Made by a program: the position numbers and the translations under genes. Below, in pieces: positions 1 through 64,000 of a DNA stretch of 64,000 nt. This DNA is from Actinomycetota bacterium (GTDB lineage: Bacteria; Actinomycetota; Actinomycetes; S36-B12; FW305-bin1). Within the stretch, counting starts at the first letter, position 1, and each line of letters opens with the position of its first letter. The stretch lies in assembly GCA_004297305.1 (NCBI GenBank), contig SCTR01000006.1, positions 442,129-506,128 of the forward strand, in the 5' to 3' direction. The notes below the pieces were generated by a model. That model saw only the letters and a program-made list of their open reading frames with translations. It was not told where the DNA came from and ran no database searches.

Positions 1-505
1 ACAGCAACGGATAGATCAGTGCCCACGGAATCGTCAGCCAGCTGATCCGCGGGCGCGGTCCCACCAGCAGCCAGCCGACCACGACCAGCGTCGGTGTCAC
101 GTAGTGCAGCCCGATGTTCGTCCAGTAGAAGCTGCCCTGCGGGTGGGAGTCGCCGCGCAACACCGTGACGTACACCAGCCCGGTCACAGCGATGCACAGC
201 AACGAATCGAGCCGGATCACCCGCCAGATCCGACCGTCACGGGCCGGGTCGGCGACCAGCACCACACAGCAGACGACGACGATGATGTTGCTCTGCACCG
301 TGAAGTACGAGAAGTAGTCCTGCAGGGGCCGGCCAGCGCCGTACAGCCGGGCGGTCTGCACCCCGTCAACGACCAGCGACACCGCACTGATCAGCCCGGT
401 GACCGCGAAGATCACTCGCGCCAGCAGCCGCACCCCCGCCGAACTCGGCTGCGTCGGTCCGGGGACGCCGAGCGCGTCGCGCCCGGTGGTGGCTGGTCCG
501 GTCAT
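1..505 (-). CDS. Pr6Pr-type integral membrane protein, 3' end cut by the window edge
   Basis: The reverse strand read from ATG at 505 stays open to position 1, so the C-terminus lies outside the window. The translation begins MTGPATTGRD and has about four hydrophobic segments, with motifs such as YFSYFTVQSNI, FYWTNIGLHYVTP and WLTIPWALIYPLL. These match the Pr6Pr (FAR-17a/AIG1-like) membrane family of Actinobacteria, whose function is unknown. A TACCCT hexamer on the minus strand (512-517) is 6 nt from the ATG, which suggests a leaderless mRNA. Family assignment is by pattern recognition only. Confidence 0.72.
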   Translation of the reverse strand, partial: MTGPATTGRDALGVPGPTQPSSAGVRLLARVIFAVTGLISAVSLVVDGVQTARLYGAGRPLQDYFSYFTVQSNIIVVVCCVVLVADPARDGRIWRVIRLDSLLCIAVTGLVYVTVLRGDSHPQGSFYWTNIGLHYVTPTLVVVGWLLVGPRPRISWLTIPWALIYPLL

Positions 506-511
506 CCGCTC

Positions 512-517
512 AGGGTA
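512..517 (-). promoter_or_regulatory. -10 hexamer of a leaderless promoter for the Pr6Pr gene
   Basis: TACCCT on the minus strand, 6 nt before the ATG at 505. This is the same spacing as at many other genes in the window. Confidence 0.4.
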
Positions 518-616
518 GGCGGGAGGTGCCGGGCCGGAGCACGGTGACGGTGCGTCAACCGATGTCACCCGATCGCCGGGTCAAGAACCTGCTGCCGGAT
601 CACGACACCAGAAGGG

Positions 617-1417
617 ATGTCGCCCAACGGAAACCCCTCGCGACGCCGCCGGCTGTGGGCCGCGGTGCCGATCGCGCTGGCCGTGGCCGCGCTCGCCGCA
701 CCCATGGCGACCGCGTCATGGGGTCCGGCGTACGACGACGGTTCCGCCGTCGGGGCGAGCACCGCCGCCGGGATCCGGCCGGTGGCCGGCTCGATCCCGG
801 GCACCCCAACGGACGGCGGCACGGCGAACGGCGGCACGGCGAACGGCGGCACGGCACCGGAGCCCGTCCCGACACCAACCGCGACCACGGCAGGACCGAC
901 CGCACCGAACTCGACCGCACCAGCCGCGACGCCGGCCGCGACGGCACCGGCCGCACCCAGCGCTGCCGGGTCGGCCAGCCCGGCACCGTCGCGCGCCACC
1001 ACGGCGGCCGCCACTCGAACGCCGGCCACGCCGTCGGTCACCCGAAAGGCGAAGTCCGGCACGGTGACCGCCGCGACCACCGTGCCGCAGCCGGAGGTCC
1101 GGACCCGCGTCATCTCGTCGTACGTCGTCGCGCCCGGCTCGCAGGCGGCCATCGACGCCTGCCGGCTGGTGCTGTGGTGGAAGCGGCCGCTGTGGCTGGC
1201 CGGCCACGACTACTGCGGCTTCTCCTGGCTCGCCGCCGTCCCTGTCGGGCAACGGGTCCAGGTGACGAGCGGTCCGGCGAAGGGCACGTACGTCGTCACC
1301 GCACACCGCACCCTGAACCGTCGGTCCGGCGCGCTGCCGCACTTCGCCGCCGACCTGGTCCTGCAGACCTGCATCACCGGCGGCACCGGGTTCAGCCTGC
1401 TGAACCGCGTGAGCTGA
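617..1417 (+). CDS. secreted sortase-like protein with low-complexity linker
   Basis: This 266-aa protein starts with an Arg-rich n-region and a hydrophobic Ala-rich segment ending near ATASW, a clear Sec signal. Residues about 35-170 are an Ala/Pro/Thr linker, partly encoded by a 15-bp tandem repeat. The C-terminal ~95 residues resemble a sortase fold: LAGHDYCGF (His197), LQTC (Cys252) and Arg264 could form the His-Cys-Arg triad of class E/F-like actinobacterial sortases. The protein has no C-terminal membrane anchor, and no LPXTG substrate or pilin gene lies nearby, so its partner is unknown. Alternative: a sortase-fold protein without transpeptidase activity. Confidence 0.6.
   Translation: MSPNGNPSRRRRLWAAVPIALAVAALAAPMATASWGPAYDDGSAVGASTAAGIRPVAGSIPGTPTDGGTANGGTANGGTAPEPVPTPTATTAGPTAPNSTAPAATPAATAPAAPSAAGSASPAPSRATTAAATRTPATPSVTRKAKSGTVTAATTVPQPEVRTRVISSYVVAPGSQAAIDACRLVLWWKRPLWLAGHDYCGFSWLAAVPVGQRVQVTSGPAKGTYVVTAHRTLNRRSGALPHFAADLVLQTCITGGTGFSLLNRVS
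815..856 (+). repeat. 15-bp in-frame tandem repeat
   Basis: The unit GGCGGCACGGCGAAC is present in two full copies (815-829, 830-844) plus a 12-bp partial copy (845-856). It encodes Gly-Gly-Thr-Ala-Asn repeats in the linker of the sortase-like protein, a site prone to length variation. Confidence 0.8.
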
Positions 1418-1451
1418 GCCACCGGCGCGGCCGGACTGCCAGGATCGCCGC

Positions 1452-3815
1452 GTGCGCCTTCGGACTCCCCGGCTCCCATCACCGCACGTCGCGGACCCCG
1501 GCCGGACCGTGTTGCGCCGGGCGCTGCGGGTCGCCGTCGTCCTGACCGCGGCGTTCCTGCTGCTGCGCTACGGAGTGGGCTCGACCGCCGCGACGACGTT
1601 CGGTGCGTTCTCCGCGTTCGCCCTGCTGGTGTTCGCCGACTTCGGTGGCCCGCTGCGGCGGCGATTCCTCGCGTACGCGGTCGCCTCGGTGGTCGGTCTG
1701 GGCGTGGTCGCCTTCGGCCAGGTGGTCTCCGGGTCGCTCCCGGTCGCCGTGATCGCCGCGTTCGGAGTCGGCTTCGTGGTCTCGTACTCGGCGATGCTGC
1801 GCGGGTACGTCGCTGCGGCCGGCCCGGCGCTGCAACTGGGCTTCGTCATCCCCGTCACGCTGCAGCAACCGATCGCCGAGCTGCCGCAGTTCCTGCTGGG
1901 ATGGGCGGTCGGATCGGCGATGGCCACCGTCGGTGCGGTCGTGCTGTGGCCGGTGAACCGACGCAGCCAACTACGCCGGCAGGCCGCCCGCGCGTGCCGG
2001 TCCCTCGCGACGGTGGTCCGCGCCCGGTGGGCCGCCGCGCCCGCGGGAACCGCGGACCGTGACGTGGTCGAGGAGGGTCTGACCGAGCTCGACGCGGCGG
2101 TCGCCGGGGTCGACCAGCAGTACGCCGGCAAGCCGTTCCGGCCAGCCGGTGCCACGGTCCACGAACGGGCCCTCATGCAGCTGGTCGACGAGCTGCATCG
2201 GCTGAAGACGTTCCTGCACTGGGCATTGCGCGGTCGCGCCGACACGCCTGCGGCCGCCGACCCGCCGTCGACCGCCGCCGACGCGGAGTTGGCCACCGAC
2301 ACCGCGGCCCTGCTGGAGCGCGCCGCGGCCTCGTTGGACGGCCGGCCGGAGCTGCCGGACGTCGCCGGACTGGCAGCCGCGCGAAGCCGCCACCGGGATC
2401 GCACCGAAGCCTGGGTCGCCGGTGCGATGGGGCCGCAGACGACGACGGCCCCGGGCGCGGTCGTCGACCGGCTCGCCGCGGCCTACCCGCTGCGGGTGAC
2501 CTCGATGCTCAGCACCCTGGTCGCCGACCGGGTCGCGGTGTCGCTGGGGGGACGCCCGATGCTGGACGGCGCCGATTCACTGCCCGTCCCCGGCGCGGCG
2601 GAGATCCTGCGAGCGCAGCTGAGCCTCCGGTCGCCCTGGTTGCGCAACGCGCTACGAGCCGGCCTGGGTCTGGCCCTGGCGATGGCCGTCGCTCTGCTGA
2701 GCGGTGTGCAGCACGGCTTCTGGGTCGTCCTGGGCACCTTGTCGGTGTTGCGTTTCGACGTGCTGGGCACCGGACGGACTGCGGTGCAGGCGATCAGCGG
2801 AACGGCACTGGGATTCGGGCTCGGCACCCTCGGCATCCTGCTGGTCGGCGATCACGACGTCGCGTTGCTGATCGCGCTTCCGGTGACGGCCTTCGCCGCG
2901 GCGTACGCACCGGCCGCGATCTCGTTCACCATCGGGCAGGCCGGCTTCACGCTGTTCGTCATCGTGCTGTTCGGCCTCATGGACTATCCGCCGCAGCTGA
3001 ACACCGGCGTGGTGCGCTTCGTCGACATCGTGCTGGGGGCCGCGGTCAGCCTGGTCGTCGGCATGTTGCTGTGGCCGCGCGGCGTGGCCGGTCAACTGCG
3101 CGCGTCGATGGCCCGCGGGCTCCGGGCGAGCGACAGCTACCTTCGGGCGGCCTTCGACGGCCTGCTCGGCCGGCAGCCGTCCCCGGACGACGACGTACGG
3201 CGGACCGCGACTGCCGCTGTCGCCCAGGCGACCGAGACGTTCGACCTGGCTCTCATGCAGCGGGGCCCGGGGCTGCAGCACGCCGACGACTGGGCCCGGA
3301 TGGCCACGACGGCGAGCCACGTCGTCACCGCCGCCGACCTCATCACGGCCACCCGGCAACTGGGGTGGGCACCGGCCGGCGTCCCCGGAGCCGCGGCCGC
3401 GCTGGCTGCCGGTGCCGACGACGTCGACGGGTTGCTGCAGGAGGCGGCGGCGGTACTGGCCGGCGCCGCCCCGCCGGACCCCGTCGACGCGCCGGACCGG
3501 ACGGCGCTACCGAACCGAGCCGCGCCGCCGGACCAGGGGGCGGTACCGGATGGCGCCTCGCGCACCATCCGCAGCGCCGTCGTCGCCGCGCTGCGCGACG
3601 ACACCGGTGCCGGTACCGGCGACGAGCGGCGGCGAGCCCGAGCCGTGGTGGGCGCGATCTGGGCCCGCGACTGGCTGGCCCACCTGGCGTGGCTGGGCGA
3701 GCACTGCGTGGCGCGTGCCCGGCTGCTTGCTACCGAGGACGTGGGGGAGGATCGGCGTCCGACACCACCCGTGCCACAGCCGGCACCACCAGCAGGTAGG
3801 TCACCAGGTGCATGA
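1452..3815 (+). CDS. FUSC family inner-membrane transporter
   Basis: A 787-aa protein with two hydrophobic bundles (about residues 22-150 and 395-545), each followed by a long soluble Ala-rich region. This is the duplicated layout of FUSC/aromatic-acid-exporter-like proteins (PET family). The second bundle contains the family-typical stretch HGFWVVLGTLSVLRFD. Such proteins are thought to export aromatic acids or other small organics; the substrate cannot be read here. The start is GTG at 1452. Its last 86 bp overlap the convergent downstream gene, so the Pro-rich C-terminal tail may have arisen by loss of an earlier stop codon. Confidence 0.8.
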   Translation: MRLRTPRLPSPHVADPGRTVLRRALRVAVVLTAAFLLLRYGVGSTAATTFGAFSAFALLVFADFGGPLRRRFLAYAVASVVGLGVVAFGQVVSGSLPVAVIAAFGVGFVVSYSAMLRGYVAAAGPALQLGFVIPVTLQQPIAELPQFLLGWAVGSAMATVGAVVLWPVNRRSQLRRQAARACRSLATVVRARWAAAPAGTADRDVVEEGLTELDAAVAGVDQQYAGKPFRPAGATVHERALMQLVDELHRLKTFLHWALRGRADTPAAADPPSTAADAELATDTAALLERAAASLDGRPELPDVAGLAAARSRHRDRTEAWVAGAMGPQTTTAPGAVVDRLAAAYPLRVTSMLSTLVADRVAVSLGGRPMLDGADSLPVPGAAEILRAQLSLRSPWLRNALRAGLGLALAMAVALLSGVQHGFWVVLGTLSVLRFDVLGTGRTAVQAISGTALGFGLGTLGILLVGDHDVALLIALPVTAFAAAYAPAAISFTIGQAGFTLFVIVLFGLMDYPPQLNTGVVRFVDIVLGAAVSLVVGMLLWPRGVAGQLRASMARGLRASDSYLRAAFDGLLGRQPSPDDDVRRTATAAVAQATETFDLALMQRGPGLQHADDWARMATTASHVVTAADLITATRQLGWAPAGVPGAAAALAAGADDVDGLLQEAAAVLAGAAPPDPVDAPDRTALPNRAAPPDQGAVPDGASRTIRSAVVAALRDDTGAGTGDERRRARAVVGAIWARDWLAHLAWLGEHCVARARLLATEDVGEDRRPTPPVPQPAPPAGRSPGA

Positions 3816-4203
3816 GCGCCAGCCACAACCGGGTCGCGGCACTGACGTACGCCGGCTGCAACAGCGGTGAGGCCAGCGACACCCCGAAGACCACCGTGCC
3901 GACGACCAGCACGATGGTGCCGCCGCGGCGCTGGCCCAGCGCCAGGGCGCCGAGTGCCGCACCGAGCAGTGCGGCAGCCAGCGTCACGACCACGATGGTC
4001 ACGGCGGTTACCGCACCCGGCCCGAACCCGCCCGGCGTCGCCACCTCGTAGTCGATGCCGATGAGCAGGCCGACGCCGTACAGCGCCAGGCAGAGCAGCG
4101 CCGCTGTCAGGCCGCTGACGACTCCCGCCCGCAGCACGTCTCGGAACCGGGCGACGGCGCTGGCCGGGGGCGGTACCGGGGTCGCCGAGGCACGCGAGCT
4201 CAC
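3730..4203 (-). CDS. DUF6069 family small membrane protein
   Basis: A 157-aa protein with a short Pro/Ala-rich N-terminus, then four hydrophobic segments: [57 protein letters not shown] and [16 protein letters not shown]. The four-helix layout and the PAVARVV end fit DUF6069, an actinobacterial family of unknown function. Its 3' end overlaps the FUSC gene on the opposite strand by 86 bp. The upstream region is shared with the divergent acyl-CoA dehydrogenase. Confidence 0.65.
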
Positions 4204-4249
4204 GACGGCATTGTGGCCTGCCGGCGTAGTCCGCCGGCGGCTTGCGGTT

Positions 4250-4289
4250 GTTACCGACGAGTAGCATCATGGTGTTACCCGCTGGTAAC
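4250..4289 (+). promoter_or_regulatory. GTTACC repeat/palindrome, likely operator of the acyl-CoA dehydrogenase
   Basis: GTTACC occurs at 4250-4255 and again at 4274-4279, where it forms a perfect inverted repeat GTTACC-CGCT-GGTAAC (4274-4289). A possible -10 hexamer TAGCAT (4262-4267) lies between the two copies, 51 bp before the ATG at 4318. The layout suggests repression by a dimeric regulator, plausibly TetR type as is common for fatty-acid genes. The regulator is not identified. Confidence 0.5.
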
Positions 4290-4317
4290 TAGGCGGCCGG
4301 TTCGGTGGGAGGGCGAG

Positions 4318-6141
4318 ATGGGGCACTACCGCAGCAACCTGCGCGACCTGCAGTTCAACCTCTTCGAGGTCTTCGGAGCGGGAGACCGGATGGGCCGCGG
4401 CCCGTTTGCGGAGATGGACGTGCAGACCGCCCGCACGATTCTTCGTGAGATCGAACGGCTCGCCAGCGGACCGCTGGCTGACTCCTTCGCCGAAGGCGAC
4501 CGGACCCCGCCGGTGTTCGACCCCGCCACGCACACGGTGACGATGCCGCCCGGCTTCAAGGCGTCCTTCAAGGCCCTGATGGATGCGGAGTGGTGGCGCC
4601 TGGACCTGCCGGACGAACTCGGTGGGACCGGCGCTCCGCCCTCGTTGCGCTGGGCGGCGGCCGAACTGTTCCTCGGCGCCAACCCCGCCGCGTTCATGTA
4701 CATGGCCGGCCCGGGCTTCGCCTCGATCCTCTACCAACTCGGCAACGCCGATCAGCGCCGTCTCGCCGAACTCATGGTCGAACACCGGTGGAGCGCCACC
4801 ATGGTGCTCACCGAGCCGGACGCCGGATCCGACGTGGGCGCGGGCCGGACCCGTGCCGTCGAACAGCCGGACGGGTCGTGGCACATCGAGGGTGTGAAGC
4901 GATTCATCACCTCGGCCGAACACGACCTGGCCGACAACATCATCCATCTGGTCCTGGCCCGCCCGGTCGGCGCCGGGCCCGGCACAAAGGGACTGTCGCT
5001 GTTCGTCGTCCCGAAGTTCACCGTCGATCTGCAGACCGGCGAACTGGGCGAACGCAACGGCGTCTACGTCACCAACGTCGAGCACAAGATGGGCCTGAAG
5101 GCCTCGACCACCTGCGAGGTCACCTTCGGCGAGAACGCACCGGCGGTCGGCTGGCTGGTGGGTGACGTTCACGACGGGATCGCGCAGATGTTCAAGGTGA
5201 TCGAGTACGCCCGGATGATGGTGGGCACCAAGGCGATCGCGACGCTATCGACCGGTTATCTGACGGCCGTGGACTACGCGCGGACCCGGGTGCAGGGCGC
5301 GGATCTGACCCGGCTGGCGGACAAGGATGCGCCGCGGGTGCCGATCATCCGGCATCCCGACGTACGCCGGCTGCTGATGCAGCAGAAGGCCTATGCCGAG
5401 GGGATGCGGGCCCTGGTGGCGTATGCCGCGCAGTGGCAGGACCGCATCGCGCTCGGTGAGGAAACGGCGACCGCGGAGCGGATGAACGACCTGCTCCTGC
5501 CCCTGGTCAAGGGCGTCGGTTCGGAACGGTCGTACGAGATGCTCGCCCTGTCGTTGCAGACGCTGGGCGGCTCGGGCTACCTGCAGGACTACCCGATCGA
5601 GCAGTACCTGCGCGACGCCAAGATCGACACCCTGTACGAGGGCACGACGGCGATCCAAGGGCAGGACTTCTTCTTCCGGAAGATGTTGCGGGACAACTTC
5701 CAGGCGGTGTTCCACCTTGCCGGTGAGATAGCGCTGACCGTCAAGGGGCCCGGTGGCGACGACCCCTTCGCCGCCGAGCGGCAGCTCTTGGGCCACGCGC
5801 TGGAGGACGTCCAGGGAATCATCTCGGTGATGGGCCAGTGGGCACTGGCCGCCCAGGCCGACCAGCCCACGGAGGTCTACAAGGTCGGCCTCAACACCAC
5901 TCGGCTGCTGCTGGCCGCCGGCGACCTGGTCATCGGCTGGCTGCTGCTGCGACAGGCCGAGGTCGCCGAGCACGCGCTCGCCCGTGGTGACGTGTCCGAT
6001 GGCGACCGGGCGTTCTATCGGGGCAAGCTCGCGACCGCACAGTGGTTCGCCCACAACAGGTTGCCGCTGCTCACCGCCGAGCGGCACATCGCGGCCGCGA
6101 CGGATCTGGCGCTCATGGAGGTACCGGACGAGGCCCTGTAG
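4318..6141 (+). CDS. acyl-CoA dehydrogenase (FadE5-like, with C-terminal extension)
   Basis: FAD-dependent first step of acyl-CoA beta-oxidation. I chose ATG 4318 because it follows a GGGAGGGCGAG ribosome site and gives the [14 protein letters not shown] start typical of this long subclass, rather than the upstream in-frame start. The 607-aa protein has the acyl-CoA dehydrogenase core ([12 protein letters not shown] substrate/FAD loop, [21 protein letters not shown]) and YEGTTAIQG with probable catalytic Glu441, then about 150 extra residues found in ~600-aa family members. It is a single gene followed by a strong hairpin; no electron-transfer or thiolase genes are adjacent (a thiolase lies at 33.2 kb). 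Confidence 0.9.
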
Positions 6142-6207
6142 CCCAGATCCCATGGCCGAGAACCATTGTCGCCGACAGCCTGGCGGCCATCGGCGGCAGG
6201 AAAACAG

Positions 6208-6249
6208 GACGGCGTCAGCCGAGGCCCCTCCACCCCGGCTGACGCCGTC
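6208..6249 (+). terminator. 14-bp perfect hairpin, probably a bidirectional terminator
   Basis: GACGGCGTCAGCCG (6208-6221) pairs perfectly with 6236-6249 around a 14-nt loop. It lies 66 bp after the acyl-CoA dehydrogenase stop and also downstream of the small minus-strand ORF ending at 6578. There is no long U-tract, which is usual for actinobacterial terminators. Confidence 0.7.
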
Positions 6250-6577
6250 GTCTGTCTGTGTGCCACGACGTCGCCGCCCTGACACTGGGTCGTTGCCGAC
6301 CCGGGCCGTCGCGGCCCGTGAACGATGGTCAGCGCCCCCTCAGACGCACGAGCGACCACCGTCGAGGTCGACCGACCCCCTCAGCGCCTCGCGGCGACAG
6401 TCGACCGACGTCAGCACCGTACCGACGGTGCAACGCCGCCGGCAGTCGCCGGTTCGGTCCCTGTCCGAAGCGGATGGACCTGTCGCCATCAGCCGAACGG
6501 CGGAGGTCAGCCGCCGCTAACCCGCGAACTGGCGGCCCGGCCGGCCCGCGGTTGGACCCGGCGCCTGCTCGGGGTCG
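6250..6577. other. intergenic stretch without a supported gene
   Basis: Between the hairpin and the small minus-strand ORF I see only overlapping unconvincing frames with poor codon bias and no ribosome site. No repeat or RNA gene is recognised. Confidence 0.4.
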
Positions 6578-6733
6578 TCAGACCTCGTCGGCGTCGGACA
6601 GGTGCGGCTCGGACCACGCGAAGTCGTCCCACCGCGGCCGCGGTGTGGTCAGTGCCGAACTCGCAGCAACCGAGATGGTCGCCGACATCGTCGATACTAC
6701 CTGTGCCACAGTCATTTTCTTGCTCGCTGGCAT
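6578..6733 (-). CDS. putative 51-aa peptide, unknown function
   Basis: The minus strand carries ATG at 6733 preceded by GTGAGGGGTACTGAT, a good ribosome site 8 nt from the start. The product begins MPASKKMTVAQVVSTMSA, has a mildly hydrophobic Ala/Ser/Val middle, and ends in an acidic tail with three Trp/Phe residues (RWDDFAWSEPHLSDADEV). The last 20 codons have strong GC-rich third positions like real genes here. It has no recognised family and could be a membrane-associated or precursor peptide; no modifying enzyme lies beside it. It is transcribed divergently from the L,D-transpeptidase gene. Confidence 0.45.
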   Translation of the reverse strand: MPASKKMTVAQVVSTMSATISVAASSALTTPRPRWDDFAWSEPHLSDADEV

Positions 6734-6882
6734 ATCAGTACCCCTCACCCGCGCCCCACTTCGGATACGTCGCACCCCCCAGCGCAACGTCGCCGCGGAC
6801 CCCCCTGGCCCGAGCCGAGACTAGGCCGACGATTGCGCTGTGCGCAGCCTGCACAGCACAAATTGCGCCGATCGGAGGACAG

Positions 6883-6899
6883 CGTCACCCACGGTGACG
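6883..6899 (+). promoter_or_regulatory. 7-bp inverted repeat upstream of the L,D-transpeptidase gene
   Basis: CGTCACC-CAC-GGTGACG is a perfect inverted repeat about 90 bp before the start of the L,D-transpeptidase gene, in the divergent region shared with the 51-aa ORF. A second pair, GCTGTGC/GCACAGC (6837-6843, 6851-6857), lies just upstream. Either could be an operator. Confidence 0.35.
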
Positions 6900-6988
6900 T
6901 GCGCCAGGCGGCCGGGCGGTCGATCGGCTGCCGACCTAGGATCGCCGCGCCATCGAACGACGCGGATTCGTCCCGAGGAAAGGACGCC

Positions 6989-7900
6989 ATGCTCGACGCC
7001 CGGGCAGCTGGCCGCGCCGCCCTGGCCGGCGTGGCCGTCGCCGGCCTCGGTTTCGGTGTCGGTTCGGGAGCCCAGCCGGCAGAGCGACTCGGCACCGTCT
7101 CCGCGGCGTCGACATCAGCTTCGGCGGCAATGGTTCTCACGGCAGCAGCGCCGCCAGCCTCGATACCGACGACCGCCGTGTCGACCAGCTGGCTGCCGGC
7201 GCAGCGGCGTGGACCGACCAACCCCAGCCGGCTGCGCCACCTCGGCACGGCGACCCAGGTCATCGTCGTCAGCGCGCCCCGGTGGCGTTCGGCGCACGGC
7301 ACGCTGCGGGCGTACGAACTGACCGCGGACGGCCACTGGCAGTTGGCGTTCGCGCCGGTCCGCGGCGCGCTCGGCCGGCACGGGCTGGTCTGGGCGGCGT
7401 CGCGCCGGCAGGGCAGCGGCATGACGCCAGCGGGAACCTTCGGTGTCACACAGGCTTTCGGACGGGTCGCCGACCCGGGGACGGCCCTGCCGTACACGGC
7501 GGTCGACGGCGACGACGCGTGGCCGTACGACCCACGGGATCCGGCGACGTACAACGTCCTGCAGACCACCCCGCCGGCCGGCCGGTGGCGCGCCGGCTAC
7601 GTGGAACGGCTGCGGTCGTACGGCCGGCAGTACGACTACGCCGCGGTACTGGACTTCAACCTGCCTCGGCCGCCGTACCTGAAGTCCGGCTCCCTGTGGC
7701 GCGCGGCGGTGCCGGCCGACACCCGGGCCGGCGGGGGGATCTTCTTGCACGCCAACAAGAAGGTGCGTGGCGTCGTGCAGCCGACCGCGGGCTGTATCTC
7801 GGTGCCGCGGGCCACGATGCGAGCCCTGCTGCGCTGGCTGGACCCGGCCGCCTCCCCCGTCGTGGTGGTGGCGCCGACCGCGGCTCTCCCGCGCGCCTGA
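6989..7900 (+). CDS. L,D-transpeptidase (YkuD-like catalytic domain)
   Basis: Exported enzyme expected to make 3-3 peptidoglycan cross-links or attach proteins to meso-DAP stems. ATG 6989 follows GAGGAAAGGA and yields 303 aa beginning with an Ala-rich signal segment. The C-terminal half holds FLHANKKVRG and PTAGCISVPRATM, the HxnGC[ILV]S signature of the family; His254 and Cys269 are the probable catalytic pair. The middle (AAVLDFNLPRPPYLKSGS) resembles actinobacterial YkuD-like proteins that lack LysM or Ig domains. The gene converges on the nitrilase-family gene across a 72-bp gap with two hairpins. Confidence 0.8.
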   Translation: MLDARAAGRAALAGVAVAGLGFGVGSGAQPAERLGTVSAASTSASAAMVLTAAAPPASIPTTAVSTSWLPAQRRGPTNPSRLRHLGTATQVIVVSAPRWRSAHGTLRAYELTADGHWQLAFAPVRGALGRHGLVWAASRRQGSGMTPAGTFGVTQAFGRVADPGTALPYTAVDGDDAWPYDPRDPATYNVLQTTPPAGRWRAGYVERLRSYGRQYDYAAVLDFNLPRPPYLKSGSLWRAAVPADTRAGGGIFLHANKKVRGVVQPTAGCISVPRATMRALLRWLDPAASPVVVVAPTAALPRA

Positions 7901-7909
7901 GGCGCTGTC

Positions 7910-7965
7910 GGGGCGACTCCGCCCCTCGTTAGCCGAGCTGTCGCCACCGCCCGTTGCCTGGGCGG
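7910..7965 (+). terminator. pair of short hairpins between convergent genes
   Basis: GGGGCG-ACTC-CGCCCC (7910-7925) and CCGCCC-GTTGCCT-GGGCGG (7947-7965) fall in the 72-bp gap between the two convergent stop codons, a position expected for bidirectional termination. The stems are only 6 bp. Confidence 0.4.
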
Positions 7966-7972
7966 CGGCCGA

Positions 7973-8848
7973 TCACAGCCGTCGGTCGGCCAGCACCGGG
8001 AACGCCGAACGCCAGGCGGTCACCCGGTCGGGATCGAGGTCCACGAGCAGCACCTCCTGGTCGGTGCCGGCCTCCGCGACGACCTCACCCTGCGGATCGA
8101 CGACGACGCTGTGGCCGCCCATCGGTACCCCCGCGTGTGTCCCGACCGCGTTGCACGCCACCACGAACGCCTGGTCCTCGATCGCCCGGGCCCGGGTCAG
8201 CACCCGCCAGTGCTCGATCCGCCGCGCCGGCCAGCCACTGGGTACGAGGAACGCCGTGGCACCCGCGGCGGTCAGCTGGCGGTACAACTCGGGGAACCGC
8301 AGGTCGTAGCAGGTCGACAACCCGGTGAGTCCCAACGGAGTCGGCGCCACCACGAGGTCGGTTCCGTGGGTCATCACCGTCGCCTCACCACCGTCGAAGC
8401 CGAACAGGTGCAGCTTGCGGTACGTCGCAGCGAGGCTCCCGTCGGGGCCGATCAGGACCGAGGTGTTGTAGTACGCGCCGGTGTCGGTGACCTCGGCGAT
8501 GGAACCGGCGTGCAGCCAGCTGCCCGCTGCCCGGGCCGTCTCGCGCAACCGCGTGACGAGGTCGCCGGACACCGGTTCGGCATGCGCCCGTGCAGCCGGG
8601 ATATCGAACGCGCCGACGTGCCACAACTCCGGGAGCACCACCACGTCGGCCTGTCGGGCAGTGTCGGCGACCAGGTCGAGGACCCGGTCCACCCGCGCAG
8701 CGACCGGCTCGCCCGCCGACACGTCCAGTTGCAGAACCGCGACCCGCACGCTGACCGGCACCGCGCCGTCGGCACGCACCGTGCCGTCGGGCGCGACACC
8801 GTCGGCAGCCTCACCAGAGCGAGTGGTGTCGGCAGGAGCGTCGGGCAC
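7973..8848 (-). CDS. carbon-nitrogen hydrolase (nitrilase/omega-amidase-like)
   Basis: A cytoplasmic amidase of the nitrilase superfamily. The Glu-Lys-Cys triad is visible: LPELWHVG (Glu), YRKLHLFGF (Lys) and STCYDLRFPELYR (Cys). The YRKxHLF and CYDxRFPE blocks are typical of the Nit1/Nit2-like branch, which hydrolyses omega-amides or deaminated glutathione; since actinobacteria use mycothiol, the substrate is uncertain. GTG 8848, 10 bp after the cydC stop, was chosen; the core starts at VSVRVAVLQLDV, so a later GTG is possible. It is likely co-transcribed with cydDC. Confidence 0.8.
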   Translation of the reverse strand: MPDAPADTTRSGEAADGVAPDGTVRADGAVPVSVRVAVLQLDVSAGEPVAARVDRVLDLVADTARQADVVVLPELWHVGAFDIPAARAHAEPVSGDLVTRLRETARAAGSWLHAGSIAEVTDTGAYYNTSVLIGPDGSLAATYRKLHLFGFDGGEATVMTHGTDLVVAPTPLGLTGLSTCYDLRFPELYRQLTAAGATAFLVPSGWPARRIEHWRVLTRARAIEDQAFVVACNAVGTHAGVPMGGHSVVVDPQGEVVAEAGTDQEVLLVDLDPDRVTAWRSAFPVLADRRL

Positions 8849-8858
8849 GGCGACGACC

Positions 8859-10640
8859 CTACGGCTGCACCGGTGTCGGGCTCGCGCCGTCGGCTCCGGC
8901 ATCCGGAGCCACCGCGCGGGCCCGGGCCCACATCGCGGCGTAGCTGCCGCCGGCGGCGAGCAGCTCGGCGTGGCTCCCCCGCTCGAGCACCCGCCCGGCG
9001 GCCAGCAGGACGATCTCGTCAACCTCGGGCAGCCCGGCGAGGTCGTGGGTGATCAGCAGGACGGCGCGGTCGGCCGTCAGGGCCCGTACGTCTGCCAGCA
9101 GCGCGGCGCCGGTGGCCTGGTCGAGGTGCTCCGACGGCTCGTCGAGAACCAGGACGGGGTGCCCGGCCAGCAGCAGCCGTGCCATCGCCAGCCGTTGCCG
9201 CTGCCCGCCGGACAGCGCCGCACCGTGCTCGCCGACCGGGGTGTCCAGTCCGGCGGGAAGGTCGTCCACCCACTCCAACAACCGGGCGGCGCCGAGCGCG
9301 GCACGCAGCTCGCCCGGGGAAGCCGCCGGCCGGCCGATCGCGACGTTGCGGCCCACGGTCGTGTCGAACACATGCGCGTCCTGCGACAGCAGGCCGACCC
9401 GGCGGCGTACCTCCGTTCCGGTCAGCCGTGCCAACTCGACGCCGGCCAGCGTGATCGACCCGTCGTACGGCGCGAACCGCAGCAAGGCCGCTCCGACCGT
9501 GGACTTCCCGGCCCCCGACGGCCCGACGAGCGCCACGGTCCGGCCGGGCCGCAGGTCCAGATCGATCCCGTCCACGACCCAGGGCCCGTCGGGCGCCCAT
9601 CGCACCCGTAGCCCGCGTACGGCGACGATCGGCGCGGCATCAGTAGGCAGGGTCGCTGCCGGGACGGGGTCGGGGACGGGTACCGGGGTGTCGACGACGG
9701 CGAACACGCGCGCGGCCGCCGCGCGCACCCGGATCAGCGCGACCGCGGCTGCCGGCAGCGCGGCCACGGCTTCGTACGCCGCCAGCGGCAGCAGCACCAC
9801 GATCGCCAGATCCACCCCGGGCAGCGAGCCGTCCCGGACCGCGGGCACGGCGACCAGCAGCGATCCGATGATCGCTGCCCCCTGCACCGCGATGCCGAGC
9901 CCGGCACCGACGCCGGCGGTACGAGCCTGCCGGCGGGCCAGGGTCGTCAGTTGCGCGTCGCTGGCCAGCACGGACTCGACCGCGGACCGGTGCGCCCCCG
10001 TGGCGACCAGGTCCGCGGCGCCGTCGAGCAACGCGACGACCCGCTCGGACAGCTCACCGCTGGCCGGCGCGAGCCGACGCGCGGACCGGGCGCCCAGGAC
10101 TGTGCTCAGCCAGGGCACGAGCACGGCACCGGCGAGCAGGGCCAGCGCGAGCACCCCGGCGGCCGACGGCAGCAGCCACCCGACGTACACCACCGAGCCG
10201 ACGCCGACGAGCAGCGCCGCAGCGCCTGGCAGCAGCACCCGCACCGGCAGGTCGACGGTCGCCTCGACGTCGGTGACGATGCGGGCGAGCAGGTCGCCCC
10301 GGCGTACGTCGTACACCCCGGCCGGCGCCAGCCGCGCCAGCCGGTCGTACACCGCGACGCGCAACTCGGTGAGGGCAGCGAAGGCGGCCGAGTGCCCGGC
10401 CAGGCGTTCGGCGTACCGGAACAGCCCCCGGCCGACACCGAAGAACCGCACCGCGGCGATTGACAGACCCAGCGCGGCCAGCGGCGGGTGCAGCGCGGCA
10501 GCGGAGATCAGCCAGGCGCTGGCGGCCAGCAGCCCGACCGAACTGCCGAGGGCCAGCGCGCCGAGCAGCGCCGCGAGCAGCAGCGTGCCGCCGACCGGGC
10601 GCAGCCCGGCCAGCAGCCGCAACACCGGCCGCCTGGTCAC
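8859..10640 (-). CDS. cydC: thiol reductant ABC exporter subunit CydC
   Basis: One half of the heterodimeric ABC exporter CydDC, which exports low-molecular-weight thiols and is needed for cytochrome bd assembly. The 593-aa protein has an N-terminal six-helix transmembrane domain and a C-terminal ATPase with Walker A GPSGAGKST, signature LSGGQRQRLAMARLL and Walker B VLVLDEPSEHLD. The GTG start at 10640 overlaps the cydD stop by 4 bp (GTGA), so the pair is translationally coupled. A longer in-frame extension into cydD coding DNA is not credible. cydAB is not in the window. Confidence 0.88.
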   Translation of the reverse strand: MTRRPVLRLLAGLRPVGGTLLLAALLGALALGSSVGLLAASAWLISAAALHPPLAALGLSIAAVRFFGVGRGLFRYAERLAGHSAAFAALTELRVAVYDRLARLAPAGVYDVRRGDLLARIVTDVEATVDLPVRVLLPGAAALLVGVGSVVYVGWLLPSAAGVLALALLAGAVLVPWLSTVLGARSARRLAPASGELSERVVALLDGAADLVATGAHRSAVESVLASDAQLTTLARRQARTAGVGAGLGIAVQGAAIIGSLLVAVPAVRDGSLPGVDLAIVVLLPLAAYEAVAALPAAAVALIRVRAAAARVFAVVDTPVPVPDPVPAATLPTDAAPIVAVRGLRVRWAPDGPWVVDGIDLDLRPGRTVALVGPSGAGKSTVGAALLRFAPYDGSITLAGVELARLTGTEVRRRVGLLSQDAHVFDTTVGRNVAIGRPAASPGELRAALGAARLLEWVDDLPAGLDTPVGEHGAALSGGQRQRLAMARLLLAGHPVLVLDEPSEHLDQATGAALLADVRALTADRAVLLITHDLAGLPEVDEIVLLAAGRVLERGSHAELLAAGGSYAAMWARARAVAPDAGADGASPTPVQP

Positions 10641-12319
10641 GCCTGCGCCAACGCGGCCGTCGGGAGGTCGACGGTGACCACGTGGTCGGCGAGCGCGACC
10701 AGCGCCGGCCGGTGCGCGACCAGCAGGATCGTGGTCCCGGTCGCCCGCAGCGCCGCCAGCGACTCCGCGACGTCGTCCTCGGCCGACCCGTCCAGCGACG
10801 CGGTGGGCTCGTCGAGCAGGACCAGATCGGCGTTGCGGCACAGGGCGCGGGCCACCGCGACGCGGCGGCGCTGTCCGACCGACAGGCCCGCGCCGCCTTC
10901 GCCCACGACGGTGTCCGCGCCGCCGGGCAGCAACGCATCGCCGGGCCGCAGCCCCGCCGCGCGCAGGGCGTCCTGCACCTGTGCCCGCGACGTCCCGGGA
11001 CGACCGAGCGCGACGTTGTCCGCCACGGTCCCCGGGACGAGGTGCGGCGACTGCGGTACCCAGGCCAGCCGGGCCCGCCACGCTTCGGGATCCAGGTCGG
11101 CGACCTCGGTCCGGCTGCCGTCGCGGTCGATCAGCACGACTCGGCCGGCCTGCGGGACGACGAAGCCGAGCACGACCGACAGGACGGTGGACTTGCCGCT
11201 GCCGCTGGGACCGACCAGCGCGGTAACGCGCCCCGGGGCCACCTCGAGGTCCAGTCCGGTGACTGCCGCCGCGGCGCGTCCCGGGTAGCTGACGGTCACC
11301 GCCTCCAGCCGCAGCGTCACCCGGCGCAGGTCCGGTACGTCCGTCCGCCCGCCGACCGCCGGCAGCGGGGTCTCCAGCACCGCGAACACCCGTTCGGCTG
11401 CTGTGACGCCGTCCGCGGCCGCGTGGAAATGCACGCCCACCAGGCGAAGCGGCAGGTAGACCTCGGGCGCCAGCAGCAGGACGAGCAGGGCCGTGTGGAG
11501 ATCCAGCTCACCGGCCAGCAGCCGTAGACCCACGCTGACGGCGACCACGGCGACCGACACCGTGGCCACGAGTTCCAGGGCCAGGCCGGACAGGAACGAC
11601 ACCCGCAGCACACCCATCGTGGTGCGCCGGTAGCGATCGCCGACCTCGCGGAGGGTCTGCGCCTGGGCAGCGGCGCGACCGAACACCTTGAGCGTGGGCA
11701 GCCCGGCGACGACGTAGAGGAAGTGACCGGACAGCAGCTGCAGGCTGTGCCACTGCCGGTCGGACCGTGCCTGCGTCCAGATCCCGATGACGATCATCAG
11801 GACGGGGATGAGCGGGACGGTGACCGCGATGATCAGGGCCGCCGGCAGGTCGTGGCCGGCGATGGTCAGCCCGACGGCCAGCGGAACGACGGCCGCCAGG
11901 GCGAGCTGGGGCAGGTAGCGGGCGAAGTAGGCGTCCAGGGCGTCGATCCCCCGGGTGGCCAGTGTGGCGAGGTCGGCCGAACGGGAGCCGGCCAGGTACG
12001 ACGGACCGAGCGCGACGGTGTGTTCGACCAGCGCCCGCCGCAGTTCGCTCTTGGCCCGGGCGGCCGAACCGTGCGCGATGGCTTCGGCGCCGTACGCCGC
12101 GAGGGCCCGGGTGGCCAGGACGACCGCCAGCGCGATGATGCCCGGCCACAGTTCGGCCAGCGCAGCGCCGCCCAGGAATGCCCGGGTCAGCAGGTCGGCG
12201 AGCAGCACCGCCTGGGCGATGACGAGACCGGCAGTGAGGACTCCGAGGACGACGGAGGCGGCGAGGAACGCACGGGTCGCGCGCGCCCACCGCAACAGCC
12301 GGGGGTCCAGGGGTCGCAT
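10637..12319 (-). CDS. cydD: thiol reductant ABC exporter subunit CydD
   Basis: Partner of CydC. The 560-aa protein begins MRPLDPRLLRWARATRAFL, has six predicted membrane helices in the first ~300 residues, then an ATPase domain with Walker A GPSGSGKST, signature LSVGQRRRVAVARAL and Walker B LVLLDEPTASLD. The second Gly of the LSGGQ motif is replaced by Val (LSVGQ). GGAGG lies 8-12 nt before the ATG. It is the first gene of a cydD-cydC-amidase operon. Confidence 0.88.
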   Translation of the reverse strand: MRPLDPRLLRWARATRAFLAASVVLGVLTAGLVIAQAVLLADLLTRAFLGGAALAELWPGIIALAVVLATRALAAYGAEAIAHGSAARAKSELRRALVEHTVALGPSYLAGSRSADLATLATRGIDALDAYFARYLPQLALAAVVPLAVGLTIAGHDLPAALIIAVTVPLIPVLMIVIGIWTQARSDRQWHSLQLLSGHFLYVVAGLPTLKVFGRAAAQAQTLREVGDRYRRTTMGVLRVSFLSGLALELVATVSVAVVAVSVGLRLLAGELDLHTALLVLLLAPEVYLPLRLVGVHFHAAADGVTAAERVFAVLETPLPAVGGRTDVPDLRRVTLRLEAVTVSYPGRAAAAVTGLDLEVAPGRVTALVGPSGSGKSTVLSVVLGFVVPQAGRVVLIDRDGSRTEVADLDPEAWRARLAWVPQSPHLVPGTVADNVALGRPGTSRAQVQDALRAAGLRPGDALLPGGADTVVGEGGAGLSVGQRRRVAVARALCRNADLVLLDEPTASLDGSAEDDVAESLAALRATGTTILLVAHRPALVALADHVVTVDLPTAALAQA

Positions 12320-12391
12320 CGGGGCACATCCTCCCGCGCCTGGATTACTGCGGCGCCCGCCCCCGACCGCCGGGGCGGCCGCGCCGATGCG

Positions 12392-13543
12392 CTACTGCTC
12401 GCCGGCAGGACCGTTCGCCGTGACGAACTGCCGGGCCACCGCGACGACGCGGTCGTTGGCCTCCGGCTCGGCCACGGTGATCCGGACGCCCTCCCCCGCG
12501 TACGGCCGGATCGTCACGCCCGCCTCCTCGCAGGCGCGCGCGAACTCGGCGGCCCGGTCGGCCAGTCGCAGCCAGACGAAGTTCGCCTGCGTCGCCTCCA
12601 GGTGCAGCCCGGCGGCGCGCAGGCCGGCGACGAAACGGTCCCGCTCGGCCACGACCGAGGCCACCCGCCCGGCCAGTTCCTCGTGAGCGGCCAGCGAGGC
12701 GATCGCGGCCTCCTCGGCGATGACGGAAACGCCGAAAGGCGTCGACGTCAGCCGTGCCGCGGCGGCGACCTCCGGATGGGCCACGAGGTAGCCGACCCGC
12801 AACCCGGCCAGACCGTAGGCCTTGGAAAAGGTGCGCAGCACCGCCACATTCGGCCGGTCGCGGTACAGCCGGATGCCGTCGGGCACCTGCGGGTCGCGAA
12901 CGAACTCGACGTACGCCTCGTCCATGACGACCAGGACATCCGGCGGGACGGCGTCGAGAAACTCCGCGAGTTCGGCGGCGTGGACCACCTGGCCGGTCGG
13001 GTTGTTGGGATTGCAGACGAACACCAGCCTCGTCCGCGGCCCGATCGCGGCGGCCATCCCCGGTAGGTCGTGCCGCTCGTCGGCCAGCAGCGGGACCGCC
13101 ACGCTGGCCGCCCCGGCGACCTGGACGCAGATCGGGTAGGCCTCGAAGGACCGCCACGCGTAGAGGACCTCGTCACCGGGCCCGGCCAGGGCGCTGACCA
13201 GGTGGGAGCACAGCGCCACCGAGCCGGTGCCGACCGCGACGTGGTCGGCCGGCACGTCGTGGTGGGCGGCGATGGCCGCCACGAGCCGGGTCGACGCCGG
13301 ATCGGGATAGCGGTTGGCCTGCGCGGCTGCCCGCGCTATCGCGTCGACGACACTCGGCAACGGCGGGTAGGGGTTCTCGTTCGACGACGCCTTGTACACC
13401 GTCAGGTCGGTGCGGACCCGGGGCCGCTGCCCGGCGTTGTACGTCGGGATCCCGGCCAGTGCAGCACGGGCCCGTGGCCCGGGGGCCAGCGGCGCCGCGG
13501 AATCGCTGCGCGCTGCCGGATCGTCCGCACCGGCCACAGTCAC
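12392..13543 (-). CDS. HisC-type aminotransferase (histidinol-phosphate / aromatic amino acid)
   Basis: A class II-like PLP aminotransferase of 383 aa. Visible blocks are [12 protein letters not shown] near the start, [18 protein letters not shown] and [14 protein letters not shown] with the Schiff-base Lys; a late block with the phosphate/carboxylate Arg, [13 protein letters not shown], is also present. This fits HisC or the HisC-like aromatic aminotransferase Pat of actinobacteria; no other his genes are near, so Pat is slightly favoured. GTG 13543 is preceded by a TAGGCT hexamer at exactly 6 nt, implying a leaderless transcript. It is divergent from the DosR-like island. Confidence 0.82.
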
Positions 13544-13549
13544 CGGCGC

Positions 13550-13555
13550 AGCCTA
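13550..13555 (-). promoter_or_regulatory. -10 hexamer of a leaderless promoter for the aminotransferase
   Basis: TAGGCT on the minus strand, 6 nt before the GTG at 13543. Confidence 0.45.
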
Positions 13556-13673
13556 ATGGCGCTCAAGTCCGACCGGCGCCGGCCGATACCTGCCCTACGA
13601 GGCGGGCGACCGATCGGTCCTGGAGGCCGGACGGCCGCCCGCTTCCATCGTCCCGGATCGCCCAATCCCCGGC

Positions 13674-13687
13674 GGGACCTAGGTCCC
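13674..13687 (+). promoter_or_regulatory. DosR/DevR-type box, copy A (perfect palindrome)
   Basis: GGGACCTAGGTCCC is a perfect 14-bp palindrome followed by TGG, 46 bp before the SDR start. It resembles the mycobacterial DevR box (GGGAC-N4-GTCCC core). Related copies occur at 16097 and 20084. Confidence 0.75.
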
Positions 13688-13733
13688 TGGCCGACGTCGG
13701 CCGCCGGCGGCAGCCTTCCCGCAGGGAGGCGAC

Positions 13734-14492
13734 ATGGACACCGAACGGCTGGCGGGACGCACGGCACTGGTCACCGGCGCGGCCAGCGGCATCGGCGCAG
13801 CGACGGCACGGCGACTCGCCGCCGAGGGGGCGCAGGTGGTCGTGTCCGACGTGAACAACGCTGCCGGCGAGGCTGTTGCCGCGGAACTCGACCACGATCG
13901 GCTGTCGGCGGCGTACGTCGCCCTCGACGTGCGCGACGAGACCCAGTGGCGCCACGCGATCGCGGCGACGGTGCGGTTGTACGGCGGCCTGGACATCCTG
14001 GTGAACAACGCCGGCGCGGGCGATCTCGCCACCATCGAGGACACCACAGTCGCGGACTGGGACAACACGATCGCCGTCGACCAGACCAGCGTCTTCCTCG
14101 GCATGCGTGAGGCGGCCGCCGAGCTGAAGCGGTCCGGCCACGCCTCGGTGGTCAACGTGAGTTCGATCTTCGCCGCCGGCGGTGGCTTCGGGACGTCGCC
14201 GGCCTACCACGCGGCCAAAGGTGCGATCCGGGTCCTGACGAAGAACGCCGCGCTGCACTGGGCTACCGCCGGAATCCGGGTCAATTCGGTCCACCCCGGT
14301 TTCATCGACACGCCGTTGCTGGACCAGGCCCGTGGCACGCCCGTCGAGGAGGCGATGATCTCGATGACTCCGATGGGCCGGTTGGGGAAACCGGCCGAGG
14401 TCGCCGCGGTGATCGCCTTCCTGGCCGGCGATGACGCCGCGTTCGTGACCGGCGCTGAGTTCTACGTCGACGGCGGATTCACCGCCGTCTGA
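13734..14492 (+). CDS. short-chain dehydrogenase/reductase (classical SDR)
   Basis: A 252-aa NAD(P)-dependent oxidoreductase. Rossmann motif TGAASGIG (from Thr17), NNAG, catalytic Ser in NVSSIF and YHAAK are all present, and the end EFYVDGGFTAV is typical of glucose-1-dehydrogenase/cyclopentanol-dehydrogenase-like SDRs. The substrate is unknown. GGGAGG lies just upstream of ATG 13734. It opens the DosR-like island and follows box copy A, so induction by the island's own regulator is likely. Confidence 0.85.
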   Translation: MDTERLAGRTALVTGAASGIGAATARRLAAEGAQVVVSDVNNAAGEAVAAELDHDRLSAAYVALDVRDETQWRHAIAATVRLYGGLDILVNNAGAGDLATIEDTTVADWDNTIAVDQTSVFLGMREAAAELKRSGHASVVNVSSIFAAGGGFGTSPAYHAAKGAIRVLTKNAALHWATAGIRVNSVHPGFIDTPLLDQARGTPVEEAMISMTPMGRLGKPAEVAAVIAFLAGDDAAFVTGAEFYVDGGFTAV

Positions 14493-14534
14493 CGGTCCGG
14501 CCGCCGGTCACCCCTTCGGCGCGAATCACGTCGG

Positions 14535-15062
14535 TCATGCCGGTGCCGGACCGCCGATCTTTGCCTGGCCGGCGATAAGTTTCTCCGCCCACCGGCGCGC
14601 CCGCTCGAGTTCGGCGTCCCCGATCGGTTCGGCGCTGCCAGGCACCCAGAAGGTCTGCGGCGGACACACCCGGGTCACGCCCAGCCGCCGCAGCCGCCGA
14701 TCGATCCGTCGCGCGGCTGATCCCGGCATACCGTGCACTCGGACCCGGGTATCGAACGCCGCACCCGGTGTGCCAACAGGGATCTGGAGTACGTCGAGCC
14801 ATTCACGGACGCCCCGGTCCTGCGGTGAGACCCGCGTCGGCGCCTGCCCTGCCGCCGAGCGACGTGTGCTCGGCCGGCTCAGCCCGAACGCGTGGGTCGG
14901 TGCACCGACCACCAGGAGTCCGGTCTCGCCCAGCGAGTCCGGAGCCGCGGTGACGTCGACCAGGTCGACCTCGTACCGTCGCGCCAGAGCTGCAGCGACG
15001 ACCTGCGCCACCCGTTCGGTGCTGCCGAACATCGACTCGTAGACGACCACTGCGGTATTCAT
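14535..15062 (-). CDS. flavodoxin-domain protein
   Basis: A 175-aa protein starting MNTAVVVYESMFGSTERVAQ, where SMFGST is the FMN phosphate-binding loop of flavodoxins; LLVVGAPTHAFGLSRPST is the second FMN-contact region. ATG 15062 follows GGAGGG at 5 nt and is preferred to an ATG 24 nt upstream. The C-terminal helix (LERARRWAEKLI) is standard. It probably acts as an electron carrier or FMN-dependent reductase. It lies 73 bp after the universal stress gene on the same strand and likely shares its transcript. Confidence 0.78.
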   Translation of the reverse strand: MNTAVVVYESMFGSTERVAQVVAAALARRYEVDLVDVTAAPDSLGETGLLVVGAPTHAFGLSRPSTRRSAAGQAPTRVSPQDRGVREWLDVLQIPVGTPGAAFDTRVRVHGMPGSAARRIDRRLRRLGVTRVCPPQTFWVPGSAEPIGDAELERARRWAEKLIAGQAKIGGPAPA

Positions 15063-15135
15063 GCCACCCTCCGTTCGCTGGGTCATCGCGTCCGGCTCGC
15101 CGCGGGTATGGCCGCTCGGAGGGTCGCCGCGCTTG

Positions 15136-16041
15136 CTAGATGAGGTCCTCGGCCACCCTGGGCCGCACGATCGCCGTGGTCACCGGCGCACGATGGGCGA
15201 GCGACGTACTCACCGAACCCAGCAGCATGCCGCGGAAGGCGCCCTTGCCATGCGAACCGACCACCAGCAAGGACGCCCCCTTCGCCCGGTTCGCCAAGGC
15301 CGCAGCAGCGTCGTCCTCGACCACATCGATCACGGTGCTGACCGCGGGATGCCTTCGGCGACAATCGCTCACGAGCGCGGCGGTGTCCTGCTCCACGGCC
15401 GTGTGGTAGTCACGGCGCTGGGTGGGCGTCACGCCGAGTACCGCGTTCGGCGGGATCGCGTTGAGGGCCACCAGCTCGACCCCGTGCGCCTCGGCGTAGT
15501 CGTACCCGAACTCGGCGGCGAGGCGAGCCGCTTCGCTGCCGTCGATCCCGACGACGACCGGCCCATCCACGACCGGCCCGCCGGTGCCGCCCACCGGCGG
15601 CCGGACGACAACGACGGGACAGGGCGCGTGAGCGGTCACATGCGTTGTCACCGAACCGAAGACGAGGCGGTCCAGCCGCGTCCGTTCCGACGACCCGATC
15701 ACCAGCAACGCCGCCCCGCGGCCGCAGTCGAGCAAGGTCCGAGCCGCCGGGCCCTGGACGAGTTCGGCGGTGACCTGGACCGCCGGAAACGCCGCGGTGG
15801 CGGATGCGACCGCGGCGTCCAGGTGCTCGCGGGCGGAATCCCGGGATTCGTCGACGAACTCCGACACCGAATACAGCATCATGCTGCTGTCGCTGCCGGG
15901 CACCACATGCCACACGGCGACCAGCCGCAGCGGCACACCGCGACGCACCGCTTCACCGGCTGCCCAGACGGCGGCCTCGGTGGCCTCGGCCGAGCCGTCG
16001 ATGCCGACCACGATCGGCCTGCCACTCGCAGTGCTGGGCAT
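15136..16041 (-). CDS. tandem universal stress protein (two UspA domains)
   Basis: A 301-aa protein with two Usp domains, about residues 8-147 and 155-298. Both begin with VVGIDGS, and the second ends with the ATP-binding pattern VGSHGKGAFRGMLLGSVS (GxxGx9GS); the first is IGSSERTRLDRLVFGSVT, where the second Gly is lost, so ATP binding may be limited to domain 2. Tandem Usps are a hallmark of the DosR regulon in M. tuberculosis. ATG 16041 follows GGAGGACCCG. It is divergent from the nitroreductase across a shared DosR-type box. Confidence 0.88.
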   Translation of the reverse strand: MPSTASGRPIVVGIDGSAEATEAAVWAAGEAVRRGVPLRLVAVWHVVPGSDSSMMLYSVSEFVDESRDSAREHLDAAVASATAAFPAVQVTAELVQGPAARTLLDCGRGAALLVIGSSERTRLDRLVFGSVTTHVTAHAPCPVVVVRPPVGGTGGPVVDGPVVVGIDGSEAARLAAEFGYDYAEAHGVELVALNAIPPNAVLGVTPTQRRDYHTAVEQDTAALVSDCRRRHPAVSTVIDVVEDDAAAALANRAKGASLLVVGSHGKGAFRGMLLGSVSTSLAHRAPVTTAIVRPRVAEDLI

Positions 16042-16096
16042 CGGGTCCTCCTTCCGGCTTCGCAGCAGCGTCTCCCGCCCGGCCATGCCGGCAACA

Positions 16097-16110
16097 GTGA
16101 CCTTGGTCCC
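16097..16110 (+). promoter_or_regulatory. DosR/DevR-type box, copy B, between divergent genes
   Basis: GTGACCTTGGTCCC, followed by TGG, is an imperfect copy of the box. It sits 55 bp from the universal stress protein start and 57 bp from the nitroreductase start, well placed to control both. Confidence 0.6.
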
Positions 16111-16167
16111 TGGCAGTGCTGGTGGACGACGAGCACGCTGACGCGGGAAACCTAGAAGGAGAGTCGC

Positions 16168-17154
16168 GTGTTCGATACGGCGATGTCCTACCTCGGGCCG
16201 CTAAGACGAGCGGCGGCTCGCGGACACCTGGCGCCCTCGGTGCACAACACCCAGCCCTGGCGGTTCGTGATCGCCGAGGACCATCTGGACGTCGTCGCCG
16301 ACTGGGACCGCCAGCTTCACGTGCTGGACCCAGCCGGCCGGCAACTGATCCTCAGTTGCGGCTGCGCGGTGTTCAACGCCCGCGTTGCGCTGGCTGCCGA
16401 GGGATTCGTGGTTGCCGTGGCTGCCTTCCCCGAGCCACGGCTACCCGACCTGGTCGCCCGCATCGCGATTGCCGGCCTCGCGCAGGATCCGGATCCGATC
16501 GCCTCACTGGATCCGGTCGTGGAAGTCAGGCGAACCAATCGCCGACAGTTCGAGTCGGACCACGTCCCGCCGAGCGTGGTCGACCAGCTGGTGGCGGCCG
16601 CGCGGGCGGAGGGCGCCGAGCTGCTGGACGTCGTGGTGCCCGAACAGCGCGATTCGATCGCCCGATGGAGTCGAGCTGCCGACCTGCAACAGATCAGCGA
16701 TCCGGCGTACCGCGCCGAGTTGCGCGCCTGGACCACCGACGACCCCACCCGGCGGGACGGCGTCGCAGCCTGGACCGTGCCCCATGTCGACGCCGGCACC
16801 GATAGCGAACTGCCGCTACGCGATTTCGACAGCAGCGGCCACGGCGGCCTCCCGGTGTCGACCGGGTCGGCGGCGGACGAGACGCTGCTGTTGCTGTGCA
16901 CCAACGGCGACAACCCGTGGCCGTGGCTGCGAGCCGGGCAGGCGCTCGAGCGGGTCCTGCTCGAAGCCACCCGGCAGGGCTACGTCGCCAGCCCGGTCAC
17001 GCAGGTCATCGAGGTTCGCCGTACCCGGGCGATGATCGTCGCCGAACTCGGCCTGCAGGTCGCTCCGCAGATCCTGCTGCGGGTCGGCCGCGCCTGGCCG
17101 ACACCGGCCAGTCGCCGGCGGCGGCTCGCCGACGTCCTCACCGATCTGGGCTGA
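16168..17154 (+). CDS. Acg-family FMN-binding nitroreductase
   Basis: A 328-aa protein of the Acg (Rv2032)-like family: two nitroreductase-type halves with VHNTQPWRF near residue 27 and EVRRTNRRQFESDHVP in the middle. In M. tuberculosis acg is among the most strongly DosR-induced genes; Acg itself sequesters FMN and shows little classical nitroreductase activity, so the biochemical role here is open. GTG 16168 follows AAGGAGAG. It sits between a DosR-type box and the sensor kinase gene, which starts 39 bp after its stop. Confidence 0.82.
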   Translation: MFDTAMSYLGPLRRAAARGHLAPSVHNTQPWRFVIAEDHLDVVADWDRQLHVLDPAGRQLILSCGCAVFNARVALAAEGFVVAVAAFPEPRLPDLVARIAIAGLAQDPDPIASLDPVVEVRRTNRRQFESDHVPPSVVDQLVAAARAEGAELLDVVVPEQRDSIARWSRAADLQQISDPAYRAELRAWTTDDPTRRDGVAAWTVPHVDAGTDSELPLRDFDSSGHGGLPVSTGSAADETLLLLCTNGDNPWPWLRAGQALERVLLEATRQGYVASPVTQVIEVRRTRAMIVAELGLQVAPQILLRVGRAWPTPASRRRRLADVLTDLG

Positions 17155-17181
17155 GATGGTCTGCCGGCCCGAGCACGCCGC

Positions 17182-17187
17182 TACGGT
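17182..17187 (+). promoter_or_regulatory. -10 hexamer of a leaderless promoter for the sensor kinase
   Basis: TACGGT, 6 nt before the GTG at 17194, gives the two-component genes a promoter of their own besides read-through from the nitroreductase gene. Confidence 0.4.
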
Positions 17188-17193
17188 GTTGCG

Positions 17194-18921
17194 GTGTCCA
17201 CCGCCGATTCCGGCGCGACGCCGGAACGACCGCCGCCGACCCCTGGCGCAGCTGCGCTTCCCGCCCTCGGCCTCGACGAGTTGCTCGACCGCCTCGTCTC
17301 AGCGGCGCACGCGGTCGGCACCGCCCAGGAGCGGCTGCGCGGACTGCTGCACGCCAATCAGCTGGTCGCCGCCGACCTCGAGCTTCCCACTCTGCTGCGG
17401 CACGTGGTCGAGGCGGCCTGTGAACTCGTCCACGCACGTTTCGGTGCGATCGGCGTCCTGCGGCCGGACCGCACCGGCCTGGAGCAGTTCATCTACGTCG
17501 GTGTCGACGAGGACACCGCGTCGATGATCGGTCGGCTTCCCGAGGGCAAGGGACTGCTCGGTGCCCTCATCGACGACCCCACGCCCATCCGGCTGCAGAC
17601 CATGCACGAGGACCCCAGGTCTGTCGGGTTCCCGCCGCACCATCCGCCGATGCGAGGCTTCCTCGGTGTACCGATCCGGTTGGGCGACGAGGTCTTCGGC
17701 AATCTCTACCTGACCGAGCGCATCGACGGGGACTTCACCGCCGAAGACCAGGAACTCGTCCTGGCGCTGGCCGCCAGCGCCGCACGGGCCATTGAGAACG
17801 CCCGGCTGTACGACGAGGCCCGGCAACGCCAGGCGTGGCTCGCGGCCGCCACGGAGATCACCCGGCAACTGCTGGCCGAGGAAGCCGGCGATCCGCTGGC
17901 CACCATCGCGTCCCGGCTGCAGGAACTCGGCGACGCGGACGCGGTGGCGGTGGCGCTGCCGACGCCGGACCCGACGCAGTTTCGGATCGAGGCGTCCGTC
18001 GGTGCGATGACGAACGATCTGACAGCCGACGGGAACCCCGCCCTGACAGACCTGATGCAGGCGGCCCACCGCACCGGGAACGCATTGCGCGCCAATGCCG
18101 ATATCGGCGACCCGACCGCCGGCAGCGGCCCGGGGCAAGGCGTCCTGCTCGGTCCCACTCTGGTGATTCCGTTCGCCGGACGCTATGGACCGCGGGGCAT
18201 CCTGCTGGTCGCGCGCCGCGGCGGCCGCCGACCGTTCACGGCAGCCGAGCAGGCGATGGCGACGACCTTCGCCAACCAGGCCGCCATCGCGTTGGAACTG
18301 GCCGACAGCCGCGCCGACCAGCAGCGCATGACGTTGCTGGAGGACCGGGACCGCATCGCCCGCGATCTGCACGACCACGTGATCCAGCGGCTGTTCGCCG
18401 TGGGACTCACGGTGCAGCGCGCAGCCGCCGCCGTGGAGGACACGGCCAGCGCGCAGCGGCTGAGTCGGGTCGTGGACGATCTCGACGACACCATCCGGCA
18501 GATCCGCACGACGATCTTCGACCTGCGCGGTCCGCTCGTCGCCGAGCCGCTCGGCCTTCGCGACCGGGTACGGGAGATCGCCGACGCCGCCAGCCGCACC
18601 CTGGGCTACCCGGTCGGGCTCTCGTTCTCCGGCCCCGTCGACACCGTCGACGACGGCGCCTGTGACGACGTCCTGGCGGTCGTCCGCGAAGGGCTGAGCA
18701 ACGTCATGCGCCACGCCCGCGCGTCACGGGTGGATGTCCACGTCGAACTGGCCGGACAGGACCTGACCGTCGAGGTCCTCGATGACGGCGTGGGCCTACC
18801 CGGTGAGGTGTACCGCAGCGGACTGCACAACCTGGATCGGCGAGCACGACGGCGAGGCGGCGCGCTGCTCACCCCGCACCACGACGGGACTCATCTGCGG
18901 TGGACGATTCCGTGGCAGTAG
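17194..18921 (+). CDS. DosS/DosT-like GAF sensor histidine kinase
   Basis: A soluble 575-aa sensor: GAF domain 1 (about 60-200), GAF domain 2 (about 215-370), HisKA_3 dimerisation with [18 protein letters not shown] (phospho-acceptor His393) and HATPase_c ([33 protein letters not shown]). GAF 1 contains [16 protein letters not shown] and NLYLTER. In DosS/DosT the second His of this HH pair is the heme ligand and the Tyr in NLYLTE lines the distal pocket, so heme-based O2/NO/CO or redox sensing is likely. The phosphorelay partner is the adjacent regulator. Confidence 0.88.
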
Positions 18922-19634
18922 CGACCGGTGGCGCGAGTTCTCATCCTTCCGCGGTCGTGCGGGTGTTCCTGCTCGACGACCACGAACTGGTACGACGCGG
19001 TGTCGCTGACCTGCTCTCCGACGATCCCGGCCTGCTGGTCGTCGGCGAGGCGGCGACCGCCGCCGAAGCCTTGGCGCGCATTCCCGCGTGCCGACCGCAG
19101 GTCGCCGTACTCGACGCCCGCCTCCCCGACGGCAGCGGTATCGAAGTCTGTCGCGACATCCGGTCACGGATGCCGGAGGTCCGTTGCCTGATCCTCACGT
19201 CGTACGACGACGACGATGCCCTGCTCGCCGCGGTCGTGGCGGGCGCATCGGCCTATGTGCTGAAGGAAGTCCGCGGCAACTTCCTCATCGACACGATCCG
19301 GACCATCGCCGCCGGCGGCTCGTTGATCAGTGCCGCCGAGGTCCAGCGGGCGCGGGAGCGACTACGGGCGGCCGAGCGGGGCGACCCCCGGCTGGCGGGA
19401 CTGACCGACCGCGAGCGAGAGGTGCTGTCACTCATCGCCGACGGCCTCACGAACCGGCAGATCGGCGACCGGCTGCAGCTGGCGGAGAAGACGGTGAAGA
19501 ACTACGCCTCCAACCTCTTTGCCAAGCTCGGCCTGCAACGGCGTACCCAGGCGGCGGTCTACGGCGCCGGCGTCCGGCCGCCCGGCAGCGGCAGCGGCAG
19601 CGGGCCATCCGGACAACCAGGCATCGGGACGTGA
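18900..19634 (+). CDS. DosR/DevR-like response regulator (NarL/FixJ family)
   Basis: Receiver domain followed by a LuxR-type helix-turn-helix. With the GTG 18900 start used here (244 aa), the phospho-acceptor is Asp72 in [10 protein letters not shown] and the conserved Lys is in YVLKEVRG. The recognition region [20 protein letters not shown] is almost the same as in mycobacterial DosR ([17 protein letters not shown]), including the DNA-contacting Lys/Asn residues. DosR of M. tuberculosis aligns from [10 protein letters not shown], so GTG 18957 may be the true start; the longer reading overlaps the kinase gene by 22 bp. It probably binds the boxes at 13674, 16097 and 20084. Confidence 0.87.
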
Positions 19635-19646
19635 GGAAGGTGGATC

Positions 19647-20072
19647 GTGACACGCCAACTCGACGAACGGGAATGCTGGAGTGCACTACGCCACGCCAGT
19701 GTCGGCCGGGTCGCGATCGTCGTCGACGGCAAGCCGGAGATCTTCCCGGTCAACCACGTGGTCGACGCCGCGACGGTGGTGTTCCGTACCGCGGCTGGCA
19801 CCAAACTGCGGGCCGCAGCGGAACGCCAACCAGCGGCCTTCGAGGTCGACGGGTGGGAGGAGCACGAGGCCTACAGCGTCGTGGTCCACGGCCGGCTGAG
19901 CCAGATCACCCACCCGGAACAGCTGATCGAAACCCTCGGTCTGTCGCTGGCTCCCTGGGAAAGTTCGCCCAAGGGCAGTTTCGTCCGACTGGAACCGGAC
20001 CGGATATCCGGCCGCCGGTTCGTCCGGGTCGGCCCGGGGCATTGGGCGCCCGACCCGTTCGACAAGTGGTGA
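19647..20072 (+). CDS. pyridoxamine 5'-phosphate oxidase-like flavin-binding protein
   Basis: A 141-aa split-barrel protein starting MTRQLDERECWSAL. The motif GRVAIVVDGKPEIFPVNHVVD and the following VVFRTAAGTKLRAA match the small PPOX-like family common in DosR regulons. It likely binds FMN or F420; the substrate is unknown. GTG 19647 follows GAGGAAGGTGG. It is 12 bp downstream of the regulator and probably in the same operon. Confidence 0.8.
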   Translation: MTRQLDERECWSALRHASVGRVAIVVDGKPEIFPVNHVVDAATVVFRTAAGTKLRAAAERQPAAFEVDGWEEHEAYSVVVHGRLSQITHPEQLIETLGLSLAPWESSPKGSFVRLEPDRISGRRFVRVGPGHWAPDPFDKW

Positions 20073-20083
20073 GCCGTCCCGTC

Positions 20084-20097
20084 GGGACCTAGGGCCC
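20084..20097 (+). promoter_or_regulatory. DosR/DevR-type box, copy C
   Basis: GGGACCTAGGGCCC, followed by TGG, differs from the perfect palindrome at 13674 by one base and lies 57 bp before the BON-domain gene start. Confidence 0.65.
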
Positions 20098-20154
20098 TGG
20101 TGCGCTGCTCGGCGCCGGCCGAGGATGGCCACAGGCCCAGCCGCGGAGGACACG

Positions 20155-20808
20155 ATGGACACCACACAGGAGCGGGACCAACGCCTACGTCGCACCGTGG
20201 AGCGCTCCCTGGCGACCACCTGTGGCGACGACGCCGTACGAATCGCCGTCGCGGTGACCGACGAGGCGATCACGCTGGCAGGCGAGGCCCTGACGTTCGC
20301 CGACAAACATCGCGCCGTCAGCGCCGCGTTGACAGCGCCCGGAGTGTCGACGGTCGTCGACACGGTGACGGTCGCCAACGGCTACGGTCCACTGCAGGAC
20401 ACCGAGATCGCGCGGCGCGTCGCCGCCGCGCTGGCCGAGGTGACCGGTGCCGGCGCAGTGCGGGCGATCGTCCGGGACCGCTGCGTGACGCTGTGCGGCA
20501 GCGCCGACGGCAGCGCCAGTCGCCGGCAGGCACACGAGGCGATCGTCGGACTCGGCATCGCCCACCAGGTCTTCGACTGCCTCGACTCGACCAGTCCACC
20601 GGACACCATCGCCGCCGCGGTACGGCAGGCGCTGCGGCATCACGACCAGTTGCGCGCCACCACGATCGAGGCCGGAGTCGATCAGCTGGGGGTGGTCACG
20701 CTGCACGGCAGGGTGTTGACCGAGGAGCAACGGCGGCTGGCCACCGACGCCGCATGGGCCGTCGACGGTGTCGTCGGTGTCCAGGACGAACTCGAGCTCG
20801 CGCTGTAG
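20155..20808 (+). CDS. protein with three BON domains
   Basis: A 217-aa protein made of three consecutive BON-like units (about 5-70, 78-145 and 150-216), each with the pattern of an N-terminal helix, a VxxxxVTLxG strand pair and a GVxxVxD/E end. BON domains bind phospholipids or small ligands and occur in osmotic and envelope stress proteins. No signal peptide is visible. ATG 20155 follows GCGGAGGACACG and is preferred to the upstream ATG at 20125. The DosR-type box copy C directly precedes it. Confidence 0.75.
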   Translation: MDTTQERDQRLRRTVERSLATTCGDDAVRIAVAVTDEAITLAGEALTFADKHRAVSAALTAPGVSTVVDTVTVANGYGPLQDTEIARRVAAALAEVTGAGAVRAIVRDRCVTLCGSADGSASRRQAHEAIVGLGIAHQVFDCLDSTSPPDTIAAAVRQALRHHDQLRATTIEAGVDQLGVVTLHGRVLTEEQRRLATDAAWAVDGVVGVQDELELAL

Positions 20809-20839
20809 CACCGCCGGCCGGAGCGGGATAGCTGCCCGG

Positions 20840-21292
20840 TTAGCCGCGCCGGGCTCGGTCGACGACGGCCCGCAACCCGAGTTCGTATCCGACAGTGCCG
20901 CAACCGATGACCAGCCCGGTGACCACCGGGGCCGTCACCGATACGTGGCGGAATTCCTCCCGGGCGTGTACCTGCGAGATGTGCACTTCCACGACCGGGC
21001 ACCGCACGGCGGCAAGGGCGTCGCGCAGGGCATAGCTGTAGTGCGCCAATGCGCCGGGGTTGATGACGATCCCGTCGCTGTGTCGCGCCGCCTGCACCAG
21101 ATCGACCAGTTCCCCCTCGTGGTTGGTCTGAGCGAAGCTCAGTTCGACACGCAGCTGCTCAGCGAGCAACCGGAGCCGCTGTAGGACGTCGTCGAGTCGC
21201 TCGGCGCCGTAGATCTCCGGCTCCCGCTCCCCGAGCAGGTTGAGATTGGGCCCGTTCAGGACATGGACCTGCAGCGGCGCGACGTCGGTCAT
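20840..21292 (-). CDS. aroQ: type II 3-dehydroquinate dehydratase
   Basis: Third step of the shikimate pathway: 3-dehydroquinate to 3-dehydroshikimate. The 150-aa protein shows all family blocks: LNGPNLNLLGEREPEIYG (catalytic Tyr region), QTNHEGELVD, INPGALAHYSYALRDAL, EVHISQVHAREEFRHVS and the GYELGL end. It is close to the usual ~145 aa length. ATG 21292 is 11 bp after the upstream SDR-like gene stop, so the two are probably co-transcribed. No other aro genes lie nearby. Confidence 0.95.
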   Translation of the reverse strand: MTDVAPLQVHVLNGPNLNLLGEREPEIYGAERLDDVLQRLRLLAEQLRVELSFAQTNHEGELVDLVQAARHSDGIVINPGALAHYSYALRDALAAVRCPVVEVHISQVHAREEFRHVSVTAPVVTGLVIGCGTVGYELGLRAVVDRARRG

Positions 21293-21303
21293 GGCCGGCG
21301 ACG

Positions 21304-22068
21304 CTATCGCGTGGGAAGCAGGGCGCGGGCGCCTGCAGCCAGCCCGGTACCGGCGTCGAGCTGAACGCCGGTGAGCGCGGCGGCCTGCGGCTGGGCAAGG
21401 AACCACACCAGTTCGGTGACGTCGTACACCCCGCCCTCCTGCGCGGCGACCAGACCGGACCCAGCCGCCACAGAACAGACCCGAACCGCGCGAGGAGCGA
21501 GTTCGGCCGCCCAGGACCGGCACAGCGCCACGTTCGCCGCGTATACCGCTGCCCCGAGCGCGTCGCCCGCCTGCTGCAGCACCAGGACGACCGAGCCGAA
21601 GGTCTCCTCCAGATACGGCACCGCCGCCTGGGTCAGAAACGTCGGTCCGCAGATACCGGCGGCCACGACGGAGTTCACGGTCGCCGGCTCGAGGGTTTCC
21701 AGCGCACCGGCGGGCGCGGCCACGACGTGAACCAGGCAGTCCAGCCGGCCCATCGCGTCGAGGGTGCCGTCGACCACCCGCCGGCACCCGGCCGCGTCGG
21801 CTGGATCCCCGGCCAGCGCCAGCTCGAAGCCACCGGTGATGAAGCCGTCGCCCTCCTCGTCCAGCACCGCAGCGATCTTGACCGGGTCGGGATCGGTGAG
21901 AGCGACCCGCCAACCGCCGGCGGCGAACCGCCGCGCGACATCGGCTCCGGGGGCGTGCGCCGCGCCGCTGACCAGCACGACGGGCAGCCCGCCGTACGGC
22001 GGCGGACCCGGATCCTTCACCGCCGAACGCAGCCGCTCCGCCATCCGCGCGCCCACGAGCTCTCCCAC
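21304..22068 (-). CDS. degenerate SDR-fold protein
   Basis: A 254-aa SDR-like protein. The Rossmann loop reads SGAAHAPGADVA instead of TGxxxGxG, and the catalytic YxxxK position reads YAANV, so the Lys is missing; the usual Ser is also not obvious (VVLVLQQAG). The fold is otherwise SDR-like, including an end similar to VQLDAGTG. It may be a ligand-binding or structural paralogue rather than a dehydrogenase. GTG 22068 is used; ATG 22044 is an alternative. It overlaps nothing and precedes aroQ by 11 bp. Confidence 0.6.
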   Translation of the reverse strand: MGELVGARMAERLRSAVKDPGPPPYGGLPVVLVSGAAHAPGADVARRFAAGGWRVALTDPDPVKIAAVLDEEGDGFITGGFELALAGDPADAAGCRRVVDGTLDAMGRLDCLVHVVAAPAGALETLEPATVNSVVAAGICGPTFLTQAAVPYLEETFGSVVLVLQQAGDALGAAVYAANVALCRSWAAELAPRAVRVCSVAAGSGLVAAQEGGVYDVTELVWFLAQPQAAALTGVQLDAGTGLAAGARALLPTR

Positions 22069-22233
22069 CGCGCCAGCATGGCCTCGCCGAGCGGGGTGAT
22101 GCGCGCTGGAGGCACCCGACAGGTCGACGCGGTACGCCCTGGTACTGCCCGGGTTTGCGCTGCCCGCCGGCCCTGCTCCGCAGCGCTTCCTTCGACGTCT
22201 GCCTTCGCCGCTTCTTCCAGGACCTGGGTACCC

Positions 22234-22261
22234 TTGCTTCGTACCTGTGTTCGATTACGAT
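22234..22261 (+). promoter_or_regulatory. alkB promoter (TTGCTT-N16-TACGAT), leaderless
   Basis: TTGCTT (22234-22239) and TACGAT (22256-22261) are 16 nt apart; the ATG follows 7 nt after the -10 box. Confidence 0.5.
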
Positions 22262-22268
22262 CGGAGCC

Positions 22269-22880
22269 ATGGCCGGCCTGCAGGCGAACCTGTTCGCCCA
22301 AGGGGAGATCGCCGTCGACGTCACGGCGGAGGCGATTCGTACCGACCTCGGTCCACGGGCCTGGGTCGAGCTGGTCCCCGGGTGGCTCGGTGGCGCCGAC
22401 GGGCTGTTCGTCGCACTGGCGACGACCGTGGACTGGCAGCAGCGGCGCCGGGTCATGTGGGACCGCGAGGTGGACGAGCCGCGATTGACCCGGTGGTACG
22501 CCGACGGCAGCGACTGCGATCCCGCGCTGTTGTTGGTACGGCGCGAACTGGAGCGGCGCTACCGCGTGCCGTTCGGCGCGATCGGCCTGAACTACTACCG
22601 GGACGGCCGCGACAGCGTCGCCTGGCACGGCGATCGGGAACTGCGGGACCTCGACGACACCATCGTCGCCATCGTGACCCTCGGAGCGGCCCGCACCTTC
22701 GCCATGCGGCCCCGCGACGGCGGCCGCGGGAGGGCCTGGCACCCGGCCTCCGGCGACCTGCTGGTCATGGGCGGCGACACCCAGGCGACCTGGGACCACG
22801 CCATCCCGAAGGTCGCCACCGCCGGTCCACGGATCAGCATCTCGGTGCGGTGGGCCCGTTCACCGGCGCGGACGTCCTAG
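22269..22880 (+). CDS. AlkB-type 2-oxoglutarate/Fe(II) dioxygenase
   Basis: DNA/RNA repair enzyme that removes N-alkyl lesions by oxidation. ATG 22269 (203 aa) is chosen over an upstream TTG because a promoter sits just before it. Iron ligands His120 and Asp122 (WHGDRE) and His177 (TWDHAIPK) are present, as are the 2-oxoglutarate-binding Arg residues in PRISISVRW. GLNYYRDGRDSVAWHGD is the AlkB hallmark. It converges with dnaB: both stop codons lie in one CTAG. Confidence 0.9.
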   Translation: MAGLQANLFAQGEIAVDVTAEAIRTDLGPRAWVELVPGWLGGADGLFVALATTVDWQQRRRVMWDREVDEPRLTRWYADGSDCDPALLLVRRELERRYRVPFGAIGLNYYRDGRDSVAWHGDRELRDLDDTIVAIVTLGAARTFAMRPRDGGRGRAWHPASGDLLVMGGDTQATWDHAIPKVATAGPRISISVRWARSPARTS

Positions 22881-24229
22881 CCCTGGGCCATGTCCATGAA
22901 ACGGGAGTAGTGGCCCTGGAAGGCGACCACCACCGTCCCGGTCGGACCGTTGCGGTGCTTGGCCACGATGAGATCCGCCTCACCCGCGCGTGGTGACTCC
23001 CGCTCGTAGTAGTCCTCGCGGTGGACCAGCACGACCACGTCGGCATCCTGCTCCAGCCCACCGGATTCCCGGAGATCGGCCAGCTGCGGCCGCTTGTCCG
23101 TGCGCTGCTCGGCGCCACGGTTGAGCTGGCTGATCGCCACCACCGGAACCTCGAGTTCCTTGGCCAGCAACTTCATCGACCGCGAGAACTCGGCGACCTC
23201 CTGCTGCCGGCTCTCGACCCGCTTGCCGCTGGTCATCAGCTGCAGGTAGTCCACGACGACCAGCCGTAGGTCGTGCCGTTGCTTGAGCCGACGGCACTTC
23301 GCCCGGATCTCCATCATCGTCATGTTGGGACTGTCGTCGATGAATAGCGGCGCGTCGCTGACCGCGCCCATCTTCGTCGCGAGCTTGCGCCATTCCGCGT
23401 CGCCCATCGTGCCGGCGCGCATATGGTTCAGCGGCACCTGGGCCTCGGCCGACAGCAGCCGCATCACGATCTCGTTGCGGCTCATCTCCAGCGAGAACAG
23501 CACGCTGGTCAGGCCGTGCTTGATGCTGGCCGAGCGGGCGAAGTCCAGTCCCAGCGTCGACTTCCCCATCGCCGGACGGGCCGCGAGGATGATGAACTGC
23601 CCGGGATGCAGGCCGTGCATGAGTTCGTCCAGATCGAGGAAACCCGTTGGTACGCCGACCATCTCGCCGCCCCGGTGGGCGATCGCCTCGATCTCGTTGA
23701 GCGTGCCGTCCATGATGTCGCGTAGCGGCAGGTAGTCCTCGCTGGTCCGCCGCTCGGTGACCTCGTACACCTCGGCCTGCGCCCGGTCGACGACGTCGTC
23801 GACCTCGCCTTCCCCGGCGTATCCCATCTGAACGATGCGCGTGCCGGCGTCGACGAGCCGGCGCAGGATCGCCCGCTCCCGCACGATCCGCGCGTAGTAC
23901 CCCCCGTTGGCGGCGGTCGGCACACCGGCGACGAGCGTGTGCAGGTACGCCGCGCCGCCGACCCGGCCGATCTCGCCAGCCCGTGTCAGCTCGGCCGCCA
24001 CGGTGACCGCGTCGGCCGGCTCGCCGCGCGAGTACAGGTCGATGACGGTGCCGTAGACCGTCTGGTGCGCCGGCCGGTAGAAGTCGTCCTCCCGCACGAC
24101 TTCGACGACATCGGCTATGGCGTCCTTGCTCAACAGCATGGCCCCGAGCACCGACTGCTCCGCGGCGATGTCCTGCGGGGGCGTGCGATCCGGCGTCTGC
24201 GGCGGAAGCGGCAGCTCGGACACGCTCAC
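22877..24229 (-). CDS. dnaB: replicative DNA helicase DnaB
   Basis: Hexameric 5'-3' helicase at the replication fork. The 450-aa protein has the N-terminal DnaB domain (PPQDIAAEQSVLGAMLLS) and a RecA-like domain with Walker A ARPAMGKSTLG, Walker B RLVVVDYLQLM and AISQLNRGAEQR. Actinobacterial dnaB genes often carry inteins; this one is uninterrupted at the Walker A and downstream sites. GTG 24229 gives the standard N-terminus. It is separated from rplI-rpsR-ssb-rpsF by three secreted-protein genes. Confidence 0.95.
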   Translation of the reverse strand: MSVSELPLPPQTPDRTPPQDIAAEQSVLGAMLLSKDAIADVVEVVREDDFYRPAHQTVYGTVIDLYSRGEPADAVTVAAELTRAGEIGRVGGAAYLHTLVAGVPTAANGGYYARIVRERAILRRLVDAGTRIVQMGYAGEGEVDDVVDRAQAEVYEVTERRTSEDYLPLRDIMDGTLNEIEAIAHRGGEMVGVPTGFLDLDELMHGLHPGQFIILAARPAMGKSTLGLDFARSASIKHGLTSVLFSLEMSRNEIVMRLLSAEAQVPLNHMRAGTMGDAEWRKLATKMGAVSDAPLFIDDSPNMTMMEIRAKCRRLKQRHDLRLVVVDYLQLMTSGKRVESRQQEVAEFSRSMKLLAKELEVPVVAISQLNRGAEQRTDKRPQLADLRESGGLEQDADVVVLVHREDYYERESPRAGEADLIVAKHRNGPTGTVVVAFQGHYSRFMDMAQG

Positions 24230-24565
24230 GGCTCAGCCACCTCCACCCCGCCCTGTCGAGACCGACCGGGCGCCCGCCCCGGTCACCCCCCGCACCCCTG
24301 CGTGCTCGCCCATGGTGACGGCGCGGACTGACAGCGTCGAATCCTCCTGTGGACGACCTTGCGGATCGATTGGGGATACCGCGGCGAGTCGTTATGCACC
24401 GACTGTGGAGGGCTTGGGGAAAGCAGCGCCCAAAACGGCCGCCGCGGTGGGCTGACCTGCGACGACGTCGTCCCGATGCTGTGTGCGACAAGAAGTCTGG
24501 CTCGGGGCTTCCAGGTGACCACCGGATGAACGGCGGAGCGAGCCGCACAGCGCTGGGCGCAGCGG
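24230..24565. other. intergenic region upstream of dnaB
   Basis: This 336-bp stretch has no convincing gene. It has two CTGTGGA stretches (CTGTGGACGA, CTGTGGAGGG) and one CGTTATGCACC that only loosely resemble DnaA boxes; none matches TTGTCCACA well. It presumably holds the dnaB promoter. Confidence 0.4.
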
Positions 24566-25315
24566 TCAGCCCGTTGCCGCCAGCAGCCCGGCCACGTCGA
24601 GTACGGCGCCGCGAGAGGTGTTGGCCGACACCAGCAACACGGTGGCGTCGCGGCTGCGGACGACTTCGGTCCACTCCCGGTCCCCGGCGTCGGCCAGCGG
24701 ATCGGTCCGCCGCGAGACGAACGCGGCGGCCGTGTCACGCAGCACGCGGACCAGCGGTTCCCGTCCGGTGCTGCAGTCCCGCAGCAGACCGGTGTAGGCC
24801 GCCCGGAAGGCGTCCGCGGCTGCGGCGTCGGCGAAGCTCAGCAGCAGCCCGACGCCCTGCGCCTGCCGCGCGGCCTGCCGGTAGCTGACCTCCAGGGCGT
24901 GCTGCGGTGCCGGCAGCCGCCTGGTCCGGCATCCCAGCGGCTGCAGACCGGTCACCACCTCGGCCGGCTCGCGCGCCAGCGCGGGTGTTCCGTTGCCGCC
25001 GTAGCCCTCTTCCGCGCCTCCGGGGTCGACTCGGTACGCCCAGCCCGGGCCGAGCGCGGCCGGCGATGGCAACGACGCCTGGGTCAGCGAACCGGCGGTA
25101 CTCGGCGCCGGTGTCGGTCCCGGCGGTTCGGCTGCCGATTCCGACTGCGGCGGCGGTACCGGGGCGGACGGCGACTGCGGCGGCGGCGCGGCAGTACTGC
25201 CGGCTACTGCGGTCGCCGCCGGCTCGAGCGACGGCGGCGTACCGGCCGGGGCGCCGCTGCAGGCGCTGACGAGGGCGACCGCCGCGATCAGGGGTGCCGC
25301 TGGTCGCCGCCGCAT
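24566..25315 (-). CDS. putative lipoprotein
   Basis: A 249-aa protein with signal peptide and lipobox LVSAC (lipidated Cys at about 19), a Pro/Ser/Ala linker (about 25-80) and a soluble domain with two Cys (GCRTRRL, DCSTGRE) that could form a disulfide. The soluble part loosely resembles the extracellular sensor domain of PknH-like proteins and LpqN-like lipoproteins, but I cannot assign a family. It starts 1 bp after the M15 peptidase stop, so the two are one operon and may act together at the cell surface. Confidence 0.65.
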   Translation of the reverse strand: MRRRPAAPLIAAVALVSACSGAPAGTPPSLEPAATAVAGSTAAPPPQSPSAPVPPPQSESAAEPPGPTPAPSTAGSLTQASLPSPAALGPGWAYRVDPGGAEEGYGGNGTPALAREPAEVVTGLQPLGCRTRRLPAPQHALEVSYRQAARQAQGVGLLLSFADAAAADAFRAAYTGLLRDCSTGREPLVRVLRDTAAAFVSRRTDPLADAGDREWTEVVRSRDATVLLVSANTSRGAVLDVAGLLAATG

Positions 25316-25316
25316 C

Positions 25317-26555
25317 TCAGCCCCCGTTCGACGAGAAGTGCTGGTAATCCGGGTGGGACCAGCGGGCTCCCCACAGCCACCCGACCCGCGCCATCGCGGT
25401 GGTCACGACCCCGCCCTTGAGGATCATTCCCTGCCGGTACGGCGATCGTACGAGGTAGCCCTTGCTGCCGGCCGGATAGATCCGCGAGCTGGTGACGTAC
25501 GGGTTCTGCGCGGTGTTGATGTCGACGGCGTTGCCGAAGGAATGCTGCGAGAGCCGGTACGGATTGCCGGTGACCTTGCGGCAGTTGAAGGCCGATGTCG
25601 CCCCCGCCTCCATCGCCTTCACATCCTTGCCCTTGAACGCATCGGCGGGGACGACGCGCTGCAACGGGAAGCGGTCGGCCAGCAGGCGGCCGAAGACGTA
25701 CTTGAGGTCCTTGACCGCCGACGCCCGGACGACGAGGTCACCGCGGGTCAAGCGGCCGCTGAAGTCCCAGTACGTCAACGTCATCCGCCGCAGCTTGCCC
25801 GGCGTCACCGGGCAGCCGCGCCGGTAGGTGTAGCGGACGTCCTTCGCCTTCAGCCGGCCGGAGACCGCCAGCGCGAGGGTCACGTCGACGTGCTGACTGA
25901 TCCCTGCGACGGTCTCGACCTTGCCGTCGCCCCATCGCGCCGACACCTGCAGCGGGACGTCGCCGCCCAGCGTCGGCTTCCACGCCACCGCGAAGCTTCC
26001 GTCCGCGGCAGCATCGGCACCGCCCACGGCGATCCACTCACCGTTGCCGACGTCCTGCGCGGCAAGGGTGACGCGAACCGGGCCGGGACCGGCGGCAGCC
26101 GGCGACACCGAGCCGGTGACGGTGGTCGTCGCCAGGGAGTGCGCCGCCGGTGGCGGGCTCACCGTCAACGTGCGGCGGGCCACCACAGACACCGTGACCT
26201 GGGCCGGGTCGCTCTGCCTCGTGCCGTCGCCGGCGCGGTAGTAGAAGGTGTCCGTGCCGGTGAAGCCCCGGTCCGGGGTGTACCGCACCGCCTGGCCGCC
26301 GTCGACGATCTCCACCCGCCCATGCGCGACGTCGCGGTCCGCGGATACGGCGATGACCCGCAACGGTCCGCCGGCATCGGCGGGTGCGTCGTTGGCGAGC
26401 ACCGCGACAGTGACCGCAGCGTCCGGTGCGGTCTCGGCCGCGTCGGGGGTGGCCACGGGTTGCGGCGCGGCACCGGCCGGCGCGGTGAACGCCAGGGCGA
26501 GCGCGGCAGCGACTCCGACGACCGTTGAGCCCCGGCCGGCGGTACGACGCCTCAC
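25317..26555 (-). CDS. secreted M15-family peptidase (D,D-/L,D-carboxypeptidase type)
   Basis: A 412-aa exported protein: signal peptide ending near AGAAP, a cadherin/Ig-like segment (VLANDAPADAGGPLRVIA to YYRAGDGTRQ, about 35-125), a second beta-rich segment, and a C-terminal M15C peptidase domain (about 240-412). Zinc ligands are visible in SQHSFGNAVDIN (HxxxxxxxD) and HPDYQHFS. YRRGCPVTPGKLRRMTLTYW opens the domain as in VanY-like D-alanyl-D-alanine carboxypeptidases. It presumably trims peptidoglycan stems. Confidence 0.82.
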   Translation of the reverse strand: MRRRTAGRGSTVVGVAAALALAFTAPAGAAPQPVATPDAAETAPDAAVTVAVLANDAPADAGGPLRVIAVSADRDVAHGRVEIVDGGQAVRYTPDRGFTGTDTFYYRAGDGTRQSDPAQVTVSVVARRTLTVSPPPAAHSLATTTVTGSVSPAAAGPGPVRVTLAAQDVGNGEWIAVGGADAAADGSFAVAWKPTLGGDVPLQVSARWGDGKVETVAGISQHVDVTLALAVSGRLKAKDVRYTYRRGCPVTPGKLRRMTLTYWDFSGRLTRGDLVVRASAVKDLKYVFGRLLADRFPLQRVVPADAFKGKDVKAMEAGATSAFNCRKVTGNPYRLSQHSFGNAVDINTAQNPYVTSSRIYPAGSKGYLVRSPYRQGMILKGGVVTTAMARVGWLWGARWSHPDYQHFSSNGG

Positions 26556-26970
26556 GCAACCTCCTGCTAGTCGTGCCCCCGCCTTGCCCGTGCACCCGCC
26601 CTTGCCATGACACTCGCCGTACGATCCCCCGCCGCGCCGTGACCCCGGTCAGGTCGTCAGGTCAACGGCCGATCCTGCTCATACCCAGCACAGCTGACCA
26701 AGAACCCCGACGCCTCACCGGACACGCCGGCAGCCGTGCGGTCTCGCGAGGTACTACGCCGAACGAGTGACGGGAGCTGCTGGGCCGGCTCATCCTCGTG
26801 CTGCCGAACCGCTGCCGGAGCACGACGCTCCCGGAGAACGGCGCGGGTCAACCGCTTCGCCGGCCCGGAGAGCGGCGCGAGCCGTCGCCTCGGACCAGGC
26901 AGCGACACGCGCCGGCGATCAGCCTGACCGGGGCCGGTGAGTCAGACGGTGGGACGGTGCGGGCGACGGG
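26556..26970. other. intergenic stretch without a supported gene
   Basis: The ORFs in these 415 bp lack ribosome sites and coding-type third positions. Nothing is recognised apart from the presumed promoter of the M15 gene. Confidence 0.4.
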
Positions 26971-27897
26971 TCAGACGTCGGGGACGGTGCGAGAGATGTT
27001 GCGCACCGAGCGCGCCCAGCGGTCCACCTGGGCAGCACCGACGCGGGCCGGCAACTCGACGGTGATCGCGATGCCGCGGTGACTGCTGTTGAACCAGCCG
27101 GTCAACGTGCCGGTGCACTCCCCGGCACAGTCGAACGAGCGGACCGGGAGCCGCGTCAGTCGTGACAACCGGTCGACCACGGCGCGGTTCTTGGCACGGT
27201 ACGAGTCGATCCCGTTGCCGGCCTGGTGGTAGATCAGCACGAGATCCGGATCGATCTGGTCGAGGAACGCGTACGTCGCCTGAGTCTCCGGCTCCGACAT
27301 GGCCGCGGGGCCGGGCCAGTAGCGAGCCGCTCGGGCGACCGGCGACCACCGGTCGGAGCCGTTCCGGTTGAGGTCCACCCCGTGGGCGTTGCCGCGGGTG
27401 CGGGCCTTGAAGCCGTCCGGATTAGCGGTCGGGATGACCCACACGAACGTGCCCGCCCGGGCGCCGAGCGCCGCGAGCCGCTTGGCGACCGGGACCCCCG
27501 CGGTTTCACTGCCGTGCAGCTGGCCGATGACGACGACCACCCGGCTCGCGGCCGGATCGCCGTAGCCGTACGCCATGATCCGCCGGCCCTGCACCGAGGT
27601 GCCGACCTGCCGAACCTGGGCCGCACCGGCGAAGGCCGTACCGCGCTTGGTCACGACCAGGCCGGCCGTCGCCGGGGCGGCAGCTGTCGTCACCACAGAG
27701 GTAGTCACCACAGAGGTCGCCGCCACAGTGGTGGTCACCCCGGTGGTGGTCGGAGTGCCAGTGGCGGCCACAGCTGTGCTGGTCGTGACCGCGGCCCCCG
27801 CGGTTGGCAGGGCCAGGGTCAGCAGACCACCGAGCAGCGCTGTGGCCAGCGCCGCCCGACTCGGCAGGGCTCCACGCGGCGTGGCTCGACTCGACAT
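26971..27897 (-). CDS. secreted M14-family zinc carboxypeptidase
   Basis: A 308-aa exported protein. After the signal peptide comes a Thr/Val low-complexity stretch (about 35-65) encoded by imperfect ACC/GTC repeats. The M14 signature is present: GQLHGSE (zinc His and Glu), DLNRNGSDRW (substrate Arg), IYHQA (third zinc ligand His) and TVELP (catalytic Glu). It probably removes a C-terminal residue from peptidoglycan peptides or proteins outside the cell. ATG 27897 is 8 bp after the rplI stop, on the same strand. Confidence 0.82.
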   Translation of the reverse strand: MSSRATPRGALPSRAALATALLGGLLTLALPTAGAAVTTSTAVAATGTPTTTGVTTTVAATSVVTTSVVTTAAAPATAGLVVTKRGTAFAGAAQVRQVGTSVQGRRIMAYGYGDPAASRVVVVIGQLHGSETAGVPVAKRLAALGARAGTFVWVIPTANPDGFKARTRGNAHGVDLNRNGSDRWSPVARAARYWPGPAAMSEPETQATYAFLDQIDPDLVLIYHQAGNGIDSYRAKNRAVVDRLSRLTRLPVRSFDCAGECTGTLTGWFNSSHRGIAITVELPARVGAAQVDRWARSVRNISRTVPDV

Positions 27898-27905
27898 GGC
27901 GCCGG

Positions 27906-28352
27906 TCAGGCGCCCACGACCTCGAGGGCGATAGTGGCCTGCACGTCCGGGTGCAGTCGGACGCCGACCCGGTGCGAGCCGACGGACTTGATCGGCGTAC
28001 CGATCTCCACCCGGCGCTTGTCCAACGCCGGGCCACCGGCCTGCGCCACCGCGCCGACGACGTCGGCCACGGTCACCGAGCCGAACAGCCGGCCCTGCGC
28101 GCCCGCGCGGACCGGCAGCTTGACCGACAGGCCCTCCAGGGCGGCCTTGATCTCTTCGGCGTGGCCGAGATCGCGGATCTCCCGGACGGCACGCGCCCGC
28201 TTGATCTGCGCGATCTGCTTCTCCGCGCCCTTCGTCCAGGTCGTGGCGAAGCCACGCGGCACGAGGTAGTTGCGGCCGTAGCCGTTCTTCACCTCGACCA
28301 CATCGCCCGGAGCGCCGAGGCCGGCGACCTCCTGCGTGAGGATGAGCTTCAT
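27906..28352 (-). CDS. rplI: 50S ribosomal protein bL9
   Basis: A 148-aa protein with the L9 N-domain [20 protein letters not shown] and [15 protein letters not shown], a central helix and the C-domain [20 protein letters not shown]. It is the last ribosomal gene of rpsF-ssb-rpsR-rplI, 14 bp after rpsR. Confidence 0.97.
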
Positions 28353-28366
28353 GATCGGCCCCTTCG

Positions 28367-28606
28367 TCAGCGCGCGGTCGAGGTGTACGGCAGCAGCGCC
28401 ATCTCACGGGCGTTCTTGACCGCCACGGCGATGTCGCGCTGATGCTGGGTGCAGTTCCCGGTCACCCGGCGCGCCCGGATCTTGCCGCGATCGGAAATGA
28501 ACTTCCGCAGCAGCCCGGTGTCCTTGTAGTCGACCTGGACCGGGTTCTTGTCCTTGCAGAACGCGCAGACCTTCTTCTTGGGCTTGCGGATCGGGGGCTT
28601 GGCCAT
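28367..28606 (-). CDS. rpsR: 30S ribosomal protein bS18 (zinc-binding type)
   Basis: A 79-aa protein beginning [17 protein letters not shown]. Cys14, Cys17 and the Cys in TGNCTQHQ, with the following His, form the zinc site of the C+ paralogue of S18; a zinc-free duplicate may exist elsewhere in the genome. ATG 28606 is chosen over an upstream in-frame extension that lacks S18 similarity. Confidence 0.95.
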
Positions 28607-28667
28607 CGTGGTGCTCCGTGGGTCGGATGCCCGGCGCGATGCCGGGATGGTCGGGTGGATAGGGGAT

Positions 28668-29159
28668 CTAGAACGGGGGCTCGTCGTACGCCGGTGCTCC
28701 GCCGGCTGGGGTGGACCAGGGGTCGTCGGCCGCCGCGGACGAGCCGCCACCGGACGCGGCCGGCCCGCTGTCGCCGAAGCCGCCACCGGAACGGGCCACG
28801 CGGTTCACCTTGGCGGTGGCATTGCGCAACGCCGGACCGACATCGTCGACCTCGAGTTCCATGACGGTGCGCTTCTCGCCCTCCCGGGTCTCGTACGACC
28901 GCTGCTTGAGCCGGCCGGTCACGATGACCCGGGTGCCTTTGGTCAGCGACTCCGCAACGTTCTCGGCGTACTGCCGCCACACGTTGCACCGCATGAAGAC
29001 GGTGTCGCCGTCCTTCCACTCGTTGGTCTGACGGTCCATCAGACGGGTGGTGGACGCGACGGTGAAGTTGGCGACGGCCGCCCCACTCGGGGTGAACCGC
29101 AGCTCCGGATCGGCGGTCAGGTTGCCGACCATCGTCACGACGATGTCGCCCTGGGCCAT
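28668..29159 (-). CDS. ssb: single-stranded DNA-binding protein
   Basis: Protects ssDNA in replication and repair and recruits partners through its tail. The 163-aa protein has the OB fold ([53 protein letters not shown]), a Gly/Ser-rich linker and the acidic tip DEPPF. It sits between rpsF and rpsR as in most bacteria. Confidence 0.97.
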
Positions 29160-29182
29160 GGCTGCTCCTTGTCGGACAGGTC

Positions 29183-29473
29183 CTAGTGGCGGTCCGTGCG
29201 CATGACCTTGGTGCGCAGCACGGCCTCGTTGAGGGAGAGCTGGCGGTCGAGCTCGAGCACGGAGGCGGGCTCGGCTGACAGGTCGAACAGGGCGTAGATG
29301 CCCTCGGTCTTCTTGTTGATCTCGTAGGCGAGCCGGCGACGGCCCCAGATGTCGACCTTCTCGACGGTCCCACCGTCGGCGCGGACGACGTTGAGGAACG
29401 TCTCCAGGCTCGGGGCGACGGTGCGCTCCTCGAGATCGGGGTCGAGGATCACCATGACCTCGTAACGACGCAT
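29183..29473 (-). CDS. rpsF: 30S ribosomal protein bS6
   Basis: A 96-aa protein, [17 protein letters not shown] to [15 protein letters not shown] 29473 follows AGGAGGTGGGTGTCCAC; an in-frame ATG 12 nt upstream would sit inside that ribosome site. First gene of the rpsF-ssb-rpsR-rplI operon. Confidence 0.96.
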
Positions 29474-29503
29474 GTGGACACCCACCTCCTCTGGACTAGG
29501 CGG

Positions 29504-29520
29504 CCACGGACGGTCCGTGG
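29504..29520 (-). promoter_or_regulatory. hairpin in the rpsF leader, candidate S6:S18 autoregulatory site
   Basis: CCACGGAC-C-GTCCGTGG on the minus strand is a perfect inverted repeat about 31 nt upstream of the rpsF start. S6:S18 is known to bind an rpsF-leader hairpin with a CCG-containing element; an ACCGT loop is compatible but the full consensus is not shown. Confidence 0.3.
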
Positions 29521-29823
29521 CAGGAGGGCTGCTGCATCGTGCGGCCGTGCAGACCGCGGCACCCCAGGGGCGCGCGGGTCGAGCAAGAGTGCGGGTCGAG
29601 CAGAAACAGGTCGGACGATCCCGGCGCCCGACGGACTATGTCCCGGTCGGCGGGCCCGCACAGGCTACCGGGCATCGGCGGCACGCCGAAATCGCCGATC
29701 CACACCCCGGTACGGCTCCGCCGCCCGGCGGCGCGGCGACCCCGGTCAGCACCGAACCCGGCAACGCCCCGCACGCCCTTGCCGGGGCCAGCGCACCGAC
29801 GCCCGGGGCAGCAGCGCGAGCCG
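29521..29823. other. intergenic region between rpsF and xth
   Basis: About 300 bp with no convincing gene; it holds the divergent promoters of the ribosomal operon and of xth. Confidence 0.4.
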
Positions 29824-29829
29824 TAGGCT
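29824..29829 (+). promoter_or_regulatory. -10 hexamer of a leaderless promoter for xth
   Basis: TAGGCT, 8 nt before the GTG at 29838. Confidence 0.4.
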
Positions 29830-29837
29830 CACCGCTC

Positions 29838-30629
29838 GTGCGCGTCGCCACCTGGAACATCAACTCCGTGGCCGTCCGGGCCGACCGCCTGGTGGGCTGG
29901 CTCGAGACGACCGCGCCCGACGTGCTGTGCCTGCAGGAACTGAAGGTGCCGACCGCGGACATGCCCGTCGACCTCCTGGCGGCGCACGGCTACGAGGTCG
30001 CCGCGCACGGCAGCGGCCGGTGGAACGGCGTGGCGATCCTGTCCCGCGTCGGCCTGCGCGACGTCGTGGTCGATCTGCCCGGCCAACCGGCGTACGACGA
30101 CGTGGTCGAGCCACGCGCCATAGCGGCGACCTGCGGCGGGATCCGGCTGTGGAGCGTGTACGTCCCCAACGGCCGGGAGCCAGGGCACGACCACTACGCC
30201 TACAAGCTCGCCTGGCTCGCCGCGCTGCGCGACGCCGTGGTCGCCGACCTCGCCGCGGCCGGTGAGGCGCCGTACGCAGTCCTCGGCGACTTCAACGTCG
30301 CCCCCACCGACGACGACCTGTGGGATCCGGCCGCGTTCGTGGGCGCCACGCACGTCACCGGCCCGGAACGCGCCGCGGTCGCGGCGCTGGTGGACGCCGG
30401 ACTCACCGACATTCCCCCGCGGCCGCTGAAGTACGACAAGGCCTTCACGTTCTGGGACTACCGGCAGCTGAACTTCCCCAAGAACATCGGGATGCGGATC
30501 GACCTGGTGCTGGGCAATGCCGCGTTCACAAGCGCGGTGACCGACGCCTACGTCGACCGGGAGGCCCGCAAGGGGAAGTCCCCCTCCGACCACGCCCCGG
30601 TGGTCGTGGATCTCGCCCTGCCGGCCTGA
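29838..30629 (+). CDS. xth: exodeoxyribonuclease III / AP endonuclease
   Basis: Cleaves abasic sites and acts as a 3'-5' exonuclease in base excision repair. The 263-aa protein shows the exonuclease-endonuclease-phosphatase motifs: VRVATWNINSV, VLCLQELKV (metal Glu), VYVPNGRE (Tyr), VLGDFNVAP (Asp/Asn) and SDHAPVVVDL (catalytic His). GTG 29838 gives the standard N-terminus. It is followed after 2 bp by femAB, so the three genes to 32937 form one transcript. Confidence 0.92.
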   Translation: MRVATWNINSVAVRADRLVGWLETTAPDVLCLQELKVPTADMPVDLLAAHGYEVAAHGSGRWNGVAILSRVGLRDVVVDLPGQPAYDDVVEPRAIAATCGGIRLWSVYVPNGREPGHDHYAYKLAWLAALRDAVVADLAAAGEAPYAVLGDFNVAPTDDDLWDPAAFVGATHVTGPERAAVAALVDAGLTDIPPRPLKYDKAFTFWDYRQLNFPKNIGMRIDLVLGNAAFTSAVTDAYVDREARKGKSPSDHAPVVVDLALPA

Positions 30630-30631
30630 CC

Positions 30632-31768
30632 GTGTCGTTGACCGTACGCGCGATAACCGCTGCCGCGCACCGGGAATGGATCGCCACCCGGCCCCACGTC
30701 TCCTTCCTGCAGACCCCCGCGTGGGGTGAGGTGAAGTCGGGCTGGCAGGCGGAGTCCCTCGGCTGGTTCGCCGGCTCCCGGCTGGTCGGAGCCGGCCTGG
30801 CGCTGTACCGGCAGGTGCCGCGACTGCCCCGGTCGCTGGCCTACCTGCCCGGCGGACCCGATCTCGACTGGACCGGCGAACGGCTGCCCGGGACCGACCT
30901 GGACCAGTGGCTGCAACCGCTGTTGCGCCATGCCCGCGATCGCGGCGCCTTCACCGTGAAACTCGGTCCGGAGGTCGTGACGCGACGGTGGAGCGCGAGC
31001 ACCGTCAAGTCCGCAATCGCCACGGGCATGGCGAGCGGCCTCACGCAACTGCCGGCCGACGAGGAGGACGCCGCGGGCCGGGCCGTACTCGACCGGCTCG
31101 TCGCCCTCGGCTGGACCCGGGGCGCCGGTTCCGGTGCCGGGTTCGGCGACGTACAGCCCCGCCACGTGTTCTGCGTCCCGCTGGCCGGCCGCACCCTGGA
31201 CGACGTGTTCGCCGGGTTCAACCAGCAGTGGCGGCGCAACATCCGGCTGGCGACGAAGGCCGGCGTCACGGTGACGACCGGTTCGTACGACGACCTGCCG
31301 GCGTTCCACGAGGTGTACGTCGAAACTGCCGAACGGGACGGTTTCACCGCCCGCGGCCTGGCGTACTTCCAGCACATGTGGCGACAACTTCGCGCCGAGG
31401 ACCCGAACCGCCTCACGCTGTATCTGGCCCACCGCGGTGACGAACTGCTCGCCGCCACCACGATGACCCGCGTCGGCGACCGCGCCTGGTACTCCTACGG
31501 CGCATCGACGACCGCCGGCCGAGACGCGCGGCCGTCCAACGCGATCCAGTGGGCGATGCTCCGCGACGCGCACGCCGCCGGCTGCAGCGTGTACGACCTG
31601 CGCGGCATCTCCGACACCCTCGATCCCACCGACCACCTGTTCGGTCTGGTGCAGTTCAAACTGGGCACCGGCGGCTACGTCCAGGAGTACGCCGGCGAGT
31701 GGGACTATCCGGTACGCCCGCTGTGGCACAAGGCGTTCCGGTCGTACCTGGCCAGGAGGCAGGCGTGA
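30632..31768 (+). CDS. FemAB/FemX-type peptidoglycan aminoacyltransferase
   Basis: Transfers an amino acid from aminoacyl-tRNA to lipid II to start the interpeptide bridge. The 378-aa protein is FemAB-like throughout: FLQTPAWGEVKSGW near the N-terminus, FNQQWRRNIRLATKAGV in the middle and YDLRGISDTLDPTDHLFGLV with FKLGTGGYVQEYAGEWDYPV at the end. Two GNAT-like halves are expected. Start GTG 30632. It overlaps the downstream Alr-like gene by 4 bp (GTGA). Streptomyces femX lies in a comparable place near rpsF (from memory). Confidence 0.85.
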   Translation: MSLTVRAITAAAHREWIATRPHVSFLQTPAWGEVKSGWQAESLGWFAGSRLVGAGLALYRQVPRLPRSLAYLPGGPDLDWTGERLPGTDLDQWLQPLLRHARDRGAFTVKLGPEVVTRRWSASTVKSAIATGMASGLTQLPADEEDAAGRAVLDRLVALGWTRGAGSGAGFGDVQPRHVFCVPLAGRTLDDVFAGFNQQWRRNIRLATKAGVTVTTGSYDDLPAFHEVYVETAERDGFTARGLAYFQHMWRQLRAEDPNRLTLYLAHRGDELLAATTMTRVGDRAWYSYGASTTAGRDARPSNAIQWAMLRDAHAAGCSVYDLRGISDTLDPTDHLFGLVQFKLGTGGYVQEYAGEWDYPVRPLWHKAFRSYLARRQA

Positions 31769-32937
31769 CGCTGGCCCTGCACGTCGCTACCGAGCAGTGG
31801 CGCGCCCACGCCGCGGCCGTCGTCGCCGGGGTGGCCGCGACCGGGCCGGACGCCGCCGCTGTTGCCGTAGTGAAGGGAAACGGCTACGGCTTCGGCCAAC
31901 TGCTGCTGGCGTCGCGGGCCCGGCAGCTGGCGCCGGGGCCGATCGCGGTCGGCACCGTGGCGGAGGCCGCCGAACTGCTGGCGGCCGAACCGGACATCGA
32001 CGTCGTCATTCTGGAACCGGTTGACCACCAGGACATCACCGCGTTGCCGGCCGACCGCACCGTCTGCACCGTGGCGTCGGTGACCGGGCTGCTGGCAGCG
32101 GCCGAACGCGGCGGTCGCATTGTCGTGGAAGGGCTCACCTCGACTCACCGCTTCGGCATGGACGAAGCGGAACTGGCCGAAGGACTCGCGCGGCGGCCGG
32201 TGGCGGCCGCGCTCGCCGCGGGCCGGCTCACGATCGACGGTCTCGCCCTGCACCTGCCGATAGCTCAGCCGACCGGTCCGCGGCGGCCAACCGCGACGAC
32301 CCGGCGCGAACTGGACCCCGACAGCTGGCAGGCCGCCACACCGCGGGCCAGGGAAGCCATGGCCTGGGGTTGGTGGTGGACCCAGGTGCTCGACCGCCTC
32401 GGGCTGCCCGAACCGGCGCGCCGGCGCGCCAACGTGGTCTGGCTGTCACACCTGGCCGACTCCGAACTGGCTGCGGTCGGCCAGGCACTGCCGGCCGCGG
32501 CCCTGCGGGCTCGGCTGGGCACCCGATTGTGGCTGCAGGACAAGGAATCACTGCGGGTGTCGGCCACCGTCGCCGCCGTACACCCGGTGGACAGCGTCGA
32601 GACCGTCGGCTATCGGCAGCGCCCGGGGCCGCGCGGCGCCACGCTCGTCGTGGTGAGCGGGGGTACCCGGCACGGCGTCGGCCTGGCCGCCCCGGCGGCG
32701 GCGCGATCGTGGCGGCAGCGAGCGACGGCTGCCGGTTCCGGCGCGTTGCAGGCCACCGGCCGAGCCATGTCGCCGTTCCGGTGGCAGGGACGGCGATTGT
32801 GGTACGCCGAACCGCCGCACCTGTCGGTATCGCTGCTGTGGGTACCACGCGGCGTGGTGGTGCCGGCCGTCGGCGACGAGCTGGACTGCACCGTCCGGTT
32901 CACCACCACCACGTTCGACGCCGTCGTCTGGGAATAG
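31765..32937 (+). CDS. alanine racemase-like PLP protein lacking the catalytic Tyr
   Basis: A 390-aa fold-type III PLP protein. The PLP Lys is in VVKGNGYGFG (VKANAYGHG in Alr), and THRFGMDEAEL matches the TGMxRxG region. The C-terminal beta-domain is recognisable (ARLGTRLWL, ETVGYRQRPGPRGATLVVVS), but the position of GY[AS]DG, whose Tyr is the second catalytic base of Alr, reads SGGTRHG. True alanine racemase activity is therefore doubtful. Translational coupling to femAB suggests a role in bridge or amino-acid supply for the cell wall. Confidence 0.72.
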   Translation: MTLALHVATEQWRAHAAAVVAGVAATGPDAAAVAVVKGNGYGFGQLLLASRARQLAPGPIAVGTVAEAAELLAAEPDIDVVILEPVDHQDITALPADRTVCTVASVTGLLAAAERGGRIVVEGLTSTHRFGMDEAELAEGLARRPVAAALAAGRLTIDGLALHLPIAQPTGPRRPTATTRRELDPDSWQAATPRAREAMAWGWWWTQVLDRLGLPEPARRRANVVWLSHLADSELAAVGQALPAAALRARLGTRLWLQDKESLRVSATVAAVHPVDSVETVGYRQRPGPRGATLVVVSGGTRHGVGLAAPAAARSWRQRATAAGSGALQATGRAMSPFRWQGRRLWYAEPPHLSVSLLWVPRGVVVPAVGDELDCTVRFTTTTFDAVVWE

Positions 32938-33155
32938 CGCCCGGCCGGGACGCGGCGGCGGCAAGGCCACCGGTGCTGGACCTGACGCCGTGGCCGGGAA
33001 GGCCGCCGGGGCTGAACGTCACGCCGCGGCCGAAACGGGCCGCAGTTCCACCGCCCGCTCGATCGGCAGACGACCGCGACCTGCGGCATGAGCACCAGTC
33101 GGCGGGTCGTACCCTGAGACACCCCCTACCGCAGCCCAAACCTGAGGAGCCGGCC

Positions 33156-34349
33156 ATGCCCGAGGCATTCATCGTCGACGTCGCCCGTACTGCGTCGGGC
33201 AAGGGCAAGCCGGGGGGTGCGTTGTCCTCCGTCCACCCGGTCAACCTGCTCGCAGACGTGCTGTCCGCGCTGGTCGAGCGCAACGGCCTGGACCCGGCGG
33301 TGGTGGACGACGTGATCACCGGCTGCGTGTCGCAGGCCGGTGAGCAGGCCTTCAACACCGGTCGGTCGGCCGTCCTCGCCGCCGGTTTCCCGGAGTCGGT
33401 GCCCGCGACCACCGTCGACCGGCAGTGCGGATCGAGCCAGCAGGCCGCGCACTTCGCCGCGCAAGGCATCCTCGCGGGCGCCTACGACGTGGCCATCGCC
33501 TGCGGCATCGAGTCGATGAGCCGGGTTCCCATGTTCACCCCGGCGATGGGCCGCGACCCGTTCGGGTCGCGGGTGGCCGCCCGTTACCCCGAAGGCCTGA
33601 TCCAGCAGGGGATCGCGGCCGAGCTCATCACCGCGAAGTGGGGCTTCAGCCGCGACGACCTGGACGCGTTCTCCGCCACCTCGCACCAGCGGGCGGCCGC
33701 CACGGCAGCCGCCGGCGGTTTCGACCGGGAGATCGTGCCGGTGACGATCACCGGCGAGGACGGCGCGACCCGGGTGCACACCGTCGACGAGACCGTCCGC
33801 GCGTCGACGACCGCCGAGGTCCTGGCGGGCCTGAAGCCGGCGTTCTACGACGAGCAGATGAGCGCGCGGTTCCCGCAGATCGAGTGGTCGATCACCCCGG
33901 GCAACTCCTCGCCGCTGACCGACGGCGCCTCGGCCGCTCTGATCATGAGCGGTGAGGCCGTCCAGCGACTCGGCCTGACCCCACGGGCCCGGTTCCACTC
34001 GTTCGCCGTGGTGGGCGACGACCCGATCATGATGCTCACCGGACCGATCCCGGCCACCGCCAAGGTGCTCGCCCGTGCCGGGCTGACCATCGACGACATC
34101 GACGCGTACGAGATTAACGAGGCGTTCGCCCCGGTCCCGCTGGCCTGGGCCCGGTCGGTCGGTGCCGACCTCGACCGGCTCAACCCCCGCGGCGGCGCGA
34201 TCGCCCTCGGCCACGCGCTCGGCGCGTCGGGTACCCGGTTGCTGGCCACGCTGGTGAACCACCTGGAGCAGACCGGCGGCCGCTACGGCCTGCAGTCGAT
34301 GTGTGAGGCCGGTGGCCTGGCGAACGCCACGATCATCGAGCGGGTCTGA
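33156..34349 (+). CDS. acetyl-CoA acyltransferase (thiolase)
   Basis: Condenses or cleaves acyl-CoA units, last step of beta-oxidation or first of acetoacetyl-CoA synthesis. The 397-aa protein has the acyl-enzyme Cys in DRQCGSSQQA, NEAFAP, GGAIALGHALGASGTR (catalytic His) and SMCEAGG (catalytic Cys). ATG 33156 follows CTGAGGAGCCGGCC; a TACCCT hexamer at 33110-33115 may be the -10 box. A single-gene unit ending in a strong hairpin; no trifunctional partner is adjacent. Confidence 0.92.
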   Translation: MPEAFIVDVARTASGKGKPGGALSSVHPVNLLADVLSALVERNGLDPAVVDDVITGCVSQAGEQAFNTGRSAVLAAGFPESVPATTVDRQCGSSQQAAHFAAQGILAGAYDVAIACGIESMSRVPMFTPAMGRDPFGSRVAARYPEGLIQQGIAAELITAKWGFSRDDLDAFSATSHQRAAATAAAGGFDREIVPVTITGEDGATRVHTVDETVRASTTAEVLAGLKPAFYDEQMSARFPQIEWSITPGNSSPLTDGASAALIMSGEAVQRLGLTPRARFHSFAVVGDDPIMMLTGPIPATAKVLARAGLTIDDIDAYEINEAFAPVPLAWARSVGADLDRLNPRGGAIALGHALGASGTRLLATLVNHLEQTGGRYGLQSMCEAGGLANATIIERV

Positions 34350-34363
34350 CCCGGTCCTGACGA

Positions 34364-34403
34364 CACGACCGTCCCGAGCCCAAGGCGGCTCGGGACGGTC
34401 GTG
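34364..34403 (+). terminator. 17-bp perfect hairpin terminator after the thiolase gene
   Basis: 34364-34380 pairs perfectly with 34387-34403 around the loop CAAGGC; the core is GACCGTCCCGAGCC. It starts 15 bp after the stop codon. Confidence 0.85.
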
Positions 34404-34809
34404 GTCGGCTGCGGTGTCGGTGTCGTTCCCCTGGTATTGCTGATCCGAGGACGTTTACGCAGGTCAGACGCGCTTTGGGCTCCTCGAGATCCCCATGGTC
34501 CGCACCATGGTTTGCAGGCTCCGATGGCTGCCCGCCAGCCGTCGACGTGCCGAGCGTGGCGAATGCAGCAGGATCCTCTAATCCGATCGGGCGTTTGCAG
34601 CCCCCGTATGGGGGAGGGGTTTCAATCGCAGCGGTGTACTTAAACCAAGGCCTTCAAAGTCGGCTGAGATTGAAAGAGATTTGACGGTAGTCCTACATTC
34701 GTGGACTTAGAAGCGCTGCGGACAAGCCCGGTCGGCGGTCGGTTCCATCAGTGGGCACGACGACCGACTGCAGGAGTACAACTCAGAGATCCCCGTCGCA
34801 GGCGCGGCG
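34404..34809. other. gene-free AT-richer stretch with inverted repeats
   Basis: No supported gene. Base composition is visibly less GC-rich (especially about 34630-34720) than the neighbours. Inverted repeats include CCATGGT-CCGC-ACCATGG (34493-34499/34504-34510), CCCC-GTAT-GGGG, and TTTCAATCGCAGC paired with GCTGAGATTGAAA (34620-34632/34663-34675, one mismatch). It looks like a relic of an insertion ahead of the toxin-antitoxin genes; no integrase or att duplication was seen. Confidence 0.45.
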
Positions 34810-34815
34810 TAGACT
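34810..34815 (+). promoter_or_regulatory. -10 hexamer of a leaderless promoter for the antitoxin
   Basis: TAGACT, 6 nt before the GTG at 34822. Confidence 0.4.
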
Positions 34816-34821
34816 GGTCGC

Positions 34822-35067
34822 GTGTCCGTGAGCGAGTCTGAGGCGTACGAGGCGGGCATGTCGCTGTCCGCTGACGCGCGTCGGCGGCTGGCACTTCGGT
34901 TGCTCGAGTCAGTGAACCCTGACGAAGCCTTCGACCAAGCAGCGGAGGCATGGCTGCGCACAGAAGCGGCCGCGGCGTACGACGCCCTGAAGGCTGACCC
35001 GTCCCGAGCGGTTCCAGCTGAGGATGTTCGGGCTCGCATCGAGGCCAAGTGGGCCGCCCGTTCATGA
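34822..35067 (+). CDS. type II antitoxin-like protein (addiction module)
   Basis: An 81-aa acidic, Ala-rich helical protein: MSLSADARRRLALRLLESVN in the N-terminal half and RTEAAAAYDALKADPSRAVP with VRARIEAKWAARS at the end. The pattern matches short antitoxins of the ParD/RelB-like addiction-module group, which bind the toxin and autoregulate the operon. Its stop overlaps the toxin start (ATGA), the usual arrangement. Confidence 0.72.
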   Translation: MSVSESEAYEAGMSLSADARRRLALRLLESVNPDEAFDQAAEAWLRTEAAAAYDALKADPSRAVPAEDVRARIEAKWAARS

Positions 35068-35405
35068 CGGGCCGGATCAACCTCACTCCCGAAGCCGAAC
35101 GACAGCTCAACGAGATCGACGACTGGATCGCCAAGACTGCGACAGCCGACATCGCCCGACGCTTCGTCTCGGCGATCCTGGATCACATCGACGGAATCCT
35201 CCTCTTCCCGCTCGCCGGCAGAAGTCGTGAGGACATACGCCCAGGGATGCGGACGACCACCTACCGGAAGCGGACCCTCGTCGTCTACGGGGTCGACGAC
35301 TCGTCGGGGGAGGTCGTGGTCAACGTCCTTGCGGTCTTTCATGGTGGCCAAGACTGGGAGGCCGCACTCAAGTCAGGGCAAGGCGTCTCGGACGCGGATG
35401 CATGA
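35064..35405 (+). CDS. ParE/RelE-superfamily toxin
   Basis: A 113-aa protein. NLTPEAERQLNEIDDWIA, RFVSAILDHIDGILLFPLAGR, MRTTTYRKRTLVVYGVDD and VLAVFHGGQDWEAAL follow the ParE pattern (helical hairpin, then a beta-sheet with a conserved Tyr-Arg region). ParE toxins inhibit gyrase and RelE toxins cut mRNA; the branch here is more ParE-like. ATG 35064 is used because it overlaps the antitoxin stop by 4 bp; a GTG at 35049 would add five residues. Confidence 0.78.
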   Translation: MTGRINLTPEAERQLNEIDDWIAKTATADIARRFVSAILDHIDGILLFPLAGRSREDIRPGMRTTTYRKRTLVVYGVDDSSGEVVVNVLAVFHGGQDWEAALKSGQGVSDADA

Positions 35406-35452
35406 GCCATCCCCGGCGACGCCCTTCTGAAACGACCCGGGCCGCCTTCGCC

Positions 35453-36895
35453 TCAGGTGACGTTTCGGTGTGCGACGTCGGGCTGGACCGGCTCGGCCTG
35501 GCTGGGCCGTAACACAGCTCGGTCCTGCGCTCCGTCCAGACAGCCACCACCCGGGTCGTCGGCGTGCTCGGGAACACCGTCGGACCGGATCGGATCGTAG
35601 GCCGGCCGCAGGATGTCGCGGACCACGAGCGCGGCGAACCAGAGCGTCGCGATGACGTGCAGCCAGATCGCGGCGGCGTACCAGCCGGGCAGTAGCCCCT
35701 TGGCATCCTTTTCCAGCCCGACCAGGTACCACCAGATCGCGACCACGTAGCAGACCTCGGCCGCCTGCCAGATCAGGAAGTCCCGCCACCGCGGACGCGC
35801 GAGCACCGCCAGTGGCAGCAGCCACAGGACGTACTGCGGCGAATAGACCTTGTTGGTCAGGACGAAGGCCGCCACGATCAGGAACGCCGCCTGCGCCAGC
35901 CTCGGCCGCCGCGGCGCGAAGATGATCAACGCCGCGATCCCGGCCGCCGCCAGCAGCAAGCTGATCGCGACGTAGCTGTTCAGCGAGGTCGCCGAGACGC
36001 CGTGCCCGGCCGTCGTCAGGGCGAGCCAGACCGAGCCGAAGTCCTCGCCGCGCTCGCGGCTGAACGTATAGAAGTACGACCAGGAGTACGGGTTGGCCAG
36101 CGCCAGCGGGAGGTTGACCACCGACCAGGCGACGGCCGCACCGAGCACGAACCGGCCGAACTGCGGCATTCGGGCCGCGCGCCAGCACAGCAGGAGCAGG
36201 ACGCCCAGCAGCACCACCGGATAGAGCTTGGCCGCCACGGCAAGTCCGAGTGCGACGCCGGCCCAGCCCTCACGCTGCCGGGACCACAGCAGCAGGCTCA
36301 CCGACGTGAGGGCGAGCGCGAGCAGGTCCCAGTTGATCGTGGCGACGAAAAGCATGCACGGCGCGACCGCCACCATCGCGGCGTCCCACGGCCGCCGAAC
36401 CACCGTCTTGGCCGTCGCGGCGACGGTGACGAGGAAGCACGCGGCCAGCATCACGACGTTGACCTGGTAGAAGGCGCTCCACGAGCCGACCCTGCCCAGC
36501 GCCCGGGTGAGCAGCGCCGCGACGTACATGAACCCGCCGGTCAGGACCGGGTACTCCAGCGGTTGCTGGCCGGCCAGCGGATCCTGCAGGTACGGGATGA
36601 TCCCGTCGGCCAGCCCGCGCAGCGGGTACAGCACCGGAATGTCGCTGTAGCACAGGTGCTCGTAGCGGTCCGGCGACGCCCAGGAGTTGGCCACGCAGGG
36701 CGCCTTGAGCAGGGCACCGGCCAGATACGTCAGGCCGCCCAGCACGAGCAACACCCGGACCGGGGTCCACCAGGTCGCCCCGAACCGGGCCCGGCGGCCG
36801 ATCGGTCCGCCGAATCCCTCGGTCGCCGCCTGCAGTTGCGGGTCGGCCCGGGTGGGCAGGACCGGGTCGGACCTCACGCGGTCATGGTGCCGCAC
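35453..36895 (-). CDS. GT87-family polyprenol-phosphate-dependent mannosyltransferase-like protein
   Basis: A 480-aa polytopic membrane protein with about ten hydrophobic segments. An early external loop holds CVANSWASPDRYEHLCYSD with the acidic motif expected of GT-C enzymes; VYSPQYVLWLLPL near residue 335 is the hallmark of GT87 (DUF2029). Known members (PimE, actinobacterial relatives) add mannose from polyprenyl-phosphate-mannose to envelope glycolipids. GTG 36895 is the longest start; GTG 36877 is also possible. It lies 6 bp downstream of the PBP gene on the same strand. Confidence 0.82.
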   Translation of the reverse strand: MRHHDRVRSDPVLPTRADPQLQAATEGFGGPIGRRARFGATWWTPVRVLLVLGGLTYLAGALLKAPCVANSWASPDRYEHLCYSDIPVLYPLRGLADGIIPYLQDPLAGQQPLEYPVLTGGFMYVAALLTRALGRVGSWSAFYQVNVVMLAACFLVTVAATAKTVVRRPWDAAMVAVAPCMLFVATINWDLLALALTSVSLLLWSRQREGWAGVALGLAVAAKLYPVVLLGVLLLLCWRAARMPQFGRFVLGAAVAWSVVNLPLALANPYSWSYFYTFSRERGEDFGSVWLALTTAGHGVSATSLNSYVAISLLLAAAGIAALIIFAPRRPRLAQAAFLIVAAFVLTNKVYSPQYVLWLLPLAVLARPRWRDFLIWQAAEVCYVVAIWWYLVGLEKDAKGLLPGWYAAAIWLHVIATLWFAALVVRDILRPAYDPIRSDGVPEHADDPGGGCLDGAQDRAVLRPSQAEPVQPDVAHRNVT

Positions 36896-36901
36896 ACCCG
36901 G

Positions 36902-39001
36902 CTACGGTGCGGAGCCGGACGCGCTGGGACGTGGGGCAGTCGGGGATCCCGACGGGCTCGGCGGCGGTGTCGACGCCGGTGTCGAGGTCGGCGTGGCCGT
37001 GGGCGACGGCGGCGTGCTGCTGACCGACGGCGTCGGGGTCGGGGTGACCGACACCGACGGGGTGGACGTCGGAGAAGTGCTGACGCTGGGGCTCGGGGCG
37101 GTGGCCGACGGGCTGGGCCGGACCAGATCCGGTGGGGTGGTGAACTCCTCGACGTCGCTGCCCTGCAGCGCGGCGGACATGAAGGCGGTCCAGATGCGGG
37201 CCGGGAACGACCCGCCGGTCACGCTGGACAGACCGCCGGTGCCCGACAGCGTTTGCGGATTGCCCGCCTTGTCGTCCTTCACCATCATCACCGCGCCCGC
37301 CAGTTGCGGGGTGTAGCCCACGAACCAGGCCGACTTGTTGCCGTCCGTGGTGCCGGTCTTGCCGGCCGCCGGACGATCCAGTTGCGCGGCGGCGAAGCCG
37401 GTCCCGTCGGTGACGACCTTCGACAGGGCGTACGTCACGGTGTCGGCCACGTCCGCGCTGAAGGCCTGCACCGGACGCGGATCGGCCTGGACCAGCAGCC
37501 CGCCGTTGGCCTCCCGGACCTCGCGCAACACCGTCGTTGCCACGGCACGGCCGTGCGCGGCGAACGTGGCGTACGCCGACGCGAGGTCGATGGTGTGCGG
37601 CGAGGCGGTTCCCAGCACGAATGTAAGGTTGTCGGCCATACCGGCGGTGTCAGCAGGGATGCCGGCGCGGGTGGCCGCCGCCATCACCTTGCCGACACCG
37701 ACCTGGTTGGTGAGGTCGACGTACGCGGTGTTGATCGAGTCCTCGGTCGCCCGCAGCAGCGACACCGTGCCGTACGACGTGTTCCCGTAGTTGCGCAGCG
37801 TGTATCCGGCGATCGTGCGCGGACTGGCACCGTTCCAGGTCGACGACAGCGGCACCCCGGTCTCGGTCGCCGCGGCCAGGGCGAACGGTTTGAACGTCGA
37901 CCCGGCCTGCGCGATGGCCTGCGTGGCGTTGTTGAGCGGATCGGTCAGGTAGTCCGGGCCGCCGTACATCGCCACGACCGCACCGGTCCCAGGGGTCACC
38001 GCGGCCAGGCCGATCCGGAGCCGGTCGGTGCCGGTGGTCGGACCCTGCGCCTTGATCGCGGCGACCGCCGCGCGCTGGGCCTTGCGGTCGAACGTCGTGA
38101 CGATGCGCAGCCCGCCACCGTCGATGTCGTCCTCGGTGAAACCCTGCCCCAGCAACTGGTCGCGGACCGCCGCCAGCAGGTAGCCGTCGGTGCCGGAGAA
38201 GCGATCGGCCGACTGGCGCTTGGTGAACCGGGGAAACACCGTCGCGTCGCGTTGCGCCTGCGAGATCCAGCCCTTGCTCACCATGCCATCCAGGACGTAC
38301 GCCCAGCGGCCCTGCAGTTTCGCGAGGTTGTTCTCCGGCGAATAACCGCCCGGGGAACGAATGATCGCCGCCAGCGCCGCGGACTGGGCGAGGTCCAGCG
38401 AGGCGGCGGAGGTCCCGAAGTAGGCCTGCGCCGCAGTCTCGATGCCGTAGGCGCCGCGACCGAGATAGATCGTGTTGAGGTAGTCCGAGAGGATGTCGTC
38501 CTTCGACGAACTGGTTTCCAGTTTCACTGACAGCAGCAGTTCTCGCGCCTTGCGGGAGAAGGTGCGGTCCTGGGTGAGGAACGCGTTCTTCGCGTACTGC
38601 TGGGTGATGGTCGATCCGCCCTGGGTGGATCCGCCGGTCAGGTTGTTCCAGGCAGCACGGACGATACCGGCCGGCGAGAAGCCGCCGTGGTCGTAGAAGT
38701 CACGGTCCTCGGCGGCGAGTACGGCGTGCTGGGCGGTCACGCTCACCTGGTCCAGCGGCACGCTGATCCGGTTGGCGTCGCCGAGCCGGCCGAGTTCCGT
38801 CGTCCCGTCCGACCAGTACACGATCGTGGTCTGCGCCGTGGCGACCTCGTTCGGCTCCGGGATGGTGGTCAGCGCGACCGCGAGCAGGAAGCCGCCGACG
38901 ACAGCGACCACGGTGGCACCGGCCAGCGCCAGCAGTTGCCGCCACGAGGGCAGCCAGTGACGGACGCCGGTGCGATTCCGGCGCGGATAGTCGATCCTCA
39001 C
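36902..39001 (-). CDS. bifunctional class A penicillin-binding protein (PonA-like)
   Basis: Polymerises and cross-links peptidoglycan. The 699-aa protein has one N-terminal membrane helix (about 25-46), a GT51 domain with AAEDRDFYDHGGF (Glu98) and TQGGSTITQQYAKN, and a transpeptidase domain with AGSTFKPF (Ser368, Lys371), EDSINTAY (SxN) and KTGTT. The last ~75 residues are a Pro/Ser/Thr tail. GTG 39001 lies inside a 14-bp direct repeat that also supplies an out-of-frame GTG at 39017. It corresponds by context to ponA1 near ino1 in mycobacteria. Confidence 0.93.
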   Translation of the reverse strand: MRIDYPRRNRTGVRHWLPSWRQLLALAGATVVAVVGGFLLAVALTTIPEPNEVATAQTTIVYWSDGTTELGRLGDANRISVPLDQVSVTAQHAVLAAEDRDFYDHGGFSPAGIVRAAWNNLTGGSTQGGSTITQQYAKNAFLTQDRTFSRKARELLLSVKLETSSSKDDILSDYLNTIYLGRGAYGIETAAQAYFGTSAASLDLAQSAALAAIIRSPGGYSPENNLAKLQGRWAYVLDGMVSKGWISQAQRDATVFPRFTKRQSADRFSGTDGYLLAAVRDQLLGQGFTEDDIDGGGLRIVTTFDRKAQRAAVAAIKAQGPTTGTDRLRIGLAAVTPGTGAVVAMYGGPDYLTDPLNNATQAIAQAGSTFKPFALAAATETGVPLSSTWNGASPRTIAGYTLRNYGNTSYGTVSLLRATEDSINTAYVDLTNQVGVGKVMAAATRAGIPADTAGMADNLTFVLGTASPHTIDLASAYATFAAHGRAVATTVLREVREANGGLLVQADPRPVQAFSADVADTVTYALSKVVTDGTGFAAAQLDRPAAGKTGTTDGNKSAWFVGYTPQLAGAVMMVKDDKAGNPQTLSGTGGLSSVTGGSFPARIWTAFMSAALQGSDVEEFTTPPDLVRPSPSATAPSPSVSTSPTSTPSVSVTPTPTPSVSSTPPSPTATPTSTPASTPPPSPSGSPTAPRPSASGSAP

Positions 39002-39018
39002 AACAGTCGATCCTCACA
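38989..39018 (-). repeat. 14-bp direct repeat spanning the PBP start codon
   Basis: AGTCGATCCTCACA (plus strand) occurs at 38989-39002 and 39005-39018, period 16 bp. Both copies encode GTGAGGATCGACT on the coding strand; only the downstream one is in frame. Confidence 0.75.
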
Positions 39019-39063
39019 GCGACGTCCCCGTGGGCTGGCCAGCCGGTCGAGCGATGCGGCCTG

Positions 39064-39582
39064 TCAGTCCGGCAGGTCCCGCGGTCGCGCCGGAGGGCGG
39101 CGCGGTACTCCGTCTCCCAGGACGTAGGACATCGTGAGGTGGTTCCACCGGCAGGCCTGGCAGACCTCGACGACGTACACCCGGAACTCGCCGAACCGCT
39201 GCGCCATCGCGTCCAGCTGCGGTCGCTGGACGACGCGGCCGGCGTACGGCCCGAGCTGGTCGCCGTACACGTAGCTCACGTGGGTCAAGTCACTGCGCCG
39301 GCAGACCGGGCAGGACCGCGTCGACGGCTCCCCGTGGTGGCGGGCAGCGCGCAGCAGGTAGGGGTCCGGGTCGCAGAAGTCCGAGCGCAACGCCCCGCCG
39401 GAGAACAGTTCCGTCAGTGCGGCACGCCGGGCCAGCGCGTAGTCGATGACGGCGCGCGGTGCCGTCGGGTCGGCAACCGGCTCGGCGGGCTTGAGCTCGG
39501 CGTCCGGGTGCCGCGAGGCACGCGTCCCTGACTCCCCGCGAACCCGGGAGCCGCGGGGAGCGCTCGACCGAGGCGCTGCCAC
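39064..39582 (-). CDS. DUF5318 family protein with zinc-ribbon cysteines
   Basis: A 172-aa protein. The core IDYALARRAALTELFSGGAL to WNHLTMSYVLGDG matches DUF5318, an actinobacterial protein encoded next to ponA1 in mycobacteria; function unknown. Two CxxC pairs (CPVCRR and CQACRW) probably bind zinc. I chose GTG 39582 because TACCCT lies exactly 6 nt before it (leaderless), rather than ATG 39759, which would run through the PadR operator. The first ~35 residues are Arg/Pro-rich and less conserved. Confidence 0.78.
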   Translation of the reverse strand: MAAPRSSAPRGSRVRGESGTRASRHPDAELKPAEPVADPTAPRAVIDYALARRAALTELFSGGALRSDFCDPDPYLLRAARHHGEPSTRSCPVCRRSDLTHVSYVYGDQLGPYAGRVVQRPQLDAMAQRFGEFRVYVVEVCQACRWNHLTMSYVLGDGVPRRPPARPRDLPD

Positions 39583-39588
39583 CGGACG

Positions 39589-39594
39589 AGGGTA
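39589..39594 (-). promoter_or_regulatory. -10 hexamer of a leaderless promoter for the DUF5318 gene
   Basis: TACCCT on the minus strand, 6 nt before the GTG at 39582. Confidence 0.4.
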
Positions 39595-39690
39595 CGCATC
39601 CAGCACCGGCCTCGCTCGGCGTGAGAGAGCTCCTGCCCCCCGGCTGACGCCGTTCGTGAGCCGGCTCACAGCCGGCGTCCGGAGCGTCGT

Positions 39691-39747
39691 TTGCCGTGCG
39701 TTCACCGCGTGTCCTATCGTCGCGATGTATCGGTTCGATACATCGCG
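39691..39747 (+). promoter_or_regulatory. padR promoter and 12-bp-arm operator
   Basis: TTGCCG (39691-39696) and TATCGT (39715-39720) are 18 nt apart. Directly after the -10 box is a perfect inverted repeat CGCGATGTATCG-GTT-CGATACATCGCG (39721-39747). ATGTAT/ATACAT halves match the ATGT-N8-ACAT style of PadR operators, so autorepression is likely. Confidence 0.75.
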
Positions 39748-39757
39748 AGGAGGACCC

Positions 39758-40321
39758 ATGGCGCGGCGCGGGGAGGTCCTCGAGTTCGCGATCCTGGGTC
39801 TCCTGCAGGAGTCGCCGCTGCACGGCTACGAGCTGCGCAAGCGGGTCAACGTCGTGCTGGGACCGCTGCGCGCGATCTCGTACGGCTCGCTGTATCCGGC
39901 GCTGAAGGCGCTGACCGCGCGCGGTCTCATCGCCGAGGACACCGAAACCGGCGAGGGCGCGCCAGCGCTGTCGGGCAAGCGGGCCCGCATCGTGTACCTG
40001 CTGACCGCCGACGGCAAGGAACACCTGAGCGAGCTGCTGGACGACTCCGGGCCGCAAGCCTGGGAGGACGAGCACTTCGACGTCCATCTGGCGTTCTTCT
40101 CCCGCACCGCGGCGGACGTCCGGCTGCGGATCCTGCAGGGCCGTCGTACCCGGCTGGAGGAGCGCCTGGTGCCGTTGCGGCAGGCCCTCGGCCGCGGCCG
40201 CGAACGGCTGGACACCTACACGTTGCAGCTGCAACAGCACGGCCTGGAGGGGGTCGAGCGCGAGGTGCGCTGGCTCACCGAACTGATCGAGCACGAGCGG
40301 CGCGACGCCGAACGCCGCTGA
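39758..40321 (+). CDS. PadR-family transcriptional regulator
   Basis: A 187-aa regulator: N-terminal winged helix (VLEFAILGLLQESPLHGYEL, ISYGSLYPALKALTARGLI) and a C-terminal helical dimerisation domain (about 110-187). ATG 39758 follows GGAGGACCC. It precedes ino1 by 108 bp, as the PadR-like gene does in mycobacteria, and may control ino1 as well as itself; I saw no second copy of the operator in front of ino1. Confidence 0.9.
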   Translation: MARRGEVLEFAILGLLQESPLHGYELRKRVNVVLGPLRAISYGSLYPALKALTARGLIAEDTETGEGAPALSGKRARIVYLLTADGKEHLSELLDDSGPQAWEDEHFDVHLAFFSRTAADVRLRILQGRRTRLEERLVPLRQALGRGRERLDTYTLQLQQHGLEGVEREVRWLTELIEHERRDAERR

Positions 40322-40429
40322 CCGACGCGGCAGCGGCTCGAGCCGCTGCCGCCCCACTGATGATCCCGACCCGCCTGTATGCACAACGCACCGCCGACCG
40401 GCACGGCCGCGGCAGAGAGTAGGACCACG

Positions 40430-41509
40430 ATGGGTTCCGTACGCGTCGCGATCGTGGGCGTGGGCAACTGCGCCGCGTCCCTGGTCCAGGGAGTCGAGTA
40501 CTACAAGGACGCCTCCGCCCACGAGCGGGTGCCGGGGCTCATGCACGTGCAGTTCGGCGACTACCACGTGCGCGACGTGCAGTTCGTCGCGGCGTTCGAC
40601 GTCGACGCCAAGAAGGTCGGCCAGGACCTCGCGCACGCGATCGGGGCGAGCGAGAACAACACGATCCGGATCTGCGACGTGCCGCCGACCGGCGTGACGG
40701 TCGCCCGCGGCCACACCCTCGACGGGCTGGGCCTGTACTACCGGGAGACCATCGAGGAGAGCACCGAGCCGCCGGTCGACGTGGTCGCGGCGCTGCGGGA
40801 GGCGCAGGCCGACGTCCTGGTCTGCTACCTGCCCGTCGGGTCCGAGGACGCCGCCCGGTTCTACGCGCAGTGCGCCCTGGACGCCGGGGTCGCCTTCGTC
40901 AACGCGCTGCCCGTCTTCATCGCCGGTACTCCGGAGTGGGCGCAGAAGTTCACCGACGCCCGGCTGCCGATCGTCGGCGACGACATCAAGTCGCAGGTGG
41001 GCGCCACGATCACCCACCGCGTGCTCGCCCGCCTGTTCGAGGAGCGCGGCGTGGTCCTGGAGCGCACGATGCAGCTCAACGTCGGCGGCAACATGGACTT
41101 CAAGAACATGCTCGAGCGCGACCGGCTGGAGTCGAAGAAGATCTCCAAGACGCAGGCGGTCACGTCGCAGGTCGACCGCGACCTGGGCAAGCGCAACGTG
41201 CACATCGGACCCAGCGACTACGTCGCGTGGCTCGACGACCGCAAGTGGGCCTACGTCCGGCTGGAGGGCCGGGCGTTCGGCGACGTCCCGCTGAACCTCG
41301 AATACAAGCTCGAGGTGTGGGACTCGCCGAACTCCGCCGGCGTCATCATCGACGCGGTCCGGGCCGCCAAGATCGGCCTGGACCGTGGCATCGGCGGCCC
41401 CCTGCTGTCCGCTTCGTCGTACTTCATGAAGTCCCCGCCCGAGCAGTACAGCGACGAGGCGGCCCGGCAGGCCGTCGAGGCGTTCATCGCCGGAACGGTC
41501 GAGCGCTGA
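40430..41509 (+). CDS. ino1: inositol-3-phosphate synthase
   Basis: NAD-dependent isomerisation of glucose-6-phosphate to myo-inositol-3-phosphate, precursor of phosphatidylinositol lipids and mycothiol. The 359-aa protein begins [21 protein letters not shown] (NAD loop) and has [47 protein letters not shown] and SKKISKT typical of the short bacterial enzyme. ATG 40430 gives the usual start; an upstream ATG at 40379 would add 17 residues. Its last codons lie in the repeat cluster that follows. Confidence 0.95.
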
Positions 41510-41657
41510 GCGAGCGGAGCGAGTGAAGCCTCGACCGTGGCTGAGCGAGCGGAGCGAGTGAAGCCTCGACCGTGACCCATGACCGGAACGGTCGAGCGCT
41601 GAGCGAGCGGAGCGAGTGAAGCCTCGACCGTGACCCATGACCGGAACGGTCGAGCGC
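41491..41657 (+). repeat. tandem palindromic repeats at the 3' end of ino1
   Basis: The 33-bp unit starting CTGAGCGAGCGGAGCGAGTG and ending CCTCGACCGT occurs three times (41506-41538, 41541-41573, 41599-41631). The ino1 end CGGAACGGTCGAGCGC occurs three times (41491, 41584, 41642). ACGGTCGAG and CTCGACCGT (41495-41503/41530-41538) form a 9-bp stem, so each long copy can fold as a terminator. The last copy supplies an ATG in frame with the MFS gene. Confidence 0.85.
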
Positions 41658-41714
41658 GCAGCTAGCGGAGGTAGGCCCGAGCGCAGCGCGGGCATGCCGC
41701 CCCTGCCCCACCGC

Positions 41715-41720
41715 TACGGT
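41715..41720 (+). promoter_or_regulatory. -10 hexamer of a leaderless promoter for the MFS gene
   Basis: TACGGT, 6 nt before the GTG at 41727. Confidence 0.45.
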
Positions 41721-41726
41721 TCGGCC

Positions 41727-43031
41727 GTGGCGATCGCGACCCCGCTGCGACAGGTGCTGTCCGGTCGCGACTTCCGGGCGCTGCTGTCGGTCCGGCTGCT
41801 CGGGCAGTTCTGCGACGGCGGGGTGCAGGCAGCGCTCGGCACGTTCGTGCTGTTCTCGCCGGAACGGCAGGCCACCGCCGCCCAGGTCGCCGTGGCGTTC
41901 GCCGTCCTGCTGTTGCCGTACAGCCTGATCGGTCCGTTCGCCGGGCTCGCGCTGGACCGGTGGCGGCGGCGGCAGGTGCTGTTGCGGGCCAACCTGGTGC
42001 GGGCCGCGCTGGTCCTCGTGCTGGCGTTGCAGGTCGGTGCCGCCCACGACGGACTCGACCTGGCCGTGGTCGTCCTGGTGACCCTCGGCGTCGGCCGGTT
42101 CGTGCTCGCCGGGCTGTCGGCGTCGTTGCCGCACGTCGTACGACCGGACCTGCTCGTGACCGCCAATGCCCTCTCCCCGACCGCCGGCACGATGGCCGTC
42201 GCCGCGGGCGCCCTGCTCGGGGTCGGCGTCCGGGCCGCCGCGGGTGGCGGCGACCGGGGTTCGCTGGTGCTGCTCGTGCTGACCGCCGTGGGGTACGCCG
42301 TGACGGGGCTGCTGGCGACCCGGCTCGCCGCCGACCAGCTCGGTCCGGCGCTGCCGCGCGCCGAGAGCGCCGGACGCAGCGGCGTCCGGGACGTGGTCGC
42401 CGAACTCGTCGACGGAGTCGGACGGCTACGAGTGCGGCCGGCGGCCGCCCGCGCCATCGGTGTCGTCGTGGCCCACCGGGTCGCCTTCGGCGCGGTGACG
42501 GTGGCGGCGCTCCTGCTGGTCCGCGGAGCGTTGGACCCGGGACAGGATGCCGACGCGGCCCTGTCGGACTTCGCCCTGGTCGCGGCGGGCGCCGCCGCCG
42601 GTGCGCTGCTGGGCGCCGTCGCGACCCCGCGAGCCAGCCGCCGGATCGGCCCGGTGGCCTGGTCGGCGGCGACGCTGCTGGTGGCCGGCGCGGTCGGGAC
42701 GCCGTGCCTGGTCGCGGCGATGGTCCTGCCGAGTCTGCCCGCCCTCATCTGCGGCGGGGCCGCGCTGGGTTTCGCCGGTCAGTCGGTGAAGATCTGCGCC
42801 GACACCGCGGTGCAGCGCGAGATCGCCGACGACCACCTCGGCCGGGTGTTCGCCTTGTACGACATCGCCGTCAACGTCGGGCTGGTCGGCGGGATCACGC
42901 TCGTCGCGGTCGTGGCGCCGCCGGACGGCGTGGCGCCGGGGGTGGCGATCGCGGTGGGAGCACTGCTGCTGGCCACCGCCGCCTGGTACGCCGTGACGTC
43001 GCGGCGTCGCGCGACCAGCCGGACGCGGTGA
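41727..43031 (+). CDS. MFS-family transporter
   Basis: A 434-aa protein with about twelve hydrophobic segments, including FRALLSVRLLGQFCDGGVQA, AVAFAVLLLPYSLIGPFAGL and the loop LDRWRRRQVLLRANL between helices 2 and 3 (MFS motif A-like). It is related to enterobactin-exporter/MFS-3-like drug or metabolite exporters; the substrate is unknown. GTG 41727 is preferred over ATG 41637, because the latter would translate repeat DNA (MTGTVER, copied from the ino1 C-terminus). Confidence 0.78.
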   Translation: MAIATPLRQVLSGRDFRALLSVRLLGQFCDGGVQAALGTFVLFSPERQATAAQVAVAFAVLLLPYSLIGPFAGLALDRWRRRQVLLRANLVRAALVLVLALQVGAAHDGLDLAVVVLVTLGVGRFVLAGLSASLPHVVRPDLLVTANALSPTAGTMAVAAGALLGVGVRAAAGGGDRGSLVLLVLTAVGYAVTGLLATRLAADQLGPALPRAESAGRSGVRDVVAELVDGVGRLRVRPAAARAIGVVVAHRVAFGAVTVAALLLVRGALDPGQDADAALSDFALVAAGAAAGALLGAVATPRASRRIGPVAWSAATLLVAGAVGTPCLVAAMVLPSLPALICGGAALGFAGQSVKICADTAVQREIADDHLGRVFALYDIAVNVGLVGGITLVAVVAPPDGVAPGVAIAVGALLLATAAWYAVTSRRRATSRTR

Positions 43032-43174
43032 GCCGGACCGTCGGCCGCAGTGCCGCCGCCTCAATACAGCCGCCAGGCCTCAATGCCGGCCGCCCCTGGA
43101 CCCTCAGGATGCCGCTGTGCCTCAGTGCCGCCGCCGCCTCGATGCAGCCGCGGGCCACCACTGCCGCCGGGCCC

Positions 43175-44638
43175 TCAGCCCTGCCGCTGTGCCCACCACT
43201 GCCGCAGGGCGTCGGCCGCCGCCTCCTCGCCGAGCGGCCCCTGGTCCAGCCGTAGTTCGAGCAGGAACCGGTACGCCTCACCCACCTCGCGGCCGGGCGG
43301 GATGCCGAGCACGGCCATGATCGCGTTGCCGTCGAGATCCGGCCGGATCGCGGCGAGTTCCTCGGCCTCCCCGAGCGTCTCGATCCGCGCTTCGAGTTCG
43401 TCGTACGCCCGCTGCAGCGCCAACGCCTTCCGGCGGTTGCGAGTGGTGCAGTCCGCCCGGGTGAGCTGGTGGAGCCGGCCGAGCAGCGGACCGGCGTCGC
43501 GGACGTAGCGGCGTACGGCCGAATCCGTCCACGCTCCGGTGCCGTAGCCGTGGAAGCGCAGGTGCAGCTCGACCAGCGTCGACACCGCCTCGACGATGTC
43601 GTTGGGGTACCGCAGCGCCTGCAGCCGCTTGGTGGTCATGCGCGCCCCCACCACCTCGTGGTGGTGGAACGACACCCGGCCGTCGCCGGAGAACCGCCGG
43701 GTGCGTGGCTTGCCGATGTCGTGCAACAGGGCGGCCAGCCGCAGCACGAGGTCCGGCCCGGCGGTCTCCAGGTCCATGGCCTGTTCCAGGACGATGAGCG
43801 TGTGCTCGTAGACGTCCTTGTGGCGGTGGTGCTCGTCGATCTCCAGCCGCAGCCCGGCCAGCTCGGGGAGCACCTGCGCGGACAACCCGGTGTCGACCAG
43901 CAGGCCGAGGCCACGGCGCGGCTCGGCCGACAGCAGCAGCCGGGAGAACTCGTCCCGCACGCGCTCCGCCGACACGATGGCCAGCCGGTCCGCCATCGCC
44001 GTGATCGCGGTGACGGCTGCCGGGTCCAGGTCGAAGCCCAACTGGGCGGTGAACCGGGCCGCGCGCAGCATCCGCAACGGGTCGTCGCCGAAGGAGTCCT
44101 CCGGCGCGCCCGGTGTCCGCAGCACCCCCGCTGCCAGGTCGGCCAGCCCGCCGTGCAGGTCGACGAAGGCGAGATCGGGCAGCGTGACGGCCAGCGCGTT
44201 GACGGTGAAGTCGCGACGGGCCAGGTCCCCGGCGAGGGTGTCGCCGTACGCGACGGACGGTTTGCGCGAGTCCGGGTCGTACCGCTCGGTGCGGTACGTC
44301 GTGATCTCCAGCCGCCGGTCGCCTCGTCGTACGCCGACCGTCCCGAACCGGATCCCGGCTTCCCAGGTGGTGTCGGCCCAGTCGGCCAGCAATTCCAGCA
44401 CCCGCTCCGGCGGAGCGTCGGTCGCGAGGTCCAGATCCGCCGAGGCGAGGTCGGCTCGGCCCAGCAGGGCGTCGCGGACCGATCCGCCGACCAGCGCCAG
44501 CTCGTGACCGGCGGCCGCGAACCGCTTCCCGAGGTCCGTCAGCAACGGCAGGACCGGGACCAGACCCGCCGCCGCCCGGCGCTGGGCAGCGGCAGCCGCC
44601 GAGGATGCGGACGGGGTGAGGGGGGGCTGAGCAGGCAC
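43175..44638 (-). CDS. pcnA: CCA-adding tRNA nucleotidyltransferase / poly(A) polymerase family
   Basis: Adds or repairs the 3' CCA of tRNA. The 487-aa protein has the class II nucleotidyltransferase head ([33 protein letters not shown]), an RNA-binding neck ([17 protein letters not shown]) and an HD domain ([14 protein letters not shown]) typical of actinobacterial enzymes. GTG 44638; a Pro/Ala N-terminal tail precedes the core. It is divergent from the NUDIX gene. Confidence 0.92.
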
Positions 44639-44683
44639 GACAGGTCAGCGTATCGGCGCCCGAGGTTGGGGCCGGGCCGCGGT

Positions 44684-44689
44684 TATCCT
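44684..44689 (+). promoter_or_regulatory. -10 hexamer of a leaderless promoter for the NUDIX gene
   Basis: TATCCT, 6 nt before the ATG at 44696. It would also drive the coupled DUF6049 and murJ genes. Confidence 0.45.
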
Positions 44690-44695
44690 CGCGGC

Positions 44696-45178
44696 ATGCC
44701 CGATTCGTCCCGGTCCGCGCGCCGGCCGGCGCGGGGCAGGCGACTGATCCGGGTCGAGGAGACGTCGGCCGGCGGCCTCGTCGTCGACCGCAGCGGCGGG
44801 ACGCCACGGGCGGCGCTCATCGCCCGGCACGACCGGCGCGGCCGGCTGGTCTGGTCGCTGCCGAAGGGCCACCTCGAGGCCGGCGAGACCGCCGAGGACG
44901 CCGCGGTCCGGGAGGTCGAGGAGGAGACCGGGATCCGCGGCCGGGTGTTGGCCCCGCTGGGAACCATCGACTTCTGGTTCGTCGTCGAAGACCGACGGGT
45001 GCACAAGACCGTGCACCACTACCTGCTCGAGGCCGCCGGCGGCGAGCTGTCCGATGCCGACGTCGAGGTGGTCGAAGTGGCGTGGGTCCCGCTCGACGAG
45101 CTGGCCGGCCGACTGGGGTACGACGACGAGCGCGAACTGGTGTCCCGCGCGCCCGGGCTGCTGGCCGACGCCGGATGA
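44696..45178 (+). CDS. NUDIX hydrolase (MutT-like)
   Basis: A 160-aa protein. The Nudix box [20 protein letters not shown], continuing TGI, is complete (GX5EX7REUXEEXGU). The [16 protein letters not shown]-terminus matches the MutT-type protein encoded beside pcnA and murJ in mycobacteria (Rv3908 locus). It hydrolyses a nucleoside diphosphate derivative; the exact substrate is unknown. It overlaps the next gene by ATGA. Confidence 0.9.
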
Positions 45179-47388
45179 ACCGGCCGGGCCCCACCGCGGT
45201 CGGGGTGGCCGACGGCGCGCTCCGGCTCCGGAGCGTTCCGGGAGCCCGGCGCCGGGCCGGCCGCGCCGTGGTATTCGTCGTCCTGCTGCTGGCCGCCCTC
45301 GCCGGTACGGCGATCGCCGATCCCCGGCTGCTGCCGGCGGCGGACGCCGCGCCGGTCCCTCTCGCCGCGGCGCCGGCCGCAGACACCCGGGCGGCCGATA
45401 CGCCGGCGGACGACCCGGTCCAGGTCGTCGTCGACCAGCTCGACCCGATCGTGCCCGGGCCCGACCGGCCGCTGACGGTCGCGGGCCGGCTGGTGAACAC
45501 GACCGACAGCCGGGTCACCGAGCTGGCCGTCGTCCTGCGGGTGTCCACCGACCCGCTGCAGGGCCGCAGCGACATCGCCGATGTGGTGGGCGGCAACGAC
45601 TCCCACGACGGCCAGATCATCGGCAGGGCGACCGCGACGGCGGCCAAGACCTTGGCCCGCGGCGCCCAGACGGACTTCCGGGTCACCGTGCCGCTGGACG
45701 ACCTCGACCTGCCCCGGGCCGGGGTCTACACGGTCACCGTCAGCGTCGTGGGCCGGCGCGACGGCGCCACCGACGTGCAGGGCACGACCCGGACGTTCCT
45801 GCCCTGGTTCCCGCAGCCGTCGCAGGTCAAGCCGACCCGGCTGGTGTGGCTGTGGCCGCTGGCGACCGCGCCGGATCGCGACGCCGAGGGGGTGCTGCGA
45901 TCCGATCGCACCGCGACCGACCTGGACGCCGGCGGTCGGCTGCGCACCCTGCTCGACCTCGGCCGGAGCCATCCGCGAGCGGTCAGCTGGGCGGTGGATC
46001 CCGAACTGACCGAGACCGCCGCAGCGATGTCGGCCGGCTACCGCGTCGAGCAACCCGACGGACCCGAGCCCGGGGACGCGGCGGCGGCCGCCGGCAGCTG
46101 GCTGACGGACCTGCAGTCGGCGGTAGCCCCGCCGACGACGGCGCTGGTCGCGCTGCCGTACGCCGACCCCGACGCGACGGCGCTGCGCGGCGGCGGCCTG
46201 GAGCGCGACGTGGTCCGCGCGGTCACCCTCGCCCCGACACTGGCGGCCAGCACCTTGCAGCGCCCGGTGAGCGGCGGCGTGTTCTGGGCGCCCGGTGGTG
46301 ACGTCGACGCCGCGACGCTGGACACCCTCGCCGCCGCGGGGGTCACCACGGTCGTGCTGTCGGACAAGGCGATGCCGCCGGCGGCGTCGGCGGCGTACAC
46401 GCCGTCCGGATCGGCCAGCCTGGCCACCCAGTCCGGCACGGTCCGCGCCGTCCTGGCGGACTCCGGGCTGAGCGCCGCGCTGGCCATGCCGACCAGGACC
46501 CGCGGCCAGGAACTGCTGGCGCGGCAACGATTCCTCGCCGAGACCGCGATGATCACCGCCGAACTGCCCGGCACCCAGCGCACCGTCGTGGTGGCGCCGC
46601 CGCTGCGCTGGGCACCGAACGCGACGGTGGTCGGCGAGCTGCTGGACGCCGTCCAGGCAGCGCCCTGGGTGACCCCGGCAACGCTGAGCGACCTCACCGC
46701 CGCGGCGCCCAGCGACGTGCGGCGCAAGCGTGCCGATCCGCCGCCGCGCTCGGCCGCGCTGGGAGCGACGTACGTCAACACCATCGCCGCCCAGGAGGCA
46801 CGGCTGGGGGCCTTCGGCGAGGTGGTGACCGATCCGGTCGGCCTCACCGATCCGTACGCCGCCGCGCTGCTGCGGACCGGGTCGGCGGCCTGGCGGGAGG
46901 AACCGCGCAACGGCCAGGCCCTGCTGCGCACGGTGTCCGACCAGCTGGCCGAACAGGTGGGCCGGGTCCGGGTGATCTCCAAGGGCCCGTACACGTTGTC
47001 CAGCGAGACCGGCGTCGTCCCGGTCACCATCGCCAACGACCTGGACCAGCCGGTCACCGTCGGGGTGACGATGACCGGTCAACCCGCGGCGCGGCTGTCG
47101 ATCTCACCGGTGGAGCCGGTGACGATCGCGCCGGGCCGCGCCAGCACGCTCGAGGTCACCACGCACGTCGTGGGCAGCGGACCGGTCCCGGTCTCGGTCC
47201 GGCTGACCACCGCCGCCGGGGTCGCCTACTCCGAACCGGTCGAGATCGAGGTGCGGTCCACCGCGTACGCGCAGGCCGCGCGGTGGGTCGTGGGAGCCGC
47301 GGTGGCCGCGCTCGCGGTCCTCGTCGCGGTCAATCTGGTCCGCCGGGTCCGGGCCGGCCGCCGGACCGCAGCGGCGCCGCCCGCATGA
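45175..47388 (+). CDS. DUF6049 family secreted/membrane protein
   Basis: A 737-aa protein with an N-terminal signal or membrane segment ([18 protein letters not shown]), a large extracellular part with an Ig-like domain near the start (about 75-200) and a central domain ([20 protein letters not shown]), a second beta domain near the C-terminus ([20 protein letters not shown]) and a final membrane helix followed by Arg residues. This is the architecture of the protein encoded between NUDIX and MurJ in actinobacteria (Rv3909 type). Function is unknown but likely tied to MurJ. It is coupled on both sides by ATGA overlaps. Confidence 0.82.
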
Positions 47389-49022
47389 CGAACCTGTTGC
47401 GCTCCAGCGCCGTCATGGCGGCGGGCACCGTCGCGTCGCGGCTCACCGGCGTCGGGCGCAGCATCGTCATCGTCGCCGCCCTCGGCTTCTTCCCGGTCGC
47501 CGACGCGTTCGCGCTGGGCAACACGCTGCCGAACATCATCTACATCCTCGTGATCGGCGGGGCCCTCAACGCCGTCTTCGTGCCACAGCTGGTGCGCCAC
47601 ATGGCATCCGACGCCGACGACGGTGCCGGCTACGCCGACCGGCTGCTGACCGTCGTCGGGGTGGCGCTGTTAGCGCTGTCGGCCGCCGCGGTGCTGTTCG
47701 CGCCGTGGATAGTGGACCTCTACACCCCCAACGACTACGACGCGTCACAACTGGACCTGGCAACGGCGTTCGCCCGGTACTGCCTGCCGCAGATCTTCTT
47801 CTACGGCCTGTTCACGATGCTGTCGCAGGTCCTCAACGCCCGTGAACGATTCGCGATGCCGATGTTCGCTCCGATCGTGAACAACGCCGTCGCCATCGCC
47901 ACGTTCGGGATCTTCCTGGTCGTGGTGGGGCCGGTCAGCAGCACCGACCAGGACCTGACCAGCGGCCAGGCAGCGCTGCTGGGCATCGGGACGACCCTGG
48001 GCGTCGCGGCCCAGGCCGCCGTCCTGGTCCCGGTGCTGTGGCGCGCGGGCTACCACTACCGTCCCCGATTCGACTGGCGCGGTGTGGGTTTGGGCAAGGC
48101 GGGCCGGCTCGCGGCCTGGACGGTCGGGCTGGTGCTGGTGAACCAGGCGGCGTACGTCGTGGTGACCCGGCTGGCTACCCAGGCAAACGTCGACGCCGCT
48201 GCGGCAGCGAACACCCCCGGCGGGCTGGCGACGTACCAGACCGCGCACCTGATCTTCATCCTGCCGCACAGCGTGATCACGGTGTCGGTGGTGACCGCGC
48301 TGCTGCCGGCGTTGTCGCGCAAGGCGCATGAGCGGCTGTACGCCGCGGTCTCGGTCGACCTCGGCTACGCGATGCGCCTGGTCGCCGCGTTCATCGTGCC
48401 GCTGGCCGCGGTCCTGGTCGTGACCGGACCGTGGGTGGCAGAACTGCTGTTCGGGTACGGCGCCGCGTCCGGGCCGCAGGCTGAGTTGCTCGGCACCGTG
48501 GTGTCGGTGTTCATGCTCGGGCTGATCCCGTTCACGTTGTTCTACGTCCTGCTGCGGGGTTTCTACGCCCTGGAGGACACCCGCACGCCGTTCTGGCTGA
48601 CCGTGGTGCTCAACGCGGTCAACCTGGCGTTGGCCGTGCCGCTGTTCGCCGCGGTCGCCACCGGCCCGGCCAAGATCGAGTCGCTGGCGCTGGCCTACGT
48701 GCTGGCCTACTGGGTCGCACTCGTCGTCACGTGGGCGGTTCTCGCGCGCCGGCTCGGCGGCCTGCACACCGCCGCCACGGTCGCCGCCGTGGCACGGATG
48801 GCACTGGCTGCCGGCGTCGCCCTGGCGGTGATGGCCGGCACGCAGTGGGGGCTGCGGCACGCCGCTTGGTCGGGCAAGGTCGCGCTGCTCGTCGACCTCG
48901 TCGTGGTGGCAGCGGTCGGGGCCGCCAGCTACCTGGTAGCCGCGCGGGTGCTACGGATCACCGAGGTGGGTGCGGTGCTGCACATCGTCACCCGCCGGTT
49001 GCCCGGCCGCGCCCGCGGCTGA
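47385..49022 (+). CDS. murJ: lipid II flippase MurJ
   Basis: Moves lipid II across the membrane. The 545-aa protein has fourteen or so hydrophobic segments and starts with the MurJ block [20 protein letters not shown], followed by ALGNTLPNIIYILVIGGALN and later LPQIFFYGLFTMLSQVLNAR. The protein ends after the membrane domain: unlike mycobacterial MviN it has no fused pseudokinase, which is instead a separate gene at 50951. ATGA overlap with DUF6049. Confidence 0.93.
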   Translation: MTNLLRSSAVMAAGTVASRLTGVGRSIVIVAALGFFPVADAFALGNTLPNIIYILVIGGALNAVFVPQLVRHMASDADDGAGYADRLLTVVGVALLALSAAAVLFAPWIVDLYTPNDYDASQLDLATAFARYCLPQIFFYGLFTMLSQVLNARERFAMPMFAPIVNNAVAIATFGIFLVVVGPVSSTDQDLTSGQAALLGIGTTLGVAAQAAVLVPVLWRAGYHYRPRFDWRGVGLGKAGRLAAWTVGLVLVNQAAYVVVTRLATQANVDAAAAANTPGGLATYQTAHLIFILPHSVITVSVVTALLPALSRKAHERLYAAVSVDLGYAMRLVAAFIVPLAAVLVVTGPWVAELLFGYGAASGPQAELLGTVVSVFMLGLIPFTLFYVLLRGFYALEDTRTPFWLTVVLNAVNLALAVPLFAAVATGPAKIESLALAYVLAYWVALVVTWAVLARRLGGLHTAATVAAVARMALAAGVALAVMAGTQWGLRHAAWSGKVALLVDLVVVAAVGAASYLVAARVLRITEVGAVLHIVTRRLPGRARG

Positions 49023-49075
49023 CCAGTCGGGGTCCGCGGCTCAACCGGAGTACCGGACCCGCCGATGTGATCGGC

Positions 49076-49510
49076 ATGGCCCCGCCGCAGCACGCGCGAG
49101 TGCCGCGGTCGGGGCACGACCGCGGCGAGATCGTGCTGGGCTGGCTGACGCGGGTGGTCGTCGTCCTCGGGCTGCTCGGCGTACTGGCCATCGACCTCGG
49201 CTCGATCGGCTGGAACCGGATGGCCGTCGCCGATGCCGCCTCGCAGGTCGCGCGGGCCGGTGCGCAGGCCATCGCCGGAAGCGCCCGGGTCGTGCCGACG
49301 GCGGTCTGGCGCCGCGCCTGGGACGCGGCCAGCGCGGAGGCGGTCCGGGTCGGGGTGGTCCTGGCGCCGGATCAGCTGACCGTCTCCGCCGACGCGAGCG
49401 TCACCGCGCACGTGACCGACACCGCCCCCACGATCGTGCTGGGCCGGCTGCCCTGGCTTCGCGATCTGCCGCAGGCCGAGGCGACCGCCACCGCACGGGA
49501 CTCCGCGTGA
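49076..49510 (+). CDS. small TadE-like membrane protein
   Basis: A 144-aa protein: charged N-terminus, one strong membrane segment (VVVVLGLLGVLAIDLGSIG, about 25-45) and an Ala-rich outer part (AVADAASQVARAGAQAIAGS). The segment followed by ADAAxxAARAGA is typical of TadE/TadG-like pseudopilin-associated proteins, but no other tad genes are present. ATG 49076; GTG 49067 is an alternative. Its stop overlaps the next start (GTGA). Confidence 0.55.
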   Translation: MAPPQHARVPRSGHDRGEIVLGWLTRVVVVLGLLGVLAIDLGSIGWNRMAVADAASQVARAGAQAIAGSARVVPTAVWRRAWDAASAEAVRVGVVLAPDQLTVSADASVTAHVTDTAPTIVLGRLPWLRDLPQAEATATARDSA

Positions 49511-50799
49511 CCGATCCGTTCGGCCGCGCCCAGGAACCCCGACACAGTGCAGCGTCCCCTGGACGACGGCCCGGGGCGGCGATGCGGCGTACTGCTGCCC
49601 GCGCCACCCTCGGCCTGGCGCTGGCCGCTGCCGTCCTGGGGACGATTCCGCTCGCCCGGCCCGCTGCCGCGGATCCGGCCGGACCGACCGGCTCGGCCGA
49701 CCTCGCCGCGGCGCGCGCGCAGGCCCGGGCGCTGCAGGCGGCCGTCGACCAGTTGCGGGACCGCCAGGAACTCGCGGTCGAGGAGTACGTCGAGGCCACC
49801 ACGGCCCTGTCCGCCGCGGCGGACACGGAATTCGCTGGCGCACAACAGGTCGACGCGCTGACAGCCACGGTGGCCGCCGCCCGGTCCCGCACCGCCCGGA
49901 CCGCACGCCAGCTGTACATGGCCGGTGGCGCACCGGCGTTGTACGCCACCGTCCTCGGCGGCGACTCGTTGGCCGACGTGGCATCCCGCGCCGCCGCGGT
50001 CCGCAGCGTGGTCGCCGGGACCGGCGGCGACATCGGTGCCGCGCAGGACGCCCTCGCCGCCGCGCAGCAGCTGCAGCAGCAGCGGTCGATGTCCACCGAG
50101 CAGCAGGCGGCGTACGCCGAACAGGCCCACGACGCCGCCGACCGCGCCGCGGTCCTGGCCGGCCAGGTCGACGCGCTGCTCCGCTCGGCCACCGCGGACA
50201 TGCTGCGGCTGATGGCGGCCGAACAGGCGGAGGCGCAGGCTGCCGCCAGCCTGCCGACCGCGGGGCCAGTGGCGGCGCCGGCCGACGAGGTCGCCGCGAT
50301 GGACCGGTCGATCGCCGAGGCGGCGGCCGCACCGGCGACGCCGTACGCCGCCGCAGCGCTGACCGAGGCGAAGCGGTGGCTCGGGACGCCGTACTCCGCC
50401 GGCGGCGGCGGAGTGAACGGCCCGTCGACCGGCTGGTGCTCGAGCTCGGCACCCGACGACGGCCGGACCGACAGCGGCGCCTGCGCCGCGGACACCACCG
50501 TGGGATTCGACTGCTCCAGCTTCATGCTGCGGGTCTTCAGCGTCGCCGGCTACTCCCTGCCACGGGTGTCGCGTCAGCAGTACTGGGCCGGCCAACGGAT
50601 CCCGTTGGCGCAGATCGCCCCCGGCGATCTGCTGTTCTGGGCGTACGACCGGTCGAACCCGGCGACGATCCACCACGTCGCGCTCTACCTCGGGCACGGC
50701 CTGATGGTGCATTCGCCGCACACCGGGGACCGGGTGCGGGTCGCGGCGGTGTACACGTCCGGACTCATCGGCGCGATGCGGCCCGGCCGGGCCGCCTGA
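49507..50799 (+). CDS. secreted NlpC/P60 peptidoglycan endopeptidase
   Basis: A 430-aa RipA-like protein. After a signal peptide (RRTAARATLGLALAAAVLG) comes a long Ala/Gln-rich coiled coil (about 60-265) and a C-terminal NlpC/P60 domain with GFDCSSFMLRVF (catalytic Cys), HHVALYLGHG (catalytic His) and GDLLFWAY. It cleaves D-Glu-DAP bonds. GTG 49507 overlaps the upstream stop; ATG 49582, at the signal peptide, could be the real start. A small insertion with two Cys (STGWCSSSAPDDGRTDSGAC) precedes the catalytic Cys. Confidence 0.85.
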   Translation: MTDPFGRAQEPRHSAASPGRRPGAAMRRTAARATLGLALAAAVLGTIPLARPAAADPAGPTGSADLAAARAQARALQAAVDQLRDRQELAVEEYVEATTALSAAADTEFAGAQQVDALTATVAAARSRTARTARQLYMAGGAPALYATVLGGDSLADVASRAAAVRSVVAGTGGDIGAAQDALAAAQQLQQQRSMSTEQQAAYAEQAHDAADRAAVLAGQVDALLRSATADMLRLMAAEQAEAQAAASLPTAGPVAAPADEVAAMDRSIAEAAAAPATPYAAAALTEAKRWLGTPYSAGGGGVNGPSTGWCSSSAPDDGRTDSGACAADTTVGFDCSSFMLRVFSVAGYSLPRVSRQQYWAGQRIPLAQIAPGDLLFWAYDRSNPATIHHVALYLGHGLMVHSPHTGDRVRVAAVYTSGLIGAMRPGRAA

Positions 50800-50938
50800 C
50801 GGCCCACCCGTCGAGCCTGCGTCGCGTGGCTCTGCCACCCGGTTCGGCCGGCCGGCAGCGGCGTACGGCTCGGGCGTCGGTACCGAAGTGCAACGCGCCG
50901 ACGGCTGTGCGCGTGTGCGCGCCGGCCGTGGCGCGGCT

Positions 50939-50944
50939 TAGCCT
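50939..50944 (+). promoter_or_regulatory. -10 hexamer of a leaderless promoter for the pseudokinase gene
   Basis: TAGCCT, 6 nt before the GTG at 50951. Confidence 0.45.
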
Positions 50945-50950
50945 CGACCT

Positions 50951-52417
50951 GTGTCCGTCCCGCCTTCCCCGCCGCGGTCGGTCGACCGCTACCTGCTGGC
51001 CGACCTCGTGGCCGCCGGTCAGGGCTCGACGCTGTGGCGCGCGACGGACCCCGCGCTGGACCGCCCGGTCGGCATCCGGCTGATCCCGCTGCGGGACCCG
51101 CGGTCGGCGGATCTGAAGCGGGCGGCGTGCGCGGCGGCGACGGTCGCGGACAACCGGATCGTGCAGGTCCTCGACGTCCTGGAGACCGGCGACGACCTCG
51201 CCGTGGTCACCGAGTGGATCCCCGGCCGGCCGTGGCTGGACACCCTGCCGGACCAGCCGGACCCGATGGATGTCGCGCGCACCACCCTGGAAGTGGCTCG
51301 TGCGCTGCAGGCCGCGCACGCCGCGGGCGTCGCGCACGGGCGGTTGCGGCCGTCGTGCGTGCTCATCAGCGACAGCGGCGACGTACGGCTGCGGGGGCTG
51401 GGCGTGGACGCGGTGCTGTGGGGGGTGTCGCCGGTCGCCGACCCGCTGCGGGCGGACCTGCACGGGGTCGGCGCGCTGCTGTACGCCGGGCTGACCCGCC
51501 GCTGGCCCGGCGACCCCATCGACGTGCTGCCCCCGGCGCCGGTCCTCGGCCACCGGGTACTGCCGCCGTCGCGGGTCACCGCCGACCTGCCCGAGATGCT
51601 GGACGAGGTCACCGTACGGTCGCTGCTGCCCGACCAGAGCTGGCACGGCAAGACGCCGTACGCCGACATGCCGTCGCTGTCGGCCGGCCTGGCCCGGGCA
51701 GCCGAACGGGTCCACCGCCCCGCGGTCACCCGGAACCCCGCCACCGCGGTCCGCCGGTCGGCCGGTGTCCTGGTCGGCATCGTCGTCGCGGTCGGTATGG
51801 GTCTGCTCGGGTGGTCGATGGCGACCGCGAACGGGGCGTCGGCGCCGCCGGACGCGGCGCGCAAGGTCGACCCGGTGAGTGTGTTCGGGGAGGATCCGCG
51901 ACCGTCGGCCACCGCGTCGACCGCCCCGCCGGCCGGCGGCGGCGAGACGTCACTGGCCGTCCTCACGGCAACGTCGTACGACCCGTACGGCAACCGCGCC
52001 ACCCGGCCGCGACTGGCCCGCGACGCGATCGACAGCACCGCCGGCGTACCCGCCGCGGCCCAGACCGCCTGGCGCACAGCGATCTATCCGCAGCCCGCGC
52101 TGAGCGGCAAGCGCGGCGTCGGCCTGCTGCTGGACCTCGGTTCGCCGCGACCGGTGTCGAGCATCGTGGTGGGCCTGGTCGGCAACGGCAGCACGGTGCA
52201 GGTGCTGACGGCCGAGGACGACCGGATCGTCGCCAGTCCCCGCGCGCTGCCGGCGGGACTGACGCTGTTCGCCCGGGCGCGCGGTGCCGGTACCCAGGTG
52301 ACGTTGCGGTCCTCCACCCCGGTCACCGCCCGCTACGTCCTGCTGTGGTTCAAGCGCCTGCCGCCGACCACCAACGGCTTCCAGGGCGGCGTGCGCACCG
52401 TCGCCCTCAGCGGCTGA
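50951..52417 (+). CDS. membrane pseudokinase, the MviN C-terminal region as a separate gene
   Basis: A 488-aa protein: kinase-like domain (about 12-265), one membrane helix (SAGVLVGIVVAVGMGLLGW) and an extracellular beta domain (about 330-488, LLLDLGSPRPVSSIVVGL) like a discoidin-type ligand-binding fold. The kinase residues are lost: the beta-3 Lys is Arg (VGIRLIP), HRD is HGR (AHGRLRPSCVLI) and DFG is RGLG. In M. tuberculosis this module is fused to MurJ and, when phosphorylated by PknB, binds FhaA. Here it stands alone, two genes after murJ, so it probably acts in trans. Confidence 0.85.
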   Translation: MSVPPSPPRSVDRYLLADLVAAGQGSTLWRATDPALDRPVGIRLIPLRDPRSADLKRAACAAATVADNRIVQVLDVLETGDDLAVVTEWIPGRPWLDTLPDQPDPMDVARTTLEVARALQAAHAAGVAHGRLRPSCVLISDSGDVRLRGLGVDAVLWGVSPVADPLRADLHGVGALLYAGLTRRWPGDPIDVLPPAPVLGHRVLPPSRVTADLPEMLDEVTVRSLLPDQSWHGKTPYADMPSLSAGLARAAERVHRPAVTRNPATAVRRSAGVLVGIVVAVGMGLLGWSMATANGASAPPDAARKVDPVSVFGEDPRPSATASTAPPAGGGETSLAVLTATSYDPYGNRATRPRLARDAIDSTAGVPAAAQTAWRTAIYPQPALSGKRGVGLLLDLGSPRPVSSIVVGLVGNGSTVQVLTAEDDRIVASPRALPAGLTLFARARGAGTQVTLRSSTPVTARYVLLWFKRLPPTTNGFQGGVRTVALSG

Positions 52418-52499
52418 CCTGCCGACCGGGCGCTGGCGCGGCGAATCGCCGCACCGCACAACCCGAGGCGGCCTCCGCATCCGCGAGCGCTGCAGCACC

Positions 52500-52505
52500 T
52501 AGGCT
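52500..52505 (+). promoter_or_regulatory. -10 hexamer of a leaderless promoter for sigM
   Basis: TAGGCT, 8 nt before the ATG at 52514. Confidence 0.4.
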
Positions 52506-52513
52506 GCCCGGCG

Positions 52514-53143
52514 ATGTACCCCGACGCGGCCACCCCCGACGCCGCGCTGCTGGCCGCCCACGTGGCCGGCGACCCCGACGCCTTCGCCGAACTCGTCCGG
52601 CGGCATCGATCACGGCTGTGGGCGGTGTCGTTGCGGACCCTCGGCGATCCGGAGGAGGCGGCGGACGCGCTGCAGGACGCCCTGCTGTCGGCCTTCCGCC
52701 GCGCGGACAGCTACCGGGGCGACGCCCAGGTCACGACCTGGCTGCACCGGATCGTGGTGAACGCCTGCCTGGACCGGTTGCGCCGCCGCCGGGCCCGGCC
52801 GGCGGACCCGTTGCCGGACGACGACGGTGAGACGACCCGGCAACTGGTCGAGCCCCGCGACCAGGTGAGCGACAGCGAGTTGCAGTGGGAGATCGTGGCG
52901 GCGCTGGCGCAGTTGCCGCCCGAACAGCGCGGCGCGGTCGTCCTCATCGACGTCGAGGGGTACTCGGTGGAGGAGGCCGCGGCGATCCTGCAGTGCCCGA
53001 CCGGGACGGTGAAGAGCCGCGCGTTCCGCGGCCGGGCCAAGCTCGCGACCGCGCTGGCGCACCTCCGGAACCCCGACGGGACCGCGGCCGTCACACGACC
53101 CGACCGTTCGGCGGATGTGCAGGGAGGTGACGTAGCGCTGTGA
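52514..53143 (+). CDS. sigM: ECF RNA polymerase sigma factor SigM
   Basis: A 209-aa ECF sigma factor. Region 2 shows FAELVRRHRSRLWAVSLRTL and DALQDALLSAFRRADSYRG; region 4 shows LPPEQRGAVVLIDVEGYSVE followed by CPTGTVKSRAFRGRAKL. Its place between the murJ pseudokinase and anti-sigma-trxB-trxA matches mycobacterial sigM. It overlaps the anti-sigma gene by 4 bp (GTGA). Confidence 0.92.
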   Translation: MYPDAATPDAALLAAHVAGDPDAFAELVRRHRSRLWAVSLRTLGDPEEAADALQDALLSAFRRADSYRGDAQVTTWLHRIVVNACLDRLRRRRARPADPLPDDDGETTRQLVEPRDQVSDSELQWEIVAALAQLPPEQRGAVVLIDVEGYSVEEAAAILQCPTGTVKSRAFRGRAKLATALAHLRNPDGTAAVTRPDRSADVQGGDVAL

Positions 53144-54240
53144 CCCCCGACCGCCCCGACCGGCCGGCCGAGCCGCCGGTTCCCGACGACCCGGCTGCCG
53201 CGGTCCCCGAGGACCTCCTGCCGCTGCCCGCCCTGAGCGACGCCGACGACGCGTTCGTCCGTGACACGTTGGCCTCGTTGGGCACGCCCGAACTTCCTGC
53301 GGCCGTGGCGACCCGACTCGACGCCGCGCTGGCGGCCGCAGCCGCCGCCCGTACCGCGACGCCGGCCGGGCAGCCCGGGTCCGGGTCCGCAGGGGCAGCG
53401 TCCCCAGAGGCAGCGTCTCCAGGGGCCGAGTCCACAGACGCCGAGTCCACGGATCCAGCGTCCATAGAGGCCGAGTCCGCACGGGCAGCGCAGACCGGCG
53501 AGCGCGCCGCAGCACGGCCTGGCCGGCACGCCGGTCCGGTCACCGACCTCACTGCCCGCCGTCGCGGCCGGCTGCTGCCGATCCTGACCGCCGCCGCCGG
53601 TATCGCCGTCGTCGCCGGGGCCGGCGTCCTGCTGGCGCCGCGACTCGGCGATCCCGGCACGACCGCTGCGTCGGGCGACCCGACCGCGAGCCCGGGCGTG
53701 GACTCCGGCAGCCCCGCGGCGGTGGTCACCGGGACGTCGGGGACGGCGTACAGCCAGGAGAACGTCGTCGACCAGGTCAAGACGATGCTGGTCAGCCACC
53801 GTGTCCCGGTCTCGCCGCCCGCCCTGGCTGCGCTGCCCTCGTCGGGCAGTGCGGCGATGACGCCTGGCGGGACCCCGGCGGCCCCGTCCGCCTCCGGGAC
53901 CGGCGTAGCGCCGACCGGTCCGGCCGCCAGCGGCCCCGCCCCGATGGCCACCACGACCCCGCCGCGGCCTGACCCGACCGGCCCGCCCGTGGGCACCGGA
54001 GCGCGGCTGCAACACGATCTGCCCACCGACTCCACGGCGCTGCGCGACTGTGTGACCGGCCTGACCGGCGACCCGGTGCAGCGTGCGCTGCTGGTCGACC
54101 GGGGGACGTACGGCGGCTCGGCCGCCGTCGTCGTCGTCCTGGCGATGCCGGACCCGGCCAAGGTGGACGTCTGGGTGGTCGGCCTGGCGTGCTCACGCGG
54201 CGACCAGGACGTGCGCTACTTCGTCCGGGTGGCTCGCTAG
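53140..54240 (+). CDS. membrane anti-sigma-M factor
   Basis: A 366-aa protein with a cytoplasmic N-terminal part ([19 protein letters not shown]), an Ala/Ser/Glu repeat stretch (about 75-115), one membrane helix ([20 protein letters not shown]) and an outer domain with two Cys ([20 protein letters not shown]). It should hold SigM at the membrane; the Cys pair could be redox-sensitive. By position it matches RsmA of mycobacteria. No zinc-binding HxxxCxxC motif is visible, so it is not a ZAS anti-sigma. Confidence 0.82.
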
Positions 54241-54392
54241 CGAGGTCCGCTCGGCAGGTCGCAGCCCACCTCATCGTGCGGTACGGCGGATCCGGCGTAC
54301 GACGCGCGCCCGGGCGGCCCCGGCCGCGGAATGACCCACGACCTGGGATCGTTGTTCGCGCAGCACGCCCGCCAGCAGATCAGGAGCATCCC

Positions 54393-55403
54393 GTGTCAGA
54401 GGTCGGCACCGACCAGGTCCGCAGCCTGGTCATCATCGGATCCGGCCCGGCGGGCTACACCGCGGCGATCTACGCCGCCCGCGCCAACCTGCACCCACTC
54501 GTGCTCGAGGGGTCCGTGACCGCCGGCGGGGCGCTGATGAACACCACCGAGGTCGAGAACTTCCCCGGCTTCCCCGACGGCATCACCGGCCCGGTGCTGA
54601 TGGAGAACCTGCGGGCGCAGGCCGAGCGTTTCGGCGCCGAACTGATCACCGACGACGCCGTACGGGTCGACCTGACCGGTCCGGTCAAGCTCGTCGTCGA
54701 CGGCACCGGGCGCGAGCATCGCGCTCACGCGGTGATCCTCGCGATGGGGTCGGGCTACCGCGAACTCGGGCTGCCCAACGAGAAGCGGCTGGCCGGCCAC
54801 GGGGTGTCGTGGTGTGCCACGTGTGACGGCTTCTTCTTCCGCGGCCAGCACATCGCGGTGATCGGCGGCGGCGACTCCGCCGTGGAGGAGGCCACGTTCC
54901 TCACCCGGTTCGGTGACACCGTGACGCTGGTGCACCGCCGCGACCAGCTGCGCGCCAGCAAGATCATGCAGGACCGCGCGTTCGCCAACGACAAGGTCGA
55001 CGTGGCGTGGAACAGCGAGGTCGTCGACGTCCTCGGCGACGAGAAGGTCACCGGCCTCGTGCTGCGGGACACCGTCACCGGGGCGACCCGTGACCTCGCG
55101 GTGACCGGGGTCTTCGTGGCGATCGGTCACGACCCGCGATCGGAGCTGGTGCGCGGCCAGGTCGACACCGACGACGAGGGCTACGTGCTGGTCGAGGGTC
55201 GCTCGACGCGGACCAACCTCAGCGGCGTTTTCGCCTGTGGCGACCTCGTCGACCACACCTACCGCCAGGCGGTGACCGCGGCTGGCAGCGGCTGCGCGGC
55301 GGCGCTGGACGCCGAACGGTTCCTGGCGGCGCTCGACGGAGTGGCTGGCCTTGTCCCCGTCGGTGGACTCGCGCCCGTCGAGGGCGTGGGTGCGTCCGCC
55401 TGA
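54393..55403 (+). CDS. trxB: thioredoxin reductase
   Basis: NADPH-dependent reduction of thioredoxin. The 336-aa protein has FAD loop [17 protein letters not shown], redox pair WCATCDG (Cys141, Cys144), NADPH loop [12 protein letters not shown] and the FAD-binding end [23 protein letters not shown] 54393 follows CAGGAGCATCC. The C-terminus carries a ~25-residue Val/Gly-rich extension. Confidence 0.95.
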
Positions 55404-55509
55404 CGCCGTACCCTGGGACCGCCCGCAGGCCGTCCCAATCCGAACTCCCCGGACGATCCCGGGGTGGGACCGGCGGGGATACCCGTCGGCACGACTGAAG
55501 GAGGCCCCG

Positions 55510-55833
55510 GTGGGCACAGCGAAGGCCGTCACCGACGAGACGTTCGACCTCGACGTCCTCAAGAGCGACAAGCCCGTGCTCGTCGACTTCTGGGCGGAGT
55601 GGTGCGGTCCTTGCAAGATGGTCGCCCCCGTCCTGGAGGAGATCGCCGCGGAGAACGCCGACAAGCTCACGATCGTGAAGCTCAACGTCGACGAGAACCC
55701 GCAGACCGCAGCTGCGTACGGCATCACCTCGATCCCGACGATGATCGTCTACTCGGGCGGTCAGCGGGTGAAGCAGATCGTCGGGGCCAAGCCCAAGGCT
55801 GCCCTGCTCAACGACCTGTCGTCCTTCCTGTAG
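55510..55833 (+). CDS. trxA: thioredoxin
   Basis: A 107-aa protein with the active site FWAEWCGPCKM (Cys32, Cys35) and cis-Pro in SIPTMIVYSGG. GTG 55510 follows AAGGAGGCCCCG. A TACCCT hexamer about 90 bp upstream may give it its own promoter besides trxB read-through. Confidence 0.95.
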   Translation: MGTAKAVTDETFDLDVLKSDKPVLVDFWAEWCGPCKMVAPVLEEIAAENADKLTIVKLNVDENPQTAAAYGITSIPTMIVYSGGQRVKQIVGAKPKAALLNDLSSFL

Positions 55834-55879
55834 GCCGCGTGCCGGCCGGGTCCTGTCCCGCTGCCTGTCGAACCGCCGG

Positions 55880-56998
55880 GTGAGCGGGACGGTGGCCGGC
55901 ACCGTCGTACGCCGGGGCCAGCGCGGGCCCGCCGTCGCCGAAGTGCGCGACCGGCTCTCGCGGCTCGGGCTGGTGGCAGCCGATCCGGCGCCGCTGCGTG
56001 ATCCGGACCAGGCGCTGTTCGACGACACCGTGGACGCCGCGGTCCGCCACTTCCAGCAGCAGCGCGGCATCACCGTCGACGGGATCGTCGGTCCGCAGAC
56101 GTTCCGCCGCCTCGAAGAGGCGCGCTGGCGGCTGGGCGACCGGATCCTGTCGTACGCGCCGGGGCATCTGGTCTCCGGCGACGACGTGGCCGGCCTGCAG
56201 CGGCGGCTGGCCGATCTCGGTTTCGACTGCGGCCGAGTCGACGGCGTGTTCGGGCCGCTGACGGATGCGTCGCTGCGGGAGTTCCAGCGCGGCGTCGGGG
56301 TGGACCCCGACGGGACGTGCGGCCCCGCGACGTTCAAGGCGCTGGACCGGCTGAGCCGCACCGTCGTCGGCGGTGAGCCGGATGCGCTGCGGCAGGCCGT
56401 CGCGCTGCAGGACCTGCGCACCGGGGTCCGTGACAAGGTCGTCGTGCTGGACCCCGGTCACGGCGGCGAGGACCCGGGTCACCACGGCCACGGCCTCATC
56501 GAGGCCGTGGTGGTGGACGAGATCGCCGCTCGGGTGGAGGGCCGGCTGCAGGCCATCGGTACCCAGGTGCTGCTCACGCGGGCCCGGACCGGCGAGGTCG
56601 ACGCCGTCATGGACGAGGCGGCGCGCGCCCACTTCGCCAACGACACCGGCGCCGACCTGGTGCTGAGCCTGCACGTGGACGCCGCCCCGAACCCCGCCGC
56701 GCACGGCGTGGCGACCTTCTACTTCGGCGACGGCCTCGGCCGGGCGTACTCGGTGCTCGGCCGTACGGCGGCCGAACTGGTCCAGGACGAACTGGTCGGC
56801 CGGACCGACCTGCTGGACTGCCGCAGTCACGCCAAGTCGTGGGACCTGCTGCGGCTCACCCGGATGCCGGCGGTACGCCTGGAGTGCGGGTACGTGTCCC
56901 ATCCCGGGGACGCCCAGCGGTTGGCCGATCCCGGCTTCGTCGACGCGGTGGCCGAGGGCGTCGCGGCCGCCGTCGTCCGCTTCTTCGCCCCCCAGTAG
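55880..56998 (+). CDS. cwlM: CwlM-like amidase-fold regulator of peptidoglycan precursor synthesis
   Basis: A 372-aa protein with two peptidoglycan-binding domains (about 10-80 and 90-155) and an amidase_3 domain (about 175-372). Zinc and catalytic residues appear intact: VLDPGHGGEDPG (His), LIEAVVVDEIA (Glu), LSLHVDA (His) and VRLECGYVSHP (Glu). No signal peptide is visible, consistent with mycobacterial CwlM, which acts in the cytoplasm and, when phosphorylated by PknB, activates MurA. GTG 55880. It is the last gene of the conserved trx block. Confidence 0.88.
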   Translation: MSGTVAGTVVRRGQRGPAVAEVRDRLSRLGLVAADPAPLRDPDQALFDDTVDAAVRHFQQQRGITVDGIVGPQTFRRLEEARWRLGDRILSYAPGHLVSGDDVAGLQRRLADLGFDCGRVDGVFGPLTDASLREFQRGVGVDPDGTCGPATFKALDRLSRTVVGGEPDALRQAVALQDLRTGVRDKVVVLDPGHGGEDPGHHGHGLIEAVVVDEIAARVEGRLQAIGTQVLLTRARTGEVDAVMDEAARAHFANDTGADLVLSLHVDAAPNPAAHGVATFYFGDGLGRAYSVLGRTAAELVQDELVGRTDLLDCRSHAKSWDLLRLTRMPAVRLECGYVSHPGDAQRLADPGFVDAVAEGVAAAVVRFFAPQ

Positions 56999-57063
56999 TC
57001 CCGGCTCACCGGTTGGCCCGGCTCCCATTCCCGCGGTCGGGGTGGTCAGGGCGGGCCGGGCGG

Positions 57064-57219
57064 TCAGTCCTCGGCGTCGGCACCGGTGGCAGGAGCGCTG
57101 GCGTCACGGGCCGGGCGCCGCTTCGGGGCCTGCGGCCGCAGCAGCGCCGCGACGAAGCCCGCGATCAGGCCGAGTACGGCCAGACCGGTCGCCACGAGGA
57201 TCCAGCGAAGCACCCGCAC
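57064..57219 (-). CDS. 51-aa single-span membrane protein
   Basis: GTG 57219 follows GGAGG at 5 nt. The product starts with the helix LRWILVATGLAVLGLIAGFV and ends in a basic, then acidic tail (PKRRPARDAS to ATGADAED). A GTG at 57225 is an alternative start. No family is recognised; it is divergent from the aminotransferase gene and convergent with cwlM. Confidence 0.65.
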   Translation of the reverse strand: MRVLRWILVATGLAVLGLIAGFVAALLRPQAPKRRPARDASAPATGADAED

Positions 57220-57273
57220 ACGCACCTCCGCGCCTCGATGAGGCATGGTAGTCACCCACAGGAGGTGACATCG

Positions 57274-58611
57274 ATGGCCGGCGGCATGCCGGAGCCCGCG
57301 GGCTCCCGGCTCGACCCCTGGGTGCACGCGTACGCCGCGCGGACCCGGGGGATGACCGCGTCGGCGATCCGTGCCCTCTTCTCGGTCGCCAACCGGCCCG
57401 AGGTGGTCTCGCTGGCCGGCGGCATGCCGTACGTGCAGGCTCTCCCGCTGGATGCCCTGGCCGACATGATGTCCCGGCTGCTGCGCGAGCGGGGCCCGGT
57501 CGCGCTGCAGTACTGCGCCGGCCAGGGTGACGAGCACCTGCGCGAGCAGATCACCGAGTACGTCCGGGAGGTCGGTGTCGCCACCCATCCCGACGACGTC
57601 ATCGTGACCGTGGGGTCGCAGATGGCGCTCGATCTGGTGGTCCGGGTGTTCTGCGACCCGGGCGACGTGGTGCTCGTCGAGGCGCCGTCGTACGTCGGCG
57701 CGCTGGGCGTCTTCGCCTCGTACCAGTGCGACGTCGTCCACGTCCCGATGGACGACGAGGGCCTGGAACCGGCTGCGCTGCAGGCGGCGATCGCTGCGAC
57801 TGCCGCCGCCGGCAAACGGGTCAAACTGCTCTACACGATCCCGTCGTACCACAATCCCGCGGGCGTGACGCAAGGACCGCAGCGACGCCGCGACATCCTG
57901 CAGATCGCCCGTGCCGCAGGTCTTCTGGTGGTCGAGGACGATCCGTACGGCATGCTCGGATTCGACGGCGGCGTCGGGGACAGCTGGGACGGCCGGGTTC
58001 CGCGAGCGCTACGGGCCGACGACGCCGAGGGTGTGATCTATCTCGGCTCCTTCTCCAAGACGATCGCGTCGGGCCTGCGGGTGGGCTGGGCGGTTGCACC
58101 GCACGGGGTCCGCGAGAAGCTCGTGCTGGCAGCCGAGGCCGCGGTGCTGTGCCCGTCGAACTTCTCCCAACTGGCGGTGTCGGAGTTCTTGGCGACCCAG
58201 CCGTGGCGGGAACAGATCAAGGCGTATCGCGAGCTCTACCGCGAGCGCCGCGACGCGCTGCTGGAATCCCTTGCCGCGCAGATGCCGGCCGGGACGACGT
58301 GGACGGTGCCCGGCGGCGGGTTCTATTCGTGGGTCACGTTGCCCGAGGGTCTCGACGCGACGGCCATGCTGCCGCGCGCGGTGGCCAACCTCGTCGCGTA
58401 CGTCCCGGGCACCGGCTTCTACGCCGACGGGCAGGGCCGGCAGTCACTGCGGTTGTCCTACTGCTACCCGGACCCGGACCGGATCCGCGAAGGCGTACGG
58501 CGGCTGGCGACGGTCGTCGAGGCCGAACTGGTCCTCGCGCACACGTTCGGCACCGGCCGGGGTCCGGCCCCGGGCCCCGGCCCGGCCTCGCCTGCTCCCG
58601 ACCTCGCCTAG
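57274..58611 (+). CDS. class I/II PLP-dependent aminotransferase (2-aminoadipate/valine-pyruvate type)
   Basis: A 445-aa enzyme with VSLAGGMPYVQALP, QYCAGQGDEHLREQI, VTVGSQMALDLV, YTIPSYHNPAGVT, VVEDDPYGML and YLGSFSKTIASGLRVGW with the PLP Lys. It is of the LysN/MocR-like aminotransferase group without a helix-turn-helix domain. The substrate is uncertain. ATG 57274 has a near-perfect ribosome site, CAGGAGGTGACATCG. A D-Ala-D-Ala ligase-like gene follows. Confidence 0.85.
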   Translation: MAGGMPEPAGSRLDPWVHAYAARTRGMTASAIRALFSVANRPEVVSLAGGMPYVQALPLDALADMMSRLLRERGPVALQYCAGQGDEHLREQITEYVREVGVATHPDDVIVTVGSQMALDLVVRVFCDPGDVVLVEAPSYVGALGVFASYQCDVVHVPMDDEGLEPAALQAAIAATAAAGKRVKLLYTIPSYHNPAGVTQGPQRRRDILQIARAAGLLVVEDDPYGMLGFDGGVGDSWDGRVPRALRADDAEGVIYLGSFSKTIASGLRVGWAVAPHGVREKLVLAAEAAVLCPSNFSQLAVSEFLATQPWREQIKAYRELYRERRDALLESLAAQMPAGTTWTVPGGGFYSWVTLPEGLDATAMLPRAVANLVAYVPGTGFYADGQGRQSLRLSYCYPDPDRIREGVRRLATVVEAELVLAHTFGTGRGPAPGPGPASPAPDLA

Positions 58612-58723
58612 CCGTGGGGCATCCCTCCGGCCGGGCGAATCCGTTGCACCGCAGTTCTTCCCATCTGCGCCCAGTCCGCCTGACCACCGTGCCTCCGACG
58701 GGGCCGACACCCGGGGAGCCGGT

Positions 58724-59665
58724 ATGACCATCCTTGTCCTGGCCGGCGGGCTGTCGCCGGAACGCGACGTGTCGATCCGGTCCGGACGGCGGGTGGCCGA
58801 CGCGCTGCGCGCGGCCGGAGTCGACACCGTCGAACGTGACGTCGACGCCTCGTTGCTGGCCGAACTGGTCGCGTTCCGTCCCCGCGCCGTGATCCCCCTG
58901 CTGCACGGTGCCGCCGGCGAGGACGGCGCGCTGCGCGACGTCCTGGAGTCCCTCGACCTGGCCTACGTCGGCTCCCGGGCGCAGGCCTGCCGGCTGGCGT
59001 TCGACAAGCCGGTGGCCAAGACGCTGATCCGGCGCGCCGGCGGCCGCACCCCCGACGCGGTCGCCTTGCCGCACGCGACGTTTCGTGACCTCGGGGCGCC
59101 TGCCCTGTTGGAGGCCCTGGTACGCCGGATCGGCCTGCCGCTGGTGGTGAAGCCGACCAAGGGCGGCTCGGCCCTGGGAGCCGCGGTGGTCCGGACCGCC
59201 GCGGAACTGCCGGCGGCCATGGTCGGGGCGTTCGCGTACGGCGACGTCGCGTTGGTCGAACAGTTCATCGCCGGCACGGAACTGGCGGTGTCGGTGCTCG
59301 ACAACGGCTCCGGGCCGGTCGCGCTCGCACCGGTGGAGGTCGTGCCCGACGGCGGCTTCTACGACTACGCCGCCCGCTACACCGCCGGCACCACGGAGTT
59401 CTTCGTGCCCGGTCGGTTGCCGGAAGCCGTTCTGGCACAGGCGGCCGAGGTCGCCGTGCTGGCCCACACCACGCTCGGCCTGCGGGACTGGTCGCGCAGC
59501 GACGTGGTCGTCGACGCCGCCGGTGACGTCTGGTTCCTCGAGGTGAACGTGGCACCGGGCATGACCGAGACCTCGACCTATCCGCTCGCGCTCGGCGGCT
59601 CAGGCCGCGACGTCGGCGCCGTCATGGCCGCCCTGGTCGAGCGCGCTGTCGCCCGGCTGCCCTGA
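58724..59665 (+). CDS. D-alanine--D-alanine ligase-family ATP-grasp enzyme
   Basis: A 313-aa ATP-grasp protein: VLAGGLSPERDVSIRSGRRV at the N-terminus, LLHGAAGEDGALRDVLESL, YVGSRAQACRLAFDKPVAK, VVKPTKGGSALGAAVV and WFLEVNVAPGMTETS (metal-binding Glu and Asn). ATG 58724 follows CGGGGAGCCGGT. It is shorter than typical Ddl (~350-370 aa), so it may be a second, origin-linked paralogue rather than the main Ddl. Confidence 0.87.
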   Translation: MTILVLAGGLSPERDVSIRSGRRVADALRAAGVDTVERDVDASLLAELVAFRPRAVIPLLHGAAGEDGALRDVLESLDLAYVGSRAQACRLAFDKPVAKTLIRRAGGRTPDAVALPHATFRDLGAPALLEALVRRIGLPLVVKPTKGGSALGAAVVRTAAELPAAMVGAFAYGDVALVEQFIAGTELAVSVLDNGSGPVALAPVEVVPDGGFYDYAARYTAGTTEFFVPGRLPEAVLAQAAEVAVLAHTTLGLRDWSRSDVVVDAAGDVWFLEVNVAPGMTETSTYPLALGGSGRDVGAVMAALVERAVARLP

Positions 59666-59692
59666 GTCCATCGTCGACCGAAGGGAGCGCCG

Positions 59693-60997
59693 GTGACGGT
59701 CGACATCGTGCTGTTGACCCGCGATCTGCGGTTGCACGACAACCCGTCGCTGGCCGCTGCGGCGACCGATCAGGTCGTCCCGCTGTACGTGCTGGATCCG
59801 GCAGCGCAGCGCAGCGAGTTCCGCAGCCGTTTCCTGGCCGACTGCCTGCACGATCTCGACGACGCGCTGCGCAAGCGGGGCAGCCGGCTGGTGATCCGCC
59901 GCGGCGACACCGTCGACCAGGTCGGCCGGGTTGCCGAACAGGTCGGCGCGGCCACGGTGCACCTGGCGGCCGACGCGAGTTCCTTCGCCCGGCGGCGGGA
60001 ACGGCGCCTGGCCGCCGAGTTGGGCGGGCAACGGCGGGAACTTCGGCTGCATCCGGGTGTCCATACCGTGGTCGAGCCGGGCGCCGTCGTGCCCTCGGGA
60101 TCGGACCACTACGCGGTCTACACGCCGTACTGGCGCCGCTGGTCCGAGCAGCCGTACCGACCGCAAGCGGCGGTGCCGCACCGCCTCAGCACCCCCGAGG
60201 TGGTCTCCGAAGCCCTGCCGGAGCGTGACCCGCTCGACGGATTCGCCGGCGGGGAGACCGCGGGCCGCGCCCGGCTCACCCGATGGCTGTCGCACGGCCT
60301 GGCCGAGTACGGCGAGCAGCGCGACATCCTCGCGGCGAACGGGACGTCGCGGTTGTCGGCGTACCTGCACTTCGGCTGCCTGTCGGCGACCGAGGTGACG
60401 ACCCGGGCCGCCGAGCGCGGCGCGGCGGCCGAGGACTTCCTGCGGCAGCTGGCCTGGCGCGACTTCCACTACCAGCTGCTGGCCCGGGACCCCCGGCTCG
60501 CCTGGCGCGACTACCGGCCGCGCCCGGCCGGCCTGCCCTCGCCCGGGCCAGCCGGAGGCGACGCCGTACCGGCCTGGCGGGATGGGCTGACCGGATACCC
60601 GTTGGTGGACGCCGGGATGCGGCAGCTGCTAGGCGAGGGCTGGATGCACAACCGGGCCCGGATGGTCACCGCCAGCTTCCTGACCAAGACGTTGGGCGTG
60701 CCGTGGCAGGGGGGCGCCGCGCACTTCTTCCGGTACCTCCTCGACGGCGACATCGCGAACAACGCACTGAACTGGCAGTGGGTCGCCGGTACCGGGACGG
60801 ACTCGCGCCCGAACCGGCGACTGAGCGCCGTACGGCAAGGCGAACGTTTCGATGCCGACGGCGAGTACGTCCGGCGGTGGGTTCCCGAACTGTCCGACGT
60901 CCCGGCCCGGTACGTCCACCAGCCGTGGCGACTGCCGGATGCCGACCGCCCCGGCGACTACCCGCCGCCGATCGTCGAACCACCGTCGAGTCGATGA
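59693..60997 (+). CDS. phr: deoxyribodipyrimidine photolyase (class I)
   Basis: Light-driven repair of pyrimidine dimers. The 434-aa protein has the antenna domain (LTRDLRLHDNPSL start) and an FAD domain with RLSAYLHFGCLSATEV, DAGMRQLLGEGWMHNRARM, SFLTKTLGVPWQGG and NWQWVAGTGTDSRP. GTG 59693 follows GAAGGGAGCGCCG. Its stop overlaps the start of the next repair-type gene (ATGA). Confidence 0.92.
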   Translation: MTVDIVLLTRDLRLHDNPSLAAAATDQVVPLYVLDPAAQRSEFRSRFLADCLHDLDDALRKRGSRLVIRRGDTVDQVGRVAEQVGAATVHLAADASSFARRRERRLAAELGGQRRELRLHPGVHTVVEPGAVVPSGSDHYAVYTPYWRRWSEQPYRPQAAVPHRLSTPEVVSEALPERDPLDGFAGGETAGRARLTRWLSHGLAEYGEQRDILAANGTSRLSAYLHFGCLSATEVTTRAAERGAAAEDFLRQLAWRDFHYQLLARDPRLAWRDYRPRPAGLPSPGPAGGDAVPAWRDGLTGYPLVDAGMRQLLGEGWMHNRARMVTASFLTKTLGVPWQGGAAHFFRYLLDGDIANNALNWQWVAGTGTDSRPNRRLSAVRQGERFDADGEYVRRWVPELSDVPARYVHQPWRLPDADRPGDYPPPIVEPPSSR

Positions 60998-62043
60998 CGA
61001 GATCCCTGCTCGCGCAACGGCTCACCGCGCAGTTGCTCGCCGGGCGGCCGGCACGGCGGGTGACCGACGTCGTACGGCGGCTGCTGGCGGTCCAGGCGCA
61101 GGATCCCCGCGGTATGCGACTGGCCGTCCGCGCCCGTAGTTCCGGGCTCACCGCGGCGGACGTGGACCGGGCACTGACCGAGGACCGGTCGGTGGTCGTC
61201 ACGACACTGAACCGCGGCACGCTGCACCTCGTCCTCGCCGAGGACTACTGGTGGCTGCACCCGTTGACGACGCCGCAGTTGTCGGTGGGCAATCTGCGGC
61301 GGCTGGCTCAGGAACAGGTCGGTCCGGACGAGGCCGACCGCGGGGTCGAGGTCGTCGAGCAGACGCTCGCCGCCAACGGCCCGATGACGCGGGCGCAGCT
61401 CCGGGAAGCTCTTGCCGCAGCGGGGATCCGGGTGGTCGGCCAGGCGTTGCCGCACCTGCTGCTGCTGGCCACGATCCGCGGGTTGGTCGTCCGCGGTCCG
61501 CTGCTTGGCACCGAGCACGCGTTCGTGCTGGTACGCGACTGGCTGGGCCGGCCACCGGCGCCGGTCGAGCCGGAGGTGGCGCTGGCCGAGCTGGCGCGGC
61601 GCTACCTGGCCGGTCACGGGCCCGCCGACGCCGCCGACCTCGCGCGGTGGGCCGGGATCACGCTGGGAAACGCTCGCCGCGGCCTGGCCGCGGTCCGCAC
61701 GACACCGTGGGAAGGCAGCGGCCTGCTCCGGCTGCCGGGGCATCCAGGCGCGGCGGAGCTGCCGCCGCCCCGGCTGCTCGGTTCCTTCGACCCGTCCCTG
61801 CTCGGCTGGGTGTCACGGGAGACGATCGTCGGTGCGCACCAAGGAATCGTGACCGACAACGGGCTCTTCCGGCCGTTCGCGATGGTGGACGGCCGGGCGG
61901 TCGCGGTCTGGTCCCTCACCGGTTCGCGGCTCGCCGTACGACCGCTGGAGCCGATCGACCCCGAGGTGAACGCGGCGCTGGACGCCGACGGTCGCGAGGT
62001 ACTGCGGTTCCTCGGCCGCGACGTGGACCTACCGGCAGACTGA
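60994..62043 (+). CDS. winged-helix (HTH_42/YcaQ-like) protein, putative DNA repair glycosylase family
   Basis: A 349-aa protein. RLLAVQAQDPRGMRLAVRAR contains the QxQ motif of the HTH_42 family, whose members AlkX/YcaQ and AlkZ remove interstrand cross-links and bulky adducts; TLNRGTLHLVLAEDYWWLHP and LGSFDPSLLGW are further family blocks. Coupling to the photolyase (ATGA overlap) supports a repair role. Many actinobacterial members of this family remain untested. Confidence 0.78.
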   Translation: MTRSLLAQRLTAQLLAGRPARRVTDVVRRLLAVQAQDPRGMRLAVRARSSGLTAADVDRALTEDRSVVVTTLNRGTLHLVLAEDYWWLHPLTTPQLSVGNLRRLAQEQVGPDEADRGVEVVEQTLAANGPMTRAQLREALAAAGIRVVGQALPHLLLLATIRGLVVRGPLLGTEHAFVLVRDWLGRPPAPVEPEVALAELARRYLAGHGPADAADLARWAGITLGNARRGLAAVRTTPWEGSGLLRLPGHPGAAELPPPRLLGSFDPSLLGWVSRETIVGAHQGIVTDNGLFRPFAMVDGRAVAVWSLTGSRLAVRPLEPIDPEVNAALDADGREVLRFLGRDVDLPAD

Positions 62044-62050
62044 GGCGACG

Positions 62051-62686
62051 ATGGCGACAGACGACACTGATCCGGCCGCCCACTGGGACAACCGGTACGC
62101 CGAACGCGACCGCATCTGGTCCGGCCGGCCGAACGCCGCGCTGGTCGCGACGATCACGGGGATTCCGCCGGGACGGGCACTGGATCTGGGCTGCGGCGAG
62201 GGCGGCGACGGCATCTGGCTGGCCGAACAGGGCTGGCGGGTCATCGGCGTCGACGTGTCCGGTACGGCGATCAGCCGGGCGGCCGCGGCCGCCGCGGCCC
62301 GCGGCATCGGCGACGACCGGATCACCTGGGTGACAACGGATCTGAGCACGTGGGATCCGCCGGAGAGCTACGACCTGGTGTCCGCCTGCTTCTTCCACTC
62401 CACCATCGACCTGCCGCGCACAGCGATCCTGCGGCGCGCGGCGGCCGCGGTGAGACCGGGCGGACTGCTGCTCGTCGTCGGCCACGCCGAGGTCCCGCCG
62501 TGGTCGCGGCACCGCGACCACGGGCACGAGACGCTGCTGGGACCTGCGGCCGAACTCGCGGCGCTCGACCTGACACCCGGGGGCTGGGAGACGGTGGTGA
62601 ACGAAGTCCGCAGCCGGGAGGCGACCGCGCCCGATGGCGAGCGGGCCGTCCTGAGCGATGCGGTCACGCTCGTGCGGCGTCGCTGA
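62051..62686 (+). CDS. class I SAM-dependent methyltransferase
   Basis: A 211-aa protein. Motif I ALDLGCGEGGDGIWLAEQGW, motif II acidic residue in VIGVDVSGTAI, and YDLVSACFFHSTIDLPR define the Rossmann-type methyltransferase (thiopurine/tellurite-resistance-like subgroup). It starts 7 bp after the YcaQ-like gene. The substrate is unknown. Confidence 0.85.
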   Translation: MATDDTDPAAHWDNRYAERDRIWSGRPNAALVATITGIPPGRALDLGCGEGGDGIWLAEQGWRVIGVDVSGTAISRAAAAAAARGIGDDRITWVTTDLSTWDPPESYDLVSACFFHSTIDLPRTAILRRAAAAVRPGGLLLVVGHAEVPPWSRHRDHGHETLLGPAAELAALDLTPGGWETVVNEVRSREATAPDGERAVLSDAVTLVRRR

Positions 62687-62718
62687 GGCGCTGCCCTCGC
62701 GGTGCGTCGAAGCGTGTG

Positions 62719-63372
62719 TCAGCGGTGGCGGGTCAACGTCAGATGCACGACGCCCTGCGGCGCGGCCACGCTCTCCACGTCGTAGTCCACCTCGAGTCCC
62801 TCCAGATCGTCCCAGAGCCGGACGCCGCGGCCCAGGACGAGCGGAGCGATCGCGACGTGCAGGACGTCGATCAGCCTGGCGGACAGGAACTGTCGGACGG
62901 TCGTCGGGCCACCGCCGATCCGCACGTCCAGTCCGCCGGCGGCCTCGGTCGCCACCGCCAGCGCGTCCTCGGGCGTGGCGTCGAGGAAGTGGAACGTCGT
63001 ACCGCCGGCCATCGGCAGCGGATCGCGTCGATGGTGGGTGAGGACGAACACCGGGGAGTGGAACGGTGGGTTCTCCCCCCACCAGCCGCGCCATTCCGGG
63101 TCCTGGTGCCAGCCCGGCGGTCCGAACTTGTGCGAGCCCATGATCTCCGCACCGATCCCCCGGAACTGGCGGGCGACGAAGGCATCGTTCACTCCCCGCG
63201 TCCCGGCGGTGGCGGCCGGATCCTGGCCGAGGACGTGGACGCCGAAGGTCGCCGTACCCACCATCCACTCCATCAGGCGGGTGCCGGCGTGCCCAAAGGG
63301 CGCGTCCCGAGCCTGGCCCTCCCCCGTGGCGAAGCCGTCCCACGAGATTCCCATGTCAGCGCGTACGACCAT
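62719..63372 (-). CDS. RibD C-terminal / dihydrofolate reductase-like protein
   Basis: A 217-aa reductase-fold protein: VVRADMGISWDGFATGEG at the N-terminus, RGIGAEIMGSHKFGPPGW, VFVLTHHRRDPLPMAGG and DVRIGGGPTTVRQFLSA (NADPH-binding GGG). This is the small stand-alone RibD_C type common in actinobacteria, with unknown substrate. ATG 63372 follows GGAGCG and is preferred over an upstream start. Confidence 0.85.
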   Translation of the reverse strand: MVVRADMGISWDGFATGEGQARDAPFGHAGTRLMEWMVGTATFGVHVLGQDPAATAGTRGVNDAFVARQFRGIGAEIMGSHKFGPPGWHQDPEWRGWWGENPPFHSPVFVLTHHRRDPLPMAGGTTFHFLDATPEDALAVATEAAGGLDVRIGGGPTTVRQFLSARLIDVLHVAIAPLVLGRGVRLWDDLEGLEVDYDVESVAAPQGVVHLTLTRHR

Positions 63373-63517
63373 CGCTCCTCCAGACAGATCCGGTGACGAG
63401 CGTAGTGACGGCCACCGACCGTCAAGGCGGCCCGGCACCGTCCGGCGCGCGGCACGATGTGACGCCGGACCTCACGCCTTCGGGGTGACAGCACCCACTC
63501 ACCCCCAGGAGGCTCCG

Positions 63518-63901
63518 ATGCCCAGCGCATCCCGCTCCACCACCCCCGTCGGCATCGACCTGGACGTCGTCGAGGGCCGCTACGCCGAGCTCGGCGACTA
63601 CACGGTGGCGTTCGAGACGTTCAAGCAGGACCTCGACGTCGCGCCGTACTTCCGCGGCCTGCCCGGCGACGCCTGCACCTGCTCACACGTCGGGTACGTG
63701 ACGTCGGGCCAGCTCACGTTCCGGTGGCCTGACCGGGAGGAGACGTACGTCGAGGGCGATGCGTACGTCGCGCCTCCCGGGCACCGCCCGCTCATCGCGG
63801 CCGGCACGTCCCTGGTGGAGTTCAGCCGGTCCGCGGATCTGCAACCGGTGATGGCCGTCATCGGCCGCAACATCGAGGCCCTGGCGCAGGCAGGCACGTG
63901 A
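63518..63901 (+). CDS. cupin-fold protein
   Basis: A 127-aa single-domain cupin: DACTCSHVGYVTSGQLTFRW (metal-site His) and EGDAYVAPPGHRPLIAAGTS (second metal-site His). ATG 63518 follows a strong CAGGAGGCTCCG. Function is not predictable. Confidence 0.75.
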   Translation: MPSASRSTTPVGIDLDVVEGRYAELGDYTVAFETFKQDLDVAPYFRGLPGDACTCSHVGYVTSGQLTFRWPDREETYVEGDAYVAPPGHRPLIAAGTSLVEFSRSADLQPVMAVIGRNIEALAQAGT

Positions 63902-63946
63902 CGGTTGCTCACTGACGGGGGTTTCGTCGGCGGCACGGCAAACAGA

Positions 63947-63975
63947 TTCACCTGCTGCGGCCCGGACCGTAATCT
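63947..63975 (+). promoter_or_regulatory. promoter TTCACC-N17-TAATCT before a gene entering the right edge
   Basis: The -10 hexamer TAATCT (63970-63975) is 17 nt after TTCACC (63947-63952) and 6 nt before an ATG at 63982. Confidence 0.45.
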
Positions 63976-63981
63976 CACGGA

Positions 63982-64000
63982 ATGGCGAACGACGCGGCGG
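63982..64000 (+). CDS. start of a gene cut by the right window edge
   Basis: ATGGCGAACGACGCGGCGG begins 6 nt after a TAATCT box, the leaderless layout used by many genes here. Only six codons are visible, so the product is unknown. Confidence 0.35.

Follow-up and report, generated by a model that had tools for sequence, protein, structure and literature searches.

The window, by which we mean the whole 64,000-nucleotide stretch of DNA analyzed here, belongs to an actinobacterial genome of 2.68 Mb and contains two overlapping plus-strand genes: femX, which encodes a FemABX-type aminoacyl transferase, and a gene 3' of it that encodes an alanine racemase (Alr)-like protein, for which we use the name AlrL. 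A preliminary description of the locus had reported that the start of the second gene overlaps the stop of the first by 4 bp, that the Alr-like protein keeps the PLP Lys in the motif VVKGNGYGFG, and that the GY[AS]DG motif, which holds the catalytic Tyr of Alr, reads SGGTRHG. All three observations hold. The parts of the pair to which we refer below are as follows.

Positions 30632-31768, plus strand: femX, FemABX-type aminoacyl transferase of 378 residues, GTG start and TGA stop, PF02388.
Positions 31765-31768, plus strand: 4-bp overlap of the femX stop and the alrL start, GTGA, read from the sequence.
Positions 31765-32937, plus strand: alrL, PLP protein of 390 residues with a predicted Alr fold and without the catalytic Tyr, GTG start, identified by PF01168 and an AlphaFold2 model.
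Positions 31867-31896, plus strand: VVKGNGYGFG, residues 35-44, with PLP Lys37 and phosphate-site Tyr41, both invariant in 57/57 AlrL.
Positions 32149-32151, plus strand: Arg129, counterpart of the substrate-carboxylate Arg of Alr, in 57/57 AlrL, 18/18 of a sister clade and 19/19 Alr.
Positions 32251-32253, plus strand: His163, counterpart of the active-site His of Alr, in 57/57 AlrL, 18/18 of the sister clade and 19/19 Alr.
Positions 32656-32676, plus strand: SGGTRHG, residues 298-304, with Thr301 at the catalytic Tyr position by profile alignment (57/57).
Positions 32677-32769, plus strand: residues 305-335, a 31-residue stretch defined by alignment lengths, with a helix at 316-330 that carries Arg319 in the AlphaFold2 model.
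Positions 32818-32820, plus strand: His352, in the loop that replaces the CMD motif of Alr, in 57/57 AlrL, 17/18 of the sister clade and 0/19 Alr.

The femX product matches the FemAB domain of Pfam (PF02388) at 169.2 bits against a cut-off of 24, and its closest solved chain is 6snr, a lipid II:glycine glycyltransferase (E 1.1e-32); judged by its family, it would transfer an amino acid from aminoacyl-tRNA to a precursor. It belongs to the same family as FemX of Streptomyces coelicolor, whose gene is SCO3904 (PMC3123327, in excerpt) and whose product adds a single glycine branch (PMC4790382, in excerpt). A relative of FemX, VanK, is tied to glycopeptide resistance in Streptomyces, according to excerpts of PMC4790382 and PMC6001138. 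Pairs of femX and alrL occur in other Streptomyces, and the excerpts of PMC3123327 and PMC4790382 that deal with the S. coelicolor protein name FemX only, not alrL.

Conservation was assessed on an alignment of 57 AlrL rows (A3), made up of the window protein and 56 sequences hand-picked, with near-copies thinned, from 80 taxon-named loci, which are themselves the best 80 of 475 profile matches in genome contigs. The query for that search was a second alignment (A1), and a single-protein query gave no match in the same contigs. Since the taxon-named relatives were fetched with patterns that included GGT[AS]HG or KGNGYG, the sample is biased for those motifs; a 30-row alignment of relatives found by whole-protein query, in a search and its follow-up, agrees with it, with Thr301 in at least 90% of rows. 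Weak whole-protein matches (G022, and the second matches of G013, G015, G031 and G059) are probably true Alr and not AlrL. For comparison we aligned 19 bona fide Alr from relatives (A4), drawn from 20 loci of which one, L184, had no frame through the filter and was left out, and the residue counts for the sister clade refer to 18 distinct sequences out of 22 matches (L197-L200, L202-L211 and L216-L223). Alignment A1 includes one divergent row without the PLP Lys, L041, in which the motif reads VESHAWG; it lies on a short contig and is perhaps a decayed or contaminant copy.

Structure prediction, which the preliminary description had proposed as a check on the Alr-like protein, returned a confident AlphaFold2 model (pLDDT 93.8, pTM 0.89) with the full Alr fold. 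Alanine racemases rank first when this model is searched with Foldseek (1xfc, E 2.9e-15), and VIA-align superposes it on alanine racemase 5yyc with a Z score of 26.0 over 324 residues at 3.1 Å. The model contains both the barrel and the beta domain and aligns with Alr over residues 1-390, in contrast to YggS/PLPBP-type proteins, which consist of the barrel alone. A fold in common is by itself no demonstration of function. The domain models place AlrL at a distance from Alr as usually recognized (TIGR00492; PF01168 plus PF00842): the sole Pfam match of the window protein is Ala_racemase_N (PF01168, 48.1 bits), Ala_racemase_C (PF00842) is absent from it and present in 2/57 members (best E 0.0036), and the NCBI equivalog model for Alr, TIGR00492, yields 32.5 bits, its cut-off being 168. 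Across the 57 AlrL, Pfam at E 0.01 found nothing beyond Ala_racemase_N, Ala_racemase_C and WCX, and in particular no C-terminal domain of the D-threonine aldolase or D-serine dehydratase type.

A housekeeping racemase is encoded elsewhere in these genomes. Exactly one PF00842 gene is present in each of 20/20 genomes, including the genome of the window, where the Alr gene lies outside the window at C6:138516; because this Alr is separate, AlrL is not the housekeeping racemase. Taken jointly, the Alr fold of AlrL, its pairing with femX and its non-housekeeping status are conclusions that we hold with high confidence. Searches for AlrL in plasmids and in PHROGs gave no matches.

The resemblance of AlrL to Alr extends to much of the active site. 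The motif K[AG][ND]xYG with its PLP Lys is present, and Lys37, Tyr41, Arg129, His163, Ser228, His229, Arg250, Tyr283, Thr301 and His352 are invariant in all 57 rows; judged by eye, Arg250 appears to be the counterpart of the Arg that contacts the pyridine nitrogen, the local profile alignment being offset at this point. The departures from Alr are equally regular. In a profile-profile alignment of A3 with A4, residues G300-T301-R302-H303-G304 pair with G-Y-A-D-G of the 19 Alr, so that GY[AGS]DG is replaced by a sequence with Thr for Tyr and His for Asp, and the CMD loop is replaced by PPHxxxS. Because Thr301 occurs in 57/57 AlrL and Tyr occupies the equivalent position in 19/19 Alr, the loss is not due to chance or to a sequencing slip, and a frameshift was likewise rejected, since many genomes keep both the reading frame and the motif. 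Loss of the Tyr is a trait of the family. The preliminary description had named a Tyr from another loop as what would overturn its reading, and the alignment lends this no support: the only columns with Tyr in at least 20 of the 57 rows are 41 and 283, where true Alr likewise has Tyr, so no substitute is visible.

Alanine racemase uses Lys39 for the D form of its substrate and Tyr265 for the L form (PMC6411801, in excerpt), and replacement of Tyr265 by Ala in the Geobacillus enzyme yields a D-specific aldolase in which racemization is down 4 x 10^5-fold (PMC3962088, in excerpt; see also the excerpted PMC6411801). AlrL misses the same Tyr and keeps the same His, although it has Thr and not Ala at this position, occurs in nature as a conserved family that has changed in many other places, and is known here from its sequence. 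The likeness raises the idea that AlrL is an aldolase cleaving D-beta-hydroxy amino acids to provide glycine for the branch, an idea that accords with the similarity of its partner FemX to a glycyltransferase. Apart from the difference between Ala and Thr, this reading meets the absence of a D-threonine-aldolase-type C-terminal domain from the 57 members, and FemX receives its glycine as glycyl-tRNA from the general pool; we consider it improbable.

A second amino-acid racemase, acting on alanine, serine or another amino acid with Lys37 and Thr301 as its bases, would suit the full two-domain Alr fold and the finding that 74 of 75 sequences have a hydroxyl residue in place of the Tyr (57 Thr in the FemX-linked clade; 9 Ser, 8 Thr and 1 Asp in the sister clade). 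AlrL also shares its fold, and weak profile matches in 56/57 members, with the VanT-type serine racemase domain, although the window protein reaches 26.4 bits against a cut-off of 460 and lacks the membrane domain that VanT possesses. An excerpt of PMC6411801 describes a Lys and Ser pair as the proposed acid-base groups of serine racemase, and with a hydroxyl residue retained in AlrL, racemase-type chemistry is therefore conceivable. The term "non-racemase" used in the preliminary description consequently goes further than an invariant Thr, with Ser or Thr in 17/18 of the sister clade, would allow. Set against a second racemase are the housekeeping Alr already present, the low Alr equivalog score and the exchange of the CMD motif for the PPH..S loop, and its probability is in our estimate low.

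Within the class, the association of alrL with femX is nearly complete. In the class sample, a single fixed set of 394 genomes searched for AlrL at E 1e-20 and for FemX at E 1e-40, AlrL was found in 164 genomes, FemX in 166 and both in 164; the Fisher p of 2e-111 for this co-occurrence treats genomes as independent and is descriptive only. In two genomes (G081 and G138) FemX was found but no AlrL match, even at E 1e-3. Gene order is as constant as co-occurrence: femX lies 5' of alrL on the same strand in 29/30 loci of relatives, three of them with a gap of 760-1180 bp, in 18/20 further loci, three of which come from the same genomes as those long-gap loci, in 20/20 additional class loci, and in 78/80 of the taxon-named loci (the best 80 of 475), where the two exceptions start at the end of a contig. 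For the latter set the gap between the genes has a median of 10 bp and is at most 100 bp in 73/78. FemX was not found at L023, where AlrL is close to the contig end, or at L041 and L046. In L047, L048 and L049 the 760-1180 bp between femX and alrL form an extra, gene-sized stretch, which in L049 holds a 202-aa ORF on the strand opposite to the pair. Open frames of about 740 residues had hinted at a natural FemX-AlrL fusion, an arrangement that we rejected when the genes proved separate in 20/20 loci.

The distribution of the pair calls for care in reading these counts. Six families (f5, f31, f32, f34, f37 and f42) each include pair-bearing genomes together with near-complete genomes that have neither gene, which indicates that femX and alrL were gained or lost as a unit, and linkage alone suffices for this. 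In family f24, which we take to be Streptomycetaceae, AlrL accompanies FemX in 39/39 sampled genomes, and both in Streptomyces and in the relatives of the window the pair is often located beside rplI-rpsR-ssb-rpsF. The pairing is thus confounded by linkage and descent, as adjacent genes come and go together.

A feature of AlrL that sets the FemX-linked clade apart is an addition between the SGGTRHG motif and the SPF motif. The spacing from Gly304 to Ser336 is exactly 31 residues in 57/57 FemX-linked sequences, 8-12 in 18/18 sequences of the FemX-less clade and 8 in 19/19 Alr, so that a fixed addition of 23 residues before SPF is peculiar to the clade that accompanies FemX. The predicted helix at 316-330 lies within it, and position 319 is Arg in 53 sequences and Lys in 4. 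The addition may dock FemX or hold substrate; a single ancestral insertion accounts for it equally well, since the addition follows the tree. These observations bear on the proposal that AlrL is a PLP-bound but non-catalytic partner or regulator of FemX, which would sense an amino acid such as glycine, dock by way of the added helix and, in the sister clade, attend to a different wall step. The near-perfect pairing with FemX, the fixed 31-residue stretch that is absent from the FemX-less clade, and a basic residue at position 319 in all 57 sequences speak for such a partner, whereas the catalytic-type Lys, Arg and His are invariant despite great divergence, fusion to FemX is seen in 0/20 loci, and the sister clade lives without FemX. 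In our judgment the proposal is somewhat unlikely.

The sister clade emerged from a phylum sample of 296 genomes, some of them within the class, in which AlrL matches outside the class were confined to four genomes of a single family, f69, which belongs to another class and is apparently Ilumatobacteraceae. Among 61 genomes of this family AlrL is present in 54 (E 1e-10), and FemX gives only weak partial matches in four (best 3.3e-10), located either on a different contig or at a distance of 36 kb. The 18 distinct sequences keep the Lys, Arg, His, Ser-His and SPF. In a maximum-likelihood tree both AlrL clades stand opposite true Alr with support of 100/100, the FemX-linked clade being supported at 91/81 and the sister clade at 83/86. 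The coupling of alrL to a gene for a bridge-forming aminoacyltransferase, as claimed in the preliminary description, is supported, and the survey of the neighbors of Tyr-less Alr homologs that it suggested shows how far this coupling reaches: FemX stands beside alrL in the class, where 164 genomes share both, but the coupling is not universal, as FemX is not adjacent in the sister clade (AlrL in 54/61 genomes). Since the sister clade works without FemX, the link to FemX is not essential to the AlrL family, and we rejected AlrL as an obligatory FemX subunit for the family as a whole, a verdict that does not extend to the FemX-linked clade. AlrL is neither a housekeeping racemase nor simply a subunit of FemX. 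At L197, the one sister locus scanned, the neighbors encode DUF4395, DUF418 and ROK proteins.

We considered what the hosts of AlrL might have in common. Within the best 80 of 475 matches, the taxon-named hosts are Streptomyces, Kitasatospora, Aeromicrobium, Mumia, Marmoricola, Nocardioides, other Nocardioidaceae, Jiangella and uncultured actinobacteria, with one further host, a strain labeled Saccharothrix sp. ST-888 (L117). Jiangella has LL-diaminopimelate, Ilumatobacter fluminis has LL-diaminopimelate and glycine, and the genus Saccharothrix has meso-diaminopimelate; a literature search for LL-diaminopimelate in Ilumatobacter or Jiangella found no statement. Excerpts of PMC6113628 assign LL-A2pm and glycine to Nocardioidaceae, LL- or DL-A2pm to Streptomycetaceae, and directly cross-linked DL-A2pm to Corynebacteriaceae. 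The taxon-named hosts are thus largely of LL-diaminopimelate lineages, a correlation over the named hosts among the best 80 of 475 matches.

The reading that we tentatively favor, as a possible rather than a probable account, is that AlrL is a PLP enzyme of the diaminopimelate/glycine branch, the diaminopimelate chemistry being the guess in it. AlrL would be a PLP-binding, Alr-derived enzyme serving LL-diaminopimelate peptidoglycan with a glycine branch, its gene in one operon with femX, whose product adds that glycine. It would still bind an amino acid as a PLP aldimine, and with the smaller Thr301 its site could admit a larger substrate, for which diaminopimelate, through its free amino-acid end, is the leading candidate, whether as the free compound or within a cell-wall precursor. 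Chemistry at the alpha carbon of diaminopimelate, either epimerization or removal of the D form, would fall to Lys37, alone or together with Thr301 as a second acid-base, and the L configuration needed by FemX would be maintained. The diaminopimelate of the stem peptide has a free carboxylate end, whose amino group is the one acylated by FemX. The retention of Arg129 favors a substrate amino acid whose carboxylate is free, and diaminopimelate chemistry is favored because the stem peptide offers just the free end that FemX acylates. Counting against it, DapF is present in 382/394 class genomes and 59/61 sister-clade genomes, so an LL/meso epimerase is not missing; for the same reason we rejected replacement of DapF by AlrL as a general rule. 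The confounding of the pairing by linkage and descent, the sister clade that works without FemX, and the one host labeled with the name of a meso-diaminopimelate genus, Saccharothrix, also count against the reading.

A narrower form of the diaminopimelate reading, in which AlrL would act on the residue inside the precursor and set or proofread its configuration at the free end before glycine is added by FemX, with the 23-residue addition docking FemX or holding the precursor, is in our view unlikely; if true, it would account for the LL-diaminopimelate walls of actinobacteria whose cells also make the meso form.

These findings have implications for the wall biology of the actinobacteria concerned. 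In Streptomyces walls the branches are formed by FemX, and alrL goes with femX almost without exception. Literature searches on SCO3903, which we take to be the number of alrL in S. coelicolor, and on alanine racemase in connection with FemX or FemAB found no paper that treats the pair as a unit, and no function for alrL was described in the literature searched; in excerpts of PMC6765224, Fem proteins and alanine racemase are handled separately. The AlrL family is a variant on the already known Alr fold. The joint travel of femX and alrL points to an undescribed cell-wall step of putative chemistry, and the as yet undefined cell-wall role proposed in the preliminary description fits everything seen. 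If AlrL acts on a precursor, it would be a missing step of wall synthesis; as a regulator, it would be a FemX partner of a new kind. At a practical level, "alanine racemase" annotations at the femX locus should not count as sources of D-alanine.

Other genes of the window encode proteins that may be noted here. Downstream of the pair and convergent with it are genes for a GT87-like mannosyltransferase (35453-36895, minus strand) and a class A penicillin-binding protein (36902-39001, minus strand), and inspection of translations by eye showed similar genes just 3' of alrL at several other loci. A ParE-type toxin (PF05016, 49 bits) is encoded at 35049-35405 on the plus strand, its start overlapped by an 81-aa ORF (34822-35067, plus strand) that may be the antitoxin. 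The product of a gene at 25317-26555 on the minus strand combines an Ig-like domain with an M15 D-Ala-D-Ala carboxypeptidase domain.
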